Part shown: positions 1-53,900 of the stretch, piece by piece
How the letters are laid out: each line of letters begins with the position of its first letter
Position numbering within the stretch: the stretch's first letter is position 1
Source: a bacterium BMS3Bbin09
GTDB lineage: Bacteria > Nitrospirota > Thermodesulfovibrionia > UBA6902
DNA: 53,900 bases
Assembly (NCBI GenBank): GCA_002897915.1
Contig: BDTS01000041.1
Span: forward strand, 1-53,900
Direction: 5' to 3'
The notes under the pieces: model-generated
Told to the model about the DNA's origin: nothing
The model's database searches: none
What the model saw: only the letters and a program-made list of their open reading frames with translations
Position numbers and translations under genes: made by a program

Positions 1-134
1 AACTCTCCCCACCACTTTAATTGATACTCGAAAAACTCTGCCCGTTCAGGTACGGTGAAATATATGACAGCCAGAAACATCACAACCAGCATATATATAA
101 TGAAAAACAGATCTCTTTTGCCGTCGTCCATCAT
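1..134 (-). CDS. Small membrane protein, 3' end outside the window
   Basis: The reading frame begins at the first of two adjacent ATGs and runs off the left edge after 44 codons. A GGTGAGG ribosome-binding site lies about 6 bases upstream. The visible protein starts MMDDGKRD, has one hydrophobic segment at about residues 9-27 (FFIIYMLVVMFLAVIYF) and then a charged stretch ending EYQLKWWGE, which suggests a single-pass or small membrane protein. It starts about 10 bases after the stop codon of the GT-C-like gene, so it is probably co-transcribed with it and with the TPR gene. I do not recognise the family. Confidence 0.6.
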   Translation of the reverse strand, partial: MMDDGKRDLFFIIYMLVVMFLAVIYFTVPERAEFFEYQLKWWGE

Positions 135-143
135 CTTATATCC

Positions 144-2162
144 TCACCTTTGAGGTTTTCCAAACTTTACTATTTCGTATTTGTCATCAGCATACACAAC
201 CTTGAATTTTTCTAGAAGATTGCCCATCCATCGAAGGGAATAAAAAACACTTCTCTCCTTTTCGATCCATGTATCTTCAACGGACCCCTTTTTGAGTAAT
301 ATATATGTTACGTTATTTTTTCTAAGCTCTTGCAGCCATTTTTTATAATTGTCTGACTTTATGTAAACTACCCTGTTTGAAAATTCCCTGTTCCAAAGGG
401 GGCCGGTAAAGACAGGCTCGGAGGGGTCCAGTGCAAAGCTCTCAAATGTATATGCAAGGGTATCACCTCTTGATACATTATTGTTTATCCATGTCCAGTA
501 ACCGTATACGTCCCTGACCTTTATGTCCAGGTTGAAAGGTTTATGGCGGGACAACGTGCGTTCATTGGCGGACAGGAGAAGAAACTCCCTGATCTGCTCT
601 GGCATAATGCAGGGTGAATTAATGGTCAGAAATGTGTATGCTGCAAGCAGTAGCGCAATAGCCCTTAATGCGTTTTCCCTTTTGTTGAAATAATCCATTA
701 CCAGTCCGAAAGAGAGTGCGCCGGAGCCTACTGCGTACATAACATACCTTGTGGCCCAGTTTCTCGGTTGAACAAGGTATGTAATAATAATAATCAGGAT
801 GACAAACAGGAAATTGTATTTTTTCTTTGCTGCTGAATAAATGACTGAAAAAACAATGCCGGGCAGAAACAGGATAAACCATATGGGCCCGAATCCGCTT
901 AATCTCGAGTCATACATGTAATAGCTGACCCTCTCAAGCCATACATGGAAAAGCCTTGCGAAATGGCCTAGATTGTTGAAGATTTCGGGTACAGACTCAC
1001 CCCACCCCTTCCTCAGACCTTTAAAGATAGTGACATTGAAAACGGAGATATCCAGGTAATATACGGGGTTGCCATGAAATATCCAGTTTCTGATGTACCA
1101 GTATCCTCCAATCAAGATAACGGGTGTTATAAAATATACCGTATATGTCTTTAACCCCTCTTTCAGCAGGTATCTCTTCTTTGCGGGTATGGTGTTTAAC
1201 ATTGCAAAGTTTTTTATGAATTCCCTTACAACAATCGCGCTTGCTATCGCAACAATAAAGAAGGGGCCGATTGGTTTTGCACCTAACAATATCCCTGTTG
1301 CCACCCCTGACATTAGAACTGGAAATTCTCTTTGTTTCAGAAGTAACGCTTTAGCATTAAGATCGGTATAATCTTCCAGGTTGTCATACATGAGGAAGTT
1401 GATAGCGATAAGAAATAACATGGATACGGCAACATCGACATAGTTTATTGTTGACTGCAGAATTAATACAGGGGTAAAGAAGAAGAGGAGGGCCGAGTAG
1501 ATGGCGTATTTTTCATTTATTTTTAGTTTGACGGCCATGCTGTATATGGTAATGACACCTGCAAGCGTAAAGAACAACTGGCTCAGATCCGCTATGACAT
1601 CACTTTTCAGGAATATAATGTTCCAGAGGAAAAACAGGTTTATGTTTTTAGGGAATATGTTCATGTACTGCTGGACAAATGAAGGCGTGGGGTTTTCCAT
1701 TATTGTGCCGCTCTGCATGATCTGTCCCACCATGGGGAGGTGGTAATTGAGCGCATCCCATGAATATGACGGGAAGAGATACCCCAGAAAGATTGTCCAG
1801 CATACTGATATTACGAAGAGTATAAAAATAGATAATAATACAAGGTCTCCCCTGATAATTTTGAAAATACGGATAGTCTCATCACGAATTTCATCCAACA
1901 AACCTTTGCTTCCACCTGAGACCACTGCCAGGACCAATACACCTGATGATATGAGAGCATTGAGCAGAAAGAGGGGAGTAGAATAGAGTTTTTCAAATAC
2001 AACGCCCAGCAGCAATTCAGTTATTATTATCTGTGCGAGCCCTGCTATAAATACAGCTATCAGCCTGTCAGTAAATATCAGTACATCTCTTTTCCTGAAA
2101 AAGAAAACATACCAGGAGGAAAACAAAAGGAGGTTTATGATTATATAGGATAGAATGTTCAA
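144..2162 (-). CDS. GT-C-fold polytopic membrane protein, GT39-like glycosyltransferase
   Basis: This 672-residue protein is almost entirely hydrophobic, with roughly a dozen membrane segments from residue 1 to about 530, then a soluble C-terminal domain of about 140 residues. The first large loop after the third or fourth segment carries SWDALNYHLP, the acidic Asp plus Tyr-His-x-Pro pattern seen in the first periplasmic loop of dolichyl-phosphate-mannose mannosyltransferase (GT39) and related GT-C enzymes. Such enzymes move sugars from a polyprenyl-phosphate carrier to an acceptor outside the membrane. The start follows the stop of the TPR gene with no spacer, so translation is probably coupled. 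The acceptor cannot be deduced; neighbouring surface-glycan genes point to exopolysaccharide or glycolipid. A flippase-like role is a less likely alternative. Confidence 0.6.
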   Translation of the reverse strand: MNILSYIIINLLLFSSWYVFFFRKRDVLIFTDRLIAVFIAGLAQIIITELLLGVVFEKLYSTPLFLLNALISSGVLVLAVVSGGSKGLLDEIRDETIRIFKIIRGDLVLLSIFILFVISVCWTIFLGYLFPSYSWDALNYHLPMVGQIMQSGTIMENPTPSFVQQYMNIFPKNINLFFLWNIIFLKSDVIADLSQLFFTLAGVITIYSMAVKLKINEKYAIYSALLFFFTPVLILQSTINYVDVAVSMLFLIAINFLMYDNLEDYTDLNAKALLLKQREFPVLMSGVATGILLGAKPIGPFFIVAIASAIVVREFIKNFAMLNTIPAKKRYLLKEGLKTYTVYFITPVILIGGYWYIRNWIFHGNPVYYLDISVFNVTIFKGLRKGWGESVPEIFNNLGHFARLFHVWLERVSYYMYDSRLSGFGPIWFILFLPGIVFSVIYSAAKKKYNFLFVILIIIITYLVQPRNWATRYVMYAVGSGALSFGLVMDYFNKRENALRAIALLLAAYTFLTINSPCIMPEQIREFLLLSANERTLSRHKPFNLDIKVRDVYGYWTWINNNVSRGDTLAYTFESFALDPSEPVFTGPLWNREFSNRVVYIKSDNYKKWLQELRKNNVTYILLKKGSVEDTWIEKERSVFYSLRWMGNLLEKFKVVYADDKYEIVKFGKPQR

Positions 2163-2684
2163 TTAATCAAGGCAGTTCCAGAATTTTTTGAAACCGCAGT
2201 CCGTCATTTCATGATAATATTTAAATTGCTCTTCAGACTTATCCTTCATTCCCATCTTTTCATACAAAACAGCAATGTCCCATAAAGCAAACCTCTGCAC
2301 AGGGTCTATCTTAAGGACCTTACGATACTGTTCAAGGGCCTTGTCATACTTTCCGGTTGCCTTATAAATATATGCTATGTCAGAAAGCGCATAGGTATTT
2401 TCGGGGTTAAGCTCCAATGCCTTCATATATTGTGCAATAGCCTTGTCATACAACTTTTTTTCCCTGTATATATACCCCAGGTCATAGTTAGCGTGGGGAT
2501 GTTCAGGGAAAAGAGCAAGAAGCTTCAGGTATACCCCTTCGGCTTTGTCCATATCGCCCATATCCTTATACATAAGTCCGAGTTGATACAGGGCATACGC
2601 GTTTTCCGGATCAAAGTCTGCTGCCTTTGTGAATTGCTCTATGGCTGCATCCTTGGACCCCATTGTCTGAAAAAGGACGGCCAT
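2163..2684 (-). CDS. TPR repeat protein
   Basis: The 173-residue frame holds about four consecutive tetratricopeptide repeats with the usual spacing and residues (for example ENAYALYQLGLMYKDMGD and NTYALSDIAYIYKATGKYD). TPR arrays are protein-binding scaffolds; similar ones accompany polysaccharide and membrane-glycosyltransferase genes. The ATG used here lies inside a longer open frame: upstream, in the same frame, are about 24 further codons encoding a very hydrophobic stretch (ILLLATVALLLILSLYV) with no start codon of their own. That extension is described in the next entry. The stop codon abuts the start of the GT-C-like gene, so the two are a transcription unit. Confidence 0.75.
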   Translation of the reverse strand: MAVLFQTMGSKDAAIEQFTKAADFDPENAYALYQLGLMYKDMGDMDKAEGVYLKLLALFPEHPHANYDLGYIYREKKLYDKAIAQYMKALELNPENTYALSDIAYIYKATGKYDKALEQYRKVLKIDPVQRFALWDIAVLYEKMGMKDKSEEQFKYYHEMTDCGFKKFWNCLD

Positions 2685-2779
2685 AAGTGTATGTCTGTTA
2701 TTGAAGACGTATAGAGATAATATTAATAAGAGTGCAACTGTTGCAAGAAGAAGTATTTTTTTTTAAGCGGTGTTTTCAT
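2685..2779 (-). pseudogene. Out-of-frame membrane-anchor start of the TPR protein
   Basis: An ATG at 2779 opens MKTPLKKK and reaches a run of nine A (plus-strand T at 2756-2764). In frame it then reads into a stop. If the run had one more or two fewer A, the frame would continue as K-ILLLATVALLLILSLYVFNNRHT and join the TPR protein, giving a classic positively charged plus hydrophobic signal anchor. So the gene is frameshifted at a homopolymer, by assembly error, true mutation, phase variation or slippage. No clear ribosome-binding site precedes the ATG, and it lies only 6 bases beyond the T-tract of the previous gene's terminator, which lowers confidence. Confidence 0.5.
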
Positions 2780-2784
2780 AAGCG

Positions 2785-2838
2785 TAAAAAAAGGTGCTTC
2801 CCGTTTGAATTGATCCTATGTTCAATGGAAAGCACCTT
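2785..2838 (-). terminator. Intrinsic terminator of the outer-membrane protein gene
   Basis: Read on the minus strand, AAGGTGCTTTCC pairs with GGGAAGCACCTT around an inner TTGAA/TTCAA hairpin, followed directly by seven T. It lies 27 bases beyond the stop of the barrel-protein gene and just before the TPR gene, so it separates the two. Confidence 0.8.
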
Positions 2839-2864
2839 CAGTATTCAGATGGTCTATATTTAGT

Positions 2865-3833
2865 TTAAAGTGATATGGCCACTGCCAGGGCGAAAGTATC
2901 ACCGATCGCAGCGTCCCTGCCGTACAGATCCCTGGTGTATGATAATACGACCTGTGTGCCGGATTTAACTGTAAATGCCAGTCCGATCTGACCGCTTAAG
3001 CTCTCTGCTTCAAGACCAAGGGTGCTTTTTATTAGTACTACATCCTCGTGCCAGTCCATTCCCGGGGGAATGCTGTGATCTATCAGTCCTTGTGAAACTT
3101 CCGCATTTCCTACCGGCTTATTGTAGGCAAGACCGCCCCTTATTGAGAGCCATGGAAAGGCGTTGTATCCGCCGTTTAGAGTAAGTAGCATCTGGTCTGA
3201 TGGCTTAAAAGTAATATCTGATCCGATCTTGCTATTTTCAAATCTGTATTTGTATTCGATACTAAATACGGTGTATCCCCAGTTAAAACCCTTTCCGAAT
3301 AAAAGCTTTGTGGTCGCATCATACTGACCTTCACCAAGGCTCTGCACGCTGAATGGGTCACCATAGTCATATGCTTCTGGGATCTTAAGGTCGAATTGAA
3401 CAGATGATAATATGTTCGCCCCGATATTGTCGCTCAGTTTATGTCTTACACCGAGAATTATATCGCCAATCCCGCTCGGGCCGTCCTTGTCCGAATATCT
3501 CTGAACGTCATTGGTTTTCTGCCAGTCCCATCCGCCGGAGAAAATGACCGTGATCTTGTCAGTAAGGCCGTACTCCCCGTAATATGTGATCTTTGTAGAC
3601 GTGAACTCTTCTGAAGGGATCACGTGGGTTCCGGAGTGCAGGTTGTTAATATTACCGCCAAGCTGGTTGCTGTCGTAGCCCAGACTAGTGAATTTTTTTA
3701 TTGTCTTATAATGACTGAATGACAGTTGATTATAAGAATGGCCCTTTGCCTGGGTCCATGCTGCAAAGGCATTGCTCGAGATAAACACGAATCCGACTAA
3801 AAACAGAAATAATAATAATATTTTTTTCCTCAT
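2865..3833 (-). CDS. Outer-membrane beta-barrel protein
   Basis: The 322-residue product starts MRKKILLLFLFLVGFVFISS and has a type I signal peptide with probable cleavage after NAFA near residue 24. The mature part alternates short polar turns with amphipathic strands (for example YSYTRDLYG-like strands near the end) and finishes in the hydrophobic strand FALAVAISL, as expected of a BAM-inserted barrel of about 12-14 strands. It resembles uncharacterised barrels annotated as transporters of the phenol-degradation meta-pathway type, but no specificity residue is visible. It is monocistronic: a terminator follows it and a 75-base AT-rich gap separates it from the upstream glycosyltransferase. 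Confidence 0.7.
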   Translation of the reverse strand: MRKKILLLFLFLVGFVFISSNAFAAWTQAKGHSYNQLSFSHYKTIKKFTSLGYDSNQLGGNINNLHSGTHVIPSEEFTSTKITYYGEYGLTDKITVIFSGGWDWQKTNDVQRYSDKDGPSGIGDIILGVRHKLSDNIGANILSSVQFDLKIPEAYDYGDPFSVQSLGEGQYDATTKLLFGKGFNWGYTVFSIEYKYRFENSKIGSDITFKPSDQMLLTLNGGYNAFPWLSIRGGLAYNKPVGNAEVSQGLIDHSIPPGMDWHEDVVLIKSTLGLEAESLSGQIGLAFTVKSGTQVVLSYTRDLYGRDAAIGDTFALAVAISL

Positions 3834-3908
3834 AATGCAGCTCCTTTTTAATAAGATTTAATTATTTGAAAAAATAAATTATTTTTATTGATCAATGTCT
3901 TAATTTAA

Positions 3909-5429
3909 TTAAGTTGCTATTACATCTTCAGTATTTCTTTTTGAAATAAAATGACGTATAATACGGTTAGAAGCTATAGCTCCTAATACTACTTGAAAAA
4001 TCGATAAAAATGCAACATAAAAATATCCCACCTGGAAAATCATGAGGAACGGAATAGAAACGTATATTTTATTAACAAATGCGAAATAAATGTTGAATGT
4101 AAAATAGATCCCGAGAAGCAGTTCTATGATAACGAGCAGGTCTATTCTACCTTTGTATTTTTTATCTGCCCAGCGGTCTTTTTTCTCTTCTATCATATAT
4201 TTAGGAGTTCTTTTGAACTCGGTCTGTTTGTTGAAGACTGCTTCGAGCACAGCCCTTGAATTATTGACCGAAAGTCCTATGCCCAATGACATTAACATGG
4301 GCAGGTAGACCAGTCTCGATTTCCAGTCCTTGTATGCCTCTTTTTGCGAGCAGGCATAAAAAAATGAGATGCCTATGGTTGCTATTAGCAAGAACGGCAC
4401 ATCGGTCAATATCATATGGAACCATCCGATATTGATCCTTGCGATCATTGATGGGTAGATCAGAACCGACAATATCAGCATCAGCAGGTAAGACATGTTG
4501 TTCGTCAGGTGAAAAAATGCTTCCACTTTTACTTTTAGGGGGAGATCGCTTTTCAGAATTTGTGGAAGAAGCTTCTTTGCTGTCTGTATCGAGCCCTTTG
4601 CCCAGCGATGCTGCTGGCTCTTGAATCCGTTGATTTCAACGGGTATTTCCGAAGGAGAAAGCTCATCTTTCAGGAAAATGAACTTCCATCCCTTCAACTG
4701 TGCCCTGTAACTCAGGTCCAGGTCTTCCGTAAGTGTATCGTTCTGCCAGCCGTCGGCTGTTTCAATGGCTTCTTTTCTCCAGATACCGGCGGTACCGTTA
4801 AAATTGAAAAACCTGCCGGACCAGTTCCTTGCCGTATGCTCTATCACAAAATGGCCGTCAAGCATAATGGCCTGTATTTTGGTAAGAAATGAATATTTTC
4901 TGTTCAGGTAGCTCCATCTTGTCTGGACCATACCCACGGATTTGTCGCTGAAATAATGGACAGTTTTCTGGATAATATCGCTTTGAGGCACAAAATCCGC
5001 GTCAAAGACTGCAATGAACTCACCCTTGGCGGTCTTCAGCCCGTTTGATAATGCTCCTCCCTTGAAACCATCCCTGTTGGTCCGGTGAATATGATTTATA
5101 TCAAAACCCTTTTCCTTGAATTCATTTACGCAGCTCCTGGCCAGATCAGCTGTTTCATCTGTTGAATCGTCAAGGACCTGTATATCGAGGAGCTCTCCGG
5201 GGTAATCAATGCTGCAGGAGGCCGTGATCAACCGCCTTGCGACATATATCTCGTTATAGATCGGGAGCTGTATGGTGACACGGGGAAGTTTGTCCAATTT
5301 GTTCTTGAGAACAGGTTTGTTCTTTTGGGATCTATAGTACAGGTATACTATGTAGTAGCGGTGGGATGCGTACATAAATACCGTAATTAGTATAAAGAAA
5401 TAAACTGCAAGAAACAGATATAAGAGCAT
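3909..5429 (-). CDS. Cellulose-synthase-like family 2 glycosyltransferase
   Basis: The 506-residue protein has one N-terminal membrane segment (residues 2-20), a cytoplasmic GT-A domain (about 45-290) and four to five membrane segments in the C-terminal half (about 305-500). All processive GT2 motifs are present: DDS at 87-89, the metal-binding DAD at 143-145, TED at 234-236 and the QxxRW motif QQHRW at 272-276. That set marks processive beta-glycan synthases and the related glucosylceramide-type enzymes, polymerising sugar nucleotides and pushing the chain through the membrane. There is no PilZ domain, so no direct c-di-GMP control is evident, and no bcsB-like partner nearby. Substrate unknown. 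Confidence 0.85.
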   Translation of the reverse strand: MLLYLFLAVYFFILITVFMYASHRYYIVYLYYRSQKNKPVLKNKLDKLPRVTIQLPIYNEIYVARRLITASCSIDYPGELLDIQVLDDSTDETADLARSCVNEFKEKGFDINHIHRTNRDGFKGGALSNGLKTAKGEFIAVFDADFVPQSDIIQKTVHYFSDKSVGMVQTRWSYLNRKYSFLTKIQAIMLDGHFVIEHTARNWSGRFFNFNGTAGIWRKEAIETADGWQNDTLTEDLDLSYRAQLKGWKFIFLKDELSPSEIPVEINGFKSQQHRWAKGSIQTAKKLLPQILKSDLPLKVKVEAFFHLTNNMSYLLMLILSVLIYPSMIARINIGWFHMILTDVPFLLIATIGISFFYACSQKEAYKDWKSRLVYLPMLMSLGIGLSVNNSRAVLEAVFNKQTEFKRTPKYMIEEKKDRWADKKYKGRIDLLVIIELLLGIYFTFNIYFAFVNKIYVSIPFLMIFQVGYFYVAFLSIFQVVLGAIASNRIIRHFISKRNTEDVIAT

Positions 5430-5684
5430 TTCGTATGATCCTTAATATCAATATTAGAAACAGCTGGGACAAAGAAAATTATCAACAAATTATAACATAC
5501 TGCTTTGAATTGGCACAATCAGAAATTTTAATAGGTCAATTATTAAGATTGGAATAGTTTTTTTCAGTTATTTGTTTACGTTTTTACGCAATTAAAAAAT
5601 AAAATATTTATTCAAATGATTTATAATAACAAACGTTTCCAGCATTCAAAAAATGATTTCCTGAAAGGGGATACATACCGCTAA

Positions 5685-6008
5685 ATGGAAGATATTGGCA
5701 GTAAGCCTGATTTTGACTGGTCCATTATATTAAAGGCGCTGGCTGATGAGAACCGACTGCAGATCATTAATGAGCTTTTAAAGAATGAGGCGTCTGTGCA
5801 GGATCTGTCGGACAGGCTTAAAATAAAGACATATAATATGTCGAAGCACTTGAAAATATTGGAGACAAGCGGGCTGGTTAAGAAACGCAAAGAAGGCATT
5901 CACAGGATCTATTATATTACGGAGCATTTTAGATCCCGCCTGTCTGACGATAACCAGGTATTGGATCTGGGTTGCTGCAAGTTTATGTTTGGCGCACAAA
6001 GAAAGTAG
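5685..6008 (+). CDS. ArsR-family winged-helix regulator
   Basis: This 107-residue protein is a lone winged helix-turn-helix. It shows the ArsR signature ALADENRLQIINELL (residues 19-33), the helix-turn-helix VQDLSDRLKIKTYNMSKHLK, and the wing GLVKKRKEGIHRIYYIT. The usual metal site ELCVCDL in helix 3 is absent, so classical metal sensing there is unlikely; a Cys pair (DLGCCKF) near the C-terminus is the only visible thiol site. It lies alone in a 730-base region between the divergent glycosyltransferase and the PAS protein. A weak AAGGGG ribosome-binding site lies rather far (about 17 bases) from the ATG. Target genes are unknown; the divergent GT2 is the closest candidate. Confidence 0.8.
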   Translation: MEDIGSKPDFDWSIILKALADENRLQIINELLKNEASVQDLSDRLKIKTYNMSKHLKILETSGLVKKRKEGIHRIYYITEHFRSRLSDDNQVLDLGCCKFMFGAQRK

Positions 6009-6179
6009 TTCCAGGTATAGACCTACTGGGTATTCCAGCTTTTTAATTGATTTTTATTGAAATCTTTTATTTGAGCTAAAGTTTAGATCAGGAAAGTCCG
6101 TTAAAGATATAGAACCATTCCATTTTCATTGTTTAAGATTAACTAACTGTCAATAAATAGAAAAATCAGGAGTAAGGCC

Positions 6180-7064
6180 ATGACAAACAAGTCCAGCGAA
6201 AACAAAGGATCAAAAGAGATCAATGACGTTTACCGTGACATTGTGGTTTCAACCAACACCCTTATATGGCGTACAGATGCCGAAGGACGTTTTACATTCT
6301 TAAACCCGGCATGGGAAAAGATATACAATTACAAGATCGAAGAGATGCTCGGCAAGCCTTTTTCAGATTTCCAGGTGCCTGAGGCAGCGGGACACTATAT
6401 CAATGCATTCAGGGACTGTCTTATAGGCGAGTCAATAATCGGGCATGAGACGGCCTTTTCCTCAAAGGGAGGGGACGAGATACATCTGGCGATAAACATG
6501 ATACCTCTGCATGATGATAAGGATGCGATTGTCGGTATCCAGGGCACGGCTTTTGATATAACTGAACGTAAACATGCCGATGATATTCTGCAATACATAA
6601 GCGCTAAAGATGAGCTTACCGGTCTGTATAATCTCCATACTTTTTTGAGCATGACCGAACAGCAGATAAGGACGGCCCACCGGGAGAAAAAGGATATCCT
6701 TATAATTTATGCCGGGCAGCAGAATATCAAAAAAATAATTGAAGAGCATGGAGAAGAAGCGGGTGACCGGGTCATAATTGATGCAGCAAATATTCTCAGG
6801 AAGACATTCAGAGAAGCGGATGTTCTTGCCAGGACAGGTGGCTCCGAGTTCGTGATCTCCACACTAGTTTTATCAAAGGACGGGGAGAAACTGATATTTT
6901 CACGACTTCATAAGAATATCGATGAGTACAATAAGGACAAAAACGGCTCCCTCAAGCTCTTGATGAGCTTTGGTACTTCGTTTTATGACCCTGAGAAACC
7001 GGTTTCGATCAACGATCTTCTCTCGACCGCAGATGATGAAATGTATAAGAACAAGTATAGCTGA
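6180..7064 (+). CDS. PAS protein with degenerate GGDEF domain
   Basis: Residues 15-130 form a PAS domain with a C-terminal PAC motif (GIQGTAFDITERKHADD). Residues 140-290 form a GGDEF domain opening with DELTGLYN (144-151). The active-site loop reads GGSEF (220-224) instead of GGDEF/GGEEF, and the substrate region that normally reads D-hydrophobic-D-xx-KxxND is IIYAGQQNIKKIIEEHG, so the metal-binding Asp and the guanine-binding Asn/Asp are missing. A RxxD inhibitory-site motif (READ, 211-214) is retained five residues before GGSEF. The protein is therefore probably not a cyclase; it may bind c-di-GMP at the I-site or act through protein contacts. It is soluble with no membrane segment and stands alone, ending 35 bases from the convergent fabF. 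Confidence 0.85.
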   Translation: MTNKSSENKGSKEINDVYRDIVVSTNTLIWRTDAEGRFTFLNPAWEKIYNYKIEEMLGKPFSDFQVPEAAGHYINAFRDCLIGESIIGHETAFSSKGGDEIHLAINMIPLHDDKDAIVGIQGTAFDITERKHADDILQYISAKDELTGLYNLHTFLSMTEQQIRTAHREKKDILIIYAGQQNIKKIIEEHGEEAGDRVIIDAANILRKTFREADVLARTGGSEFVISTLVLSKDGEKLIFSRLHKNIDEYNKDKNGSLKLLMSFGTSFYDPEKPVSINDLLSTADDEMYKNKYS

Positions 7065-7099
7065 GCAAGTGGTCTGCAAAGAGGGTTTTTAAGTCCAAT

Positions 7100-8329
7100 T
7101 TATATGGATGGCTGTATCTTCCTGAGCACAAGTACTGCGTTTGCCCCGCCGAAACCGAATGAATTCGTGATCGAGACCTCTATATCCCTGTTTATTGCCG
7201 AGGTTGCATAGTTCAGGTCACAATCCGGATCAGGTTCTTCAAGATTGATAGTTGGAGTGATGATTCCGTTGCTGATCGAAAGCGCTGTGACAGCGGTCTC
7301 TACCGCGCCAGCCGCGCCGAGCATATGCCCCAGCATGGATTTACATGAGCTTATTTGAATATTGCTGCTCTGTTCTCCGAATACTTTTTTGACCGCTTCC
7401 GTCTCCGCACTGTCTCCGAGTTTGGTCGATGTTGCGTGAGCGTTAATATAGTCAACCTCGTTGGTCCTGATGTTAGCGTCAACAAGGGCGTTTTGTATCG
7501 CCAGTACCTCGCCTTCACTGTTTGGCTGTGTCATGTGAAAGGCGTCGGAAGACATGCCGTAGCCGGAGATCTCAGCATATATCCTTACCCCCCGTTTCAA
7601 TGCGTGATCCAGTGACTCAAGGACAAGTATCCCGGCACCCTCGGCTATTACGAAGCCGTCCCGTTTATTATCAAAGGGCCTGCTCGCTTTTTCGGACTCG
7701 TGGTTTCTCTTCGAAAGGGAGCCGGAGGCGCCATAACCCCCGACAGCTATTCTACATATGGGCGCCTCTGAACCTCCCGCAATAACAATGTCGATGTCCG
7801 AGTGACGGATCATTCTTACGGCTTCGCCGATTGCATTCGTGCCTGAGGCACAGGCGGTTGATATGCCTAGAGAAGGGCCCTTTATACCGAATTTCATGGA
7901 TATATGAGAAGAGGCCATGTTGATCGTACTCGAAGACATCAAGTATGCGGAAAAAGGCCTGTTCTTCAATAGATGTTTCTCGAGCGCTGTTTCCAGGCTT
8001 GTTATTCCTCCACGGCTCGAGCCGACTACTACGCCCGCATTCCGTAAATCCCCGGAGGTCTTAAGCCCCGCGTCTTCCAGTGCCATGTCAGCGGCAGCGG
8101 TTGCATAATGTATAAAAGGATCCAGCCTCAGGATATCCTTCCTCGATATATAGCTTTCAGCGGAAAAACCCTTTAATTCACCAGCGATCCTGCTCGGAAG
8201 CCCTGAAGGGTCAAATCTTGTTATTTGACTTATGCCGGAACGTTTCTGGAGCAGGTTTTCCCATGTTTCCTGTATCGTGTTCCCGAGCGGGGTGACCGCT
8301 CCAATGCCTGTTATAACAACCTTTTTCAT
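7100..8329 (-). CDS. fabF: 3-oxoacyl-ACP synthase II (KAS II)
   Basis: The 409-residue protein matches the length of KAS II and holds the Cys-His-His triad: C160 in STACASGTNAIG, H298 in NAHATSTKLGD and H335 in SMLGHMLGAA. The glycine-rich C-terminal NSFGFGGANAVLVL is also present. It condenses malonyl-ACP with acyl-ACP in fatty-acid elongation in the cytoplasm. No acpP or fabG lies beside it; it faces the PAS gene and is divergent from moaC, so it is probably transcribed alone. A sister function in polyketide-like or specialised acyl chain synthesis cannot be excluded from sequence, but the motifs are those of the housekeeping enzyme. Confidence 0.95.
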   Translation of the reverse strand: MKKVVITGIGAVTPLGNTIQETWENLLQKRSGISQITRFDPSGLPSRIAGELKGFSAESYISRKDILRLDPFIHYATAAADMALEDAGLKTSGDLRNAGVVVGSSRGGITSLETALEKHLLKNRPFSAYLMSSSTINMASSHISMKFGIKGPSLGISTACASGTNAIGEAVRMIRHSDIDIVIAGGSEAPICRIAVGGYGASGSLSKRNHESEKASRPFDNKRDGFVIAEGAGILVLESLDHALKRGVRIYAEISGYGMSSDAFHMTQPNSEGEVLAIQNALVDANIRTNEVDYINAHATSTKLGDSAETEAVKKVFGEQSSNIQISSCKSMLGHMLGAAGAVETAVTALSISNGIITPTINLEEPDPDCDLNYATSAINRDIEVSITNSFGFGGANAVLVLRKIQPSI

Positions 8330-8402
8330 GGTCAGTTATATTAGCATAATTACTTTGGGATTCTGGTAGTCTCCCCTTTTATCCACAGGATAAGTTTCGT
8401 AC

Positions 8403-8434
8403 GATATAGATGAAATAATAGATTTCACTATATC
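8403..8434. repeat. Inverted repeat in the fabF-moaC intergenic region
   Basis: GATATAGATGAAAT is followed after five bases by ATTTCACTATATC. The arms match over 13 base pairs with one bulged A. It lies between the two divergent starts and could be a regulator site or a transcribed hairpin; nothing in the sequence decides which. Confidence 0.55.
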
Positions 8435-8440
8435 AACTCA

Positions 8441-8507
8441 GCTATATACCACAGGCATAAGTCTCATTGAAGCGGATGCTATGCACCACTTAATTCGGCT
8501 ATATAGA
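8441..8507 (+). repeat. Dispersed hairpin repeat, copy 1
   Basis: This copy runs from CTATATACCACAGGCATAAG to TTAATTCGGCTATATAG. Its ends are near-perfect inverted repeats (CTATATA-CC and GGCTATATAG) and its centre folds as ATT-g-AAGCGG-a-TGC, a TAT loop, then GCA-CCACTT-AAT. One stem pair is broken here (CCACTT instead of CCGCTT). Three further copies lie at 16806, 21316 and 24712, all in the same orientation and all outside genes. Confidence 0.85.
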
Positions 8508-8533
8508 AAAAAACGTATTACGCAGGGTATTAT

Positions 8534-9022
8534 ATGGACATGCCAAAAAAGAAACTTACACATATTGACAGCAGGGGCAGGGCGTCCATGGTCGATGTTA
8601 CGAATAAAGTGATAACAACCCGCGAGGCCATTGCTACCGGCTCTGTTCTTATGAAGAAAGAGACCCTCAAGTTGATCACTAATGATAAAATTGCCAAGGG
8701 TAATGTCTTTGAGACAGCTCGCCTAGCCGGGATCATGGCTGCAAAGAAGACGTCCGGCCTCATACCTCTATGTCACCCTCTCATGATCACTTCTGTCTCT
8801 GTTGACTTCAAGCCGGTCAAGACAAAGGGGAGGGTTGATATCATTGCGAAGGTAAAGTGCGCGGGCCGGACCGGGGTCGAGATGGAGACTCTGACCGCCG
8901 CATCAATTGCTGCACTCACCATCTATGACATGTGCAAGGCCGTTGACAGGGGGATGGTCATTTCGGATATCATGCTGCAGGAAAAAAGGGGCGGTAAAAG
9001 CGGGGTCTGGAAGAGGAAATAA
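8534..9022 (+). CDS. moaC: Cyclic pyranopterin monophosphate synthase (MoaC)
   Basis: The 162-residue protein is of family length. It carries the MoaC signatures [13 protein letters not shown] near the start, IPLCHPL around residue 77, [14 protein letters not shown] (about 117-130) and [10 protein letters not shown] (about 136-145), which supply the catalytic His and Lys residues. MoaC converts the MoaA product to cyclic pyranopterin monophosphate in molybdenum-cofactor synthesis. Translation may start at this ATG or two codons later (MPKKKL); a GCAGGG sequence about 9 bases upstream fits either. No other moa gene is nearby. It ends 3 bases from the convergent Fic gene. Its presence implies molybdo- or tungsto-enzymes elsewhere in the genome. 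Confidence 0.95.
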
Positions 9023-9025
9023 GGA

Positions 9026-9949
9026 TTATTCCCTTTCAGCAATAGCAAAACCAAGCATCACTACGTTACAGACCAGATCTTCCAGCTGGCTATAATCATA
9101 TTTCAATTGCGCCGCCCTTAAGCAAGCATAATATATGTTTTTTTCTTCTTGCTTGATTACTGCGGGAGCTATGCTTTTTTTCAAAAGCATAGCTGTTAAA
9201 ATTAATCTTCCGATGCGGCCATTACCATCAGAAAATGGATGAATCTGCTCAAATCTTGCGTGAATATTTGAAGCATGCGCAATATTATCTTTTTGCCTTT
9301 TGCTTATATCCTCGATAACATCATTCATTAAAGTCGGAACCTTAATATAGTTTGCCGTAGGCACATTAGAACCAACAATGCGGACGCCATGCCTGCGATA
9401 AAAACCCGCATCCTCATTGATTCCATTCATCAAAATACTATGCAATTTTAATATTAAATCTTCGTTGATTTTTTTTGCGCCTGCAAGATACCTGAAAAGA
9501 TATTGCAAAGCTGCTTGATGATTTTTAACCTCAAGCTGTTCAATCAAGCTTTTATTAGGTATTGATTTATTGTTAAATATAATATCGGCCGTTTCATCTT
9601 CCGATAAAGTTGAACCCTCTATCTTGTTAGAATTATATGTAAGAGAAAGCAGGAACTGATCATAAATGTCGGAATTTTTCAAGATTATATTCAGGATATT
9701 CCGATTCTCATTCGATTTTTTCACTATCAACTCTTTTTGGGCCGCCAAGACAGTTTCGGGTATTGTTTTTTGCCCAGTATAAGCTTTGTATAATGCATCA
9801 ATTGCATCTTCCTGTTTTTTTCTCGGTTTGGCTTTCTCATTCCACCAATTATTCAACGCGACAAAAGATACGCCGATTTTGGCGGCCATTTCAGTCTGCG
9901 TCAGTCCCGATATGTCTTGAATAATTTTAAGCTTTTCTTTGGTATTCAT
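9026..9949 (-). CDS. Fic-domain protein with N-terminal XRE DNA-binding domain
   Basis: Residues 1-45 form an XRE-type helix-turn-helix (LTQTEMAAKIGVSFVALNNW). Residues 80-300 are a Fic domain with the intact catalytic motif HPFSDGNGRIGR (237-248), and ahead of it the inhibitory-helix motif SNKIEG (107-112, S-x3-E-G), which defines a class II, self-inhibited Fic protein. Such enzymes usually transfer AMP from ATP to a hydroxyl of a target protein. The fused DNA-binding domain and two palindromes just upstream (9963-9980 and 9994-10005) suggest autoregulation. No separate antitoxin gene is adjacent; the inhibitory motif in cis fills that role. Target unknown. Base composition is more AT-rich than its neighbours by eye, in keeping with transfer. 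Confidence 0.93.
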   Translation of the reverse strand: MNTKEKLKIIQDISGLTQTEMAAKIGVSFVALNNWWNEKAKPRKKQEDAIDALYKAYTGQKTIPETVLAAQKELIVKKSNENRNILNIILKNSDIYDQFLLSLTYNSNKIEGSTLSEDETADIIFNNKSIPNKSLIEQLEVKNHQAALQYLFRYLAGAKKINEDLILKLHSILMNGINEDAGFYRRHGVRIVGSNVPTANYIKVPTLMNDVIEDISKRQKDNIAHASNIHARFEQIHPFSDGNGRIGRLILTAMLLKKSIAPAVIKQEEKNIYYACLRAAQLKYDYSQLEDLVCNVVMLGFAIAERE

Positions 9950-9962
9950 AAGACCATATTAG

Positions 9963-9980
9963 CAAACTTTATAAAGTTTG
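9963..9980. promoter_or_regulatory. Operator-like palindrome O1 of the Fic gene
   Basis: CAAACTTTATAAAGTTTG is a perfect 18-base palindrome 14 bases upstream of the Fic start codon. Its 12-base core recurs at 9994-10005, with centres 28 bases apart, close to 2.7 helical turns. The likely binder is the XRE domain of the Fic protein itself. Confidence 0.7.
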
Positions 9981-9993
9981 TCCATATCTATTG

Positions 9994-10005
9994 ACTTTAT
10001 AAAGT
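9994..10005. promoter_or_regulatory. Operator-like palindrome O2 of the Fic gene
   Basis: ACTTTATAAAGT repeats the core of the palindrome at 9963-9980. The pair spans the region where the Fic promoter must lie, between the Fic start and the end of the AMMECR1 gene. Confidence 0.65.
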
Positions 10006-10031
10006 TACAGCTGCAGGAAAAACGGGGATGT

Positions 10032-10538
10032 CTATTTATATCTTTTTACTTCAAAGCGGTAAAGCTCCATTTCTTCAGCCGAATGTATTCCGGCCTTCAT
10101 GGCTGCTATGCGTATCTGTTCCTCCGGTGTGTCGACTCCTTCTATGTCAGGAAGAAGAAGCCCCCTGTGTTCGCCGCTCTTTACGATAACGCCGTATTTT
10201 CTCGGGTCAAGTTCATCCTTGCCGCTGATCCTTTCGGGTTCCGAGAGCACATCAACGGAATATTCGAGTTTATCTATTTCAGCAGGACTAACAGGGGGGA
10301 ACCTGGGATCCTGGGTTGAAGCGCTCACAGCGTTTTGTATGATCTCGAGCGCGATACTTTCTCTGGTCGGCTGGAATGTGCCGATGCAGCCCCTCAGTTC
10401 ACCTTTCTTTTTGATACTTACGAATACACCAGCTTCTCCGGTCATTTCCGCAGATAGGTTGGCTGGCGGCTTGATAATGTCTCCGTTTCTTACATATTCT
10501 TCGATGGTATCTTTTGCGAGTTTTACAAGTGGATGCAT
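10032..10538 (-). CDS. AMMECR1-domain protein (AmmeMemoRadiSam protein A type)
   Basis: The 168-residue protein carries the AMMECR1 hallmarks [17 protein letters not shown] (about residues 34-50), including the LRGCIG motif, then DPRFPPVS and the C-terminal [17 protein letters not shown]. In many prokaryotes it is encoded with a MEMO-like dioxygenase-fold protein (B) and a radical-SAM enzyme (C). Neither is here; instead it is the last gene of a run with polyprenyl synthase, mtnA, a Gx transporter, apbE and uvrA, 24 bases after the polyprenyl synthase gene. The reaction is not established for the family. The conserved Cys in LRGCIG is the likeliest functional residue. Confidence 0.93.
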
Positions 10539-10562
10539 ATTACGATATTACCTGTTACGGTT

Positions 10563-11549
10563 CTATTTTTTTCTCTCAAGGGCATAATTGGCGATGGTAA
10601 TTAAAGACCTCTTCTCCATTGAATCATCAAAACGGTCAAGTGCTGACTTGCCTTCTTCCAGGAGTTCAGCGGCCCGTGCGGACGCCTTTTCTATGGACTT
10701 GTGTTTGTTTAGCATCTCAAGTACATCGGCGAGGTCTTTTTCGGTAATAGATTTTGAACGGATGATTTCTTTGACCCTCGTGGTCTCGCTTTTGCTTGTG
10801 TTCCGGAGCATATAAATGAGGGGCAGGGTTGTTTTGCCTTCTTCCAGGTCCTTGCCGAGTGTCTTGCCAAAGACCTTTTCTTCTGCCGTGTAATCGAGTA
10901 TGTCGTCTGCTATCTGGAATGTGAAGCCGAAGTTGAGCCCGAATTTTGCGAGCGCGTCAACTTCTTCGTCTGTCCCGCCCCCGATCACCGCACCGCCTTT
11001 GCAGGCAGCGGACATCAGTATCGCGGTCTTGCCCTGTATGATCTTCATGTAATCCTCTTCAGTTATATCGGGATTACCCTGTTTGCTGAGCTGGATCAGT
11101 TCGCCTTCACTCATCTTTGCGGTGGCAGTGCATAGAGCGTCCATTACCCGCTGTTTCTGCAGGAGGTTTGCGAGTCTGAGTGCATTGGAGTAGAGGAAGT
11201 CGCCAACAAGTACAACGACCTGGTTGCCCCATAGTGAATGGGCCGAGGGTTTGCCCCTCCTCAGGTCAGCACCGTCCACGATATCATCATGGATCAAAGA
11301 GGCCGCGTGGATGAACTCGACACTGCTTGCAAGGGTACTGACCTCATCTCCGTTCTTCCTGAAAAGTTTCGCGCTCAGGATCGCGAGAAAGGGACGGACC
11401 CTCTTGCCGCCGGCGGAAAATATATGATTGCCGACCGCATTGATCGCGGGCGCAACCGGCGCGAGTATCTCCTGCATCTTGTCCTCGGTAGCCTTGAGGT
11501 CAGCGCTGTAATGCTCCCAGATCTCTTTGATCGTCAAATTATCATTCAC
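10563..11549 (-). CDS. Trans-polyprenyl diphosphate synthase
   Basis: This 328-residue enzyme shows both aspartate-rich motifs of the family: HDDIVDGADLRRGKPS (DDIVD at 88-92) and FQIADDILDYTAEE (about residue 215). The GGKRVRP motif (47-53) binds isopentenyl diphosphate. It condenses IPP units onto an allylic diphosphate to build the quinone side chain. The residues just before the first motif (AASLIH) are small, which usually allows long products of C35-C40. The Gx-transporter-like gene (sometimes called heptaprenyl synthase component I) sits two genes upstream, a common pairing. Five bases separate it from mtnA, indicating co-transcription. Confidence 0.92.
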   Translation of the reverse strand: MNDNLTIKEIWEHYSADLKATEDKMQEILAPVAPAINAVGNHIFSAGGKRVRPFLAILSAKLFRKNGDEVSTLASSVEFIHAASLIHDDIVDGADLRRGKPSAHSLWGNQVVVLVGDFLYSNALRLANLLQKQRVMDALCTATAKMSEGELIQLSKQGNPDITEEDYMKIIQGKTAILMSAACKGGAVIGGGTDEEVDALAKFGLNFGFTFQIADDILDYTAEEKVFGKTLGKDLEEGKTTLPLIYMLRNTSKSETTRVKEIIRSKSITEKDLADVLEMLNKHKSIEKASARAAELLEEGKSALDRFDDSMEKRSLITIANYALERKK

Positions 11550-11554
11550 AGTCT

Positions 11555-12619
11555 TTATTCCGCCTTTAACATTATTGATTCAAGGTCAGTGCCAGGCTCG
11601 TTAAGTTTATGGAGGTCTTCGGGCCTGAAGACGCCTTTTTCGGTAATTATACCAGTTATGTACTTTGCGGGTGTCACATCAAATGCAATGTTCCTTACTT
11701 TAACACCATCCGGCGCGATCTGGGTCCCGAATATATGCGTTACTTCCTCGGAACCGCGCTCTTCAATAGGGATAAGGTCCCCGGTCGGTATTGAAAAATC
11801 AATACTACTGAGAGGAGCAGCAACATAGAAGGGGACATTGTGTTCTTTGCAGAGTACTGCAAGCATGTATGTCCCGATCTTGTTTGCAACATCTCCGTTT
11901 GCAACGGTCCTGTCTGTACCGACAATAGCAAGGTCTATTTCACCTTTTTGTAAAATGGCGCCTGAAGTGTTGTCAGGTATAAGTGTTACAGGGATATTGT
12001 CTTGCATAAGCTCCCATGATGTTAAACGGGCGCCCTGAAGGACCGGCCTTGTCTCGTCCGCGTAGACATGGATCTTCTTGCCCTGTTCAACCGCAGCTCT
12101 TATCGGTCCGGTTGCTGTGCCGTACCCGCCCGTAGCGAGTGAACCCGCGTTGCAATGGGTGATTATTGTATCTCCGTCTTTGATGAATCGGGAACCGAAC
12201 TTTCCTATGGTCTTGTTGATCTCGATATCATTTTCGAGCACCCTGTTCGCCTCATCAGTCAGAAAGGTCTTCAGTGAATCGATCGATTCGTCCTTCCTTT
12301 CATCCAGGAGCTTCTTTGTCCTCTCGACCGCCCATTGAATGTTGACGGCAGTCGGCCTTGTTTCCAGAAGCGTATTGAATATTGGTTCAAGGCCCTTCAT
12401 AAAATCGTCATAGCTGGATGCATTGATCGCATTGGCGCCGATCGCTATCCCCATTGATGCGGCAATGCCTATTGCAGGGGCACCGCGTATCCAGAGTTCT
12501 TTAATTCCCTTTGCGACCATTGTGTAATCTTTGCATTCCACGTAAATCACTTCCCGTGGAAGCTTTGTCTGATCGAGCATGTTTACTACACCGTTCACTA
12601 ATTCGATAGTCTTAACCAT
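11555..12619 (-). CDS. mtnA: S-methyl-5-thioribose-1-phosphate isomerase
   Basis: The 354-residue protein has the MtnA motifs RGAPAIG (45-51), HCNAGSLATGGYGTA with catalytic C156, and GTDRTVANGDVANK (about 235-248) with the catalytic Asp. It converts the ring sugar 5-methylthioribose-1-phosphate to the linear methylthioribulose-1-phosphate in methionine salvage or in MTA-to-isoprenoid shunts. No mtnB, C or D is near. Its place directly before a polyprenyl synthase gene is intriguing in view of the known MTA-isoprenoid shunt in some bacteria, but this link is inference. It shares ancestry with eIF2B-like proteins; the C/D pair supports the isomerase call. Confidence 0.94.
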   Translation of the reverse strand: MVKTIELVNGVVNMLDQTKLPREVIYVECKDYTMVAKGIKELWIRGAPAIGIAASMGIAIGANAINASSYDDFMKGLEPIFNTLLETRPTAVNIQWAVERTKKLLDERKDESIDSLKTFLTDEANRVLENDIEINKTIGKFGSRFIKDGDTIITHCNAGSLATGGYGTATGPIRAAVEQGKKIHVYADETRPVLQGARLTSWELMQDNIPVTLIPDNTSGAILQKGEIDLAIVGTDRTVANGDVANKIGTYMLAVLCKEHNVPFYVAAPLSSIDFSIPTGDLIPIEERGSEEVTHIFGTQIAPDGVKVRNIAFDVTPAKYITGIITEKGVFRPEDLHKLNEPGTDLESIMLKAE

Positions 12620-12638
12620 TTATTCTCCTTCATATCGG

Positions 12639-13196
12639 TCAACTGACAGCTGCTTCTTTTTTGATTTTTATCTTTTTGATTATCATGTTTGTGATTATAC
12701 CATTGAATATGCCGGTTATGACCCCGAAAAAAAGGATGATCGGACTAACTATCAATATTGCCTCTATACGTCTTACAAAGAGAAAATATGCGAGAAAGAG
12801 CTGAACGATATTATGTGTGAGCGCGCCGAAGACGCTGAGGATTACGATATTCATCTGCCTCCTGAATACGGAATACATCGCCCACATCACAAGGGTGCTT
12901 GCAACCCCGCCCCCGATGCTCATCACAAAGGCCGGCCCGAGGAAGGTCCCGGCAATGAGGCTCCTTACAATGACCCTTGTGAGTGTCACTATCATTCCGG
13001 CCCTCAGTCCGTATAGATAGAGAGTGAGGAGGGTAATGATATTTGCCAGCCCCAACCGGAGCCATGGGACCGGGGTCGGGATAAAGGCTTCAATACTGTG
13101 GAGGCCGACCGCGTAGGCTGAAAGAAGGGCGATATGAATGGCCTCGGAACGTCTCTTTTCGTCGATAAAGGGAGCTGTGCCGTTAATTTTGTTCAT
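12639..13196 (-). CDS. Gx transporter family membrane protein
   Basis: The 185-residue protein has five to six membrane segments and resembles the family labelled heptaprenyl diphosphate synthase component I or Gx transporter, now seen as an ECF-type substrate-binding component. Typical segments include VPWLRLGLANIITLLTLYLYG and GPAFVMSIGGGVASTLVMWA. Its ATG lies within the last codons of apbE (14-base overlap), so translation is coupled. The apbE plus Gx pair often accompanies flavin- or quinone-dependent redox systems. The transported ligand is unknown; no ECF ATPase lies nearby. Confidence 0.8.
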   Translation of the reverse strand: MNKINGTAPFIDEKRRSEAIHIALLSAYAVGLHSIEAFIPTPVPWLRLGLANIITLLTLYLYGLRAGMIVTLTRVIVRSLIAGTFLGPAFVMSIGGGVASTLVMWAMYSVFRRQMNIVILSVFGALTHNIVQLFLAYFLFVRRIEAILIVSPIILFFGVITGIFNGIITNMIIKKIKIKKEAAVS

Positions 13197-14259
13197 TTAT
13201 CCGGTACTCATTTTTCAGAATATTTATTTTTTTTCTGATCCCTTCTGTAACAAAGACATTCCTGTCTCTGTCCACAAGCACTCCTTCGATCCCCATTACC
13301 TTGAGCAGACTCATCCCCTTTTCTGAGCCAAGGGCAAAGACAGCGGTCGAAAGCCCGTCCGCAATGTAACCTTGAGGGGCAATCACGGATGCGCTTATCA
13401 GGTCGGTCTCAGCAGGGAAACCGGTTGCAGGATCAATGATGTGGTGGTAGCGCTTGCCGTCTTTTATAAAAAAGCGCTGATAATCCCCTGATGTTGATAT
13501 TGCCATGTCTTCCAGATAAAGAGATGCAAATAGATCTTCCCATGGTTTTTCAGACCTGGTCTCGGGTCTCGGGTCCTGAATACCGACCTTCCACGCTTTA
13601 CCGGAGGCGTTTAACCCGAAACCCCTGATATCACCGGCAACAGCTACAAGGGCCGCATTGATACCTTCTGCCTTTATGGCTTTCATTGCCTTATCGGCCG
13701 CGTATCCCTTGGCGATCCCTCCCAGGTCGATCTCCATAGCTTTGTCTTCAAGATATGCCGTGGAAGATTTACCATTGATCCTTATTTTTTTGTAATTGAC
13801 GAGTTTCAGGGCGCGTTCAAGCGCATCGCTGTCAGGTATTGAAGGATCGGCCGGACGTCCTGAAAATTTCCATAGCTTCAGGACAGGGGCAATCGTTGGA
13901 TCGAATGTCCCGTTGGTAGCTTTTGAGATCTCAAGTGTCTTCTGCATCATCTCGAGAGTCTCTCCGCTTACCTTGACAGGTCCGGTGCCTGCTGCCTTGT
14001 TGACCGCGGTAATCTCGCTCTCGTCCGAGAAATAGTTCAGAAGCAGCTCGAGTTTCTTTATTTCAGCAAACCCTTTATCTATCGCCTCTGCAGCTTTTTC
14101 CTTTGAGGGGCTGACAACGGTTATTGTGCAGTATGTGTCCATCAATGTACGGCTTTCCTTGTACATCTTTTCCTTCCTGGTGCAGGAAGATAAAACTAGA
14201 GCAAAGAGCACAGAACACAGAACACAGACAAGGGCTGTATAGAATTTATTTATTTTCAT
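13183..14259 (-). CDS. apbE: FAD:protein FMN transferase, lipoprotein
   Basis: The 358-residue protein begins with a lipoprotein signal (lipobox LVLSSC, lipidated C26), so it is anchored in the periplasm. The ApbE domain spans about 38-330 with [23 protein letters not shown] and [12 protein letters not shown], the FAD- and Mg-binding elements. ApbE attaches FMN covalently to a Ser/Thr of Rnf/Nqr subunits and other periplasmic flavoproteins. No rnf or nqr gene is present here, so the target lies elsewhere. The start overlaps the 3' end of uvrA by 14 bases and its end overlaps the Gx transporter start by 14 bases. Confidence 0.94.
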
Positions 14260-16792
14260 GTTTTGCTTTCGCTCTTCCGATCTTCAGCGCTTCAGATCTT
14301 TCGAGCTTTTTTACTAGATACCGTCCTGTATGTGATTTTGGGTTAGCCACGATCTTTTCCGGAGTTCCGGAGGCTATTATCCTGCCGCCTTCTTCTCCTC
14401 CTTCGGGCCCCAGATCGATAATATAGTCGGCGCTTTTTATTATTTCAAGGTTATGTTCGATCACGATAACGGTATTCCCGGCGTCCACGAGTCCGTTCAG
14501 GACATCCAGTAGTTTTTCTATATCTATATAATGGAGTCCTGTTGTAGGCTCGTCAAGTATATATAGGGTCTTCCCGGTCGCTTTTTTACTGAGTTCTCTC
14601 GATAGCTTTATCCTCTGAGCCTCGCCCCCGGAGAGGGTGGTCGCAGATTGTCCGAGCTGTATATATCCGAGCCCGACCCTGGCAAGCGTATTCAGTTTGT
14701 TCCTTAGCGCGGGTACTGGATCAAAGAACTCGAGCGCCTGATTAACCGTCATGTTCAGGACGTCCGATATGTTTTTGCCCTTATACCTGATCTCAAGGGT
14801 CTCTTTATTGTACCTGTTGCCTTTGCAAGTTTCACACGGTACATATACATCGGGCAGGAAATGCATCGAGACCTTGATGAGCCCGTCGCCACTACATGCC
14901 TCACACCTGCCCCCGGCTATATTAAAGCTGAACCTGCCGGGCTTGTATCCCCTTACCCTTGAGTCGTGGATCTGTGAGAAGAGAGTTCTGACGAATGTGA
15001 ATATTCCGGTGTATGTTGCCGGATTTGACCGTGGTGTCCTGCCAAGGGGTGACTGATCTATGTCGATGACCTTGTCGATCTTTTCAATGCCCTCAATTTC
15101 AGCATGTTTCCCGGGAATGTCTTTTGATGAATAAAGTTTTTTCGCCAGTGCCTTGTAAAGGATCTCGAGTATCAGGGTACTTTTGCCCGAGCCGGACACA
15201 CCTGTAACGGATGTGAAGACTCCGAGTGGGATCTTTACGTCTATGTTTTTCAGGTTGAACTCACGGGCACCTTTTATGGTGAGAAAATCGGCGGGTTTTC
15301 TCCTCTGCAAAGGCAGGGGGATGGTCCGCTCTCCCTTAAGGAAGGCTCCTGTCTGAGAGTTTTTATTATTTTTTATATCTTCCAGGCTGCCCTCGGCAAC
15401 TATCGAACCGCCGTGTATGCCGGCCAGCGGTCCCATATCGATTATATGGTCTGCCTGTTCCATCGTGTCTTCGTCATGTTCTACCACAATGACGGTATTA
15501 CCCATTTCCTTTAGCCTGTTAAGGCTCTTGAGGAGTTTGTTGCAGTCCCTCGGATGAAGCCCGATGCTCGGTTCGTCAAATATGTAAAGTACGCCTGTGA
15601 GGGAGGAGCCTACCTGCGTTGCGAGCCTGATCCTCTGTGCCTCTCCGCTTGAAAGCGTAGCGGCCGGTCGGTTAATGGTCAAATAACCGAGTCCTACCTT
15701 CTCGAGAAAGGTGAGCCTCTCTTTTGTCTCCTTTAGTATTTTGGAGGCTATGAGCTTCTCTGTCCTGGTGAGCTCCAGGCTATTTATGAAGGTGAGGACG
15801 TTTTTGACGGATCTTGAAGCGAGTTCGCCTATGTTCAGTCCGTTTATCCTGACGGCAAGCGCTTCCTTTTTAAGCCTGAGTCCGCTGCAGGTCGGGCATA
15901 TTTTTGAATTCCCGATGTCCCCGTCTTCTTCATCGATATTCTGAAATCCGAGCCCGTTACACTTGGGACATGCCCCGTAGGGGCTGTTAAAAGAAAAGAA
16001 CCGCGGGCTGCTCTCGGGATAATTGATCCCGCATTTGGAACACGCGAGTTTGGTGCTGAGAAACAGGTCCTTTTGCTCGTCAATGATATTAATTGTCACT
16101 ACATCGGTCAGCCCGGTTGCGAGATTGACAGCCCTGGAGAGATGTTTCTCAATCCCATGTTTTATGATCAGCCTGTCTATGACAATGTCGATATTATGAC
16201 TTTTATATCTGTTCAGGGATATCTCTTTGGTTATATCGACCATTTCACCGTCTATCCTTGCGCGGATAAAACCTTTTTTCCTCGCTTCATACAGTTCTTT
16301 TTTATATTCCCCTTTTCTTCCTATTACGATCGGGGAGAGGACCTGGATGCGTGTTCCTTTTGGCAGAGAGGTTATAAGTTCAATGATATGCTGTGTGCTC
16401 TGTGAAGCAATGGGGTTATTACATTTATAACAGCGCAGTTTTCCGATCCTTGTATATGCGACCCGCAGGTAATCGTAGATCTCTGTTATAGTGCCCACGG
16501 TGGATCTGAGGCTTTTTGAGGTGGTTTTTTGTTCAATGGCGATCGCGGGTGAAAGCCCCTCGATGGAGTCCACGTCAGGTTTCTGGAGTTGGTCGAGGAA
16601 CTGGCGTGCGTATGCGGAAAGGCTTTCTACATAGCGCCTCTGCCCCTCAGCGTAGATCGTATCGAATGCGAGGGAGGATTTGCCGGAACCTGAGGGACCG
16701 GTGATGACAACGAGGCTCTCCCGCGGTATTTTCAGATCTATATTCTTAAGATTGTGGACCCTGGCGCCTTTTACAATTATATTATTCAGCAT
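14246..16792 (-). CDS. uvrA: Excinuclease ABC subunit A lacking the insertion domain
   Basis: The start is set at MLNNIIVKG because an AAGGAAG ribosome-binding site lies 6 bases upstream; the longer frame would read through a dispersed repeat. The 848-residue protein has two ABC modules with Walker [10 protein letters not shown] near residue 32 and GVSGSGKST in the second half, two signature motifs ([12 protein letters not shown] and [12 protein letters not shown]), and zinc fingers CYKCNN/CSKCG and CEAC/CETC. The UvrB-binding region after the first finger is present. Between [11 protein letters not shown] and [13 protein letters not shown] only about 17 residues occur, whereas standard UvrA has about 100 here (the insertion domain). 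That explains a length about 90 below the usual 940. It recognises lesions in nucleotide excision repair. Confidence 0.95.
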
Positions 16793-16805
16793 AGATTCTT
16801 CCTTA

Positions 16806-16866
16806 TACCCAGAGGGCATAAGTCTCATTGAAGCGGATACTGCGTACCGCTTAATTCGGCTATAAA
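16806..16866 (+). repeat. Dispersed hairpin repeat, copy 2
   Basis: This copy reads from TACCCAGAGGGCATAAGTC to TTAATTCGGCTATAAA. The hairpin is ATT-g-AAGCGG-a-TAC, loop TGC, then GTA-CCGCTT-AAT. The inner TAC/GTA pair replaces the TGC/GCA of copies 1 and 3, a compensatory change. It sits just upstream of uvrA and on the far side of the metK promoter. Confidence 0.85.
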
Positions 16867-17018
16867 TACGCGCGAATTTTTACTATAACGCATTGCTGAT
16901 ATTGAATGCCAATCAAAGAAGCCCGATTATTAATATTATCCCCTACGGTCAGGATACTGAATAAATCAGGAATATCCGTAAGTTGCAGGGTTGGGATATC
17001 GAAAAAAGTATCGGCTAC

Positions 17019-17047
17019 TTGAAAGAAATACACGAAAATCTTATAAT
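17019..17047 (+). promoter_or_regulatory. Sigma-70 promoter of metK
   Basis: TTGAAA (17019-17024) and TATAAT (17042-17047) are separated by 17 bases. Transcription would start near 17054, leaving a leader of about 36 bases, too short for a SAM riboswitch. Confidence 0.75.
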
Positions 17048-17089
17048 AAAAGGTTCAAAGACTTTATTTTAACTGGAGGCAATAAACAT

Positions 17090-18253
17090 ATGATGAACAA
17101 AGATTTTCTTTTTACATCCGAGTCCGTGTCAGAAGGACATCCGGATAAAGTGGCTGATCAGGTTTCAGATGCAGTTCTTGACGCGATCTTCAAGCAGGAC
17201 CCGGCTTCCCGTGTAGCATGCGAAACGATGGTTACTACCGGGATGGTCATGATCGCAGGAGAAATTACCACCTCGGCAATCGTAGACTTTCAGAGTGTAG
17301 TGCGAGAGACCATTAAACGTATCGGCTATAATCATTCTGATATGGGATTTGATTGGGAATCTTGCGCTGTCTTAACCTCAATTGATAAACAATCTGCGGA
17401 TATTGCCCAGGGCGTTGATGAATCGAACGACCATGAACAGGGTGCCGGGGACCAGGGGCTGATGTTCGGCTATGCATCGAACGAGACAGATGTTCTCATG
17501 CCCGCACCGATCACCTACGCACATCGTCTTGTAAAACGTCAGGCCGAAGTTCGCAAAAAAGGCGTATTGCAGTGGCTCCGTCCTGATGCAAAGAGCCAGG
17601 TAACGTTCCGTTATGAAGATAGTAAGCCGGTCGGTATTGACGCAGTTGTGCTCTCGACCCAGCATGATCCGGACATAGAATACAAGGCACTTAAAGAGGC
17701 TGTTATGGACGAAATAATCTTACCGGTCCTGCCGGCTGACTGGATCACTCCTACTACAAAATTTCATATCAATCCCACAGGGCGTTTTGTTATAGGCGGC
17801 CCTGTTGGTGACTGCGGTCTTACCGGCCGTAAGATCATCGTGGATACATATGGCGGGTCTGCCCGTCACGGCGGCGGAGCCTTTTCGGGAAAAGACCCTT
17901 CCAAGGTTGACCGTTCAGCCGCTTACGCGGCCAGGTATGTGGCAAAGAATATAGTTGCCGCCGGCCTTGCGGACCGCTGTGAGCTCCAGGTCTCTTATGC
18001 CATAGGTGTTGCAGAACCTACATCGATCGCTATCGAGACATTCGGTACCGGCAAGATCGAAGATGCAAAGCTTATAGAGCTTGTAAGGGAGCACTTTGAC
18101 CTCAGACCTAAAGGTCTTATTAAGATGCTCGATCTCCTGAGGCCTATTTACAGTGCGACCGCTGCATACGGGCATTTCGGAAGAGAGACCGAAGGTTTCC
18201 CGTGGGAAAAGACCGATCTTGCAGAGGCACTGAAAAATGATGCGAAGGTATAA
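17090..18253 (+). CDS. metK: S-adenosylmethionine synthetase
   Basis: Translation starts at one of two adjacent ATGs (17090 or 17093); a GGAGG lies 10 bases upstream. The product is about 387 residues. It opens [19 protein letters not shown], the N-terminal methionine/ATP signature, and includes [12 protein letters not shown] and [19 protein letters not shown] (ATP-binding P-loop-like signature). It makes SAM from methionine and ATP. The next gene is ahcY, so production of SAM and disposal of SAH are neighbours, though an intrinsic terminator lies between them. A consensus sigma-70 promoter precedes it. Confidence 0.97.
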
Positions 18254-18292
18254 GGCCTGTTAACGGCTTTTTATTAAATGTTAATACAGAAG

Positions 18293-18325
18293 ACGAGCAG
18301 GCGATATGTCCCTGCTCGTTTTTTT
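18293..18325 (+). terminator. Intrinsic terminator between metK and ahcY
   Basis: ACGAGCAGG and CCTGCTCGT form a 9-pair stem with a loop of 8, followed by seven T at 18319-18325. The T-tract runs directly into the ahcY ribosome-binding site (AAAAGGAGG), so the terminator either ends metK mRNA or acts as an attenuator for ahcY. Confidence 0.88.
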
Positions 18326-18340
18326 AAAAGGAGGTAGTTG

Positions 18341-19765
18341 ATGTCTACAGTAGAAAGCAAAACTAAAGACTATAAGGTTGCTGATATCAGCCTTGCGGAG
18401 TGGGGAAGAAAAGAGCTGGATATCGCGGAAAAAGAGATGCCCGGGCTCATGGCTTTAAGAAAAAAACACGGAGCTGAAAAACCTCTTAATGGTGTGAGGA
18501 TCTCCGGCTCGCTTCATATGACCATACAGACAGCTGTGCTTATAGAAACGCTTGTAGACCTCGGCGCGGATGTAAGATGGGCAAGCTGTAATATATTTTC
18601 GACACAGGACCATGCGGCGGCAGCCATTGCCGTCACAGGCGTACCTGTTTTTGCATGGAAGGGAGAAACCCTTGAAGAGTACTGGTGGTGCACGAACGAG
18701 GCATTGACCTTTCCAGGAGGTAAGGGCCCTCAGCTGATCGTTGATGACGGCGGGGACGCGACCCTTTTTATTCATCGCGGATATGAGGCTGAAAACAATG
18801 CCGCTATCCTTGATGAGCCGACCGACAACAACGAACTTAAGATAATAAATTCACTACTGAAGAAAATACTGGCGGAAGAGAGCCAGAGATGGCATGGTGT
18901 TGTAAGTGAATGGAAGGGTGTGAGCGAAGAGACCACAACAGGCGTTCACAGGCTTTATGAGATGATGAATAACGGAACACTGCTCATCCCTGCTATTAAT
19001 GTAAATGACTCTGTCACAAAGTCAAAGTTCGATAATCTTTACGGATGCAGAGAGTCACTTGCTGACGGTATAAAGAGGGCAACGGATGTTATGCTGGCCG
19101 GAAAGGTTGCTGTCGTATGCGGATATGGAGATGTCGGCAAGGGTTGCGCCAAGTCATTGAAAGAGTACGGATCAAGAGTAATAGTGACAGAGGTAGATCC
19201 TATTTGCGCTCTTCAGGCGGCTATGGAAGGTTACGAAGTCTGTCCTGTGGAAGACACCCTCGGTGAAGGTGACATTTATGTGACCACAACCGGCAACAAG
19301 GACATAATAAGGATAGAACATATGTCCAAGATGAAGGACCAGGCAATTGTCTGCAATATAGGGCATTTTGACAATGAGATAGAAGTTGGCAAACTTAATG
19401 CTTATCCGGGCATTGAGAAGGTCAACATCAAACCACAGGTCGATAAATATATCTTTCCCGAGGGGCATGCTATTTTCCTTCTGGCAGAAGGACGGCTTGT
19501 AAATCTTGGCTGCGCAACAGGGCATCCTTCATTTGTTATGTCAAACAGCTTTACCAACCAGACACTTGCTCAGATCGACCTCTGGCAGAACAAGGATGTT
19601 TATGAGAAAAAGGTCTACATGCTTTCCAAGAAGCTTGATGAGGAAGTCGCGAGACTGCACCTTGAGAAGATAGGGGTCAAGCTGACAAAGCTTACACAGG
19701 AGCAGGCCGATTACATTGGTGTGCCGGTTGATGGGCCTTACAAGGCGGAGCATTATAGGTACTAA
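18341..19765 (+). CDS. ahcY: Adenosylhomocysteinase
   Basis: The start is the ATG at 18341, 7 bases after AAGGAGG. The 474-residue protein contains [26 protein letters not shown], the NAD-binding [13 protein letters not shown] (GxGxxGxG-like Rossmann motif) and the C-terminal [12 protein letters not shown] ending with the Lys/Tyr that caps the NAD of the partner subunit. It hydrolyses S-adenosylhomocysteine to adenosine and homocysteine, relieving product inhibition of methyltransferases. It follows metK, separated by a terminator. It is followed by its own terminator and then a convergent hydrolase gene. Presence of AhcY rather than the Pfs/LuxS route defines the methyl cycle in this organism. 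Confidence 0.97.
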
Positions 19766-19780
19766 ACAGAGAAGCTTTCA

Positions 19781-19811
19781 AAGGGCGGGTCTTTTGACCT
19801 GTCCCTTTTTT
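19781..19811 (+). terminator. Intrinsic terminator of ahcY
   Basis: GGGCGGGTC, loop TTTT, GACCTGTCCC (with G-T wobbles), then six T. It lies 16 bases beyond the ahcY stop codon. Confidence 0.8.
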
Positions 19812-19813
19812 AG

Positions 19814-19865
19814 TTTATAAGTCTAATAAGACTTATCATAGGATCCATAAGACTTATATGACCTA
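19814..19865 (-). repeat. Degenerate 9-nt tandem repeat after the hydrolase gene
   Basis: Read on the minus strand from the hydrolase stop codon the units are TAGGTCATA, TAAGTCTTA, TGGATCCTA, (TGA) TAAGTCTTA, TTAGACTTA, TAAACTA. The TAG stop codon is the first triplet of the first unit. The same family follows the small secreted protein gene at 33333. One lone unit (TAAGTCCTA) also follows the dCMP deaminase stop at 20844. Confidence 0.7.
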
Positions 19866-20831
19866 TAATTCTTCTAGCAGTTTCAGTGTCCTATCCTTCA
19901 TCTTTTTGTGCGATGCGATAGAGATGTGATTGGCGGGCAGATTGTAATGTTTCTGGGCCCAGGGTAATACGGCGCTCTCGGCAGTGACCATAAAATCCCC
20001 CTTACCCGGAGTGATCTCATCCGGGATGATCCCTGAAGGCAGTATCTTTAAGAGTGAATCAGGTATGGTCAATAATGGTTTGGGATAGAATTTGTCATTC
20101 TCTTTTTTCCATTTATAGACGGTAATGAGTTTTGTAACCGTGCCTCCAAAAGATAAATATTTGACGTTATCCCTGGGCAAGTCTTTTAATGTTTTAAAGA
20201 AGGCAGAGTCCGGCAGAAGCTCTTTGAGTGCATTGTTTTCAAGGAGGTCATAAGTCCTCTTTATTAGTTCAGATGCCGTAGAGTGCGAATCTTTCGGCAG
20301 CAGCTTTTTTATCACGGGCGCAAGCGGGGCAAGATAATTGCCGAGGCGTGACAGTGAGCTCCCTTTGTGAGGTGTTGCAACCGTTATAAGTGCCTTTATC
20401 TCCGGGACGTTTTTCTCCATCAGTTTTCTTGCGACGAGTCCTCCGCGGCTGTGCCCGATGATGGCTATTGGCTTGCCGGGAAATACCTCTGTTACATATT
20501 TCAGAATATACTCAAATTCCCTAACAGCGATGCCTATCGGGCCGGCCGGTCTTTTCTGGGTCCAGCAGACGGTATTGAATCCCATTTTAACCGCATCGGT
20601 CCAGAGGTTCTCGGGTTTTTCGGGTAGTTTGCCCACACTGAGCTTTCGTTCAGGTTTTATGGAACAGGGACGGGGTTTTCGGGCGGCGAACACCTTCATA
20701 AGGATACTTCCGCCCAGAACCCTGGAGTTCCCGGGATCGGTCCAGAAGCCCTTGTCCACTCCGAGGCCGTGGATGAAGATGACAACAGGCTTTTGTCCGC
20801 TGCCTTTATTGATGGTTATGTCTAATTGCAC
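19863..20831 (-). CDS. Alpha/beta hydrolase, lipase-like
   Basis: The 322-residue protein starts with GTG and shows the alpha/beta-hydrolase oxyanion segment VVIFIHGLGVDKGFW (16-30) and the nucleophile elbow GHSRGG with S128. A later His (NHISIASHKKM, near the C-terminus) and an Asp complete a plausible triad. The GHSRGGLVARKL context resembles triacylglycerol lipases and PGAP1-like esterases. No signal peptide is seen, so it is cytoplasmic. It follows the dCMP deaminase gene by 10 bases and is probably transcribed with it. Substrate unknown; esterase or thioesterase activities are possible. Confidence 0.8.
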   Translation of the reverse strand: MQLDITINKGSGQKPVVIFIHGLGVDKGFWTDPGNSRVLGGSILMKVFAARKPRPCSIKPERKLSVGKLPEKPENLWTDAVKMGFNTVCWTQKRPAGPIGIAVREFEYILKYVTEVFPGKPIAIIGHSRGGLVARKLMEKNVPEIKALITVATPHKGSSLSRLGNYLAPLAPVIKKLLPKDSHSTASELIKRTYDLLENNALKELLPDSAFFKTLKDLPRDNVKYLSFGGTVTKLITVYKWKKENDKFYPKPLLTIPDSLLKILPSGIIPDEITPGKGDFMVTAESAVLPWAQKHYNLPANHISIASHKKMKDRTLKLLEEL

Positions 20832-20841
20832 TTTATAGGAC

Positions 20842-21276
20842 TTACGGCATTGTCAGTGTCTTGAGCTCACCGTCTTTATCCAGATATATGACTTCCTTTA
20901 TCTGCGCGTTCCTTATCATCCTGTCACAGAGCTTGCAGGGTTTACCCGTAGCAAAGCTCATGTCTTCTTCATATCCGGCGATATAAATGGTCGCGTTCTT
21001 CATTCTGTCGGGCTGGGCGTTTATTATCGCGTTCTGTTCAGCGTGGACCGCCTCGCACAGCTCATATCTCTCTCCTGACGGCACATTTTGTTCTTCTCTG
21101 GTGCATGTGCCGGTATCGATACAGTTTGCCAGTCCCCTTGGCGAACCGTTATACCCGGTACTTATCATGACCCTGTCCTTGACAATGACCGCGCCGTATT
21201 TTCTGCGTAGGCATGTGGACCTTTTCGAGACAACCTTTGCTATTTCTATGAAGTATTCGTTCCATTCAGGACGCAT
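20842..21276 (-). CDS. Deoxycytidylate (dCMP) deaminase
   Basis: The 144-residue protein has the zinc cytidine-deaminase motifs HAEQNAI (H78, catalytic E80) and PCKLC (113-117), preceded by ISTGYNGSPRGLANC, typical of ComEB-type dCMP deaminases. It converts dCMP to dUMP, supplying dTTP synthesis. It lies in the same strand and region as nrdJ, the ribonucleotide reductase, although rlpA intervenes. The hydrolase gene follows closely. The family also includes tRNA-editing-like proteins, but length and the NGxPRG segment favour dCMP deaminase. Confidence 0.92.
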   Translation of the reverse strand: MRPEWNEYFIEIAKVVSKRSTCLRRKYGAVIVKDRVMISTGYNGSPRGLANCIDTGTCTREEQNVPSGERYELCEAVHAEQNAIINAQPDRMKNATIYIAGYEEDMSFATGKPCKLCDRMIRNAQIKEVIYLDKDGELKTLTMP

Positions 21277-21315
21277 ATTATTACCTCTAATTATTATTAT
21301 TTTGAGAAGGCTTAA

Positions 21316-21377
21316 TTATACCACAGGCATAAGTCTCATTGAAGCGGATGCTGCGCACCGCTTAATTCGGCTATATA
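21316..21377 (+). repeat. Dispersed hairpin repeat, copy 3
   Basis: This copy runs TTATACCACAGGCATAAG to TTAATTCGGCTATATA and has the fully paired consensus hairpin ATT-g-AAGCGG-a-TGC, loop TGC, GCA-CCGCTT-AAT, with an outer AGTC/GGCT stem. It lies between the rlpA stop and the dCMP deaminase start. Confidence 0.88.
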
Positions 21378-21398
21378 ACAAAGAGAGAAGGGCCTTGC

Positions 21399-22064
21399 CT
21401 AATCCCTGGATGTTATAAAAACAGTGTAGCCTTCGTCTGCAAGTTTTTCGGCTATTGAATAGGCGCTGTCGCTGCTATTGAACTTTCCTACTCTTACCCT
21501 GTAAAACTTTTTCCCCTCTAACTGTATTGTCGTTATGTAAACGTTGTTATAATTTATTTCAAGACCCTGCTTGAGCCTGTTCGCATTTTCCTGTTCTGAG
21601 AACGAGCCAACCTGGATCGTTAATGCTGCTGAGATACCGGGTTTGATAAAGGGGACTCTCTTGACGTACCGCATGTCCCTTCCAAGGTATTTGATCCAGA
21701 CCCTTCCAACCCCCTTTTTCAGATGACCTATTTTCTTTGCCGCCCCGTATGAAAGATCCAGATCCCTGCCCTTTATGAACGGTCCTCTATCGGTTATTGT
21801 CACTACAACGGACTCGTTCGTGTCGGGGTTGGTGACGCGCAGCTTTGTCCCGAATTTCATGGTCTTGTGCGCGGCGGTAAGGCCGTACATGTCATACCGT
21901 TCGCCGCAGGCCGTTTGACGGCCGTGAAAAGGCACACCGTACCAGGAAGCGGTGATGTATTCGCCTCCCTGTTTTTGCTGGTAGTCTGCCTTGGGTATCC
22001 TGTGTGTCTTTGCGCATGAAACAAGCAGTGCCAGGCCCACTATTATTATAAAGAGACGTTTCAT
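21399..22064 (-). CDS. rlpA: RlpA-type septal-ring lipoprotein (DPBB plus SPOR)
   Basis: The 221-residue protein has a lipoprotein signal with lipobox LLVSC (C17). Residues about 38-115 form the double-psi beta-barrel of RlpA: ASWYGVPFHGRQTACGE, MKFGTKLRVTN and ITDRGPFIKGRDLDLS with the catalytic-type Asp. Residues about 145-221 form a SPOR domain (TIQVGSFSEQENANRL) that binds denuded peptidoglycan at division sites. RlpA is an outer-membrane lytic transglycosylase or septal protein. A 17-base-pair perfect inverted repeat lies immediately upstream, and no ribosome-binding site is evident before the ATG. Confidence 0.94.
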   Translation of the reverse strand: MKRLFIIIVGLALLVSCAKTHRIPKADYQQKQGGEYITASWYGVPFHGRQTACGERYDMYGLTAAHKTMKFGTKLRVTNPDTNESVVVTITDRGPFIKGRDLDLSYGAAKKIGHLKKGVGRVWIKYLGRDMRYVKRVPFIKPGISAALTIQVGSFSEQENANRLKQGLEINYNNVYITTIQLEGKKFYRVRVGKFNSSDSAYSIAEKLADEGYTVFITSRD

Positions 22065-22073
22065 AAGAAATAA

Positions 22074-22124
22074 AAATGTTCGATATATGTCAATCAGTAT
22101 TTAAATAACATATATCGAACATTT
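22074..22124 (-). terminator. 17-bp perfect inverted repeat between nrdJ and rlpA
   Basis: AAATGTTCGATATATGT and ACATATATCGAACATTT are exact reverse complements, separated by 17 bases. On the minus strand the hairpin is followed by TTTTTATTT, so it can terminate nrdJ transcription, although it is unusually AT-rich and long for a terminator. It could also be a protein-binding site for the rlpA promoter. Confidence 0.65.
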
Positions 22125-22141
22125 AATTGGTAGTTATATGT

Positions 22142-24445
22142 TTAACTGCATTTTGTAAATCCGCAGTCTCTGCAGACCGCGCAGCCGCCCTCATTCTCGA
22201 CCGCACCGCCGCAGTCCGGGCATGCCCCGCATAACATGGAGATATCTTTTCTGGGGGATGAGCCGTTACCGTTGGTGCTGTCGCTGTGTTCGAGATATCT
22301 TTCGATAGCCTTTGAGATCGCGTCGGAGCAGGATGCTATTTTGCCTCCGGCCGCCCATGCAGGGCTGTGGCAGCTTATTCCACGGAGTTGTTTTTCTATT
22401 TCAACGGGTTCGATATTGCTCCTGAATGCGAGGCTCACAAGTCTTCCGATAGCCTCGGCCTGGCTCGCGGCGCAGCCACCGGCCTTACCCATCTGGGTGA
22501 AGATCTCAAAGAGATTCCCGCTTTCGTCTTCGTTTATTGTAACGTACAGGTTTCCACAGCCGGTCTTCATGAGCCTGGTTGTGCCCTTTATGACGTCAGG
22601 CCTTTTCCTTGGAGTTATTTTCTGTGCAGGGGCTTCTACATCTGGTGCTGTCTCGGTCTCTTTCTGTTCGTTCTGTCTCGGAATCGAGTCGTGCCGACCT
22701 GTGGAGAGGACCTGTTCGTCTCTTGACCCGTCCCTGTAAACGGTTACCCCTTTGCAGCCGAGACCGTAGGCCATCATGTATACATCCTCGACGTCCTTAA
22801 CAGTGGCGTTATGGGAAAAGTTCACGGTCTTTGAGACCGCATTGTCAATATGTTTCTGGAAAGCTGCCTGCATTCTTATATGGTCAAGCGGAGAGATATC
22901 GTGTGCGGTTGTAAATATCTTTTTTATATCGTCCGGAACTTCATCGATGTCCTGCAGGGTTCCGTGTCCGGCGATCTTCTCTATGAGTTCTCTGGACCAG
23001 AAGCCTCTCTCTTTGGCTATTTTCTCAAAGACTTGGTTCACCTCGTAAAGCTTTGTTCCCTCAAGGACGTTCCGGACAAAGGATACGGCGAAGAGGGGTT
23101 CTATACCGCTTGAGCATGATGCGAGTATTGATAGTGTCCCGGTCGGTGCAATGGTCGTTGTAGTGGCATTTCTCATTGGAGCGCCATTGGCATAGATGCT
23201 CTTTTCGAAGTTCGGGAATGAGCCTCTTTCTCCGGCCAGGGCAAAGGACTCTGTTTTGCTTTCGACCTGGATGAACTGCATTACTTCGTTGGCGAGCTTT
23301 GATGCATCGTCTGAATTGTAAGGGATGCCGAGCTGTATGAGCATGTCCGCCCAGCCCATAACACCGAGGCCTATCTTTCGGTTCGCTTTGGTTGCGGCCT
23401 CTATTTTTTCGAGCGGGTATTTATTAATGTCTATAACATTATCGAGGAAGTGGACGGCCAAGCTTACTGTTTCCTTCAGGGCATTCCAGTCTATGCCGGC
23501 ACTCGCAGATGTTCCGGAAGCAGTTTCGAGGCCGTTGGTTACAAACCTGGAAAGATTGATAGATCCCAGGTTGCATGACTCGTATGCCAGAAGCGGCTGC
23601 TCGCCGCAAGGGTTTGTGCTCTCGATCGTTCCAACTGAAGGGGTGGGGTTATACTGGTTCATCCTGTCCATGAAAATAATTCCCGGCTCACCGGTCTTCC
23701 AGGCCCTATTGACTATCTCGTTGTATACTTCTTTGGCCTTTAGTTTGCTTGTCGGTATGTGTGTATGCGGATTTATAAGGTCGTACTCAGCATCGTTCTT
23801 GAGTGCGTCCATGAAGACGTCCGTCATCGCTATCGAGAGGTTGAAGTTATTCAGTTTGGTCTTGTCCTCTTTTGCGGAAATGAAATCCATGATATCGGGG
23901 TGGTCGACGCGCAGTATTCCCATGTTGGCGCCCCTTCTGGTGCCGCCCTGTTTTATTGCTTCGGTGGCTGAATCAAAGACGGTCATGAATGAGAGGGGAC
24001 CTGAGGAGATGCCTTTGGTAGAGCCTACGATATCGCCCTTCGGTCTGAGTTTTGTGAATGAGAAGCCGGTGCCGCCTCCGGATTTATGGATGAGCGCGGC
24101 ATTCTTTACCGCTTCGAAAATAGAGTCCATCGAATCCTCGATAGGAAGAACAAAGCATGCTGAGAGCTGGCCGAGTCTTCTTCCGGCGTTCATCAGGGTG
24201 GGGCTGTTCGGTAAAAATTTCAACGTGGCCATCAGCTCATAGAATTTGTTTTCCATGTCGGTTGCTTCTGCTTCGGATTTACCGAAATGCAGCTCTACTG
24301 ATGCAACCGCCTTCGCAACTCTCCTGAAAAGTCCTTCCGGATCATCGATGATCCTGCCCTCTTCATCTTTTCTCAGATATCTCTTTTCGAGGACCTTCAG
24401 TGCGCTTGCTGACAATTTGATCTCTGTTGAAGTTGATTCCGGCAT
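22142..24445 (-). CDS. nrdJ: Adenosylcobalamin-dependent (class II) ribonucleoside reductase
   Basis: The 767-residue protein has the class II hallmarks: FLPNSPTLMNAG, LSACFVLPIEDSM, HKSGGGTGFSFTKLRP, GTRRGANMGIL, NPCGEQPLLAYESCNLGS (catalytic NPC-E and Cys) and TIAPTGTLSILA. The C-terminus holds a TSCPD-like segment and a zinc ribbon (CGACPDCGG and CAVCRDCGFTKCS) that supplies the reducing thiols. It reduces ribonucleotides with coenzyme B12 and without oxygen, so it works in both anoxic and oxic cells. The region upstream has no recognisable cobalamin riboswitch. It is followed by a 17-bp inverted repeat and rlpA. Confidence 0.96.
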   Translation of the reverse strand: MPESTSTEIKLSASALKVLEKRYLRKDEEGRIIDDPEGLFRRVAKAVASVELHFGKSEAEATDMENKFYELMATLKFLPNSPTLMNAGRRLGQLSACFVLPIEDSMDSIFEAVKNAALIHKSGGGTGFSFTKLRPKGDIVGSTKGISSGPLSFMTVFDSATEAIKQGGTRRGANMGILRVDHPDIMDFISAKEDKTKLNNFNLSIAMTDVFMDALKNDAEYDLINPHTHIPTSKLKAKEVYNEIVNRAWKTGEPGIIFMDRMNQYNPTPSVGTIESTNPCGEQPLLAYESCNLGSINLSRFVTNGLETASGTSASAGIDWNALKETVSLAVHFLDNVIDINKYPLEKIEAATKANRKIGLGVMGWADMLIQLGIPYNSDDASKLANEVMQFIQVESKTESFALAGERGSFPNFEKSIYANGAPMRNATTTTIAPTGTLSILASCSSGIEPLFAVSFVRNVLEGTKLYEVNQVFEKIAKERGFWSRELIEKIAGHGTLQDIDEVPDDIKKIFTTAHDISPLDHIRMQAAFQKHIDNAVSKTVNFSHNATVKDVEDVYMMAYGLGCKGVTVYRDGSRDEQVLSTGRHDSIPRQNEQKETETAPDVEAPAQKITPRKRPDVIKGTTRLMKTGCGNLYVTINEDESGNLFEIFTQMGKAGGCAASQAEAIGRLVSLAFRSNIEPVEIEKQLRGISCHSPAWAAGGKIASCSDAISKAIERYLEHSDSTNGNGSSPRKDISMLCGACPDCGGAVENEGGCAVCRDCGFTKCS

Positions 24446-24983
24446 TATTGCTCCCCCTTTAATAAAAATAATTTATAATGATATTTATTATTGTTTACTG
24501 ATTGCCCACCCTTTATGTGTTATTTTGCTTAATTATAAGGTTTTAAGTTTTTAGGATACATACCTTATTTAGAGTAGGTATGGAATTAAACCACAATATC
24601 TGGTATATGTCAAGTAAAAAACGCATATTTTAGAAGTCATTGGATTTTATAGGATTTTGCTGTGAAAACCTGGTTAATTAAATGTGGATTAATAATAAGA
24701 ATATTATATATCACGGGCATAAGTCTCGTTGAAGCGGATTATCCACCGCTTAATTCGGCTTTATTTGGCCAAAGGTCCTTACATTGCGCAATATCGGAAT
24801 TAACGGTTTTACGGGGGCTATAATGTATAATATTAACCGGGAAAGTTATATGAATGAAGTAATGATAACTTCGTGTCCTTTAGTTATAGTATTTAATGGC
24901 CGATTTAATATAGAAGTGATATAATTTATTGATCAATTCCAACTCTTTAATTAATAAGTGAAAATCGAGGTCGAACGTAATAT
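24446..24983. other. Intergenic region between nrdJ and pilB
   Basis: This 538-base AT-rich region separates the divergent nrdJ and pilB. It holds an inverted repeat CATACC-N12-GGTATG (24559-24582), hairpin-repeat copy 4 (24712-24767) and two TATAAT hexamers upstream of pilB (24819-24824 and 24920-24925), neither with a good -35 at the right distance. I find no gene, no riboswitch and no sigma-54 promoter. Confidence 0.7.
24712..24767 (+). repeat. Dispersed hairpin repeat, copy 4 (divergent)
   Basis: CACGGGCATAAGTCTCGTTG leads into AAGCGG, an 8-base inner part ATTATCCA, then CCGCTTAATTCGGCTTTAT. The inner TGC/GCA pair is lost, but the AAGCGG/CCGCTT stem is kept and the A-T at the stem base is replaced by a G-T wobble. 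It is the most diverged of the four copies. Confidence 0.78.
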
Positions 24984-26690
24984 ATGGCAATAAAACTGGG
25001 GCAGTTACTTGTAAACAACAACATTATTAAAGAGGAGCAGCTGGAAGAAGCCCTTGAACTGCAGAAAAAAGAAGGCGGACGTATTGGTTCCAACCTTATC
25101 AAACTAGGTTTTCTGACGGATGAAACTCTCGTAAAATTTTTGAGCGAGCAGTACGGTGTTCCTGCTGTCAGCCTTTCTCATGAGGAAGTCGAAGCTTCCA
25201 TTATTAAACTTATCCCTTATGATGTTGCATACAAGTACCAGATATTCCCGGTCTCAAGGAGCGGTGCAACGCTGACCATTGCTATGACCGACCCGTCAAA
25301 CGTTTTTGCAATAGATGACGTAAAGTTCATGACCGGTTATGAGGTCAAGCCTGTTACTGCGTCAGAGACCGCTATAAAAGAGGCCATAACCAAATATTAC
25401 GAACAGTCGGACGCCCTTCAGACAGTTGTTGACAGTATGTCCGGGATAGACGAGGGACTGGATCTTATACATCATGATGATGAAGACGAAAACATTGATG
25501 AATCCGAGCTGAAGAATGCGGGTGAAGAGGCGCCTGTTGTAAAGCTTGTTAACCTTATTCTTGGTGAGGCCATATTAAGGGGGGCGAGTGATATTCATAT
25601 GGAGCCATATGAAAAGACATACAGGATACGTTACAGGGTTGATGGAGTGCTTTACGATGTAATGCAGCCGCCCGCAAGGCTGAAGGCTGCGCTCTCGTCC
25701 CGTGTAAAGATCATGGCCGAACTGGATATCGCGGAGAGGAGGATCCCTCAGGACGGAAGAATAAAACTGAAAATAAAGGACAAGGCGATCGATCTTCGTG
25801 TCTCAACCCTCCCCACGCTCTATGGCGAAAAGATCGTTATGAGGATACTGGACCAGAGCAACCTTAATCTCGATATGACAAAACTCGGTTTTGAGGAAAA
25901 TGCCCTGAAGGACTTTCAGGAGGCGATCAATTCTCCTTTCGGCATGGTACTTGTAACCGGTCCTACCGGAAGTGGTAAGACTACAACGCTGTATTCCGCG
26001 CTGAGCACGGTTAACAGTGTTGATGTGAACATTATGACTGCGGAGGACCCGGTTGAGTACAACCTCCTGGGCGTAAACCAGGTGCATGTAAGAGAGTCTG
26101 TCGGCCTCACGTTCGCGGCTGCCCTTAGATCGTTCTTGAGGCAGGACCCGGATATCGTGATGGTCGGTGAGATCAGGGACTTTGAGACTGGTGAGATTGC
26201 TGTCAAAGCGGCACTCACAGGGCACCTTGTCCTGAGCACCCTCCATACCAATGATGCCCCGGGCACAATATCAAGGTTATTGAACATGGGGATCGAGCCG
26301 TTCCTGATCTCAGCATCGGTTGTTTTAATACTTGCACAGAGGCTCGCAAGAAAGATATGCGTGGAGTGTAAGGAGATCGAAAATATCCCTGAATCCACAC
26401 TCATAAATGTAGGCTTTTCAGAAGAAGAAGTCCCTACGGTCAAGTGCTACAAAGGCAAGGGATGTACGGCCTGCGGCGGCACCGGCTACAAGGGCCGTGT
26501 CGCATTATATGAGGTAATGCCGGTGAAAAATGAGATAAAGGAGTTAATACTTAAGGGCGCGTCGACAATGGAACTCAAAAAAGAGGCGGTCAGACTCGGT
26601 ATGCAGACGCTGAGGGCGGCCGGTCTTGCAAAGATCAAGGAGGGGGTCACCACACTGGATGAGGTATTGAGGGTGACATTTGCCGATTGA
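24984..26690 (+). CDS. pilB: Type IV pilus assembly ATPase PilB
   Basis: The 568-residue protein has the GspE/PilB N-terminal domain (LGQLLVNNNIIKEEQLEEA), Walker A GPTGSGKTT at about residue 326, the Asp box and Walker B DPDIVMVGEIRD at about 388, and the paired cysteines CVEC (about 458) and CTAC (about 493) that bind zinc in extension ATPases. It drives pilus extension (or type II secretion) from the cytoplasmic face of the inner membrane. It leads pilC, pilS and pilR. Extension rather than retraction is indicated by the tetracysteine zinc site and N-terminal domain. GspE is the main alternative; the pilS-pilR genes favour pili. Confidence 0.95.
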   Translation: MAIKLGQLLVNNNIIKEEQLEEALELQKKEGGRIGSNLIKLGFLTDETLVKFLSEQYGVPAVSLSHEEVEASIIKLIPYDVAYKYQIFPVSRSGATLTIAMTDPSNVFAIDDVKFMTGYEVKPVTASETAIKEAITKYYEQSDALQTVVDSMSGIDEGLDLIHHDDEDENIDESELKNAGEEAPVVKLVNLILGEAILRGASDIHMEPYEKTYRIRYRVDGVLYDVMQPPARLKAALSSRVKIMAELDIAERRIPQDGRIKLKIKDKAIDLRVSTLPTLYGEKIVMRILDQSNLNLDMTKLGFEENALKDFQEAINSPFGMVLVTGPTGSGKTTTLYSALSTVNSVDVNIMTAEDPVEYNLLGVNQVHVRESVGLTFAAALRSFLRQDPDIVMVGEIRDFETGEIAVKAALTGHLVLSTLHTNDAPGTISRLLNMGIEPFLISASVVLILAQRLARKICVECKEIENIPESTLINVGFSEEEVPTVKCYKGKGCTACGGTGYKGRVALYEVMPVKNEIKELILKGASTMELKKEAVRLGMQTLRAAGLAKIKEGVTTLDEVLRVTFAD

Positions 26691-26871
26691 TATAGCTGGG
26701 TCATATAATCATTGAAAATTTGGAGGGGATTCTTTAAATTAGACTATGTGCATCTTGATATATATAATATGAGATGAAACGGCTGTTTATGATGCAATTG
26801 CAAAAACCGATATGGCTGGAAGAGCTTCCTGATATTATGCAGTGCTCTTCTTTGGGAAGGGGATAAGGAAT

Positions 26872-28077
26872 ATGCCTAAAATATTTAAATGGAAAGGGAA
26901 GTCATCCAAGGGTAATATTGTAAAGGGAGAGCTTACCGCCGAGTCAAAGGAAGAAGTACAATCTTACCTCAGGAAGCAGCGCATTGTACCCAGAAATATC
27001 GCGGAGAAGCCCAAACCCCTGTTCGGCGGTATGGGTGCCACTCCCATAAAGAATAAAGACATCGTTATATTTACCAGGCAGTTTGCAACAATGATCGGCG
27101 CTGGTCTGCCGCTTATACAGGCACTGGATATTCTTTCAAAACAGACCGATAATAAGACATTCGGGACTGTCATCACGGATATAAAGGTTGAAGTCGAGGG
27201 AGGTTCCACATTTGCGGACGCGTTGAGAAAGTATCCAAAGATCTTTAACGACCTTTATTCGAATATGGTGGCAGCGGGTGAGGTTGGTGGTATTCTGGAC
27301 ACTATCCTTATCAGGCTCGCGGGCTATATCGAAAAGGCGGAGGCCCTTAAGGGCAAGGTCAAAAGCGCGATGGTTTACCCTATTGTTGTTATGTCTATCG
27401 CTGTTCTGGTCATTATCGTTATCATGGTCTTCGTTGTTCCGACCTTCGGGAAGATGTTCGAGACCCTTGGAGGTACGCTGCCCCTGCCAACCCAGATGAT
27501 AATAAGTATGAGTGACTTTCTAAGCGGTGCCGGGGGGCTTACGGTCCTGGCAGTTGTCGTAGGTGTTATTTTTGGCATTAAACGGTTCAGGGCGACCAAG
27601 AAAGGGCAAGTGATCTTTGACCGGATCCTTTTAAAGCTGCCCATACTCGGAATACTCTTAAGAAAGGTCGCTGTAGCGAAGTTCACAAGGACGCTGGGGA
27701 CACTTATAAGCAGTGGTGTTAACATCCTTGAGGGCCTCAACATAACGGCCAGGACCGCCGGCAACAAAATTATCGAAGCAGCTGTTTTGGAGGTTAGGCA
27801 GGCGGTTTCCGAAGGGAAAACTATTGCTGAACCCTTGGCAGAGTCAAAGGTTTTTCCACCTATGGTTACCCAGATGATCGCTGTCGGTGAATCCACGGGC
27901 GCGCTGGACGCCATGTGTGAGAAGATAGCTGACTTTTATGATGAGGAAGTTGATGCGGCTGTCGGAGCCCTCACTGCGATGCTTGAGCCGTTGCTTATGG
28001 TCTTTCTCGGCGGCATAGTCGGGTTTATCGTAGTTGCCATGTATCTGCCGATATTCAAGCTGATAACTCTCGTATAG
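26872..28077 (+). CDS. pilC: Type IV pilus inner-membrane platform protein PilC
   Basis: Translation is placed at MPKIFKWKGKSSKGNIVKGE, the typical PilC start, with AAGGA a few bases upstream; 401 residues. It has two GspF domains (about residues 65-190 and 270-395) each ending in hydrophobic segments, for example IVVMSIAVLVIIVIMVFVVP and a final VGFIVVAMYLPIFKL. PilC couples the ATPase to pilin insertion. In many relatives pilT lies between pilB and pilC; here only 181 bases without an open frame separate them, so a retraction ATPase must be elsewhere or missing. Confidence 0.95.
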   Translation: MPKIFKWKGKSSKGNIVKGELTAESKEEVQSYLRKQRIVPRNIAEKPKPLFGGMGATPIKNKDIVIFTRQFATMIGAGLPLIQALDILSKQTDNKTFGTVITDIKVEVEGGSTFADALRKYPKIFNDLYSNMVAAGEVGGILDTILIRLAGYIEKAEALKGKVKSAMVYPIVVMSIAVLVIIVIMVFVVPTFGKMFETLGGTLPLPTQMIISMSDFLSGAGGLTVLAVVVGVIFGIKRFRATKKGQVIFDRILLKLPILGILLRKVAVAKFTRTLGTLISSGVNILEGLNITARTAGNKIIEAAVLEVRQAVSEGKTIAEPLAESKVFPPMVTQMIAVGESTGALDAMCEKIADFYDEEVDAAVGALTAMLEPLLMVFLGGIVGFIVVAMYLPIFKLITLV

Positions 28078-28104
28078 TGATACTTGACCTTGTAACACAG
28101 GTAT

Positions 28105-29703
28105 ATGTTTAAAGAACTTTACAAGAGGGTGAGCGCCCTTATATATATCAGGGTTCTCCTCGTCACAATCCTGCTCGGATCGTTTTATATCTTCAAGGTA
28201 GGATATGAAAAGCTGATCCATCCCGCTGCCTTCTCTTTTTTCATAATCTTTCTTTATCTCCTGACAATAGCTTATGCCCTTATCCTGAGGCGGGTGAAGA
28301 ATAAATCTCACTTTATTGCCTTCGCTTATATACAGATTATCATAGACATAATTGCTGAAACGGTGCTTTTATATATGACGGGCGGCATCGGGAGTATGTT
28401 CTCTATTATGTTCCCTTTAAGCATTCTTTCGGCCGGTATTGTGCTCAGCAGGCGCGCCTGCTACATTATTGCGACTCTGAGCAGCATTTTTTACGGGATG
28501 CTCCTGGACCTGCAGCTTTTTAAAATATTTCATATCTCCACGGCCAGTGTTTTCAGTGCCAAGGACTTCTTTTACAATATCTTCGCGCATATCGTCGCCT
28601 TTTACCTTATAGCCTTTCTGGGCGGATACCTTGCGGAGAAACTGCATAAGGCTACAAAGAGCCTTGAACATCAGGACACGGTCGTGAGCGACCTTAAGGC
28701 ATTCAGTCGCTATGTTATAGAGAGTATGTCTAGCGGGGTCTTTACGACCGACCTTAACGGCAGGATTATCATATTCAACAGCTCGGCGCAGGAGATCACA
28801 AAACTTGACCATGCTGCTGTAATAGGAAAAAGGCCCGCGGACATATTTCCCTTTCTCGACAATCTGATGAACTCTCTCGGGAGGATGGAGGGTGATATAG
28901 AGTCCGGCGGCGTAATGGTTCCTGTCGGCATGAGGCTCTCGTCACTCAAGGATGGAACCGGTGAATCGATCGGTATTATTGGTGTTTTCCAGGACCTGAC
29001 CGAGCTGAAGGAGATGGAGGAGGAAGTAAATAGAAAGGAAAAGTGGGCCTTCATAGGAGAGCTTTCAGCATCCATTGCACATGAACTCAGAAACCCGCTT
29101 GCCTCTCTCAAGGGATCCATCGAAATGCTGCGTGAAAAGAAGGTGTCTGAAGAGTATGCCGACTACCTGATGAAGATAGCACTTTCAGAGATGGACAGGC
29201 TTAACGGCATTATTACCGACTTTCTATTGTATGCCAAGCCCCAGGAGATAAATAGGGAATCGTTTGACCTGCAGAAGGCACTTGAGGATATAGCCGCTTT
29301 GCTGAGGAGCTCTGAAAAAAACGGGAAGGATGTTACAATAATCGCCAGACCGGCCGGTGCTCTGAACGTGAACGGGGATGCAAAAAAGCTGCAACAGGTT
29401 TTCTGGAACCTCGGTCTTAACGCGGTCAATGCCGCGCCCGACAAGGGTGTTATAGATATTTATACTGAACAAAGATGGAATGTTGTCGAGGTTGTCTTCA
29501 GTGACAACGGGCCCGGTATTGACCCCGATGATATGGAGAGGATATTTTATCCGTTCTTTACGACTAAGGAGAGCGGCACCGGTCTCGGTCTTTCGATAGC
29601 TATGAAGATCGCGGAGGAACATGGAGGGAACATCATTGCCGAGTCTAAAGGTCCGGGCAAAGGCTCAACCTTCAGGGTGATATTGCCGTTGAGTAATAAG
29701 TGA
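28105..29703 (+). CDS. pilS: PilS-type membrane sensor histidine kinase
   Basis: The 532-residue protein has about six N-terminal membrane segments (residues 10-165), a PAS domain (about 195-305), a HisKA domain with the phosphoacceptor H326 in IAHELRNPLASLKGS and an HATPase domain with the N box FWNLGLNAVNA, DNGPGID and GTGLGLSIA. This is the layout of PilS, which senses PilA in the membrane and phosphorylates PilR. It starts 28 bases after pilC. The pilin gene that PilR normally activates is not in the window. Confidence 0.92.
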   Translation: MFKELYKRVSALIYIRVLLVTILLGSFYIFKVGYEKLIHPAAFSFFIIFLYLLTIAYALILRRVKNKSHFIAFAYIQIIIDIIAETVLLYMTGGIGSMFSIMFPLSILSAGIVLSRRACYIIATLSSIFYGMLLDLQLFKIFHISTASVFSAKDFFYNIFAHIVAFYLIAFLGGYLAEKLHKATKSLEHQDTVVSDLKAFSRYVIESMSSGVFTTDLNGRIIIFNSSAQEITKLDHAAVIGKRPADIFPFLDNLMNSLGRMEGDIESGGVMVPVGMRLSSLKDGTGESIGIIGVFQDLTELKEMEEEVNRKEKWAFIGELSASIAHELRNPLASLKGSIEMLREKKVSEEYADYLMKIALSEMDRLNGIITDFLLYAKPQEINRESFDLQKALEDIAALLRSSEKNGKDVTIIARPAGALNVNGDAKKLQQVFWNLGLNAVNAAPDKGVIDIYTEQRWNVVEVVFSDNGPGIDPDDMERIFYPFFTTKESGTGLGLSIAMKIAEEHGGNIIAESKGPGKGSTFRVILPLSNK

Positions 29704-29760
29704 ACATGTATCCTGAAGTGTAATTATTAATGATGGTTTTCATTTCAAAAGATAAATAAA

Positions 29761-31134
29761 ATGGCAGAGTCAAAAGGAAAGATACTGGTTGTTGACGATG
29801 AGAAGAGCATGCGGGAGATCCTGCAGATCTTCCTCGAAAATGAGGGTTACAGCGTTTCAGTTGCCAGCAACGGTGCGGCGGCCATTGAGGACATTAAAAA
29901 GGATATATTTGATCTCATAATAACCGACATGAAAATGCCGAAGGCGAGCGGACTCGACCTTCTTAAGAGCACAAAGCAGGTCTCACCCGATACCATAGTG
30001 GTGATAATCACCGCCTTTGGCAACACCGATTCGGCAGTGGAGGCTATGAAGCTCGGGGCGTATGATTATCTTCAAAAGCCCTTTCAGATGGACGAGATCA
30101 GGCTGGTAGTAAAGAACGCCCTTGAAAAACAGGAGCTCAGGAAGGACGTTTCTGTTCTTAAGGAACAGTTGAAGCCTTATTCCCTTGAGAACATTATCGG
30201 TTCATGCCCCTCGATGCTCGAACTCTTCGATATGATAAACAGAACCTCTTCAAGCAGCGCCAATGTGCTCATCACGGGAGAGAGCGGAACTGGAAAGGAG
30301 CTTGTCGCAAGGGCAATACATAACCTCAGCCAGAGGAAGGATAAACGTTTTGTGGCCCTCAACTGCGCCGCGATCCCCGAGGGGCTGCTCGAGAGCGAGC
30401 TCTTTGGTTACATGAAGGGCGCGTTTACCGGGGCGGCGAATAACAAGGAGGGGATGTTCGAGCTTGCTAACGGAGGGACACTCTTCCTTGACGAAATAGG
30501 AGAGATGCCCGTAAGCCTCCAGGCAAAAATACTGAGGGTCATTGAAGGCGGCACGTTCCTGAGGGTCGGAGGAGTAAAAGAGATAAAGGGCGATGTAAGG
30601 CTGGTTGCTGCCACGCACAGGAAACTTGAGGATCTGATCGATGAAGGGACCTTCAGGGAGGACCTCTATTTCAGGCTTAACGTTCTCTTTGTAAAGATCC
30701 CGCCGCTGAGGGAACGTAAAGACGATATTCCGCTCCTGGTTGATCACTTCCTTGAAAAATTCAGCGGAGGCAAGATGCGATTTTCTGGTGACGCCGTCCG
30801 TATGATGAAGAACTATAAATGGAAGGGCAATGTAAGAGAGCTTGAGAATATTGTAGAGAGAGCTGTTCTGCTCTGCGATACGGAGATCATAGACATTGAC
30901 TACCTGTCTGACAAGATCCGTTCCGGGCCGGCTGCCGAGGCCGTGTCAGTGCCCCAGGGCGGTATTGATTTCGAAAAGATCATGGAGGATACGGAAAAGG
31001 CCTACCTCATCAAGGCTCTCGAGAAGACAAATGGTGTCATGACAGAGGCCGCTAAACTCCTCAATCTTTCCTTCAGGTCATTCCGGCATAAACTGAAGAA
31101 GTTCGGGATAGATAAAAAGAAGATTACGGATTAA
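29761..31134 (+). CDS. pilR: PilR-type sigma-54 response regulator
   Basis: The 457-residue protein has a receiver domain (1-120) with phosphoacceptor D56 in IITDMKMP and KPF near 107, a sigma-54 AAA+ domain with Walker A GESGTGKE (about 174), the sigma-54 contact loop GAFTGA (220-225), and a Fis-type helix-turn-helix at the C-terminus (TEAAKLLNLSFRSFRHKLKK). It follows pilS by 57 bases, with no strong ribosome-binding site. It should activate sigma-54 promoters, classically pilA. A strong sigma-54 promoter with enhancer-like dyads occurs at 50.1 kb before the Hsp20 genes, but whether PilR acts there is unknown. Confidence 0.93.
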   Translation: MAESKGKILVVDDEKSMREILQIFLENEGYSVSVASNGAAAIEDIKKDIFDLIITDMKMPKASGLDLLKSTKQVSPDTIVVIITAFGNTDSAVEAMKLGAYDYLQKPFQMDEIRLVVKNALEKQELRKDVSVLKEQLKPYSLENIIGSCPSMLELFDMINRTSSSSANVLITGESGTGKELVARAIHNLSQRKDKRFVALNCAAIPEGLLESELFGYMKGAFTGAANNKEGMFELANGGTLFLDEIGEMPVSLQAKILRVIEGGTFLRVGGVKEIKGDVRLVAATHRKLEDLIDEGTFREDLYFRLNVLFVKIPPLRERKDDIPLLVDHFLEKFSGGKMRFSGDAVRMMKNYKWKGNVRELENIVERAVLLCDTEIIDIDYLSDKIRSGPAAEAVSVPQGGIDFEKIMEDTEKAYLIKALEKTNGVMTEAAKLLNLSFRSFRHKLKKFGIDKKKITD

Positions 31135-31181
31135 AACAGGCAAGAGGCGATAGGATTCTGTTCTTGCCCATAACCTAAAGC

Positions 31182-31201
31182 CCTGTCTGCCGACAGGCAG
31201 G
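31182..31201. repeat. Short hairpin after pilR
   Basis: CCTGTCTG, loop CCGA, CAGGCAGG: an 8-pair stem with one G-T. It lies between the convergent pilR and hydroxylase genes and has no following T-run on the plus strand, so its role as a terminator is uncertain. It resembles a GC-rich intergenic palindrome rather than a site. Confidence 0.5.
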
Positions 31202-31211
31202 CCCGAGCCTT

Positions 31212-32054
31212 TTATTTTTCCCGCTTTACAGGTTCTCTACCTGACTTGTTGATAGCATAGCTCCCCGGTTCTCCGATAAATGGCAGTGCGAGCAGCCACG
31301 GCAGGGTTAGTTTTTTTGCGTCCCTGAATTGGGCCAGCCCGATGGTCATGCCTTCGTGCCCTGCAACGGGCTGAGGGCGGTAGGTGCCGAAAAGGCGGTC
31401 CCACCATGGGAAGCTAAATCCAAAGTTGCTGTTCGTCTCCCTGATCGTGACCGAATGGTGAACCCTGTGCATATCGGGGGTGACAACAAGGAGCCTCAGC
31501 ATTTTATCGATACCGAGCGGCAGTCGGATGTTGCCGTGGTTGAACATGGCGGTAGAGTTGAGTATTATCTCGAACAGGATCACGGTTAAAGGCGAGGGAC
31601 CTATCGTTACTATGGCCGAACACTTGATTGCCATGCTAAGCAGTATCTCGATCGGATGAAAACGCAGCCCAGTTGTAACGTCATAGTCTAGGTCCGCGTG
31701 GTGCATCATGTGGAGGCGCCAGAAGACCGGGACCGAGTGGAACATCACATGTTGGAGGTATATTATGAGGTCAAGGGCAAGGACCCCGGCCGTGATCGAG
31801 AACCATAGCGGGAGGTCCATATTGTTCAGAAGCCCCCATCCGTTATTCTCTGACATCACCGCAAGGGCGATCGCGGGTATGGGGAGTAAAAATCTGACTG
31901 CCAGTGAATCAATAAATATTATACCCAGGTTGCTGAACCATCTAACCGGTTTTGAAGTGGTCAATACGCGCCGGGGCGACAGGAGCTCCCATATCGCTAC
32001 TATTATAAATATACCGAAGAAAAAACCGAGCCTGATCGTGACTTCGTTTCCCAT
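31212..32054 (-). CDS. Fatty-acid hydroxylase / sterol desaturase superfamily membrane protein
   Basis: The 280-residue protein has four or five membrane segments and the three histidine clusters of the family: HVMFH (HxxxH), HMMHH (HxxHH) and HRVHH (HxxHH), plus a further NHGN. These bind a di-iron centre for hydroxylation or desaturation of lipids. The order matches fatty-acid hydroxylase-type proteins. The iron centre needs oxygen, which suggests at least oxygen exposure if the enzyme acts as in known cases. It is convergent with pilR. The lipid substrate is not deducible. Confidence 0.88.
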   Translation of the reverse strand: MGNEVTIRLGFFFGIFIIVAIWELLSPRRVLTTSKPVRWFSNLGIIFIDSLAVRFLLPIPAIALAVMSENNGWGLLNNMDLPLWFSITAGVLALDLIIYLQHVMFHSVPVFWRLHMMHHADLDYDVTTGLRFHPIEILLSMAIKCSAIVTIGPSPLTVILFEIILNSTAMFNHGNIRLPLGIDKMLRLLVVTPDMHRVHHSVTIRETNSNFGFSFPWWDRLFGTYRPQPVAGHEGMTIGLAQFRDAKKLTLPWLLALPFIGEPGSYAINKSGREPVKREK

Positions 32055-32150
32055 ACGCCACCTCTGCAGTTAGATTTATTTTAAATTATAACAGATTTAA
32101 AATGGCAAGAAGCGCGAGCTTTTTATTTCCCCCACTTTTTTCTTTGAAAT

Positions 32151-32187
32151 TAGACAATTTTAGTAATAGGATTTATAATAATTGTCT
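32151..32187 (+). promoter_or_regulatory. Promoter of the FKBP gene within an inverted repeat
   Basis: TAGACA (32151-32156), 17 bases, TATAAT (32174-32179). The promoter is bracketed by AGACAATT (32152-32159) and AATTGTCT (32180-32187), exact reverse complements, so a regulator could bind across it. The TATAAT is 45 bases upstream of the chosen start. Confidence 0.62.
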
Positions 32188-32223
32188 CAAGTTGATCGCT
32201 TAATATTAGAATACGGAGGGTAT

Positions 32224-32910
32224 ATGAGAATACTTTCATTGCTTGCGGTTCTGGTAATTTTACTGACAGCATTTAACGTCGAAGGAGGCACGGTTTTGAA
32301 AACAGACAAAGATAAGTTGAGTTACGCACTTGGAATGGATATCGGTGGCAGCATGAAGAGTCAGTCCATAGATATTGATCCTGATAAATTTGCAAAGGGG
32401 GTTAAGGATATGGTCGAGGGCAATAAATCCCTTCTTACGAACGAAGAGTTCCAGGCGACAATGACCAAGTTCCAGCAGGAGATGGTCGCAAAACAGGCTG
32501 ACCAGGAGAAGGTCATTGCCGATAAGAACAAGGCCGAGGGTGAGGCGTTCCTTGCCGAGAACAGGAAGAAGGAGAGTGTGCTCACAACCCCGAGCGGCCT
32601 TCAGTACATAGTCCTTAAGGAAGGGTCAGGGGATTCCCCGAAGGCCACGGACACAGTATCCGTTCATTATAAAGGCTCGCTCATTAACGGTACCGAGTTT
32701 GACAGTTCCTACAGCCGCAACCAGCCCGCTTCATTCCCTGTGAACGGGGTTATTCCCGGATGGACAGAAGCGCTTCAGCTCATGAAGCCCGGGGCTAAGT
32801 GGAAGATCTTTCTCCAGTCTGATATCGCTTATGGCACGAAAGGCGCCGGCCAGCAGATCGGGCCGAACGCAACCCTGATATTTGAGGTGGAGCTGCTTTC
32901 TATCAACTAA
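32224..32910 (+). CDS. FKBP-type peptidyl-prolyl isomerase (FkpA/Mip type)
   Basis: The start is placed at MRILSLLAVLVILLTAF, 5 bases after GGAGG; it yields a 228-residue protein with a signal peptide. Residues about 25-120 form the helical FKBP_N dimerisation domain (LSYALGMDIGGSMK) and about 130-228 the FKBP catalytic domain with VSVHYKGSLINGTEFDSSY, FPVNGVIPGWTEAL and IAYGTKGA. It acts in the periplasm or outer membrane as a folding catalyst and chaperone. It is followed after 38 bases by the small secreted protein gene. Confidence 0.93.
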   Translation: MRILSLLAVLVILLTAFNVEGGTVLKTDKDKLSYALGMDIGGSMKSQSIDIDPDKFAKGVKDMVEGNKSLLTNEEFQATMTKFQQEMVAKQADQEKVIADKNKAEGEAFLAENRKKESVLTTPSGLQYIVLKEGSGDSPKATDTVSVHYKGSLINGTEFDSSYSRNQPASFPVNGVIPGWTEALQLMKPGAKWKIFLQSDIAYGTKGAGQQIGPNATLIFEVELLSIN

Positions 32911-32948
32911 GCATTTGAAGATAGATATGATAATCCAGAGAGGCCATA

Positions 32949-33335
32949 ATGAAATTTAAATTTCTTTTAATTGGTATTATTGCAGTACTATTTTTCTCTG
33001 TCTCAGCAGAATCTGCGGACTGGCTAAACTATGTTGAAGGCAAAGACGGGGCCCTGTTTTATGTAGATATGGAGAGTATAAAGCCCACGTCTGAGAACAC
33101 GATCAGTATATCGAAGAAAGTCGAACCTGCCGGGTCATCCGATATAGCCTCGGTCCTGAGTGAGGTCGAGATGGATTGCAATAACAGCATGATTCATTAT
33201 CTCAAAGAGACTACTCGCTTCAAGGACGGGAAGTCCCAAAGTTCCTGGAAGAATGAAAAATTCCGGAAGGTCACAGTCGAAGACAATGATGAGGCATTGC
33301 TGGAACTTATTTGTAGTTTGAAAAAGAGTAAATAG
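32949..33335 (+). CDS. Small secreted protein, surface-adhesin-E-like
   Basis: The 128-residue product has a signal peptide (MKFKFLLIGIIAVLFFSVSA, cleavage near ESA-DW). The mature part begins DWLNYVEGKDGALFYVDMES, matching the pattern of the surface-adhesin protein E family (W, Y, phenylalanine-tyrosine-x-D and later a CNN/C pair: C78-like and C124-like). Its stop codon TAG is the first triplet of a 9-nt tandem repeat. Function unknown; the PHP phosphoesterase gene follows 53 bases later. Confidence 0.7.
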   Translation: MKFKFLLIGIIAVLFFSVSAESADWLNYVEGKDGALFYVDMESIKPTSENTISISKKVEPAGSSDIASVLSEVEMDCNNSMIHYLKETTRFKDGKSQSSWKNEKFRKVTVEDNDEALLELICSLKKSK

Positions 33336-33386
33336 GACATATAGGTTTTATAGGACCTATCGGTCTTATTCGACTTATTCTTATAT
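33333..33386 (+). repeat. Degenerate 9-nt tandem repeat after the adhesin-E-like gene
   Basis: Units TAGGACATA, TAGGTTTTA, TAGGACCTA, TCGGTCTTA, TTCGACTTA, TTCTTATA. The first TAG is the stop codon of the secreted-protein gene. The array ends immediately before the PHP gene start codon (33389), leaving that gene no recognisable ribosome-binding site. Same family as 19814-19865. Confidence 0.75.
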
Positions 33387-33388
33387 AG

Positions 33389-34018
33389 ATGAAATTCAAG
33401 ATAGACCTGCACATTCATACAAAACATAGCGGTGACAATAACTCTGAGCCGGAGGATGTGGTCATTCACGCCATAGATGCTAATCTTAACGGGATCGCCT
33501 TTACCGAGCATTATTCCTATGAAGCCTCTGAGTACGTTGATGAACTTAGAGGAAAATACGGAAAGGATATCCTGATATTCAGGGGTGTTGAGTTTTCCGC
33601 GGCGGACGGGCATTGTCTTGTCTTCGGGGTAGACACTGATAGGGCGGGTATCAGAGGCGCGACAATGAAAGAGGTTGTCCGGGTCGTAAATGAAAAGGGC
33701 GGGGTGGTGATACCGACGCACCCGTTCAGAGGCGGCTACAGCATAGGGGAGAGGGCAAGGGAGCTGAAAGGTATTTGTGCTATTGAAGGCTATAATGGCT
33801 ATTCGCATTACTCCCAGAACAAAAAGGCGATAGAGATGGCAGAAGAGATGGGGCTGCAGTATACGGGCGGATCGGATTCGCATTCAGCGCATGAGGTGGG
33901 AGTCTGTTACACAGACTTTAACACCGAAGTTACTTACGAAAATTTAATAGAGATACTGAAGACAGGGGACTATAAAGGCGTGGATACGAGAAAGGTCAGT
34001 AAGATCTGGCCGTTTTAA
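33389..34018 (+). CDS. PHP-domain metal-dependent phosphoesterase
   Basis: The 209-residue protein opens MKFKIDLHIHTKHSGDNN with the HxH metal pair (H8, H10) of the PHP fold; further metal ligands occur in FTEHYS, VIPTHPFRG and GGSDSHSAHEVG. It resembles small PHP phosphoesterases acting on nucleoside bisphosphates or phosphopeptides. It starts straight after the 9-nt tandem repeat and is the last gene before tRNA-Sec. The 3' end is followed by 50 bases before the tRNA. Substrate not deducible. Confidence 0.9.
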   Translation: MKFKIDLHIHTKHSGDNNSEPEDVVIHAIDANLNGIAFTEHYSYEASEYVDELRGKYGKDILIFRGVEFSAADGHCLVFGVDTDRAGIRGATMKEVVRVVNEKGGVVIPTHPFRGGYSIGERARELKGICAIEGYNGYSHYSQNKKAIEMAEEMGLQYTGGSDSHSAHEVGVCYTDFNTEVTYENLIEILKTGDYKGVDTRKVSKIWPF

Positions 34019-34069
34019 AAGCGGGGAACCCCTTTTGATTTGCGATTTGTTATTATTGTTCTAATAATT

Positions 34070-34167
34070 GGGAGTGTATAAGGTTCTGGTGTCCTTCCCG
34101 GACTTCAAATCCGGTGTTGCTTGCCACAAGTGAGCAGGATGGGTTCGATTCCCATACACTCCCGCCA
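34070..34167 (+). tRNA. selC: tRNA-Sec (anticodon TCA)
   Basis: The 98-nt gene has an 8-pair acceptor stem (GGGAGTGT with ACACTCCC), an anticodon arm CCGGA-CTTCAAA-TCCGG with anticodon TCA, a long variable arm, a 5-pair T arm ATGGG-TTCGATT-CCCAT and an encoded GCCA end. An 8-pair acceptor with a 5-pair T stem and a long extra arm is the bacterial selenocysteine tRNA form. It decodes UGA with SelB and is charged via SelA. It lies 4.4 kb from selB-selA on the same chromosome, separated by the CRP and adhesin genes. Confidence 0.96.
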
Positions 34168-34205
34168 CTAAAGTGGGTAAGAAAGTAAGTAAATAAGGCT
34201 TAGAG

Positions 34206-34895
34206 CTAACTGGTGGGGATGTTGACATCTTTCCGCATGAAACGGTGGGTCAGGCATATGAACCTGTTTTTAAGGACGATGATTTCTTTCTGCTTTTGTA
34301 ATTTATCTATCACCCTTGTAACGCTTTCACGGGTGAGGCCTGTCATGTCGGAAATATTCTGATGAGTAAGTCTAATGTTTAATATTGTTCCCTCAGGTGT
34401 TTTTTCTCCATGTTCCTCAGTAAGCATAAGTAACAGCATTTTTGTTCTGTTCGATGCATTATTGAAATTCAGCAGCTGAATAGTATCCCAGCATCTGCGC
34501 AGTCTGGTGCATAATATCTTCAGTAAATTGCCAGTTACCTTGTTATGAAGAAAAACAATGGAGAAGAAATCCTTCTTGGCGAGAAGGGCTATCTGGACAT
34601 TTTCTATTGCGATAACAGACGCAGGAGATGTCTTTCCATCAATCAGTGACATTTCTCCAAAGAAACTGCCTGATTTATGTATGGCGAGAATTATTTCTTT
34701 TCCGTCTTCTGTTGTGCGTACAACCTTTACTTTGCCTAATAAAATTACATACATAAATTCATTCGTATCTTCTTCATACAGAATTATTTCATTCTTCTTG
34801 AACTGCTTCAGAATCATTTTGTTGATGATTTGCTCCATTTCTTCATCAGTTAACGAATGAAAAAGCTGGGTCTTTTTTAATAATTTACTATTCAT
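34206..34895 (-). CDS. CRP-family transcription regulator
   Basis: The 229-residue protein has an N-terminal cyclic-nucleotide-binding barrel (about 10-125) and a C-terminal winged helix-turn-helix. The recognition helix reads TRESVTRVIDKL; the R-E-x3-R pattern matches E. coli CRP (R180, E181, R185), which reads GTGA. The barrel has GSFFGEMSLIDGKTSPASV but lacks the full E/R pair set for certainty about cAMP. There are no N-terminal cysteines, so it is not FNR. A GTGA-N6-TCAC site lies 140 bases upstream, in the region shared with the divergent riboswitch-controlled gene. Confidence 0.92.
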   Translation of the reverse strand: MNSKLLKKTQLFHSLTDEEMEQIINKMILKQFKKNEIILYEEDTNEFMYVILLGKVKVVRTTEDGKEIILAIHKSGSFFGEMSLIDGKTSPASVIAIENVQIALLAKKDFFSIVFLHNKVTGNLLKILCTRLRRCWDTIQLLNFNNASNRTKMLLLMLTEEHGEKTPEGTILNIRLTHQNISDMTGLTRESVTRVIDKLQKQKEIIVLKNRFICLTHRFMRKDVNIPTS

Positions 34896-35030
34896 AACTA
34901 TATCTTATTATACTCGACCGGGAAAAACCTGTGTCAGCTATTTTCAGGTGGGGTTGGATGTGACATAACATCAAGGAATATAAGAAAAAAATAAGGTAGA
35001 TGGGGAGGGAGCCTCTAATTTTATTATTTG

Positions 35031-35044
35031 GTGATTTTAGTCAC
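35031..35044. promoter_or_regulatory. CRP-type operator
   Basis: GTGATTTTAGTCAC is a palindrome of the CRP half-site GTGA with six-base spacing. It lies between the CRP-family gene and the riboswitch, about 50 bases upstream of a likely start near 35090, fitting action on the secreted-protein gene and possibly autoregulation. Its sequence fits the recognition-helix residues of the adjacent regulator. Confidence 0.7.
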
Positions 35045-35095
35045 GGAACCATATCCTTTTTTCGTTTATCATTAACGTAAGATACATAAATATAT

Positions 35096-35184
35096 GTTTC
35101 CGAAAAGGGTAAACCCTGGGTAACCAGGGGGCACAAAGCCAAGGGTCCTTATGTTCGATAAGGATAGCCGGTTGCCGAAGAAAC
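35096..35184 (+). ncRNA. c-di-GMP-I (GEMM) riboswitch
   Basis: The aptamer shows the GEMM-I conserved parts: AAGGGTAAACC after P1, then GGGCACAAAGCC, a P3 hairpin capped by GTTCGA within CCTTAT-GTTCGA-TAAGGA, then ATAGCCGGTTGCCG. P1 can form by GTTTC (35096-35100) with GAAAC (35180-35184). The GCAAAGCC box here reads GCACAAAGCC. An intrinsic terminator follows 24 bases later and the secreted-protein gene 88 bases later. It binds c-di-GMP and controls read-through; on or off sense cannot be read by eye. Confidence 0.93.
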
Positions 35185-35207
35185 AGTGCTTCTTAGCGTT
35201 TATCTCT

Positions 35208-35248
35208 AAAAAAAAGCCTGTTTCCCTTTTGAGGGAACAGGCTTTTTT
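35208..35248 (+). terminator. Expression-platform terminator of the riboswitch
   Basis: AAAAAAGCCTGTTTCCC pairs with GGGAACAGGCTTTTTT through a TTTTGA loop, ending in six T (35243-35248). It lies between the aptamer and the AAGGAG ribosome-binding site, so transcription must pass it to make the secreted protein. Confidence 0.9.
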
Positions 35249-35272
35249 AGTGAAGGAAAAGGAGATAACGTC

Positions 35273-37453
35273 ATGAGAAATAATTTAACGAATAAACTCA
35301 TATTAAGTTGGATTATAGCCTGTCTGATGATTTTTTTTGGTGCGAACAGTCTTTTTGCTGCGAGTGCTGTTCTATCCTGGGATCCCTCAACTACAAATGC
35401 TGATGGAACACAGTTGAATGATCTTGCCGGTTATAAGGTATATTACGGCACGGGATCCGGTAATTACTCGGGAAGTGTAGATGTTGGAAATGTATTGACC
35501 TATCAAGTCAATAATTTATCATCGGGAGTAGCCTATTATTTTGCAACCACTGCATATGATACTGCAGACAACGAAAGCCAGTACTCTGCTGAGATCAGCA
35601 GAACTTTTTCGGGTAATGATATAACACCTCCAGTAATCTCGGGGATCCAGACTGCAAATATTACTGATTCATCGATAACTGTCAGTTGGACGACAGATGA
35701 AGCCTCTGACGCAAAGGTTCAATACGGTACAACAACATCTTATGGAATGAATACGCCGGTGAACTCTTCGATGGTGACCAGTCATAGCCAGAAGATAAGC
35801 GGTATCGCAGCTTCTACGCTCTATCATTACAGAATGATCAGTAGTGATGCGGCAGGCAATAAGAAAGTCACGGATGACTACACATTCACTACCGTGGCAG
35901 CGCCTGAGCCAGTTTATTATTACTGCGACAGCGATAATGACGGTTATGCTGGGACATCAATTTATGGTTCCTGTACAGGCGAAGGCTGTGAGCCGTCGGG
36001 TTGTCAGATAATGCCGGGCAGTGATTGTAATGATAGTAACGCCGGGATTTCTCCTGATGCTGCCGATGATACTTGCGATGGAATAGATGATAATTGTGAC
36101 GGCACCGCTGATAACAATTATGTAATATCTGTTGTTTCCTGTGGTACAGGAGTCTGTTCTTCAGTGGGGCAGTTAGAGTGCCAGGCAGGTGAAGAAGTTA
36201 ATATCTGCGATCCGGGCATGCCGACAGAAGATTCTGAAACCATTTGCGGGGATAGCCTTGACAATGATTGTGATGGTCAGGTTGATGAGGGCTGCTTCCC
36301 TGATATAGAGGTCAGCAGGGTGCTGATAGGTGAGGATTTCTCAGCAGGCATTCCAGAGACATGGTCTCAGGATGTCGCATGGAACACAGATAATGAATGC
36401 GGACGGACAATCGGCGAGCCTTTTGAAGGGCCTTATGCAATAGCTGATTCTTCATGTGCTGTAACGGGTGTAGATAAGCTTGTTACCCATACATTTGACA
36501 CCACCTCATGTGACACCGTGACGCTTGACTTCAGTAACCAGTATTACAGGTATTCAGGAAATGTTAAAGTGAATATGAGCAGTGACGGAGGAGTTACCTG
36601 GGAAAATAGCATCAGTGTTGAGGCAGATGACGGATATCCAGTACCCAACTGGAAAGAGATTGACATTAGCTCAGTTGCCGGTTCCTCGGAAGCTCAGATA
36701 AAGTTCATATATGAAAACGATGCTGAAGATGGATTCTGGGCACTTGATAATGTATGGGTTACCTGTCAATCAGATCAGGTGAAATTTTCAGCTCAGGTAC
36801 AGGATGTGATGTTGAAGACGGTTATGGTAACGAACAGAGGCGAAGATGATCTTATAGTTGATATGATTAATGTTGAAGGGGTAGATGCGTCTGAGTTCAG
36901 CATTGGTGAAAATGAAGACTGTACAAATCAGGCTCTGCTGCCTGGTGAGTCTTGTACAGTTGATATTATTTTTGCACCGTTGTCATCAGGAGCAAAGAGC
37001 GCGAATGTTATCATATCTTCAAATGACCCTGACACCCCGGCATTGAGTGTTGCACTAGCCGGCACAGGAGTGGCGGATATGGTCATCGTGCCGGTCCCTG
37101 TAATTAAGGTGAATGGATTGAGCGGCATTGTTAATGTCGCAAGGTGGAGCAAGATCACGCCTTCAATAGAGCTTGATACAGGGAGCTTTAATGGTGAAGA
37201 TGCTGACTGGTGGGTGTTGCTTAAGTATCGCGGGCGTTGGTACCACTATGATAAATACAGAGGAAGGTGGAAGATAGGCTATTCAGTTTACAAACAGGGT
37301 CCGCTTAATGAAATAGGACTGGCTAAGGCTTTGGACAGTTCAAAATTTCCAGAAGGCCGCTTCACCATGTACTTTGGAGTTGATACTGAGATGAACGGAG
37401 TTCAGGATTCGGATGGATATTACTATGATAGTGTAATAATTAATGTGAAATGA
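35273..37453 (+). CDS. Secreted multi-domain protein with FN3 domains, MopE-like metal repeats and ASH/choice-of-anchor domains
   Basis: The 726-residue protein has a signal peptide cleaved near SLFA-AS (about residue 29), two fibronectin type III domains (about 30-115 and 117-205), MopE/putative metal-binding repeats at about 215-345 (CDSDNDGYAG, DCNDSNAGISPDA, CDGIDDNCDG, and DSLDNDCDGQVDEGC), a jelly-roll/MAM-like choice-of-anchor region (about 350-500), an ASH-type domain (about 505-600; SCTVDIIFAP) and a C-terminal region rich in W and Y (about 610-726). It is exported and probably surface-bound; Ca-binding repeats and FN3 suggest an adhesin or biofilm matrix protein. Control by a c-di-GMP riboswitch fits that role. 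AAAAGGAG lies 9 bases before the ATG. Confidence 0.85.
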   Translation: MRNNLTNKLILSWIIACLMIFFGANSLFAASAVLSWDPSTTNADGTQLNDLAGYKVYYGTGSGNYSGSVDVGNVLTYQVNNLSSGVAYYFATTAYDTADNESQYSAEISRTFSGNDITPPVISGIQTANITDSSITVSWTTDEASDAKVQYGTTTSYGMNTPVNSSMVTSHSQKISGIAASTLYHYRMISSDAAGNKKVTDDYTFTTVAAPEPVYYYCDSDNDGYAGTSIYGSCTGEGCEPSGCQIMPGSDCNDSNAGISPDAADDTCDGIDDNCDGTADNNYVISVVSCGTGVCSSVGQLECQAGEEVNICDPGMPTEDSETICGDSLDNDCDGQVDEGCFPDIEVSRVLIGEDFSAGIPETWSQDVAWNTDNECGRTIGEPFEGPYAIADSSCAVTGVDKLVTHTFDTTSCDTVTLDFSNQYYRYSGNVKVNMSSDGGVTWENSISVEADDGYPVPNWKEIDISSVAGSSEAQIKFIYENDAEDGFWALDNVWVTCQSDQVKFSAQVQDVMLKTVMVTNRGEDDLIVDMINVEGVDASEFSIGENEDCTNQALLPGESCTVDIIFAPLSSGAKSANVIISSNDPDTPALSVALAGTGVADMVIVPVPVIKVNGLSGIVNVARWSKITPSIELDTGSFNGEDADWWVLLKYRGRWYHYDKYRGRWKIGYSVYKQGPLNEIGLAKALDSSKFPEGRFTMYFGVDTEMNGVQDSDGYYYDSVIINVK

Positions 37454-37518
37454 ATTTGATCGATAAATGTGAGGTGTTTATAGACATCTGGTTGAGTTAA
37501 CATGATGTGCATCAGGCC

Positions 37519-37562
37519 CCCCCTCTTTGCAAAAAAATACAGCAGAGAGGGGGTGTTTTTTT
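37519..37562 (+). terminator. Intrinsic terminator of the secreted-protein gene
   Basis: CCCCCTCTTTGC pairs with GCAGAGAGGGGG over 12 pairs, followed by TGTTTTTTT. The remaining 37454-37669 stretch holds no visible gene. Confidence 0.92.
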
Positions 37563-37669
37563 GTTTTTCATAAATTGGTAAGTCATTATAATTTAACATG
37601 CTGGATTATAGATCGTTAGAAGCAAATAAATAAGCTGTTAATTCTATCACTTACTTCCCATCTTAGTTG

Positions 37670-37698
37670 TTGACAATTTAAAATAAACTTATTAAAGT
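37670..37698 (+). promoter_or_regulatory. Promoter of the parA-like gene
   Basis: TTGACA (37670-37675), 17 bases, TAAAGT (37693-37698). A consensus -35 with a 4-of-6 -10. Confidence 0.6.
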
Positions 37699-37779
37699 AA
37701 TGCCTGTAGAAAGTTCGAATTTTAATAACTCCCATCTTTTATATATAAATATTACATTATTAAGGAGGAAGTAAAATTC

Positions 37780-38577
37780 ATGAAACAGGTGATTTCCGTT
37801 GTAAACCTCAAAGGCGGGGTCGGAAAGACTACGTCCGCAGTAAATATTGCAGCATGCCTTGGTGAGATCGGCAAGAGTGTTCTGTTGATCGACCTTGATC
37901 CGCAGGGAAGCGCGAGCCTGAGTTTAGGGGTAGAGAATTCAGGAGAAGAACTTCTATTTGCCCTTAAGAATGAAACGCCGCTGCCTGTAATGCCTATAGC
38001 GATAACAGGTGTCGAGCTGGTCCCTTCGGGTATGTCGCTTGCGACAGGCCAAATGACGCTCACAGGAGAAGAAAGCAACAATGCGCTTACCTCATGTCTT
38101 GAGCAGACACTCGGAGACTGGGACTATGTGATAATTGATTGCCCGCCGAGCTACGGCACTCTGACAATCAACGCGCTTATTGCGAGCACTCGCATTGTCG
38201 TTCCTGTAGAGGCATCATTCCTCGGCCTTAACGGACTCAAACAGATGGTCACGGCCATTGATTCTTTGAGACCACAGAACCCTGGATTGAAAATAGAGGC
38301 TATCCTGCCTTGCCGCGCACACCGCCGCCGCAGGATACACTGGGACATTATGGATTCGTTCAATTCGATGTTTCCAGGTAAGGTTTCGCCGATCATTCGT
38401 GAGAACGTCTCTTTGGCAGCTGCGCCAGGCATGGGGAAACCGGTTATTTATACTGATAGACTCTCGAAAGGGGCCGACGATTACCGTTTTGTTACCCTCT
38501 GGCTTGATGACCGGCTGACTGTAACAGAAGAAGTGGTTGTAGAGCACAGCGGGTTTGTCTTCTCGACCTTTAAATAA
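37780..38577 (+). CDS. ParA-family ATPase
   Basis: The 265-residue protein has the deviant Walker A KGGVGKTT (11-18), the A' Asp segment LLIDLDPQGSASLSLG (about 34-49) and the Walker B VIIDCPPSYGTLTIN. It is a dimerising MinD/ParA-type ATPase that positions DNA or protein cargo on the nucleoid. AAGGAGG lies about 12 bases upstream. No parB gene or parS array is adjacent, so it may be an orphan serving a different cargo, or a partner lies elsewhere. It is isolated by terminators on both sides and has its own promoter. Confidence 0.9.
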   Translation: MKQVISVVNLKGGVGKTTSAVNIAACLGEIGKSVLLIDLDPQGSASLSLGVENSGEELLFALKNETPLPVMPIAITGVELVPSGMSLATGQMTLTGEESNNALTSCLEQTLGDWDYVIIDCPPSYGTLTINALIASTRIVVPVEASFLGLNGLKQMVTAIDSLRPQNPGLKIEAILPCRAHRRRRIHWDIMDSFNSMFPGKVSPIIRENVSLAAAPGMGKPVIYTDRLSKGADDYRFVTLWLDDRLTVTEEVVVEHSGFVFSTFK

Positions 38578-38583
38578 ATGTAG

Positions 38584-38613
38584 GGGCATGCTGCTGCGTG
38601 CCCTTATTTTTTT
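38584..38613 (+). terminator. Intrinsic terminator of the parA-like gene
   Basis: GGGCATGC, loop TGCT, GCGTGCCC, then TTATTTTTTT. The flank TGTAGGGGC is shared with hairpins at 42013 and 46113, so it is part of a dispersed intergenic hairpin family. The T-tract overlaps the 3' end of the convergent selB. Confidence 0.85.
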
Positions 38614-40493
38614 AGAAACTTCCTGACTTCCCCAACCCGCAGCGTGATCTTATTACTATCAAGATATTCAAGAAATGGTATTGCGAACTTTCTGGATGTC
38701 CCTAACATATCGCGGAACTCGGCCACGGCCATTTCCGGGCTCCCGGAGAAAAAATCACTCAGGTGGTCCATCATTTTCTTATGGTTGTTCATAGATATGT
38801 AGAGTGAGTCATTGATCCTGACGAGCGTTTTTTCAGCTGCCATGATCTTCAGCAGCTCGGTTGCTTCATGGGGTTTTATTGAGACAGATTTTGCGAGCTC
38901 GTCCCTTGAAGGCGGCTGGAATCCCGCTTTTTCGAGTATCTTCAGTATATCTTCCTTTAGGGTCTTTTTGTCCGCGCTCAGGGAGATGCTGAATGAATTA
39001 AGCTTGAGGATATCCTTTTCGATCACTACTTCTTTGATAAGTCGTAATAGGGCCTCGAAGATCTTCTGATCCAGGCCCATATGCACAGCCCTTAATATCT
39101 CTTTAGGGATGCCTGGCTTGAGGGGGTTCTCTTTGTGAAATGTATTGATGGTTGAGAGTGTCTTTTCAGAGAACTCGTCAAAGGCCTTTTGGCTGATGAC
39201 CCTTCCTTCGGTCTGTAAAAGCTCACCTGCCTTTACGAGCGATGCGATCTCACGCTGCAGATCGGGCGATTCGGCCCTGGTCCAGCCCGATATGTTTGCC
39301 AAGGCAACTCCGTTGGCCCTGCCCTGGACTATCTTGACCATGAGCTTCTCTTTCAGACTCCCCTGTTCAAGAACCTCGAGGTCCTGCATTCTCTCTTCCC
39401 TCTTCCTTCTCTTTGGAGAGACATCGAGTATCTCGCCCCCGCCGATCGTCATGAGCGGGGAGAATCTCCGGATGATATATCTGTCGCCCGTCATTACCGT
39501 AACAGGTTCCTTGAACCTGAGCTGGCAGAATGCCTTGCCGCCCGGCTTTAATTCTTCATTATCGTATATGATGATCCTTCCGATCAGTTCGGTCGTACCG
39601 GTGTGGAAGTGCACGAGGCTCCTGTTCTTGAGGTTCTTTATAGGGGCGTTCTTAAGTATCTCGATGGCCGCGTCAATGGAATAAGCTGTCCTGAGTTTGT
39701 CCGGAATGGCGATAACGTCGCCGCGCTGTATCTCTTCCTTAGAGACCCCCTGCAGGTTTATCGCGACCCTCTGGCCGGCCCGGGCCTTTTTGATCTCTTT
39801 CCCGTGGCTCTGGAGCCCCCTGACCCTGGTACTGGTCCCCTTTGGGAGTATTTCGACATTGGCCTCGACCGCTATGCTGCCGGAGATAGCTGTGCCTGTT
39901 ACGACAGTGCCGAACCCCTTGAGTGTGAATATCCTGTCAACCGGGAGCCTGAATATGCCGCTTTCGGATTTCAACTCCACATTTATTGCGAGTTCCCCGA
40001 TCTTTTCCTTCAAAAGATCTATATTGTGGCCTGTCTTCGCGGAAAGAGGAATGATCTCGGCGTTTTCGAGGAAAGTACCCTTCACAAATTCCCTGACCTC
40101 CTCCTCAACGAGCGGTATCCAATCTTCCTCAACGAGGTCAGATTTTGTTATTGCTATCAGTCCCCTCTTTACCTTAAGAAGGTTGCATATGTCGAGGTGT
40201 TCCCTGCTCTGGGGCATGATGCCCTCGTCAGCAGCTATGACCATGAGGACAATGTCGATGCCGCCTGCGCCGGCCAGCATGTTCTTGATGAGCCTTTCGT
40301 GTCCTGGCATATCGACGATGCCTACGTCAAGACCGTCCGGATAGGGGAGTTCGGCGAACCCGAGGTCAATGGTGATACCCCGTTCCTTTTCTTCCTTGAG
40401 CCTGTCCGGGTCAGTGCCGGTCAGTGCCTTTACAAGCGCGCTCTTACCGTGGTCTATATGTCCTGCTGTTCCGAGAATTACGTAACGATTCAT
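38604..40493 (-). CDS. selB: Selenocysteine-specific elongation factor
   Basis: The 629-residue protein has G motifs [16 protein letters not shown] (11-26), [12 protein letters not shown] (switch II) and TKSDL (G4, replacing NKxD), then EF-Tu-like domains II-III and a C-terminal half of winged helices that binds the SECIS hairpin. Start ATG at 40493 follows selA after 23 bases in the minus direction. It delivers selenocysteinyl-tRNA-Sec to UGA codons. With selA and selC in this window the decoding apparatus is complete apart from selD. Its 3' end overlaps the terminator of the convergent parA-like gene. Confidence 0.96.
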
Positions 40494-40516
40494 TTTAATT
40501 AATTAAGGATTAAGAG

Positions 40517-41911
40517 TTAAGAATTAATTGCTGCAGCTATACAATTCACAAGCGTCTTTATCTCTCTGTCTTCGATCGTTCGTGCGTCGATGAGGATGGA
40601 ATCTTCCTTGATCCTTGCTATGACTGGCGGCTCACCGAGTCTCAGTCTCTTTTCAAGCATGTTCAGCTTGATGTTCAGCGGTTTGATCGATACTGAAAAA
40701 GTAGGGAAGTCAGTCTCTGGAAGCGACCCGCCGCCAGCGCGTGACTGGTCCGGTATTACATCGAGTCTTGCCTGTTCTGAGACAGACTTTTTCAGGGCGC
40801 TTAAGATCTTATTCGCCCTTTTCTTTATTGCTTCTCCGGATTCGGTCAGCATCCGGACAGTAGGAATGTCCCTGACAGCTTTTTCTTCATCAAGGTACTG
40901 CATAAAGGTTGCCTCGAGCGCGGCGAATGTCATCTTGTCTATCCTCATTGCCCGCAGCATCGGGTTTTTCTGTATCTTCTGGATCAGATCTTTCTTTCCG
41001 ATGATAATGCCGGCCTGCGGTCCGCCGAGGAGCTTGTCGCCGCTGAATGTAACAAGGTCAGCTCCTGCTTTAATGACATCCATAACAGTAGGTTCACCAT
41101 GTATGCCGTATTTCTCAAGGTTGATAATGCTCCCGCTCCCGACGTCTGCAACGAGGGGTATTTTGAATTCCCTGCCGAGTTTCGAGAGGTCCTCTATTGA
41201 GACTTCTTCCGTGAATCCGATGATCTTGTAATTGCTCTGGTGTACTTTCAGCAACATGGCGGTATTCCCGCATAAGGCGTTCTCGTAATCCATCAGATGG
41301 GTCTTGTTCGTTGTGCCCACTTCCCGAAGTATAGCGCCGCTTGATTCCATGACGTCCGGGATCCTGAACGACCCGCCTATCTCGACGAGCTCTCCTCTTG
41401 ATACTATAACCTCTTTGCCCCTGGCGAATGTATCAAGGCAGATAAGGACCGCGGCAGCATTATTGTTCACGACCACCGCGTCTTCCGCCCCGGTTATTTC
41501 TATGAGCACATCTTTGAGATGAGAATATCTCTTTCCCCTCTTGCCTTTTGCTATCTCATATTCAAGGTTCGAGTATCCTGCGGCTATTGCGGTTACGTTA
41601 TTGATGGCCCTGTCTGATAGTGCGGACCTGCCGAGGTTCGTATGGATGACAATGCCGGTTGCGTTGATGAGCGGTTTTAATTTGTATGCGGAAAGCCTTC
41701 TGATCGCTGATTCGATATCTCCGGAAAGGGCCTCGATAGAGACCTCGGGATCATTGCTGTCAAGGATCTCTTTGCGTCTTGCGTCAATGGTCTCTCTAAT
41801 CGCGCGGAGCACGATCTTCCGGTTGTATATTTCGAGCCATTTTTGACCGTAAGAGCTTTTTAAATACTCGTCAACAGACGGCAGATTGGCGAGTTTTTCT
41901 TTATTTTTCAT
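40517..41911 (-). CDS. selA: L-seryl-tRNA(Sec) selenium transferase
   Basis: The start is placed at MKNKEKLANLPSVDEYLK, giving 464 residues, the usual SelA length; longer starts would include a hairpin region. It is a PLP enzyme of fold type I with INATGIVIHTNLGRS, VVNNNAAAVLI and the PLP-lysine motif FSGDKLLGGPQAG. It converts seryl-tRNA-Sec to selenocysteinyl-tRNA-Sec using selenophosphate. It precedes selB in one unit. A hairpin at 41948-41973 lies just upstream, between clpB and selA. Confidence 0.96.
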   Translation of the reverse strand: MKNKEKLANLPSVDEYLKSSYGQKWLEIYNRKIVLRAIRETIDARRKEILDSNDPEVSIEALSGDIESAIRRLSAYKLKPLINATGIVIHTNLGRSALSDRAINNVTAIAAGYSNLEYEIAKGKRGKRYSHLKDVLIEITGAEDAVVVNNNAAAVLICLDTFARGKEVIVSRGELVEIGGSFRIPDVMESSGAILREVGTTNKTHLMDYENALCGNTAMLLKVHQSNYKIIGFTEEVSIEDLSKLGREFKIPLVADVGSGSIINLEKYGIHGEPTVMDVIKAGADLVTFSGDKLLGGPQAGIIIGKKDLIQKIQKNPMLRAMRIDKMTFAALEATFMQYLDEEKAVRDIPTVRMLTESGEAIKKRANKILSALKKSVSEQARLDVIPDQSRAGGGSLPETDFPTFSVSIKPLNIKLNMLEKRLRLGEPPVIARIKEDSILIDARTIEDREIKTLVNCIAAAINS

Positions 41912-41947
41912 ATGTTTTTCTAACACAATATACAGGGTATAATCAAG

Positions 41948-41973
41948 TTGGGCAGGCCCCTGTGCCTGCCCAA
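41948..41973. repeat. Perfect hairpin upstream of selA
   Basis: TTGGGCAGGC, loop CCCTGT, GCCTGCCCAA: a 10-pair perfect stem 37 bases upstream of the selA start. No T-run follows on the minus strand, so it is not an obvious terminator. It could be a processed-mRNA or repeat-family hairpin. Confidence 0.6.
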
Positions 41974-42012
41974 CGGTAGACAGGCCTATCCAGATATGAG
42001 GCAATCGAATTT

Positions 42013-42040
42013 AAAAGGGCACCCACAGGGTGGTGCCCCT
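42013..42040 (-). terminator. Terminator-like hairpin after clpB
   Basis: On the minus strand GGGCACC pairs with GGTGCCC and is followed by TTTTAA. It lies 8 bases past the clpB stop codon. The sequence TGTAGGGGC-hairpin-GCCC also belongs to the dispersed family at 38580 and 46113. Confidence 0.7.
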
Positions 42041-42047
42041 ACAATGT

Positions 42048-44636
42048 TTATTTTTTCGTGAAGACGATCCGGTTGTCTTCCATATCCGCGAATATCAAGT
42101 CCCCACTCTTGAATGCCCCCTCAAGGAGCTTTCCTGCGAGCGGGTTGAGGATCTCTTTCTGGATCGCCCTCTTTAACGGGCGCGCTCCGTAAAGCGGATC
42201 GTAGCCCGATTCCGCGATATGAGCCTTTGCGCTGTCGCTTAATTCGAGGTCGACGTTCTTCTCCTTTAAGTAGCACTTCATACGGTCGATCTGGATTTCG
42301 ACGATCTTTATGAGCAGTTCCTTATTCAGTGAGTGGAACATTATGATCTCATCGACTCTGTTCAGGAACTCCGGCCTGAAGAATGCCTTCAGATCCTCCA
42401 TTACGCTTTTTCGTATCTGGGACTCATCAGTCCATTCGGTCATTAGCTCCTGAATATGCTGGCTCCCGATGTTAGAGGTCATGATCATGACAGTATTTCT
42501 GAAGTCCACGGTCCTTCCGTGCCCGTCCGTCAGTCTCCCGTCGTCAAGGACCTGAAGGAGTATATTGAATACCTCCTGGTGGGCTTTTTCTATTTCGTCA
42601 AAGAGGATGACCGCGTACGGCCTTCTTCTTATGGCCTCTGTCAGCTGGCCGCCTTCATCGTAACCGACATAACCCGGAGGCGCTCCGATGAGCCTTGAGA
42701 CAGTGTGCCTTTCCTGGTACTCGGACATGTCTATCCTTATCATCGCGTCTTCGTCATCAAAGAGAAATTCGGCAAGCGCCCTCGCAAGCTCTGTCTTCCC
42801 CACACCTGTGGGGCCGAGGAATATGAAAGAACCGATTGGTCTGTCCGGGTCCTGTATGCCGGCCCTTGATCTCCTGACCGCGTCCGAGACTGCCTTGATC
42901 GCCTCTTCCTGCCCAACCACGCGGCGGGCGAGATTTTCTTCCATCTTGAGAAGTTTTTCGACCTCTCCCTCAAGCATCTTGCTTACGGGTATGCCGGTCC
43001 ACTTTGATACTATCTCCGCAATATCCTCTTCATCGACCTCTTCTTTGAGCATTCTGTCAGAGCTTTCCTGTTTCGCGAGCTTCTTGTTCTCTTCCCCCAA
43101 CCTTTTCTGCAATTCAATTATCTTGCCGTACTTCAACTCAGCGGCCTTGTTGAGGTCCCCCTCGCGTTCTGCTTTTTCAGCCCCGGTCTTTGCCTGTTCG
43201 AGCTCTTCCTGTATGGAGCTTATCGTGTTGATAGCTTCTTTTTCCTGCATCCACCGGGCCTTTAATACGTCCCTCTTTTCAGTAAGCCCGGCAATCTCTT
43301 CCTTTATGCGTTTGAGCCGTTCCTTTGAGGCCTCGTCCTTTTCTTTCATGACTGCCTGCCTCTCGATCTCGTACTGCCTGATCTTTCTTTCGAGCTCATC
43401 GAGTTCTACCGGCATGCTGTCTATCTCCATCTTCAGTCTTGAGGCGGCCTCGTCTATGAGGTCGATCGCCTTGTCAGGCAGGAACCTGTCTGAGATGTAC
43501 CTGTTGCTCAGGACTGCTGCGGATACGAGGGCGGTGTCCTTTATCTTTATCCCGTGATGTACCTCGTAACGCTCCTTAAGTCCCCGCAATATCGATATTG
43601 TGTCCTCCACGCTCGGTTCCTGTATATAAATCGGCTGGAACCTCCTTTCGAGCGCGGCGTCTTTTTCTATGTATTTGCGGTACTCTGAAAGAGTTGTCGC
43701 GCCAACGCACCTGAGGTCTCCCCTTGCGAGCGCGGGCTTGAGCATGTTGGAGGCGTCTATCGAGCCTTCGGCAGCCCCGGCTCCGACAACTGTATGAAGT
43801 TCGTCTATGAAGAGGATCACCTTGCCCTGTGCCTCTTCTATTTCCTTCAGCACGGCTTTCAGCCGATCTTCAAACTCGCCCCTGAATTTTGCACCTGCCA
43901 CAAGGGCGCCCATATCAAGTGAGACGACCCGTTTGTCTTTGAGTCCCATCGGCACGTCACCGGATGTGATCCTTTGTGCAAGGCCCTCGGCTATGGCTGT
44001 CTTGCCAACGCCCGGTTCTCCGATAATAACCGGGTTATTCTTTGTCCTGCGTGAGAGTACCTGTATGACCCTGCGTATCTCTTCGTCTCTTCCTATTACG
44101 GGATCTAATTTGCCGCGCCTCGCGAGCTCTGTCAGGTCCTTCGCGTATCGCTTGAGGGCCTGGTATTTGTCCTCGGGAGCGGGGTCGGTCACGCACTGCG
44201 ATCCGCGTATCTCTCTCATTGCCGCGAGTACCTTGTCAGTGGTCACGCCGAGTTTTTTGAGCAACCCTTCAACCCTGTTTCTTGTCTTTATAATACCGAG
44301 GAGAAGATGCTCGATACTTACATATTCATCCTTGAGTTGTTCGGCCTCTTTAAAGGCGGTCTCGAACACATTTTTTAACTGCTGTGTAATATATAGCTGC
44401 CCGACAGGCGAGGATCCGAGGACCTTTGGCAATTTTTCTATGCCTGCTTCAACTTCTTTGATCAGAGCGTTGCTGTCTACTCCGAGTATTTTGATGATCT
44501 CGAGTGCAATGCCCTCTTCAAGTAAAACGTAAAGAAGATGTTCTGCATCGACCTGCTGGTTCCCCTTTTGCTGGGCCAGTTCCTGCGCCTTCTGTATCGC
44601 CTCCTGGCTCTTTATCGTAAATTTATCTGTTCTCAT
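42048..44636 (-). CDS. clpB: ClpB disaggregase
   Basis: The start is set at [15 protein letters not shown] with GGAGG overlapping the end of hspR; the product is 862 residues, normal for ClpB. It has the N domain (1-145), first AAA+ module with Walker [11 protein letters not shown], the coiled-coil middle domain (about 400-525) and the second AAA+ module with [10 protein letters not shown] and sensor motifs. It rescues aggregated proteins with DnaK/DnaJ and benefits from small heat-shock proteins, three of which are encoded 6 kb away. It is the last gene of the dnaJ-hspR-clpB operon; the start is 1 base after the hspR stop. Confidence 0.97.
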
Positions 44637-44637
44637 T

Positions 44638-44985
44638 TCATTCTTCCTCCCCCTCAAAGATCTTTGTTATTTTCTCCCGGAACTCTTCCTGCATATCCTG
44701 TTCAAGGTGGTCCATCATTACGTCCATCTCTTTCTGCATTGCCTCGAACTTCCGCCTCATCCTCAGGATTATGTCCACACCGGCCCTGTTAACACCGAGA
44801 TCCTTTGTGAGGTTCAGTATCATCCTGATGCGGTCAAGGTCTTCCGTGCAATAAGTCCTCGCCCCTCCGATACGCTGGGGATGCAGGAGCCCTTCCTTTT
44901 CATACATTCTTAGCGTCTGAGGATGTACATCAAACATCTCGCATACCACCCCAATCAAAAATAATGGGCGCTTGCTTTCATTCAT
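44638..44985 (-). CDS. hspR: HspR-type MerR-family repressor
   Basis: The 115-residue protein has the MerR winged helix ([30 protein letters not shown]) and a coiled-coil effector region rich in charged residues ([23 protein letters not shown]). MerR proteins of this type in a dnaJ operon are HspR, which represses at HAIR inverted repeats and is released on heat shock when DnaK is titrated. The gene overlaps dnaJ's 3' end by 8 bases and precedes clpB. A HAIR site with a matched promoter lies upstream of dnaJ at 46078-46104, supporting the call. Confidence 0.93.
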
Positions 44986-46033
44986 AAGCCTTCCCTATCT
45001 CTTTCAGGGCCTCTTTTGTTTTATCTGTCACGTTCCTTGGTACGACTATCTTTATGACCGCGAACTCATCTCCGGTTATCCCTCCTTTCCTGTTCGGAAC
45101 ACCCTTGCCCTTTAGCCGGAATTTTTTTCCGCTGTCTGTTCCTGGAGGAAGCGTCATGGTGACTGAGCCGTCGATTGTCGGGACCTTTATCTTTCCGCCG
45201 AGCACGGCCTCGGAGATATTGACTGGAACATCCACGAACAGGTTGTTCCCCTCTCTCTTGAATATTGGATGGGGTCGTACGGTCAATTCAATATAGAGGC
45301 TGCCCGGAGGTCCGCCTTTTGCACCTGCGCCGCCCATTCCATTCAGCTTTACTTTACTGCCGGTGTCGGTTCCGGCAGGTATCTTTACCTTAATATTGCT
45401 CGTGGTAAGTGTGCTTCCATTGCCGCTGCAGGCTGTGCAGGTCTTTGTAACACTCTTTCCGGTTCCGCGGCATTGAGGGCAGGGCTGACCGAGATTGAAG
45501 AATCCCCTGCTCTGCTTGATAGAGCCGGAGCCTTTGCAATATGGACATGTTTGATACGACTCTGCCCCGGTTCCTCCGCAGCTTTTGCAGGAGACATCTC
45601 TTCTGAGAGAGATTGATCTTGTCACTCCCTTGCACGCCTCTTCAAGGGAAATGTCCAGATGAGTGCTGAGGTCCGGACCTCTTGATGGTCCCTGCCTCTG
45701 TCCGCCGCCTCCGAAGAGATTTGCGAATATATCTTCCTGACCTCCGAATCCCTCGAATCCGCCGAAGTCCTGGCTCCTGAAGCCCCCGTGGCCCTGTCCG
45801 CCTTCGAACGCGGCCTTTCCGAACTGGTCGTATTCAGACCTCTTTTTTGGGTCGCTCAGGACCTCGTATGCCTCGTTGATCTCCTTGAACTTCTTCTCTT
45901 TTGATTCGTCACCGGGGTTCAGGTCAGGGTGATATTTGCGCGCAAGCCGCCTGTAGGTCTTTTTTATCTCAGCTTCTGAGGCACCTTTTTTGAGCCCCAT
46001 TCTCTCATAAAAATCATCTGTTCCGGATGCCAT
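44978..46033 (-). CDS. dnaJ: DnaJ-type co-chaperone
   Basis: The 351-residue protein has the J domain with HPD at about 35-37 (KYHPDLNPG), a G/F-rich linker ([14 protein letters not shown]), four CxxCxGxG zinc motifs ([32 protein letters not shown]) and the C-terminal peptide-binding domain. It delivers clients to DnaK. It leads dnaJ-hspR-clpB; no dnaK or grpE is near. An HspR-controlled promoter is clear upstream. A CbpA-type assignment is excluded by the zinc fingers. Confidence 0.95.
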
Positions 46034-46071
46034 TCTGTCTCCTTCTTATTTTCGTAGTTTATAGATGAAAT

Positions 46072-46104
46072 ATTATATCACTTGATATGGTTTGTATCAA
46101 GTGA
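46072..46104 (-). promoter_or_regulatory. HAIR-overlapped promoter of dnaJ-hspR-clpB
   Basis: On the minus strand TTGATA (46100-46095) and TATAAT (46077-46072) are 17 bases apart, a near-perfect sigma-70 promoter. The inverted repeat TCACTTGATA-TGGTTTG-TATCAAGTGA (46078-46104) overlaps it; its core CTTGATA-N7-TATCAAG matches the known HAIR consensus CTTGAGT-N7-ACTCAAG in all but the inner positions. HspR bound there would block RNA polymerase. Confidence 0.88.
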
Positions 46105-46112
46105 AAAATATA

Positions 46113-46136
46113 AGGGCAATCCACCCGTCCCTACAT
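46113..46136. repeat. Degraded TGTAGGGGC-family hairpin
   Basis: AGGGCAATCCACCCGTCCCTACA resembles the hairpins at 38580 and 42013 (TGTAGGGGC...GCCC) but only GGG/CCC pairs remain. Confidence 0.45.
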
Positions 46137-46152
46137 GTTGAAATAGATTTGG

Positions 46153-46785
46153 TTAAAAAAGCTCTTTTTTCAGGTACTTGAGGTGTGCCTTCAGAAAATC
46201 GAGGCCATCGATATTATCGATGTCATACCAGAAGGGAAGCATGGAGAATTTGATCTTTGTCTTGCTTATCTTTTTCAATATCCCGTTTACATCTCTTCCT
46301 GTATCGATCTTGATGATGCGGAATATTTTGTCCACCATGGCGCTCTTTGCGCCGATCAGGTACAGGCCCTTATCAAAGCAGGGACCGATGACAAAGTCGT
46401 TTTTCTTTAATTCATTAAAGGCCTGTTTTATGAAATCAGCGGGTATCGATGGGCTGTCGCTTCCGATAAGGACTATTTCCGAATAGCCCTTTTTAGAACA
46501 GTGTTTAAAGGCGTTGTATATCCTCCTGCCGAGTGTCTTGCCTTCCTGATCAAATGTCCGCAGCTTATATTCAGCGGCGAGGTCGCTCAGGTATCCGTCT
46601 TCCTCTGTAGGGGTGCATCCGAGGAACTGGTCCATTCCCTTAAGACGGGAACACTCGGTAAGTACCATTGTCATAAAAGACTTATAGGTCTTAACAGCGC
46701 GTTTAGCGCCGATGTCTGCCTGCAGTCTGGTCTTGACTGTACCGGGTATCGGGGCCTTCGCAAATGTAATAAGGGCTTTTTTCAT
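46153..46785 (-). CDS. TIGR04282-type glycosyltransferase
   Basis: The 210-residue protein begins KKALITFAKAPIPGTVKTRL, the hallmark of the DUF2064/TIGR04282 family, and has IVLIGSDSPSIPADF and VIGPCFDKGLYLIG. It is a nucleotide-diphospho-sugar-transferase-like GT-A protein, associated in some bacteria with arsenosugar biosynthesis but of unproven activity here. No arsenic gene is nearby, so the arsenosugar role is not supported. It is flanked by the YihY gene and dnaJ. A short 9-nt-repeat-like sequence occurs in its early codons. Confidence 0.9.
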   Translation of the reverse strand: MKKALITFAKAPIPGTVKTRLQADIGAKRAVKTYKSFMTMVLTECSRLKGMDQFLGCTPTEEDGYLSDLAAEYKLRTFDQEGKTLGRRIYNAFKHCSKKGYSEIVLIGSDSPSIPADFIKQAFNELKKNDFVIGPCFDKGLYLIGAKSAMVDKIFRIIKIDTGRDVNGILKKISKTKIKFSMLPFWYDIDNIDGLDFLKAHLKYLKKELF

Positions 46786-46842
46786 AAGGAATAATTTTTA
46801 TATTTTAATGAATATCCGGGGGGATTGCAAATAAAGTATTCA

Positions 46843-48177
46843 TTAACGGGAAAGCACCAGATCTCTTAGTGTCTTTTCTCTCAGCGTGTTGTCGAATGCA
46901 CTGTCGAGGGTGCCTATAATGTTATCGACTTCCGGCACGGAGATGATCCTGTTTTCGATTAAAAGAGTCTCTTTCTCCGCGATACGGACCGAATTGAGCA
47001 GGTCGGTTAGTTTGATCTTCTCTATTGACCGTGCAGGGATGTATGCCGGGGGATCATCTGCGGTCTCGAGTATCAAGTTGTTCTGTTCGAGCAATGTGAG
47101 TATGTCATGGATCATATCAACGGGGAGCTCGAGACGGTTGACAAGGTCGTCCAGTTTCCAGTGCCCCCTGTTGTGATAAAAGTTGTAGCCTATAAAATAC
47201 ATTATCAGTAAGGCGAGTCTTTCCCTGAGGCGGTTGCTGAGACTGAAGACATCCCTGTTCGCCGTGAGAAAGTGCGGGTACTGGTGGTAGAAGGATAATT
47301 GGGCCCCGACCAGGAGTATCAGCCAGCTTAAATAAAGCCATAGCATGAACATTATCAATATGGCGAACCCTGAATAGATTGCCGCGTATCTTGCGGACGA
47401 GACGATGAATGAGGCGAACGCCCATCCCGCGGTTTCCCATAGTATCCCGGCCAGCAGACCACCGACAAGCGCTGACTTGAACTTCACCTTTGTGTTGGGT
47501 ATGAAGATATAGAGGAAGGTGAATGCCGCGCATACGATAAAATAAGGCGACTTCTCCATCAGAAAGTAAAATAATGTACCGAAGGGCTCGATGGATATCA
47601 CCTTCTGCATAATGGTGTTGCTCATTAACGAAGCTGTAAGGCCTATCGCGGAAAAGATTAGGACAGGCCCGATGATTATCACACTTATATAATCACTGAA
47701 TCTGCGTGACAGGCTCCTTGCCTTCCTGACCCTCCATATCGCATTAAAGGATTTCTCGACCTTCTGGATAACCGAGATGACCGTGTAAAAGAGCATGCCG
47801 AGGCCGAGTGAGCCGAGGACGCCAACCTTCATGTTCTCTACGAAACCTATGATCCTGGAGGTTATCTCCGGTCCTTTGTCACCGAGGGGCGCGAGGAATT
47901 TAAGCATGAAGGGTTCGAGTATCTCGTTATGCACACCGAAGGCCTTGAGCACCGAAAAACTGATCGCGATTATGGGGACTATTGAAAGAAGGGTGGTGTA
48001 GACCAGGCTCATTGCCCTGAGTGTGAGCTGTCCTTCCATGAATTCGTGGATGACCACACTGAAAAGCCGCAGGAACCTGACAAGAAATGATTTATATCTT
48101 GTGAGAGCAGATATGTCGGTTTCCCATATTCCACTGGCAAAAAAATTTGACAATTTATTCCTGAGATCCTTGGCCAT
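46843..48177 (-). CDS. YihY/BrkB family inner-membrane protein
   Basis: Translation probably starts at MAKDLRNKLSNFF (48177); an earlier ATG (48234) would leave only 14 bases to the divergent oxidoreductase start, too little for promoters. About 444 residues with six membrane segments (about 50-300) and the signature SLVYTTLLSIVPIIAISFS, plus KVEKSFNAIWRV and a C-terminal soluble domain of about 130 residues with a winged-helix look. The family was once called RNase BN; the transport or other function is unresolved. Confidence 0.88.
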   Translation of the reverse strand: MAKDLRNKLSNFFASGIWETDISALTRYKSFLVRFLRLFSVVIHEFMEGQLTLRAMSLVYTTLLSIVPIIAISFSVLKAFGVHNEILEPFMLKFLAPLGDKGPEITSRIIGFVENMKVGVLGSLGLGMLFYTVISVIQKVEKSFNAIWRVRKARSLSRRFSDYISVIIIGPVLIFSAIGLTASLMSNTIMQKVISIEPFGTLFYFLMEKSPYFIVCAAFTFLYIFIPNTKVKFKSALVGGLLAGILWETAGWAFASFIVSSARYAAIYSGFAILIMFMLWLYLSWLILLVGAQLSFYHQYPHFLTANRDVFSLSNRLRERLALLIMYFIGYNFYHNRGHWKLDDLVNRLELPVDMIHDILTLLEQNNLILETADDPPAYIPARSIEKIKLTDLLNSVRIAEKETLLIENRIISVPEVDNIIGTLDSAFDNTLREKTLRDLVLSR

Positions 48178-48248
48178 ACTTTTAAATTCTAACATAAATA
48201 TGTAGTGCGGCTGTATATAAAACCATCGTTTCATGCAATAATTATCTC

Positions 48249-49817
48249 ATGGACCTGATAATAAGCAATTTACGAATACCCGTTGAAAAAGACGGGATGG
48301 ATGAATATTTAAGGGCTACTTCGCAAAAGTTGAAGATCAGCGAAGATGATATCCAGTTCAATAAGATGCTGGGCAAGTCGCTTGATGCTGGCAATAAAGA
48401 GCAGTTCTACTACAAAATTTCAATAGTCGTAACTCTTCCTGAGGACTTCGACAATACGGAAGACCTTCCTGTATACATCAAAAAAACAGAGGCCGCAAGA
48501 AAATCAGCAGGCATTAGTGAACGGCCCGTTATAATTGGTTTCGGTCCAGCCGGAATGTTCGCTGCACTTGAGCTCATAGATCACGGACTCAAACCCCTGA
48601 TATTCGAGAGAGGTAAAAAGATAGAAGAACGGACCGTTGATGTCCGGAAATTTATTAAAGAAAGAACGCTGGACACTGGATCAAATATCCAGTTCGGTGA
48701 AGGCGGCGCGGGTTCATACTCGGACGGGAAGCTCTTTTCGAGGATGAAGAATACGCAATATGTGAACAGGATGCTCGAGACCTTTATCAAGTTCGGCGCA
48801 CCCGAAGAAATTGGGTATATCAGCAAGCCCCATCTCGGGACGGACGTTTTGTGCAGGATAGTAAAGAACATAAGGGAATATATTCTTGAGAGGGGCGGAG
48901 AGATCCACTATAGCTCGAAAATGACTGACATCCTTATATCGGACAATGTAGCCTCCGGCGTAGTGATAAACGGGACCATGGAATATCGTTCCTCATTTAT
49001 CTATCTTGCGCTCGGGCATTCCGCGCGTGATACATTCGAAATGCTCCACAATAAAGGCGTTGCCATTGAGCAGAAGCCGATCTTTGTAGGTACGAGGGTC
49101 GAACACCCTGCAAAGATCATCGATTTTATAAGATACGGGGATAAATACAGGGACTTTCCGGGCATAGGTGCCGCTACTTATTCCTTCACCTACACAGATC
49201 GAAAGGCGGGCAGGGGCGTCTATTCCTTCTGCATGTGCCCCGGAGGCGAGGTCATAAACGCCTCATCCGAGGACGGCCTGCTCGTTGTGAACGGTATGAG
49301 TTATTCAGACAGGTCCTCGCCATTCTCGAACTCAGCGATCGTTGTGACCTGTCATACGGATGATTACGCGTCGGCCCATCCATTGGCCGGCATCGAGTTC
49401 CAGAAGCAGCTGGAGCAAAAGGTCTTTAACGCTGGAGGGGGCACTTGGGAGGTCCCTGCCCAGAACTTGATCGATTATTTGCGTGGCAGTATCAGTGATA
49501 ACCTGAATGAGAATTCGTACAAGATGGGCACGGTATCATTTGATATGAATGAGATCTTCCCGCCCTTTTTGAACGGGATGCTGAAGGACGCGTTCAATAA
49601 ATGGAAAGAGGATTATCCATTATTTGTTTCGGACCATGCGATATTGATTGGTGCTGAGACAAGGGCATCCTGCCCGGTGAGGATCAAACGCAGCGAAAGG
49701 TATGAGTCAATAAACATAAAGAACCTCTACCCGATAGGCGAAGGTTCAGGATATGCGGGCGGGATAACGAGTTCGGCCACTGATGCCATAAAGGCAGTGG
49801 AGTCCAGTTTGAGATAA
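48249..49817 (+). CDS. FAD-dependent oxidoreductase (COG2509 type)
   Basis: The 522-residue protein has an N-terminal alpha/beta domain (1-90), then an FAD-binding Rossmann motif VIIGFGPAGMFAALELI (about 95-111), ERGKKIEERTVDV, and NIQFGEGGAGSYSDGKL, which are signatures of this widespread uncharacterised dehydrogenase family. The C-terminus includes GSGYAGGITSSATDAIKAVE, closing the FAD site. Reaction unknown; redox of a small organic substrate is likely. Its stop lies just before a tRNA-Arg pseudogene, so it forms the left edge of the Hsp20 island. Confidence 0.92.
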   Translation: MDLIISNLRIPVEKDGMDEYLRATSQKLKISEDDIQFNKMLGKSLDAGNKEQFYYKISIVVTLPEDFDNTEDLPVYIKKTEAARKSAGISERPVIIGFGPAGMFAALELIDHGLKPLIFERGKKIEERTVDVRKFIKERTLDTGSNIQFGEGGAGSYSDGKLFSRMKNTQYVNRMLETFIKFGAPEEIGYISKPHLGTDVLCRIVKNIREYILERGGEIHYSSKMTDILISDNVASGVVINGTMEYRSSFIYLALGHSARDTFEMLHNKGVAIEQKPIFVGTRVEHPAKIIDFIRYGDKYRDFPGIGAATYSFTYTDRKAGRGVYSFCMCPGGEVINASSEDGLLVVNGMSYSDRSSPFSNSAIVVTCHTDDYASAHPLAGIEFQKQLEQKVFNAGGGTWEVPAQNLIDYLRGSISDNLNENSYKMGTVSFDMNEIFPPFLNGMLKDAFNKWKEDYPLFVSDHAILIGAETRASCPVRIKRSERYESINIKNLYPIGEGSGYAGGITSSATDAIKAVESSLR

Positions 49818-49818
49818 A

Positions 49819-49894
49819 TGGCGCGCCCAGGAGGAGTCGAACCCCCAACCTCCTGATCCGTATCAGGCACTCTATCCAGTTGAGCTATGGGCGC
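49819..49894 (-). pseudogene. tRNA-Arg(ACG) copy missing one anticodon-loop base
   Basis: The gene is identical to the tRNA-Arg at 52730-52806 except that the base before the conserved U33 is deleted: the anticodon loop reads TACGGA (six bases) instead of CTACGGA. Acceptor, D and T arms are intact. A six-base loop would probably prevent normal decoding, so it is called a pseudogene. Together with the lipoprotein remnant (50008-50060) it forms the left direct repeat of the island. Confidence 0.85.
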
Positions 49895-50007
49895 ACAATG
49901 ATTTCATAGTAAAAAATTATCAGTTGACAGGCTATTCGTTCAGATACCGGGGAACATGGAGTACCTCAACTTTTTTATTCAGTAAACTGACAGCTGATAG
50001 CTGACTG

Positions 50008-50060
50008 CTATTTTTTTATCCCTTCCTTCAATACCAGAGCGTAACGGCTGTGCTCAAATG
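50008..50060 (-). pseudogene. Remnant of the lipoprotein 3' end
   Basis: Bases 50021-50060 are identical over 40 bases to 52835-52874, the end of the DUF2155-like lipoprotein gene. In frame the remnant reads FEHSRYALVLKEGIKK before a stop, against FEHSRYALVLKEGKKK in the intact gene. Similarity ends abruptly at the first UAS dyad of the Hsp20 promoter. About 126 bases, including a GCTGATAGCTGA-type repeat, separate it from the tRNA copy, versus 28 in the intact locus. Confidence 0.9.
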
Positions 50061-50115
50061 GACAAAATGGCCCATAGGACAAAAGATCATACAGTATTTG
50101 GGACATTTTGACCCA
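50058..50115 (+). promoter_or_regulatory. Two enhancer-like dyads upstream of the Hsp20 promoter
   Basis: ATGGACAAAATGGCCCAT (50058-50075) and TGGGACATTTTGACCCA (50099-50115) are inverted copies of one dyad; both fit TGGGNCA-N3-TGNCCCA, the first lacking one G. Centres are about 40 bases apart, near four helical turns, and lie roughly 115 and 74 bases upstream of the -12 element, the usual range for sigma-54 activators. Confidence 0.75.
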
Positions 50116-50167
50116 TTGAAAGACAATTGCTGGGCGTAATTTCTTGTAAAAAAATAAATTTAAATTC

Positions 50168-50184
50168 TGGCATTCGGTTTGCTA
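50168..50184 (+). promoter_or_regulatory. Sigma-54 promoter of the Hsp20 operon
   Basis: TGGCATTCGGTTTGCTA fits TGGCAY-N5-TTGCW, with GG and GC exactly ten bases apart. The start would fall near 50194, giving a leader of about 137 bases to the first Hsp20 gene. Confidence 0.8.
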
Positions 50185-50280
50185 ATAGGGGAATAGATTG
50201 ACAGATGATGTTTTAGGTGATAGATAGGTGATAGATAGTTGTTAAACAGCTGTTGATTATGAATTCAAAAAAACATAACA

Positions 50281-50301
50281 ACCCGGTTGTAAATACCGGG
50301 T
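50281..50301 (+). other. Hairpin in the Hsp20 leader
   Basis: ACCCGGT, loop TGTAAAT, ACCGGGT: a perfect 7-pair stem 30 bases before the first Hsp20 start. It ends 14 bases before the ribosome-binding site, so it does not cover it as a ROSE-type thermometer would; it may stabilise the mRNA. Confidence 0.5.
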
Positions 50302-50331
50302 AATCTTTCAATGAAAAGGAGGGTGATGCAA

Positions 50332-50757
50332 ATGTTATGGAATAACAATTCAAACTGGTTCTGGGATCCATGGGATGAATTTGACAGGATGCGGCAGTCT
50401 CTGTCAAGGGACTCATTCCGCCATTCATCGGGATTTCCTGCGATCAATACGTGGGTCTCATCTGATGATTCCGTTGTAACAACCGAGATACCGGGCGTGG
50501 ACCCGGCGAACATTGATATCTCTGTTGTCGGAAGGACTGTGACGCTGCGGGGTTCCCGCAGGGCTGATGAACTTCAGGAAGATGAGTCATATCATCGCAG
50601 AGAGAGGTGGAGCGGAGAATTTTCCAAGGCAATTGAACTTCCATTTAACATTGAAGCGGATAAAGTTACAGCAAAGTTCAATAACGGAGTTCTTTACCTG
50701 ACTCTGCCGAAGGCAGAAGCAGAAAAACCGAGAAAGATCGAAATTAAATCCAGCTAA
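50332..50757 (+). CDS. Small heat-shock protein (Hsp20), first of three
   Basis: The start is the ATG at 50332, 9 bases after AAGGAGG; earlier ATGs lie within the ribosome-binding site. The 141-residue product has a short N-terminal arm (WNNNSNWFWDPWDEFDRM), an alpha-crystallin domain (about 42-135) with ITEIPGVDPANIDISV-like strands and NGVLYLTLPKAE, and a C-terminal EIKSS tail. It prevents aggregation of unfolding proteins in the cytoplasm. It leads a three-gene operon under a sigma-54 promoter. Confidence 0.94.
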   Translation: MLWNNNSNWFWDPWDEFDRMRQSLSRDSFRHSSGFPAINTWVSSDDSVVTTEIPGVDPANIDISVVGRTVTLRGSRRADELQEDESYHRRERWSGEFSKAIELPFNIEADKVTAKFNNGVLYLTLPKAEAEKPRKIEIKSS

Positions 50758-50770
50758 GGAGGTGATGTCA

Positions 50771-51175
50771 ATGGAAACAACGACAAAAGATGTTCAGAAA
50801 CAAGAGGCAGCGGCCAAAGAAGGAGTTGAACGGACAAGGTCAAAGAGGCTGTACGTCCCGCCTGTTGATATCATAGAAGGCAGGGATGGTCTGGTTCTTG
50901 TAGCCGATATGCCCGGAGTGGACGAGAATTCGGTTGATATTACGCTTGAGAAGAATTTACTGACAATTTACGGAACCGTTGAACCTGAAATTCCGAGAGG
51001 ACACAGGATGATCTCCTCTGAATACGGCATAGGAGATTATCAGCGTACGTTCATACTGTCCGATGAGATCGATGGAGGAAAGATAGAAGCAACAGTCAAG
51101 AACGGTGTGTTGAGATTAACTCTTCCCAAGGCTGAGGCTGCAAAGACCCGGAAGATTCCGGTTCAAGCCGAATAA
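50771..51175 (+). CDS. Small heat-shock protein (Hsp20), second of three
   Basis: The start is the ATG at 50771, 8 bases after AAGGAGG that overlaps the previous gene's stop region. The 134-residue protein has an N-terminal Ala/Lys/Glu-rich arm (METTTKDVQKQEAAAKE), unlike the first copy, and the alpha-crystallin domain (VADMPGVDENSVDITL, NGVLRLTLPKAEA). The GVLRLTLPKA motif is shared with copy one, but the arm differs, so it may co-assemble as a distinct subunit. 18 bases separate its stop from the next start. Confidence 0.93.
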   Translation: METTTKDVQKQEAAAKEGVERTRSKRLYVPPVDIIEGRDGLVLVADMPGVDENSVDITLEKNLLTIYGTVEPEIPRGHRMISSEYGIGDYQRTFILSDEIDGGKIEATVKNGVLRLTLPKAEAAKTRKIPVQAE

Positions 51176-51193
51176 CAAAAGGAGGTGTTTAAT

Positions 51194-51688
51194 ATGACAT
51201 GGAAAGATATTGTACCCTTTAAAAAAAGAAGTGTACCTGTCAGGAGAGAAAGCGGACATCCTTTTGAGAGGTTACATGGTGAAATGGATACACTCTTTGA
51301 AGACTTTTTCAGAGATTTCAGCATGGAACCTTTTGAAGGTCGTTACGCGGGATCGTTCAGTCCGAACATTGATGTAGCTGAAACTGATAAGGAAATAAAG
51401 ATATCAGCTGAGCTGCCCGGCATGGACGAAAAGGAAATAGAGGTGAACGTTAACAATGATTCTATCACCATCAGGGGTGAGAAGAAAGAAGAAAAAGAGG
51501 ACAAGGGCAAAGACTATTACCATGTAGAACGCTCGTATGGATCGTTCAGCCGCACAATTCCGCTTCCTGCTGAGATCGAGAGCGACAAGGCTCAAGCACA
51601 TTTCAAAAAAGGCGTTCTGACAGTCAAGATCCCTAAGAGCGCGAAGTCGATAGAGTCGAAGAAGAAGATAGAGATAAAGACTGAGTAG
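51194..51688 (+). CDS. Small heat-shock protein (Hsp20), third of three
   Basis: The start is the ATG at 51194 after AAAAGGAGG. The 164-residue protein has an N-terminal arm with phenylalanine-rich FERLHGEMDTLFEDFFRDF, an alpha-crystallin domain (ISAELPGMDEKEIEVNV, KGVLTVKIPKS) and a longer Lys/Glu tail. It is the canonical class A-like member (HPFERLH...LFEDFF start). Terminated by the hairpin at 51703. Confidence 0.94.
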   Translation: MTWKDIVPFKKRSVPVRRESGHPFERLHGEMDTLFEDFFRDFSMEPFEGRYAGSFSPNIDVAETDKEIKISAELPGMDEKEIEVNVNNDSITIRGEKKEEKEDKGKDYYHVERSYGSFSRTIPLPAEIESDKAQAHFKKGVLTVKIPKSAKSIESKKKIEIKTE

Positions 51689-51702
51689 CTTTGAGCAAGA
51701 TC

Positions 51703-51744
51703 AAGGTAAGCGGAGGGCATGTCTTCCGCTTACCTTTCTTTTTT
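51703..51744. terminator. Intrinsic terminator between the Hsp20 operon and patatin gene
   Basis: AAGGTAAGCGGA and TCCGCTTACCTT form a 12-pair perfect stem, followed by TCTTTTTT on the plus strand. It serves the plus-strand Hsp20 operon; symmetric enough to limit minus-strand read-through as well. Confidence 0.92.
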
Positions 51745-51746
51745 AA

Positions 51747-52703
51747 TCAACAACCGGCATCTCCTCGGTCCAATATGTCTTTAAGCGCTGGAAGCATCCG
51801 TTCCACGCATTTCCGGCCCTCTTCGATCGCTTCTGCAGCCCGGTCAACTTCAAGGAGTCCAATATGACTCAAACGCGGGGAAAGGATGATATCTGGAGGG
51901 TCACCGGCCATACGGCTGCGGGTTATGCGGTCCTGCATGATATTGATGGAACTTGCCACTACATCAAAAAGACCTGGCGCCCCTTCATTTGATCTCTTAG
52001 TATTGGTTTTGATGGAAGGAGCGTGTTTCTTCAGGCTTGAATAGAGGTTTTCCAGAAGCCTGCTTTCTGTGCTTACTTTTTTGCCTTTGTCTGATGTGGA
52101 TGTTTTTTTGCGCAGATGCCTTCCGACAATGTCACCGTTCAGATTAACAGCGATAACCACCCTGGCCCCCATTGCCCTGCAGAGAGAGACAGGGACCGGA
52201 TTTACGAGTCCTCCGTCCACGAGCCATTGTCCATCGTGTCTTACAGGAGTGAATATGCCGGGCAGGGAAATGGATGCCCTCACAGCATCAAGGAGTGGAC
52301 CGGTCCTGAACCAGATCTCGCGCCCTGAACTAAGGTCTGCGGCCACAGTAGCAAATGCCTTCGGCAGCTTCTCAATATTCATATCACCGATATGCTGTTT
52401 CAGAAAATCCATGAGCCGCTTTCCCTGGACAAACCCGCCGCCTTCAACGAGCTTGATATCCATGTATTTTACCAGCTCAATGATGTCCAGTTCCCTGGCC
52501 CAGCCGCTGAATGATCTGAGATTATTGTTTGCGTAGACCGCTCCTACCAGGGCCCCGAGAGAGGCGCCGCATATTATATCAGGTTCTATCCCCGCATCCG
52601 TAAGTGCCTGCAGAACGCCGATGTGGGCCCATCCGCGCGCAGAACCGCTTCCAAGGGCTATGCCGATCGAACGGTCTTTTGTTTTTATTGAATTAGCGGG
52701 CAT
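51747..52703 (-). CDS. Patatin-like phospholipase (RssA/YchK type)
   Basis: The 318-residue protein has the patatin oxyanion loop GSGSARGWAHIG (18-29), the nucleophile elbow GASLG (S48) and the catalytic Asp in VDGG (D164), giving the Ser-Asp dyad. It is cytoplasmic without a signal. It hydrolyses acyl lipids. It lies between the convergent Hsp20 operon and the tRNA-Arg gene (starting 26 bases from the tRNA end), inside the segment bounded by direct repeats. Membrane-lipid release under stress is an attractive but unproven role. Confidence 0.93.
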   Translation of the reverse strand: MPANSIKTKDRSIGIALGSGSARGWAHIGVLQALTDAGIEPDIICGASLGALVGAVYANNNLRSFSGWARELDIIELVKYMDIKLVEGGGFVQGKRLMDFLKQHIGDMNIEKLPKAFATVAADLSSGREIWFRTGPLLDAVRASISLPGIFTPVRHDGQWLVDGGLVNPVPVSLCRAMGARVVIAVNLNGDIVGRHLRKKTSTSDKGKKVSTESRLLENLYSSLKKHAPSIKTNTKRSNEGAPGLFDVVASSINIMQDRITRSRMAGDPPDIILSPRLSHIGLLEVDRAAEAIEEGRKCVERMLPALKDILDRGDAGC

Positions 52704-52729
52704 GTCATTATCCCCTATAATGATGAAAA

Positions 52730-52806
52730 TGGCGCGCCCAGGAGGAGTCGAACCCCCAACCTCCTGATCCGTAGTCAGGCACTCTATCCAGTTGAGCTAT
52801 GGGCGC
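52730..52806 (-). tRNA. tRNA-Arg (anticodon ACG)
   Basis: The 77-nt gene has acceptor GCGCCCA/TGGGCGC, anticodon arm CCTGA-CTACGGA-TCAGG with anticodon ACG (inosine-34 after TadA editing) and an encoded GCCA end. It lies between the lipoprotein gene and the patatin gene. A mutated duplicate is at 49819. Confidence 0.96.
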
Positions 52807-52821
52807 ATACCTGATATGTTA

Positions 52822-53376
52822 TTACTTCTTTTTGCCTTCCTTCAATACCAGAGCGTAACGGCTGTGCTCAAATGAATGGATAGTGGGAAAGTTTACGTAG
52901 AGCCATCCCCATTTTCCTGAAGTAGGGAACACCTTTACCCCGTTCTCATATATCTCCACGCCGATAGCGGGATTGTCAGGATTGTTCGAGGTGGAAGTGA
53001 TGGTCTCCGCGCTCATTTTGAAATCAGGCAGAAACGGCCCTGTCTTTACAACCAGGTTCGAGCCGGTTATATCGAATTCATCGCCGATTTTTACAGTGAT
53101 CTCATTCTGTTTGGCTTCCTGTTTATCTTTAATTATAAATACCGCTGAAGTCCAGCTCTCTTTTACTTCCTGCGGGACAACTACACTGAGTTCGGTCTTC
53201 TTAACGTCGTGTCCGGGCATTCCGGTTCCGCTTTTACCATGTTCTGGTATGGTTGCGTCTATGATCGGGCCTGAGGGCGCCTGCGTTTTTGCCTCTGGTT
53301 TTTCTACTTTTTTCTGGCATGCCCCGAATGAAAAGAGCAGAGCCATAGCTGATATTATTATTAGTGTTTTTTTCAT
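52822..53376 (-). CDS. DUF2155-like lipoprotein
   Basis: The 184-residue protein has a lipoprotein signal (lipobox SFGAC, C20), a Pro/Lys-rich linker (about 22-60) and a domain (about 90-184) with VKIGDEFDITGSNLVV and the final segment PTIHSFEHSRYALVL, similar to the EHPxYDVWVL end of DUF2155. Anchored in the outer or inner membrane; function unknown. The last 40 bases of the coding region are duplicated at 50021-50060. Confidence 0.8.
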   Translation of the reverse strand: MKKTLIIISAMALLFSFGACQKKVEKPEAKTQAPSGPIIDATIPEHGKSGTGMPGHDVKKTELSVVVPQEVKESWTSAVFIIKDKQEAKQNEITVKIGDEFDITGSNLVVKTGPFLPDFKMSAETITSTSNNPDNPAIGVEIYENGVKVFPTSGKWGWLYVNFPTIHSFEHSRYALVLKEGKKK

Positions 53377-53412
53377 TAGTATTCCTCCAATATAATTGTT
53401 TTTATTGTTAAG

Positions 53413-53504
53413 TGGCGGAGAGGCAGGGATTTGAACCCTGGGTAAGGTTTAACCCCTACACTCGCTTAGCAGGCGAGCACCTTCGGCCACTCGGTCACCT
53501 CTCC
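53413..53504 (-). tRNA. tRNA-Ser (anticodon GCT)
   Basis: The 92-nt gene has acceptor GGAGAGG/CCTCTCC, a long class II variable arm, anticodon arm CTCGC-CTGCTAA-GCGAG with anticodon GCT and an encoded GCCA end. It lies just upstream of the lipoprotein gene on the same strand. Confidence 0.96.
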
Positions 53505-53664
53505 ATTTTTCAACTGAACCTTAGAATATTACCCAATTGCGGCTTATTTTGTAAACCTATGCTGTTTTCCCCTGTGACTTCCGGGAAAGGGGCGAACAGC
53601 AGGTTTTCCTGATATTCCAGAGGGAAGAAAGCAGGGCGGCCTGAATTTCAAAGATAGCCCTGGA

Positions 53665-53900
53665 TCATTTATCGAGCAGCTTCTTTATGGTCTTTTTCAG
53701 CTCTCCGAGATCGGATGATTTTACGATATACGCCTCGGATGCCCAGACCGCGAAATCGTCCCTGTAATCGTATGCGGTTGACATTATTATCGGTATGTCA
53801 GGCTTCTGTTCTTTCATTTTTCTCAAGAGACTTATCCCGTCGATATCGGGCATGAGTATATCGAGGGTCACTATATCAAAATTCTCTTTTTGGAAAAGTT
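53665..53900 (-). CDS. Response-regulator receiver domain, 5' end outside the window
   Basis: The frame continues past the right edge. The visible 78 residues read FDIVTLDILMPDIDG with the phosphoacceptor Asp of TLDILMP, then IPIIMSTAYDYRDD (conserved Ser/Thr switch), and VKSS containing the conserved Lys. The protein ends 14 residues after that with KKLLDK, so the gene encodes a stand-alone receiver or one whose other domain is N-terminal to it. Partner kinase not in the window. Confidence 0.88.
   Translation of the reverse strand, partial: LFQKENFDIVTLDILMPDIDGISLLRKMKEQKPDIPIIMSTAYDYRDDFAVWASEAYIVKSSDLGELKKTIKKLLDK

Follow-up and report, generated by a model that had tools for sequence, protein, structure and literature searches.

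We propose that the hsp20ABC operon of the bacterium BMS3Bbin09 (assembly GCA_002897915.1, contig BDTS01000041.1) belongs to a dedicated sigma-54 chaperone regulon that has at least two targets and is switched by its own activator of the bEBP type; on the sequence evidence we put the probability of this reading at roughly 0.8. The operon lies in what we call the window, the whole stretch of DNA analysed here (positions 1 to 53,900 of the contig, 53,900 nucleotides), and its features are collected in Table 1. That the Hsp20 genes would be under enhancer-type sigma-54 control was the original prediction, and it is now strongly supported by a promoter and dyads whose fixed spacing is conserved among relatives, by the recurrence of this architecture before a second target, dnaK2, and by the presence, directly 5′ of the operon in relatives, of an activator gene whose product has lost the phospho-acceptor Asp of its receiver-like domain.

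The match of the promoter to the -24/-12 consensus, with GG-N10-GC, had been recognised beforehand and is exact; the hsp20A transcript is predicted to start near 50194. The pattern TGGCAY-N5-TTGC occurs in exact form once in the window, at this site, and 14 times genome-wide (the reversed control pattern gives 2), and at up to one mismatch the window holds 7 sites against 5.85 expected, which is chance level. Since a lone -24/-12 match is without significance, the sigma-54 case rests on conservation. The genome does encode rpoN (PF04552 at C78, E 2.7e-58). The start codon chosen for hsp20A is backed by orthologs with the N-termini MLW or MLF, and the Hsp20 operon, which had been drawn so as to cover its first gene only, comprises three Hsp20 genes and runs to 51688. 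In the hsp20 leader, shortly 5′ of the Shine-Dalgarno sequence, lies a perfect 7-bp hairpin (ACCCGGT-TGTAAAT-ACCGGGT, 50281-50301). An RNA thermometer in this leader was considered and rejected, there being no Rfam match, leader hairpin included.

Table 1. Features of the hsp20ABC locus and of the other stress circuits (window positions, except for the contig C27 entry; negative distances are from the -24 TGG).
Feature	Position	Strand	Remarks
Distal dyad ATGGACAAAATGGCCCA	50058-50074	.	ATGGACA-AAA-TGGCCCA; same position (-107 to -109) in relatives
Distal core GGACAAAATGGCC	50060-50072		108 bp 5′ of -24 TGG
Degenerate middle site GGACAAAAGATCA	50077-50089	.	At -91; left half-site intact; full dyad in relatives
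Proximal dyad TGGGACATTTTGACCCA	50099-50115	.	TGGGACA-TTT-TGACCCA, perfect; core 50101-50113, at -67
IHF-like element TAATTTCTTGTAA	50137-50149	+	Begins exactly 31 bp 5′ of -24 TGG
Sigma-54 -24/-12 promoter TGGCATTCGGTTTGCTA	50168-50184	+	GG-N10-GC exact; conserved in orthologs
Shine-Dalgarno of hsp20A	50316-50322	+	AAGGAGG
hsp20A (small heat-shock protein, MLWNNNSNW...)	50332-50757	+	Pfam HSP20 6e-22
hsp20B	50771-51175	+	Pfam HSP20 5e-18
hsp20C	51194-51688	+	Pfam HSP20 3e-24
Terminator-like hairpin with T-run	51703-51736	+	3′ of hsp20C
HAIR-like dyad CTTGATA-N7-TATCAAG	46081-46101		5′ of dnaJ-hspR-clpB (minus strand)
Perfect CIRCE	C27:14302-14328 (L216:6303)		Before hrcA-grpE-dnaK1-dnaJ

Both the distal and the proximal dyad contain the core GGNCA-N3-TGNCC exactly (from 50060 and 50101). 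The motif first proposed for them, TGGGNCA-N3-TGNCCCA, fits the proximal dyad without exception, whereas the distal one departs from it at two positions. The distances given for them were right: the dyad centres lie 115 and 74 bp from -12 and are 41 bp apart, and these four helical turns arise from steps of 17 and 25 bp with a worn middle site between them, the window belonging to the -67 register and keeping an intact dyad at -108 (distal) and at -67 (proximal) but one half-site in the middle. The window holds 5 copies of the core where 0.68 would be expected; genome-wide there are 43, while a reversed control gives 29. As a genome-wide marker the 17-bp motif was rejected (46 sites against 36 in the control at up to two mismatches), and because it is too loose at two mismatches we changed the marker to the core together with its pairing. 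A loose dyad at C43:12447 was dismissed, lying as it does inside another hsp20 gene.

Orthologs of hsp20A were taken from related genomes, the public Nitrospirae bin JdFR-81 among them, and the whole promoter architecture is kept in 26 other orthologs of the same family, with a -24/-12 element of nearly full score and between one and three dyads, each with at most one mismatch; nearly all hsp20 operon orthologs of the family have this promoter, and an array of three sites is its usual form. Measured from the -24 TGG, the dyads stand at -66/-67 or -77, at -91/-92 or -102, and at -108 or -119/-120, with the middle dyad 25 bp 5′ of the proximal and the distal another 17 bp 5′, so defining two registers that are 10-11 bp, or one helical turn, apart. 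Exact dyads reach 2.76 per kb in the hsp20 and dnaK2 promoter regions of the family, against 0.006 in shuffles. A periodicity of 10.5 bp across all dyad positions was weak (R about 0.4-0.5) and not specific to 10.5: whole turns separate only the two registers (10-11 bp) and the outer dyads (41-42 bp), and steps of 17 and 25 bp do not correspond to whole turns, which accounts for the weak signal.

The IHF-like element has the consensus YAAC-N4-TGAWA, and 28 of the 42 related promoters have YAAY at -31, whereas at no other position do more than 5 have it. A search for IHF sites by best score alone separates real from shuffled sequences weakly (mean 7.5 versus 6.8), and it is the fixed -31 position that stands out. 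Four HU/IHF-type genes are present in the genome.

Dyads of this kind can serve as repressor operators, and in 54 kb a -24/-12 match with one mismatch should turn up by chance, so one might suppose that a repressor of the heat-shock type acts here, that the -24/-12 element is coincidental and that a sigma-70 promoter is used. We hold this to be very improbable: GGC and TTG are present in 42 of the 42 related promoters, making the -24/-12 element nearly invariant; its distance from the dyads is fixed, and the dyads lie well upstream and do not overlap it; and a scan of 50015-50332 found no sigma-70-type promoter. Nor are the operators of known heat-shock repressors seen upstream of hsp20A, with no CIRCE anywhere in the window and no HAIR-type dyad near 50058-50332. 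That the elements merely resemble functional ones by chance has a negligible probability, for although either element alone occurs elsewhere by chance, their conservation and co-occurrence in dozens of genomes already refute it. The promoter is absent from the Hsp20 relatives of a Deltaproteobacteria bin (L032) and an Anaerolineae bin (L033). At two loci from other families of the class (L061 and L063), hsp20A-like genes have a -24/-12-like element and no dyads; these may possibly be under sigma-54 control through another activator.

Sigma-54 control by way of these dyads would extend to a second chaperone operon. Among the 43 core dyads of the genome, close pairs occur in only two places, both 5′ of sigma-54 promoters of chaperone operons: the window, and C101:7122-7159, where the promoter (C101:7214) is at the same distance from the pair as in the window and is followed by a 62-residue ORF and then by a second dnaK gene, dnaK2. 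About 1e-4 such paired-dyad/promoter sites would be expected, as estimated from 43 dyads and 14 promoters. The original prediction had proposed looking for dyad pairs before sigma-54 promoters across the genome, and had named a random scatter of dyads as the outcome that would count against it; what we find is pairs restricted to two chaperone promoters. Our scan of the genome for the regulon was pattern-based, and degenerate sites may escape it. The 62-residue ORF (C101 about 7263-7451, L123) is kept between the sigma-54 promoter and dnaK2 in several relatives.

Of the two dnaK genes in the genome, dnaK2 has the sigma-54 promoter and dnaK1 lies in hrcA-grpE-dnaK1-dnaJ. The same division is seen in relatives, with a sigma-54 promoter, mostly accompanied by dyads, before 15 of the 17 best dnaK2-type genes (≥83% identity) and before none of the lower-identity dnaK genes examined. 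In the two exceptions (G001 and G022, of genus g2) dnaK2 is directly 3′ of the hsp20 genes on the same strand, and therefore forms part of the hsp20 operon. A strict promoter-plus-dyad pattern gave 24 matches in 17 of 60 genomes, all of the same family, and the reversed control gave 0; 12 matches are before hsp20A and 9 before dnaK2, with one before a glycosyltransferase-debranching enzyme operon, one before a transporter gene near a bEBP gene, and one that looks like a chance match. The pair encoding a glycosyltransferase and an amylo-1,6-glucosidase has its sigma-54/dyad promoter at L217 (G004:C106) and is found 3′ of hsp20C in JdFR-81 (L031); carbohydrate stores could possibly be linked to stress through these two genes.

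The earlier suggestion of a dedicated or shared sigma-54 activator can now be given a candidate by name. In 15 genomes of the family (JdFR-81 and 14 others) a bEBP gene of about 470 residues is directly 5′ of the hsp20A operon, and the dyads fall between hsp20A and the stop codon of the bEBP gene or, in a few genomes, the final codons of that gene. The BMS3Bbin09 ortholog, at C23:22569-23981, is unlinked to the hsp20 operon. The protein has an N-terminal receiver-like domain, an AAA+ domain (PF00158, 5e-68; GAFTGA loop and Walker A GDTGTGKE in L086) and a Fis-type HTH (PF02954, 6.5e-15). A phylum-wide search located distant families of the class, and in some of these (f14, f16, f17) the order bEBP, dyads, hsp20 genes recurs, with dyads at about -119, -102 and either -78 or -67 before the sigma-54 site at several loci. 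Within the family the bEBP is present in 23 of the 27 genomes with hsp20A and in 4 of the 10 without it (Fisher p 0.012, a value that overstates independence because the compared genomes are related); the operon occurs without a close bEBP ortholog in four MAGs that are 78-92% complete (G002, G003, G004 and G025).

The BMS3Bbin09 genome holds about nine further bEBPs, some ten in all, and one of these, for example of NtrC or PspF type, might instead be shared with the hsp20 promoter and bind the dyads, leaving the candidate with another role. Such an arrangement would fit with the unlinked position of the candidate in BMS3Bbin09 and with the few genomes that have bEBP or operon alone, but we consider it unlikely: the candidate gene is immediately 5′ of the operon, with the dyads in between, in many relatives and several families; the strict pattern has no match outside the family; and the dyad recurs at most loci that pair the candidate bEBP with hsp20. 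Our preferred reading remains that the candidate bEBP is the one that would bind the GGNCA-N3-TGNCC dyads. Autoregulation of its gene was rejected, as no sigma-54 site lies 5′ of it and a lone dyad is seen there in two sister genomes only. The window itself carries another bEBP gene (30193-30690), with an intact receiver and no visible relation to the hsp20 operon. Stretches 3′ of the bEBP gene that look near-identical occur at L097 (G028:C182) and L110 (G010:C316), in genomes assigned to different genera; cross-contamination of bins is a possible cause.

The candidate bEBP does not have the phospho-acceptor Asp of a classical response regulator. Aligned to NtrC1 (PDB 4l4u), the BMS3Bbin09 protein has Thr57 at this position, and every same-family ortholog whose sequence covers this residue carries Ala, Ser or Thr there. 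A structure model, used solely for the order of receiver secondary structure given its moderate confidence (mean pLDDT 70), shows a receiver-type beta-alpha order with residue 57 ending beta-3. In the distant families 5 receivers retain the Asp and others carry Ser, Ala, Glu, Gly, Val or Ile in its place, a pattern suggesting that phosphorylation was lost more than once. With the phospho-acceptor missing, histidine kinase input is unlikely in the family, and switching probably depends on a ligand, on a partner protein or on how abundant the activator is. In JdFR-81, genes for a histidine kinase, a receiver and a receiver-PAS-GGDEF protein lie directly 5′ of the bEBP gene (L031:1688-5840), so that c-di-GMP or a partner receiver may also provide the input. 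The AAA+ bEBPs FleQ and VpsR have atypical receivers and control motility or biofilm genes via c-di-GMP; they resemble the candidate, whose receiver-like domain probably works without phosphorylation as theirs do, and differ from it in their targets. We also raise, as a speculation that we would not bet on, that a chaperone of the regulon itself (DnaK2 or Hsp20) holds the pseudo-receiver inactive and frees it when titrated by unfolded protein; were this so, the bEBP would be a master regulator of the chaperones that acts independently of phosphorylation, and its circuit would parallel, for sigma-54, the feedback loops of DnaK with sigma-32 and with HspR.

In the mechanism that we propose, the bEBP would occupy the GGNCA-N3-TGNCC dyads, two or three of them, that precede the -24/-12 promoter. 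With a dimer on each of three dyads, a hexamer would be nucleated, which an IHF-like bend at -31 would allow to meet sigma-54 RNA polymerase; ATP hydrolysis would then open the promoters of the hsp20ABC operon and dnaK2. The signal is presumably protein-folding stress, and that the operon is induced by heat or stress is our assumption from its gene products. There is a likeness to the NorR-norVW system of E. coli, in which a bEBP likewise activates a sigma-54 promoter from three upstream enhancer sites, these being essential and forming a scaffold for oligomers, according to PMC2941729 (citing Tucker et al. 2010); NorR, however, responds to nitric oxide via a GAF domain and serves NO detoxification, in contrast to the receiver-like domain and chaperone genes found here.

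The sigma-54 regulon would operate beside two other stress circuits. Coexistence of two circuits had been suggested, and the HspR part stands, the HAIR-like dyad in the window fitting HspR control of dnaJ-hspR-clpB; the count, however, becomes three, because dnaK1 sits in a CIRCE/HrcA operon. We thus distinguish HrcA/CIRCE (dnaK1), HspR (dnaJ-hspR-clpB) and sigma-54 (hsp20ABC and dnaK2).

Heat-shock control in bacteria is described mainly via sigma-32, HrcA, HspR and a few others. An NtrC-type regulator, in the HsfA/HsfB system, is said to activate lonD through a classical His-Asp phosphorelay, and shares with the system described here an NtrC-type regulator and a heat-shock gene; the phosphorelay and the Lon protease target set it apart from our Asp-less family with its Hsp20 and DnaK targets. 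For ibpAB of E. coli we know of no dedicated enhancer array or linked activator, and these genes are sigma-32-transcribed too. The heat-shock gene lonD of Myxococcus xanthus is placed under HsfA/HsfB in a passage of PMC9548883 (citing Ueki and Inouye 2002), and ibpB, a small heat-shock gene that would share its sigma-54 input with the hsp20 operon, is reported as sigma-54-transcribed (PMC4370416). In Bacteroidota and Planctomycetota, too, chaperone genes such as grpE and groES have been predicted or reported to be under sigma-54 (PMC12316311); these are other phyla, the sections of that paper concerned give no activator or enhancer motif for the chaperone genes, and Nitrospirota goes unmentioned in the paper. 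The sigma-54 regulome of D. vulgaris includes stress regulons, with no Hsp20 or DnaK target in the searched parts of PMC4641369. Individual cases of chaperone genes under sigma-54 are thus on record, and an hsp20/dnaK2 regulon with a dedicated activator appears to be undescribed in the open-access literature, where we found no description of it; most subscription papers fall outside that search.

With the usual route of phosphorylation closed to the receiver in this family, how folding stress is sensed becomes a directly testable question. The promoter array, in its two registers one helical turn apart, provides a natural series for the study of enhancer spacing and IHF bending. Across an entire class of bacteria, most of them uncultured, the Hsp20s and a second DnaK appear to be run by an all-or-none, ATP-driven sigma-54 switch with an activator of its own.
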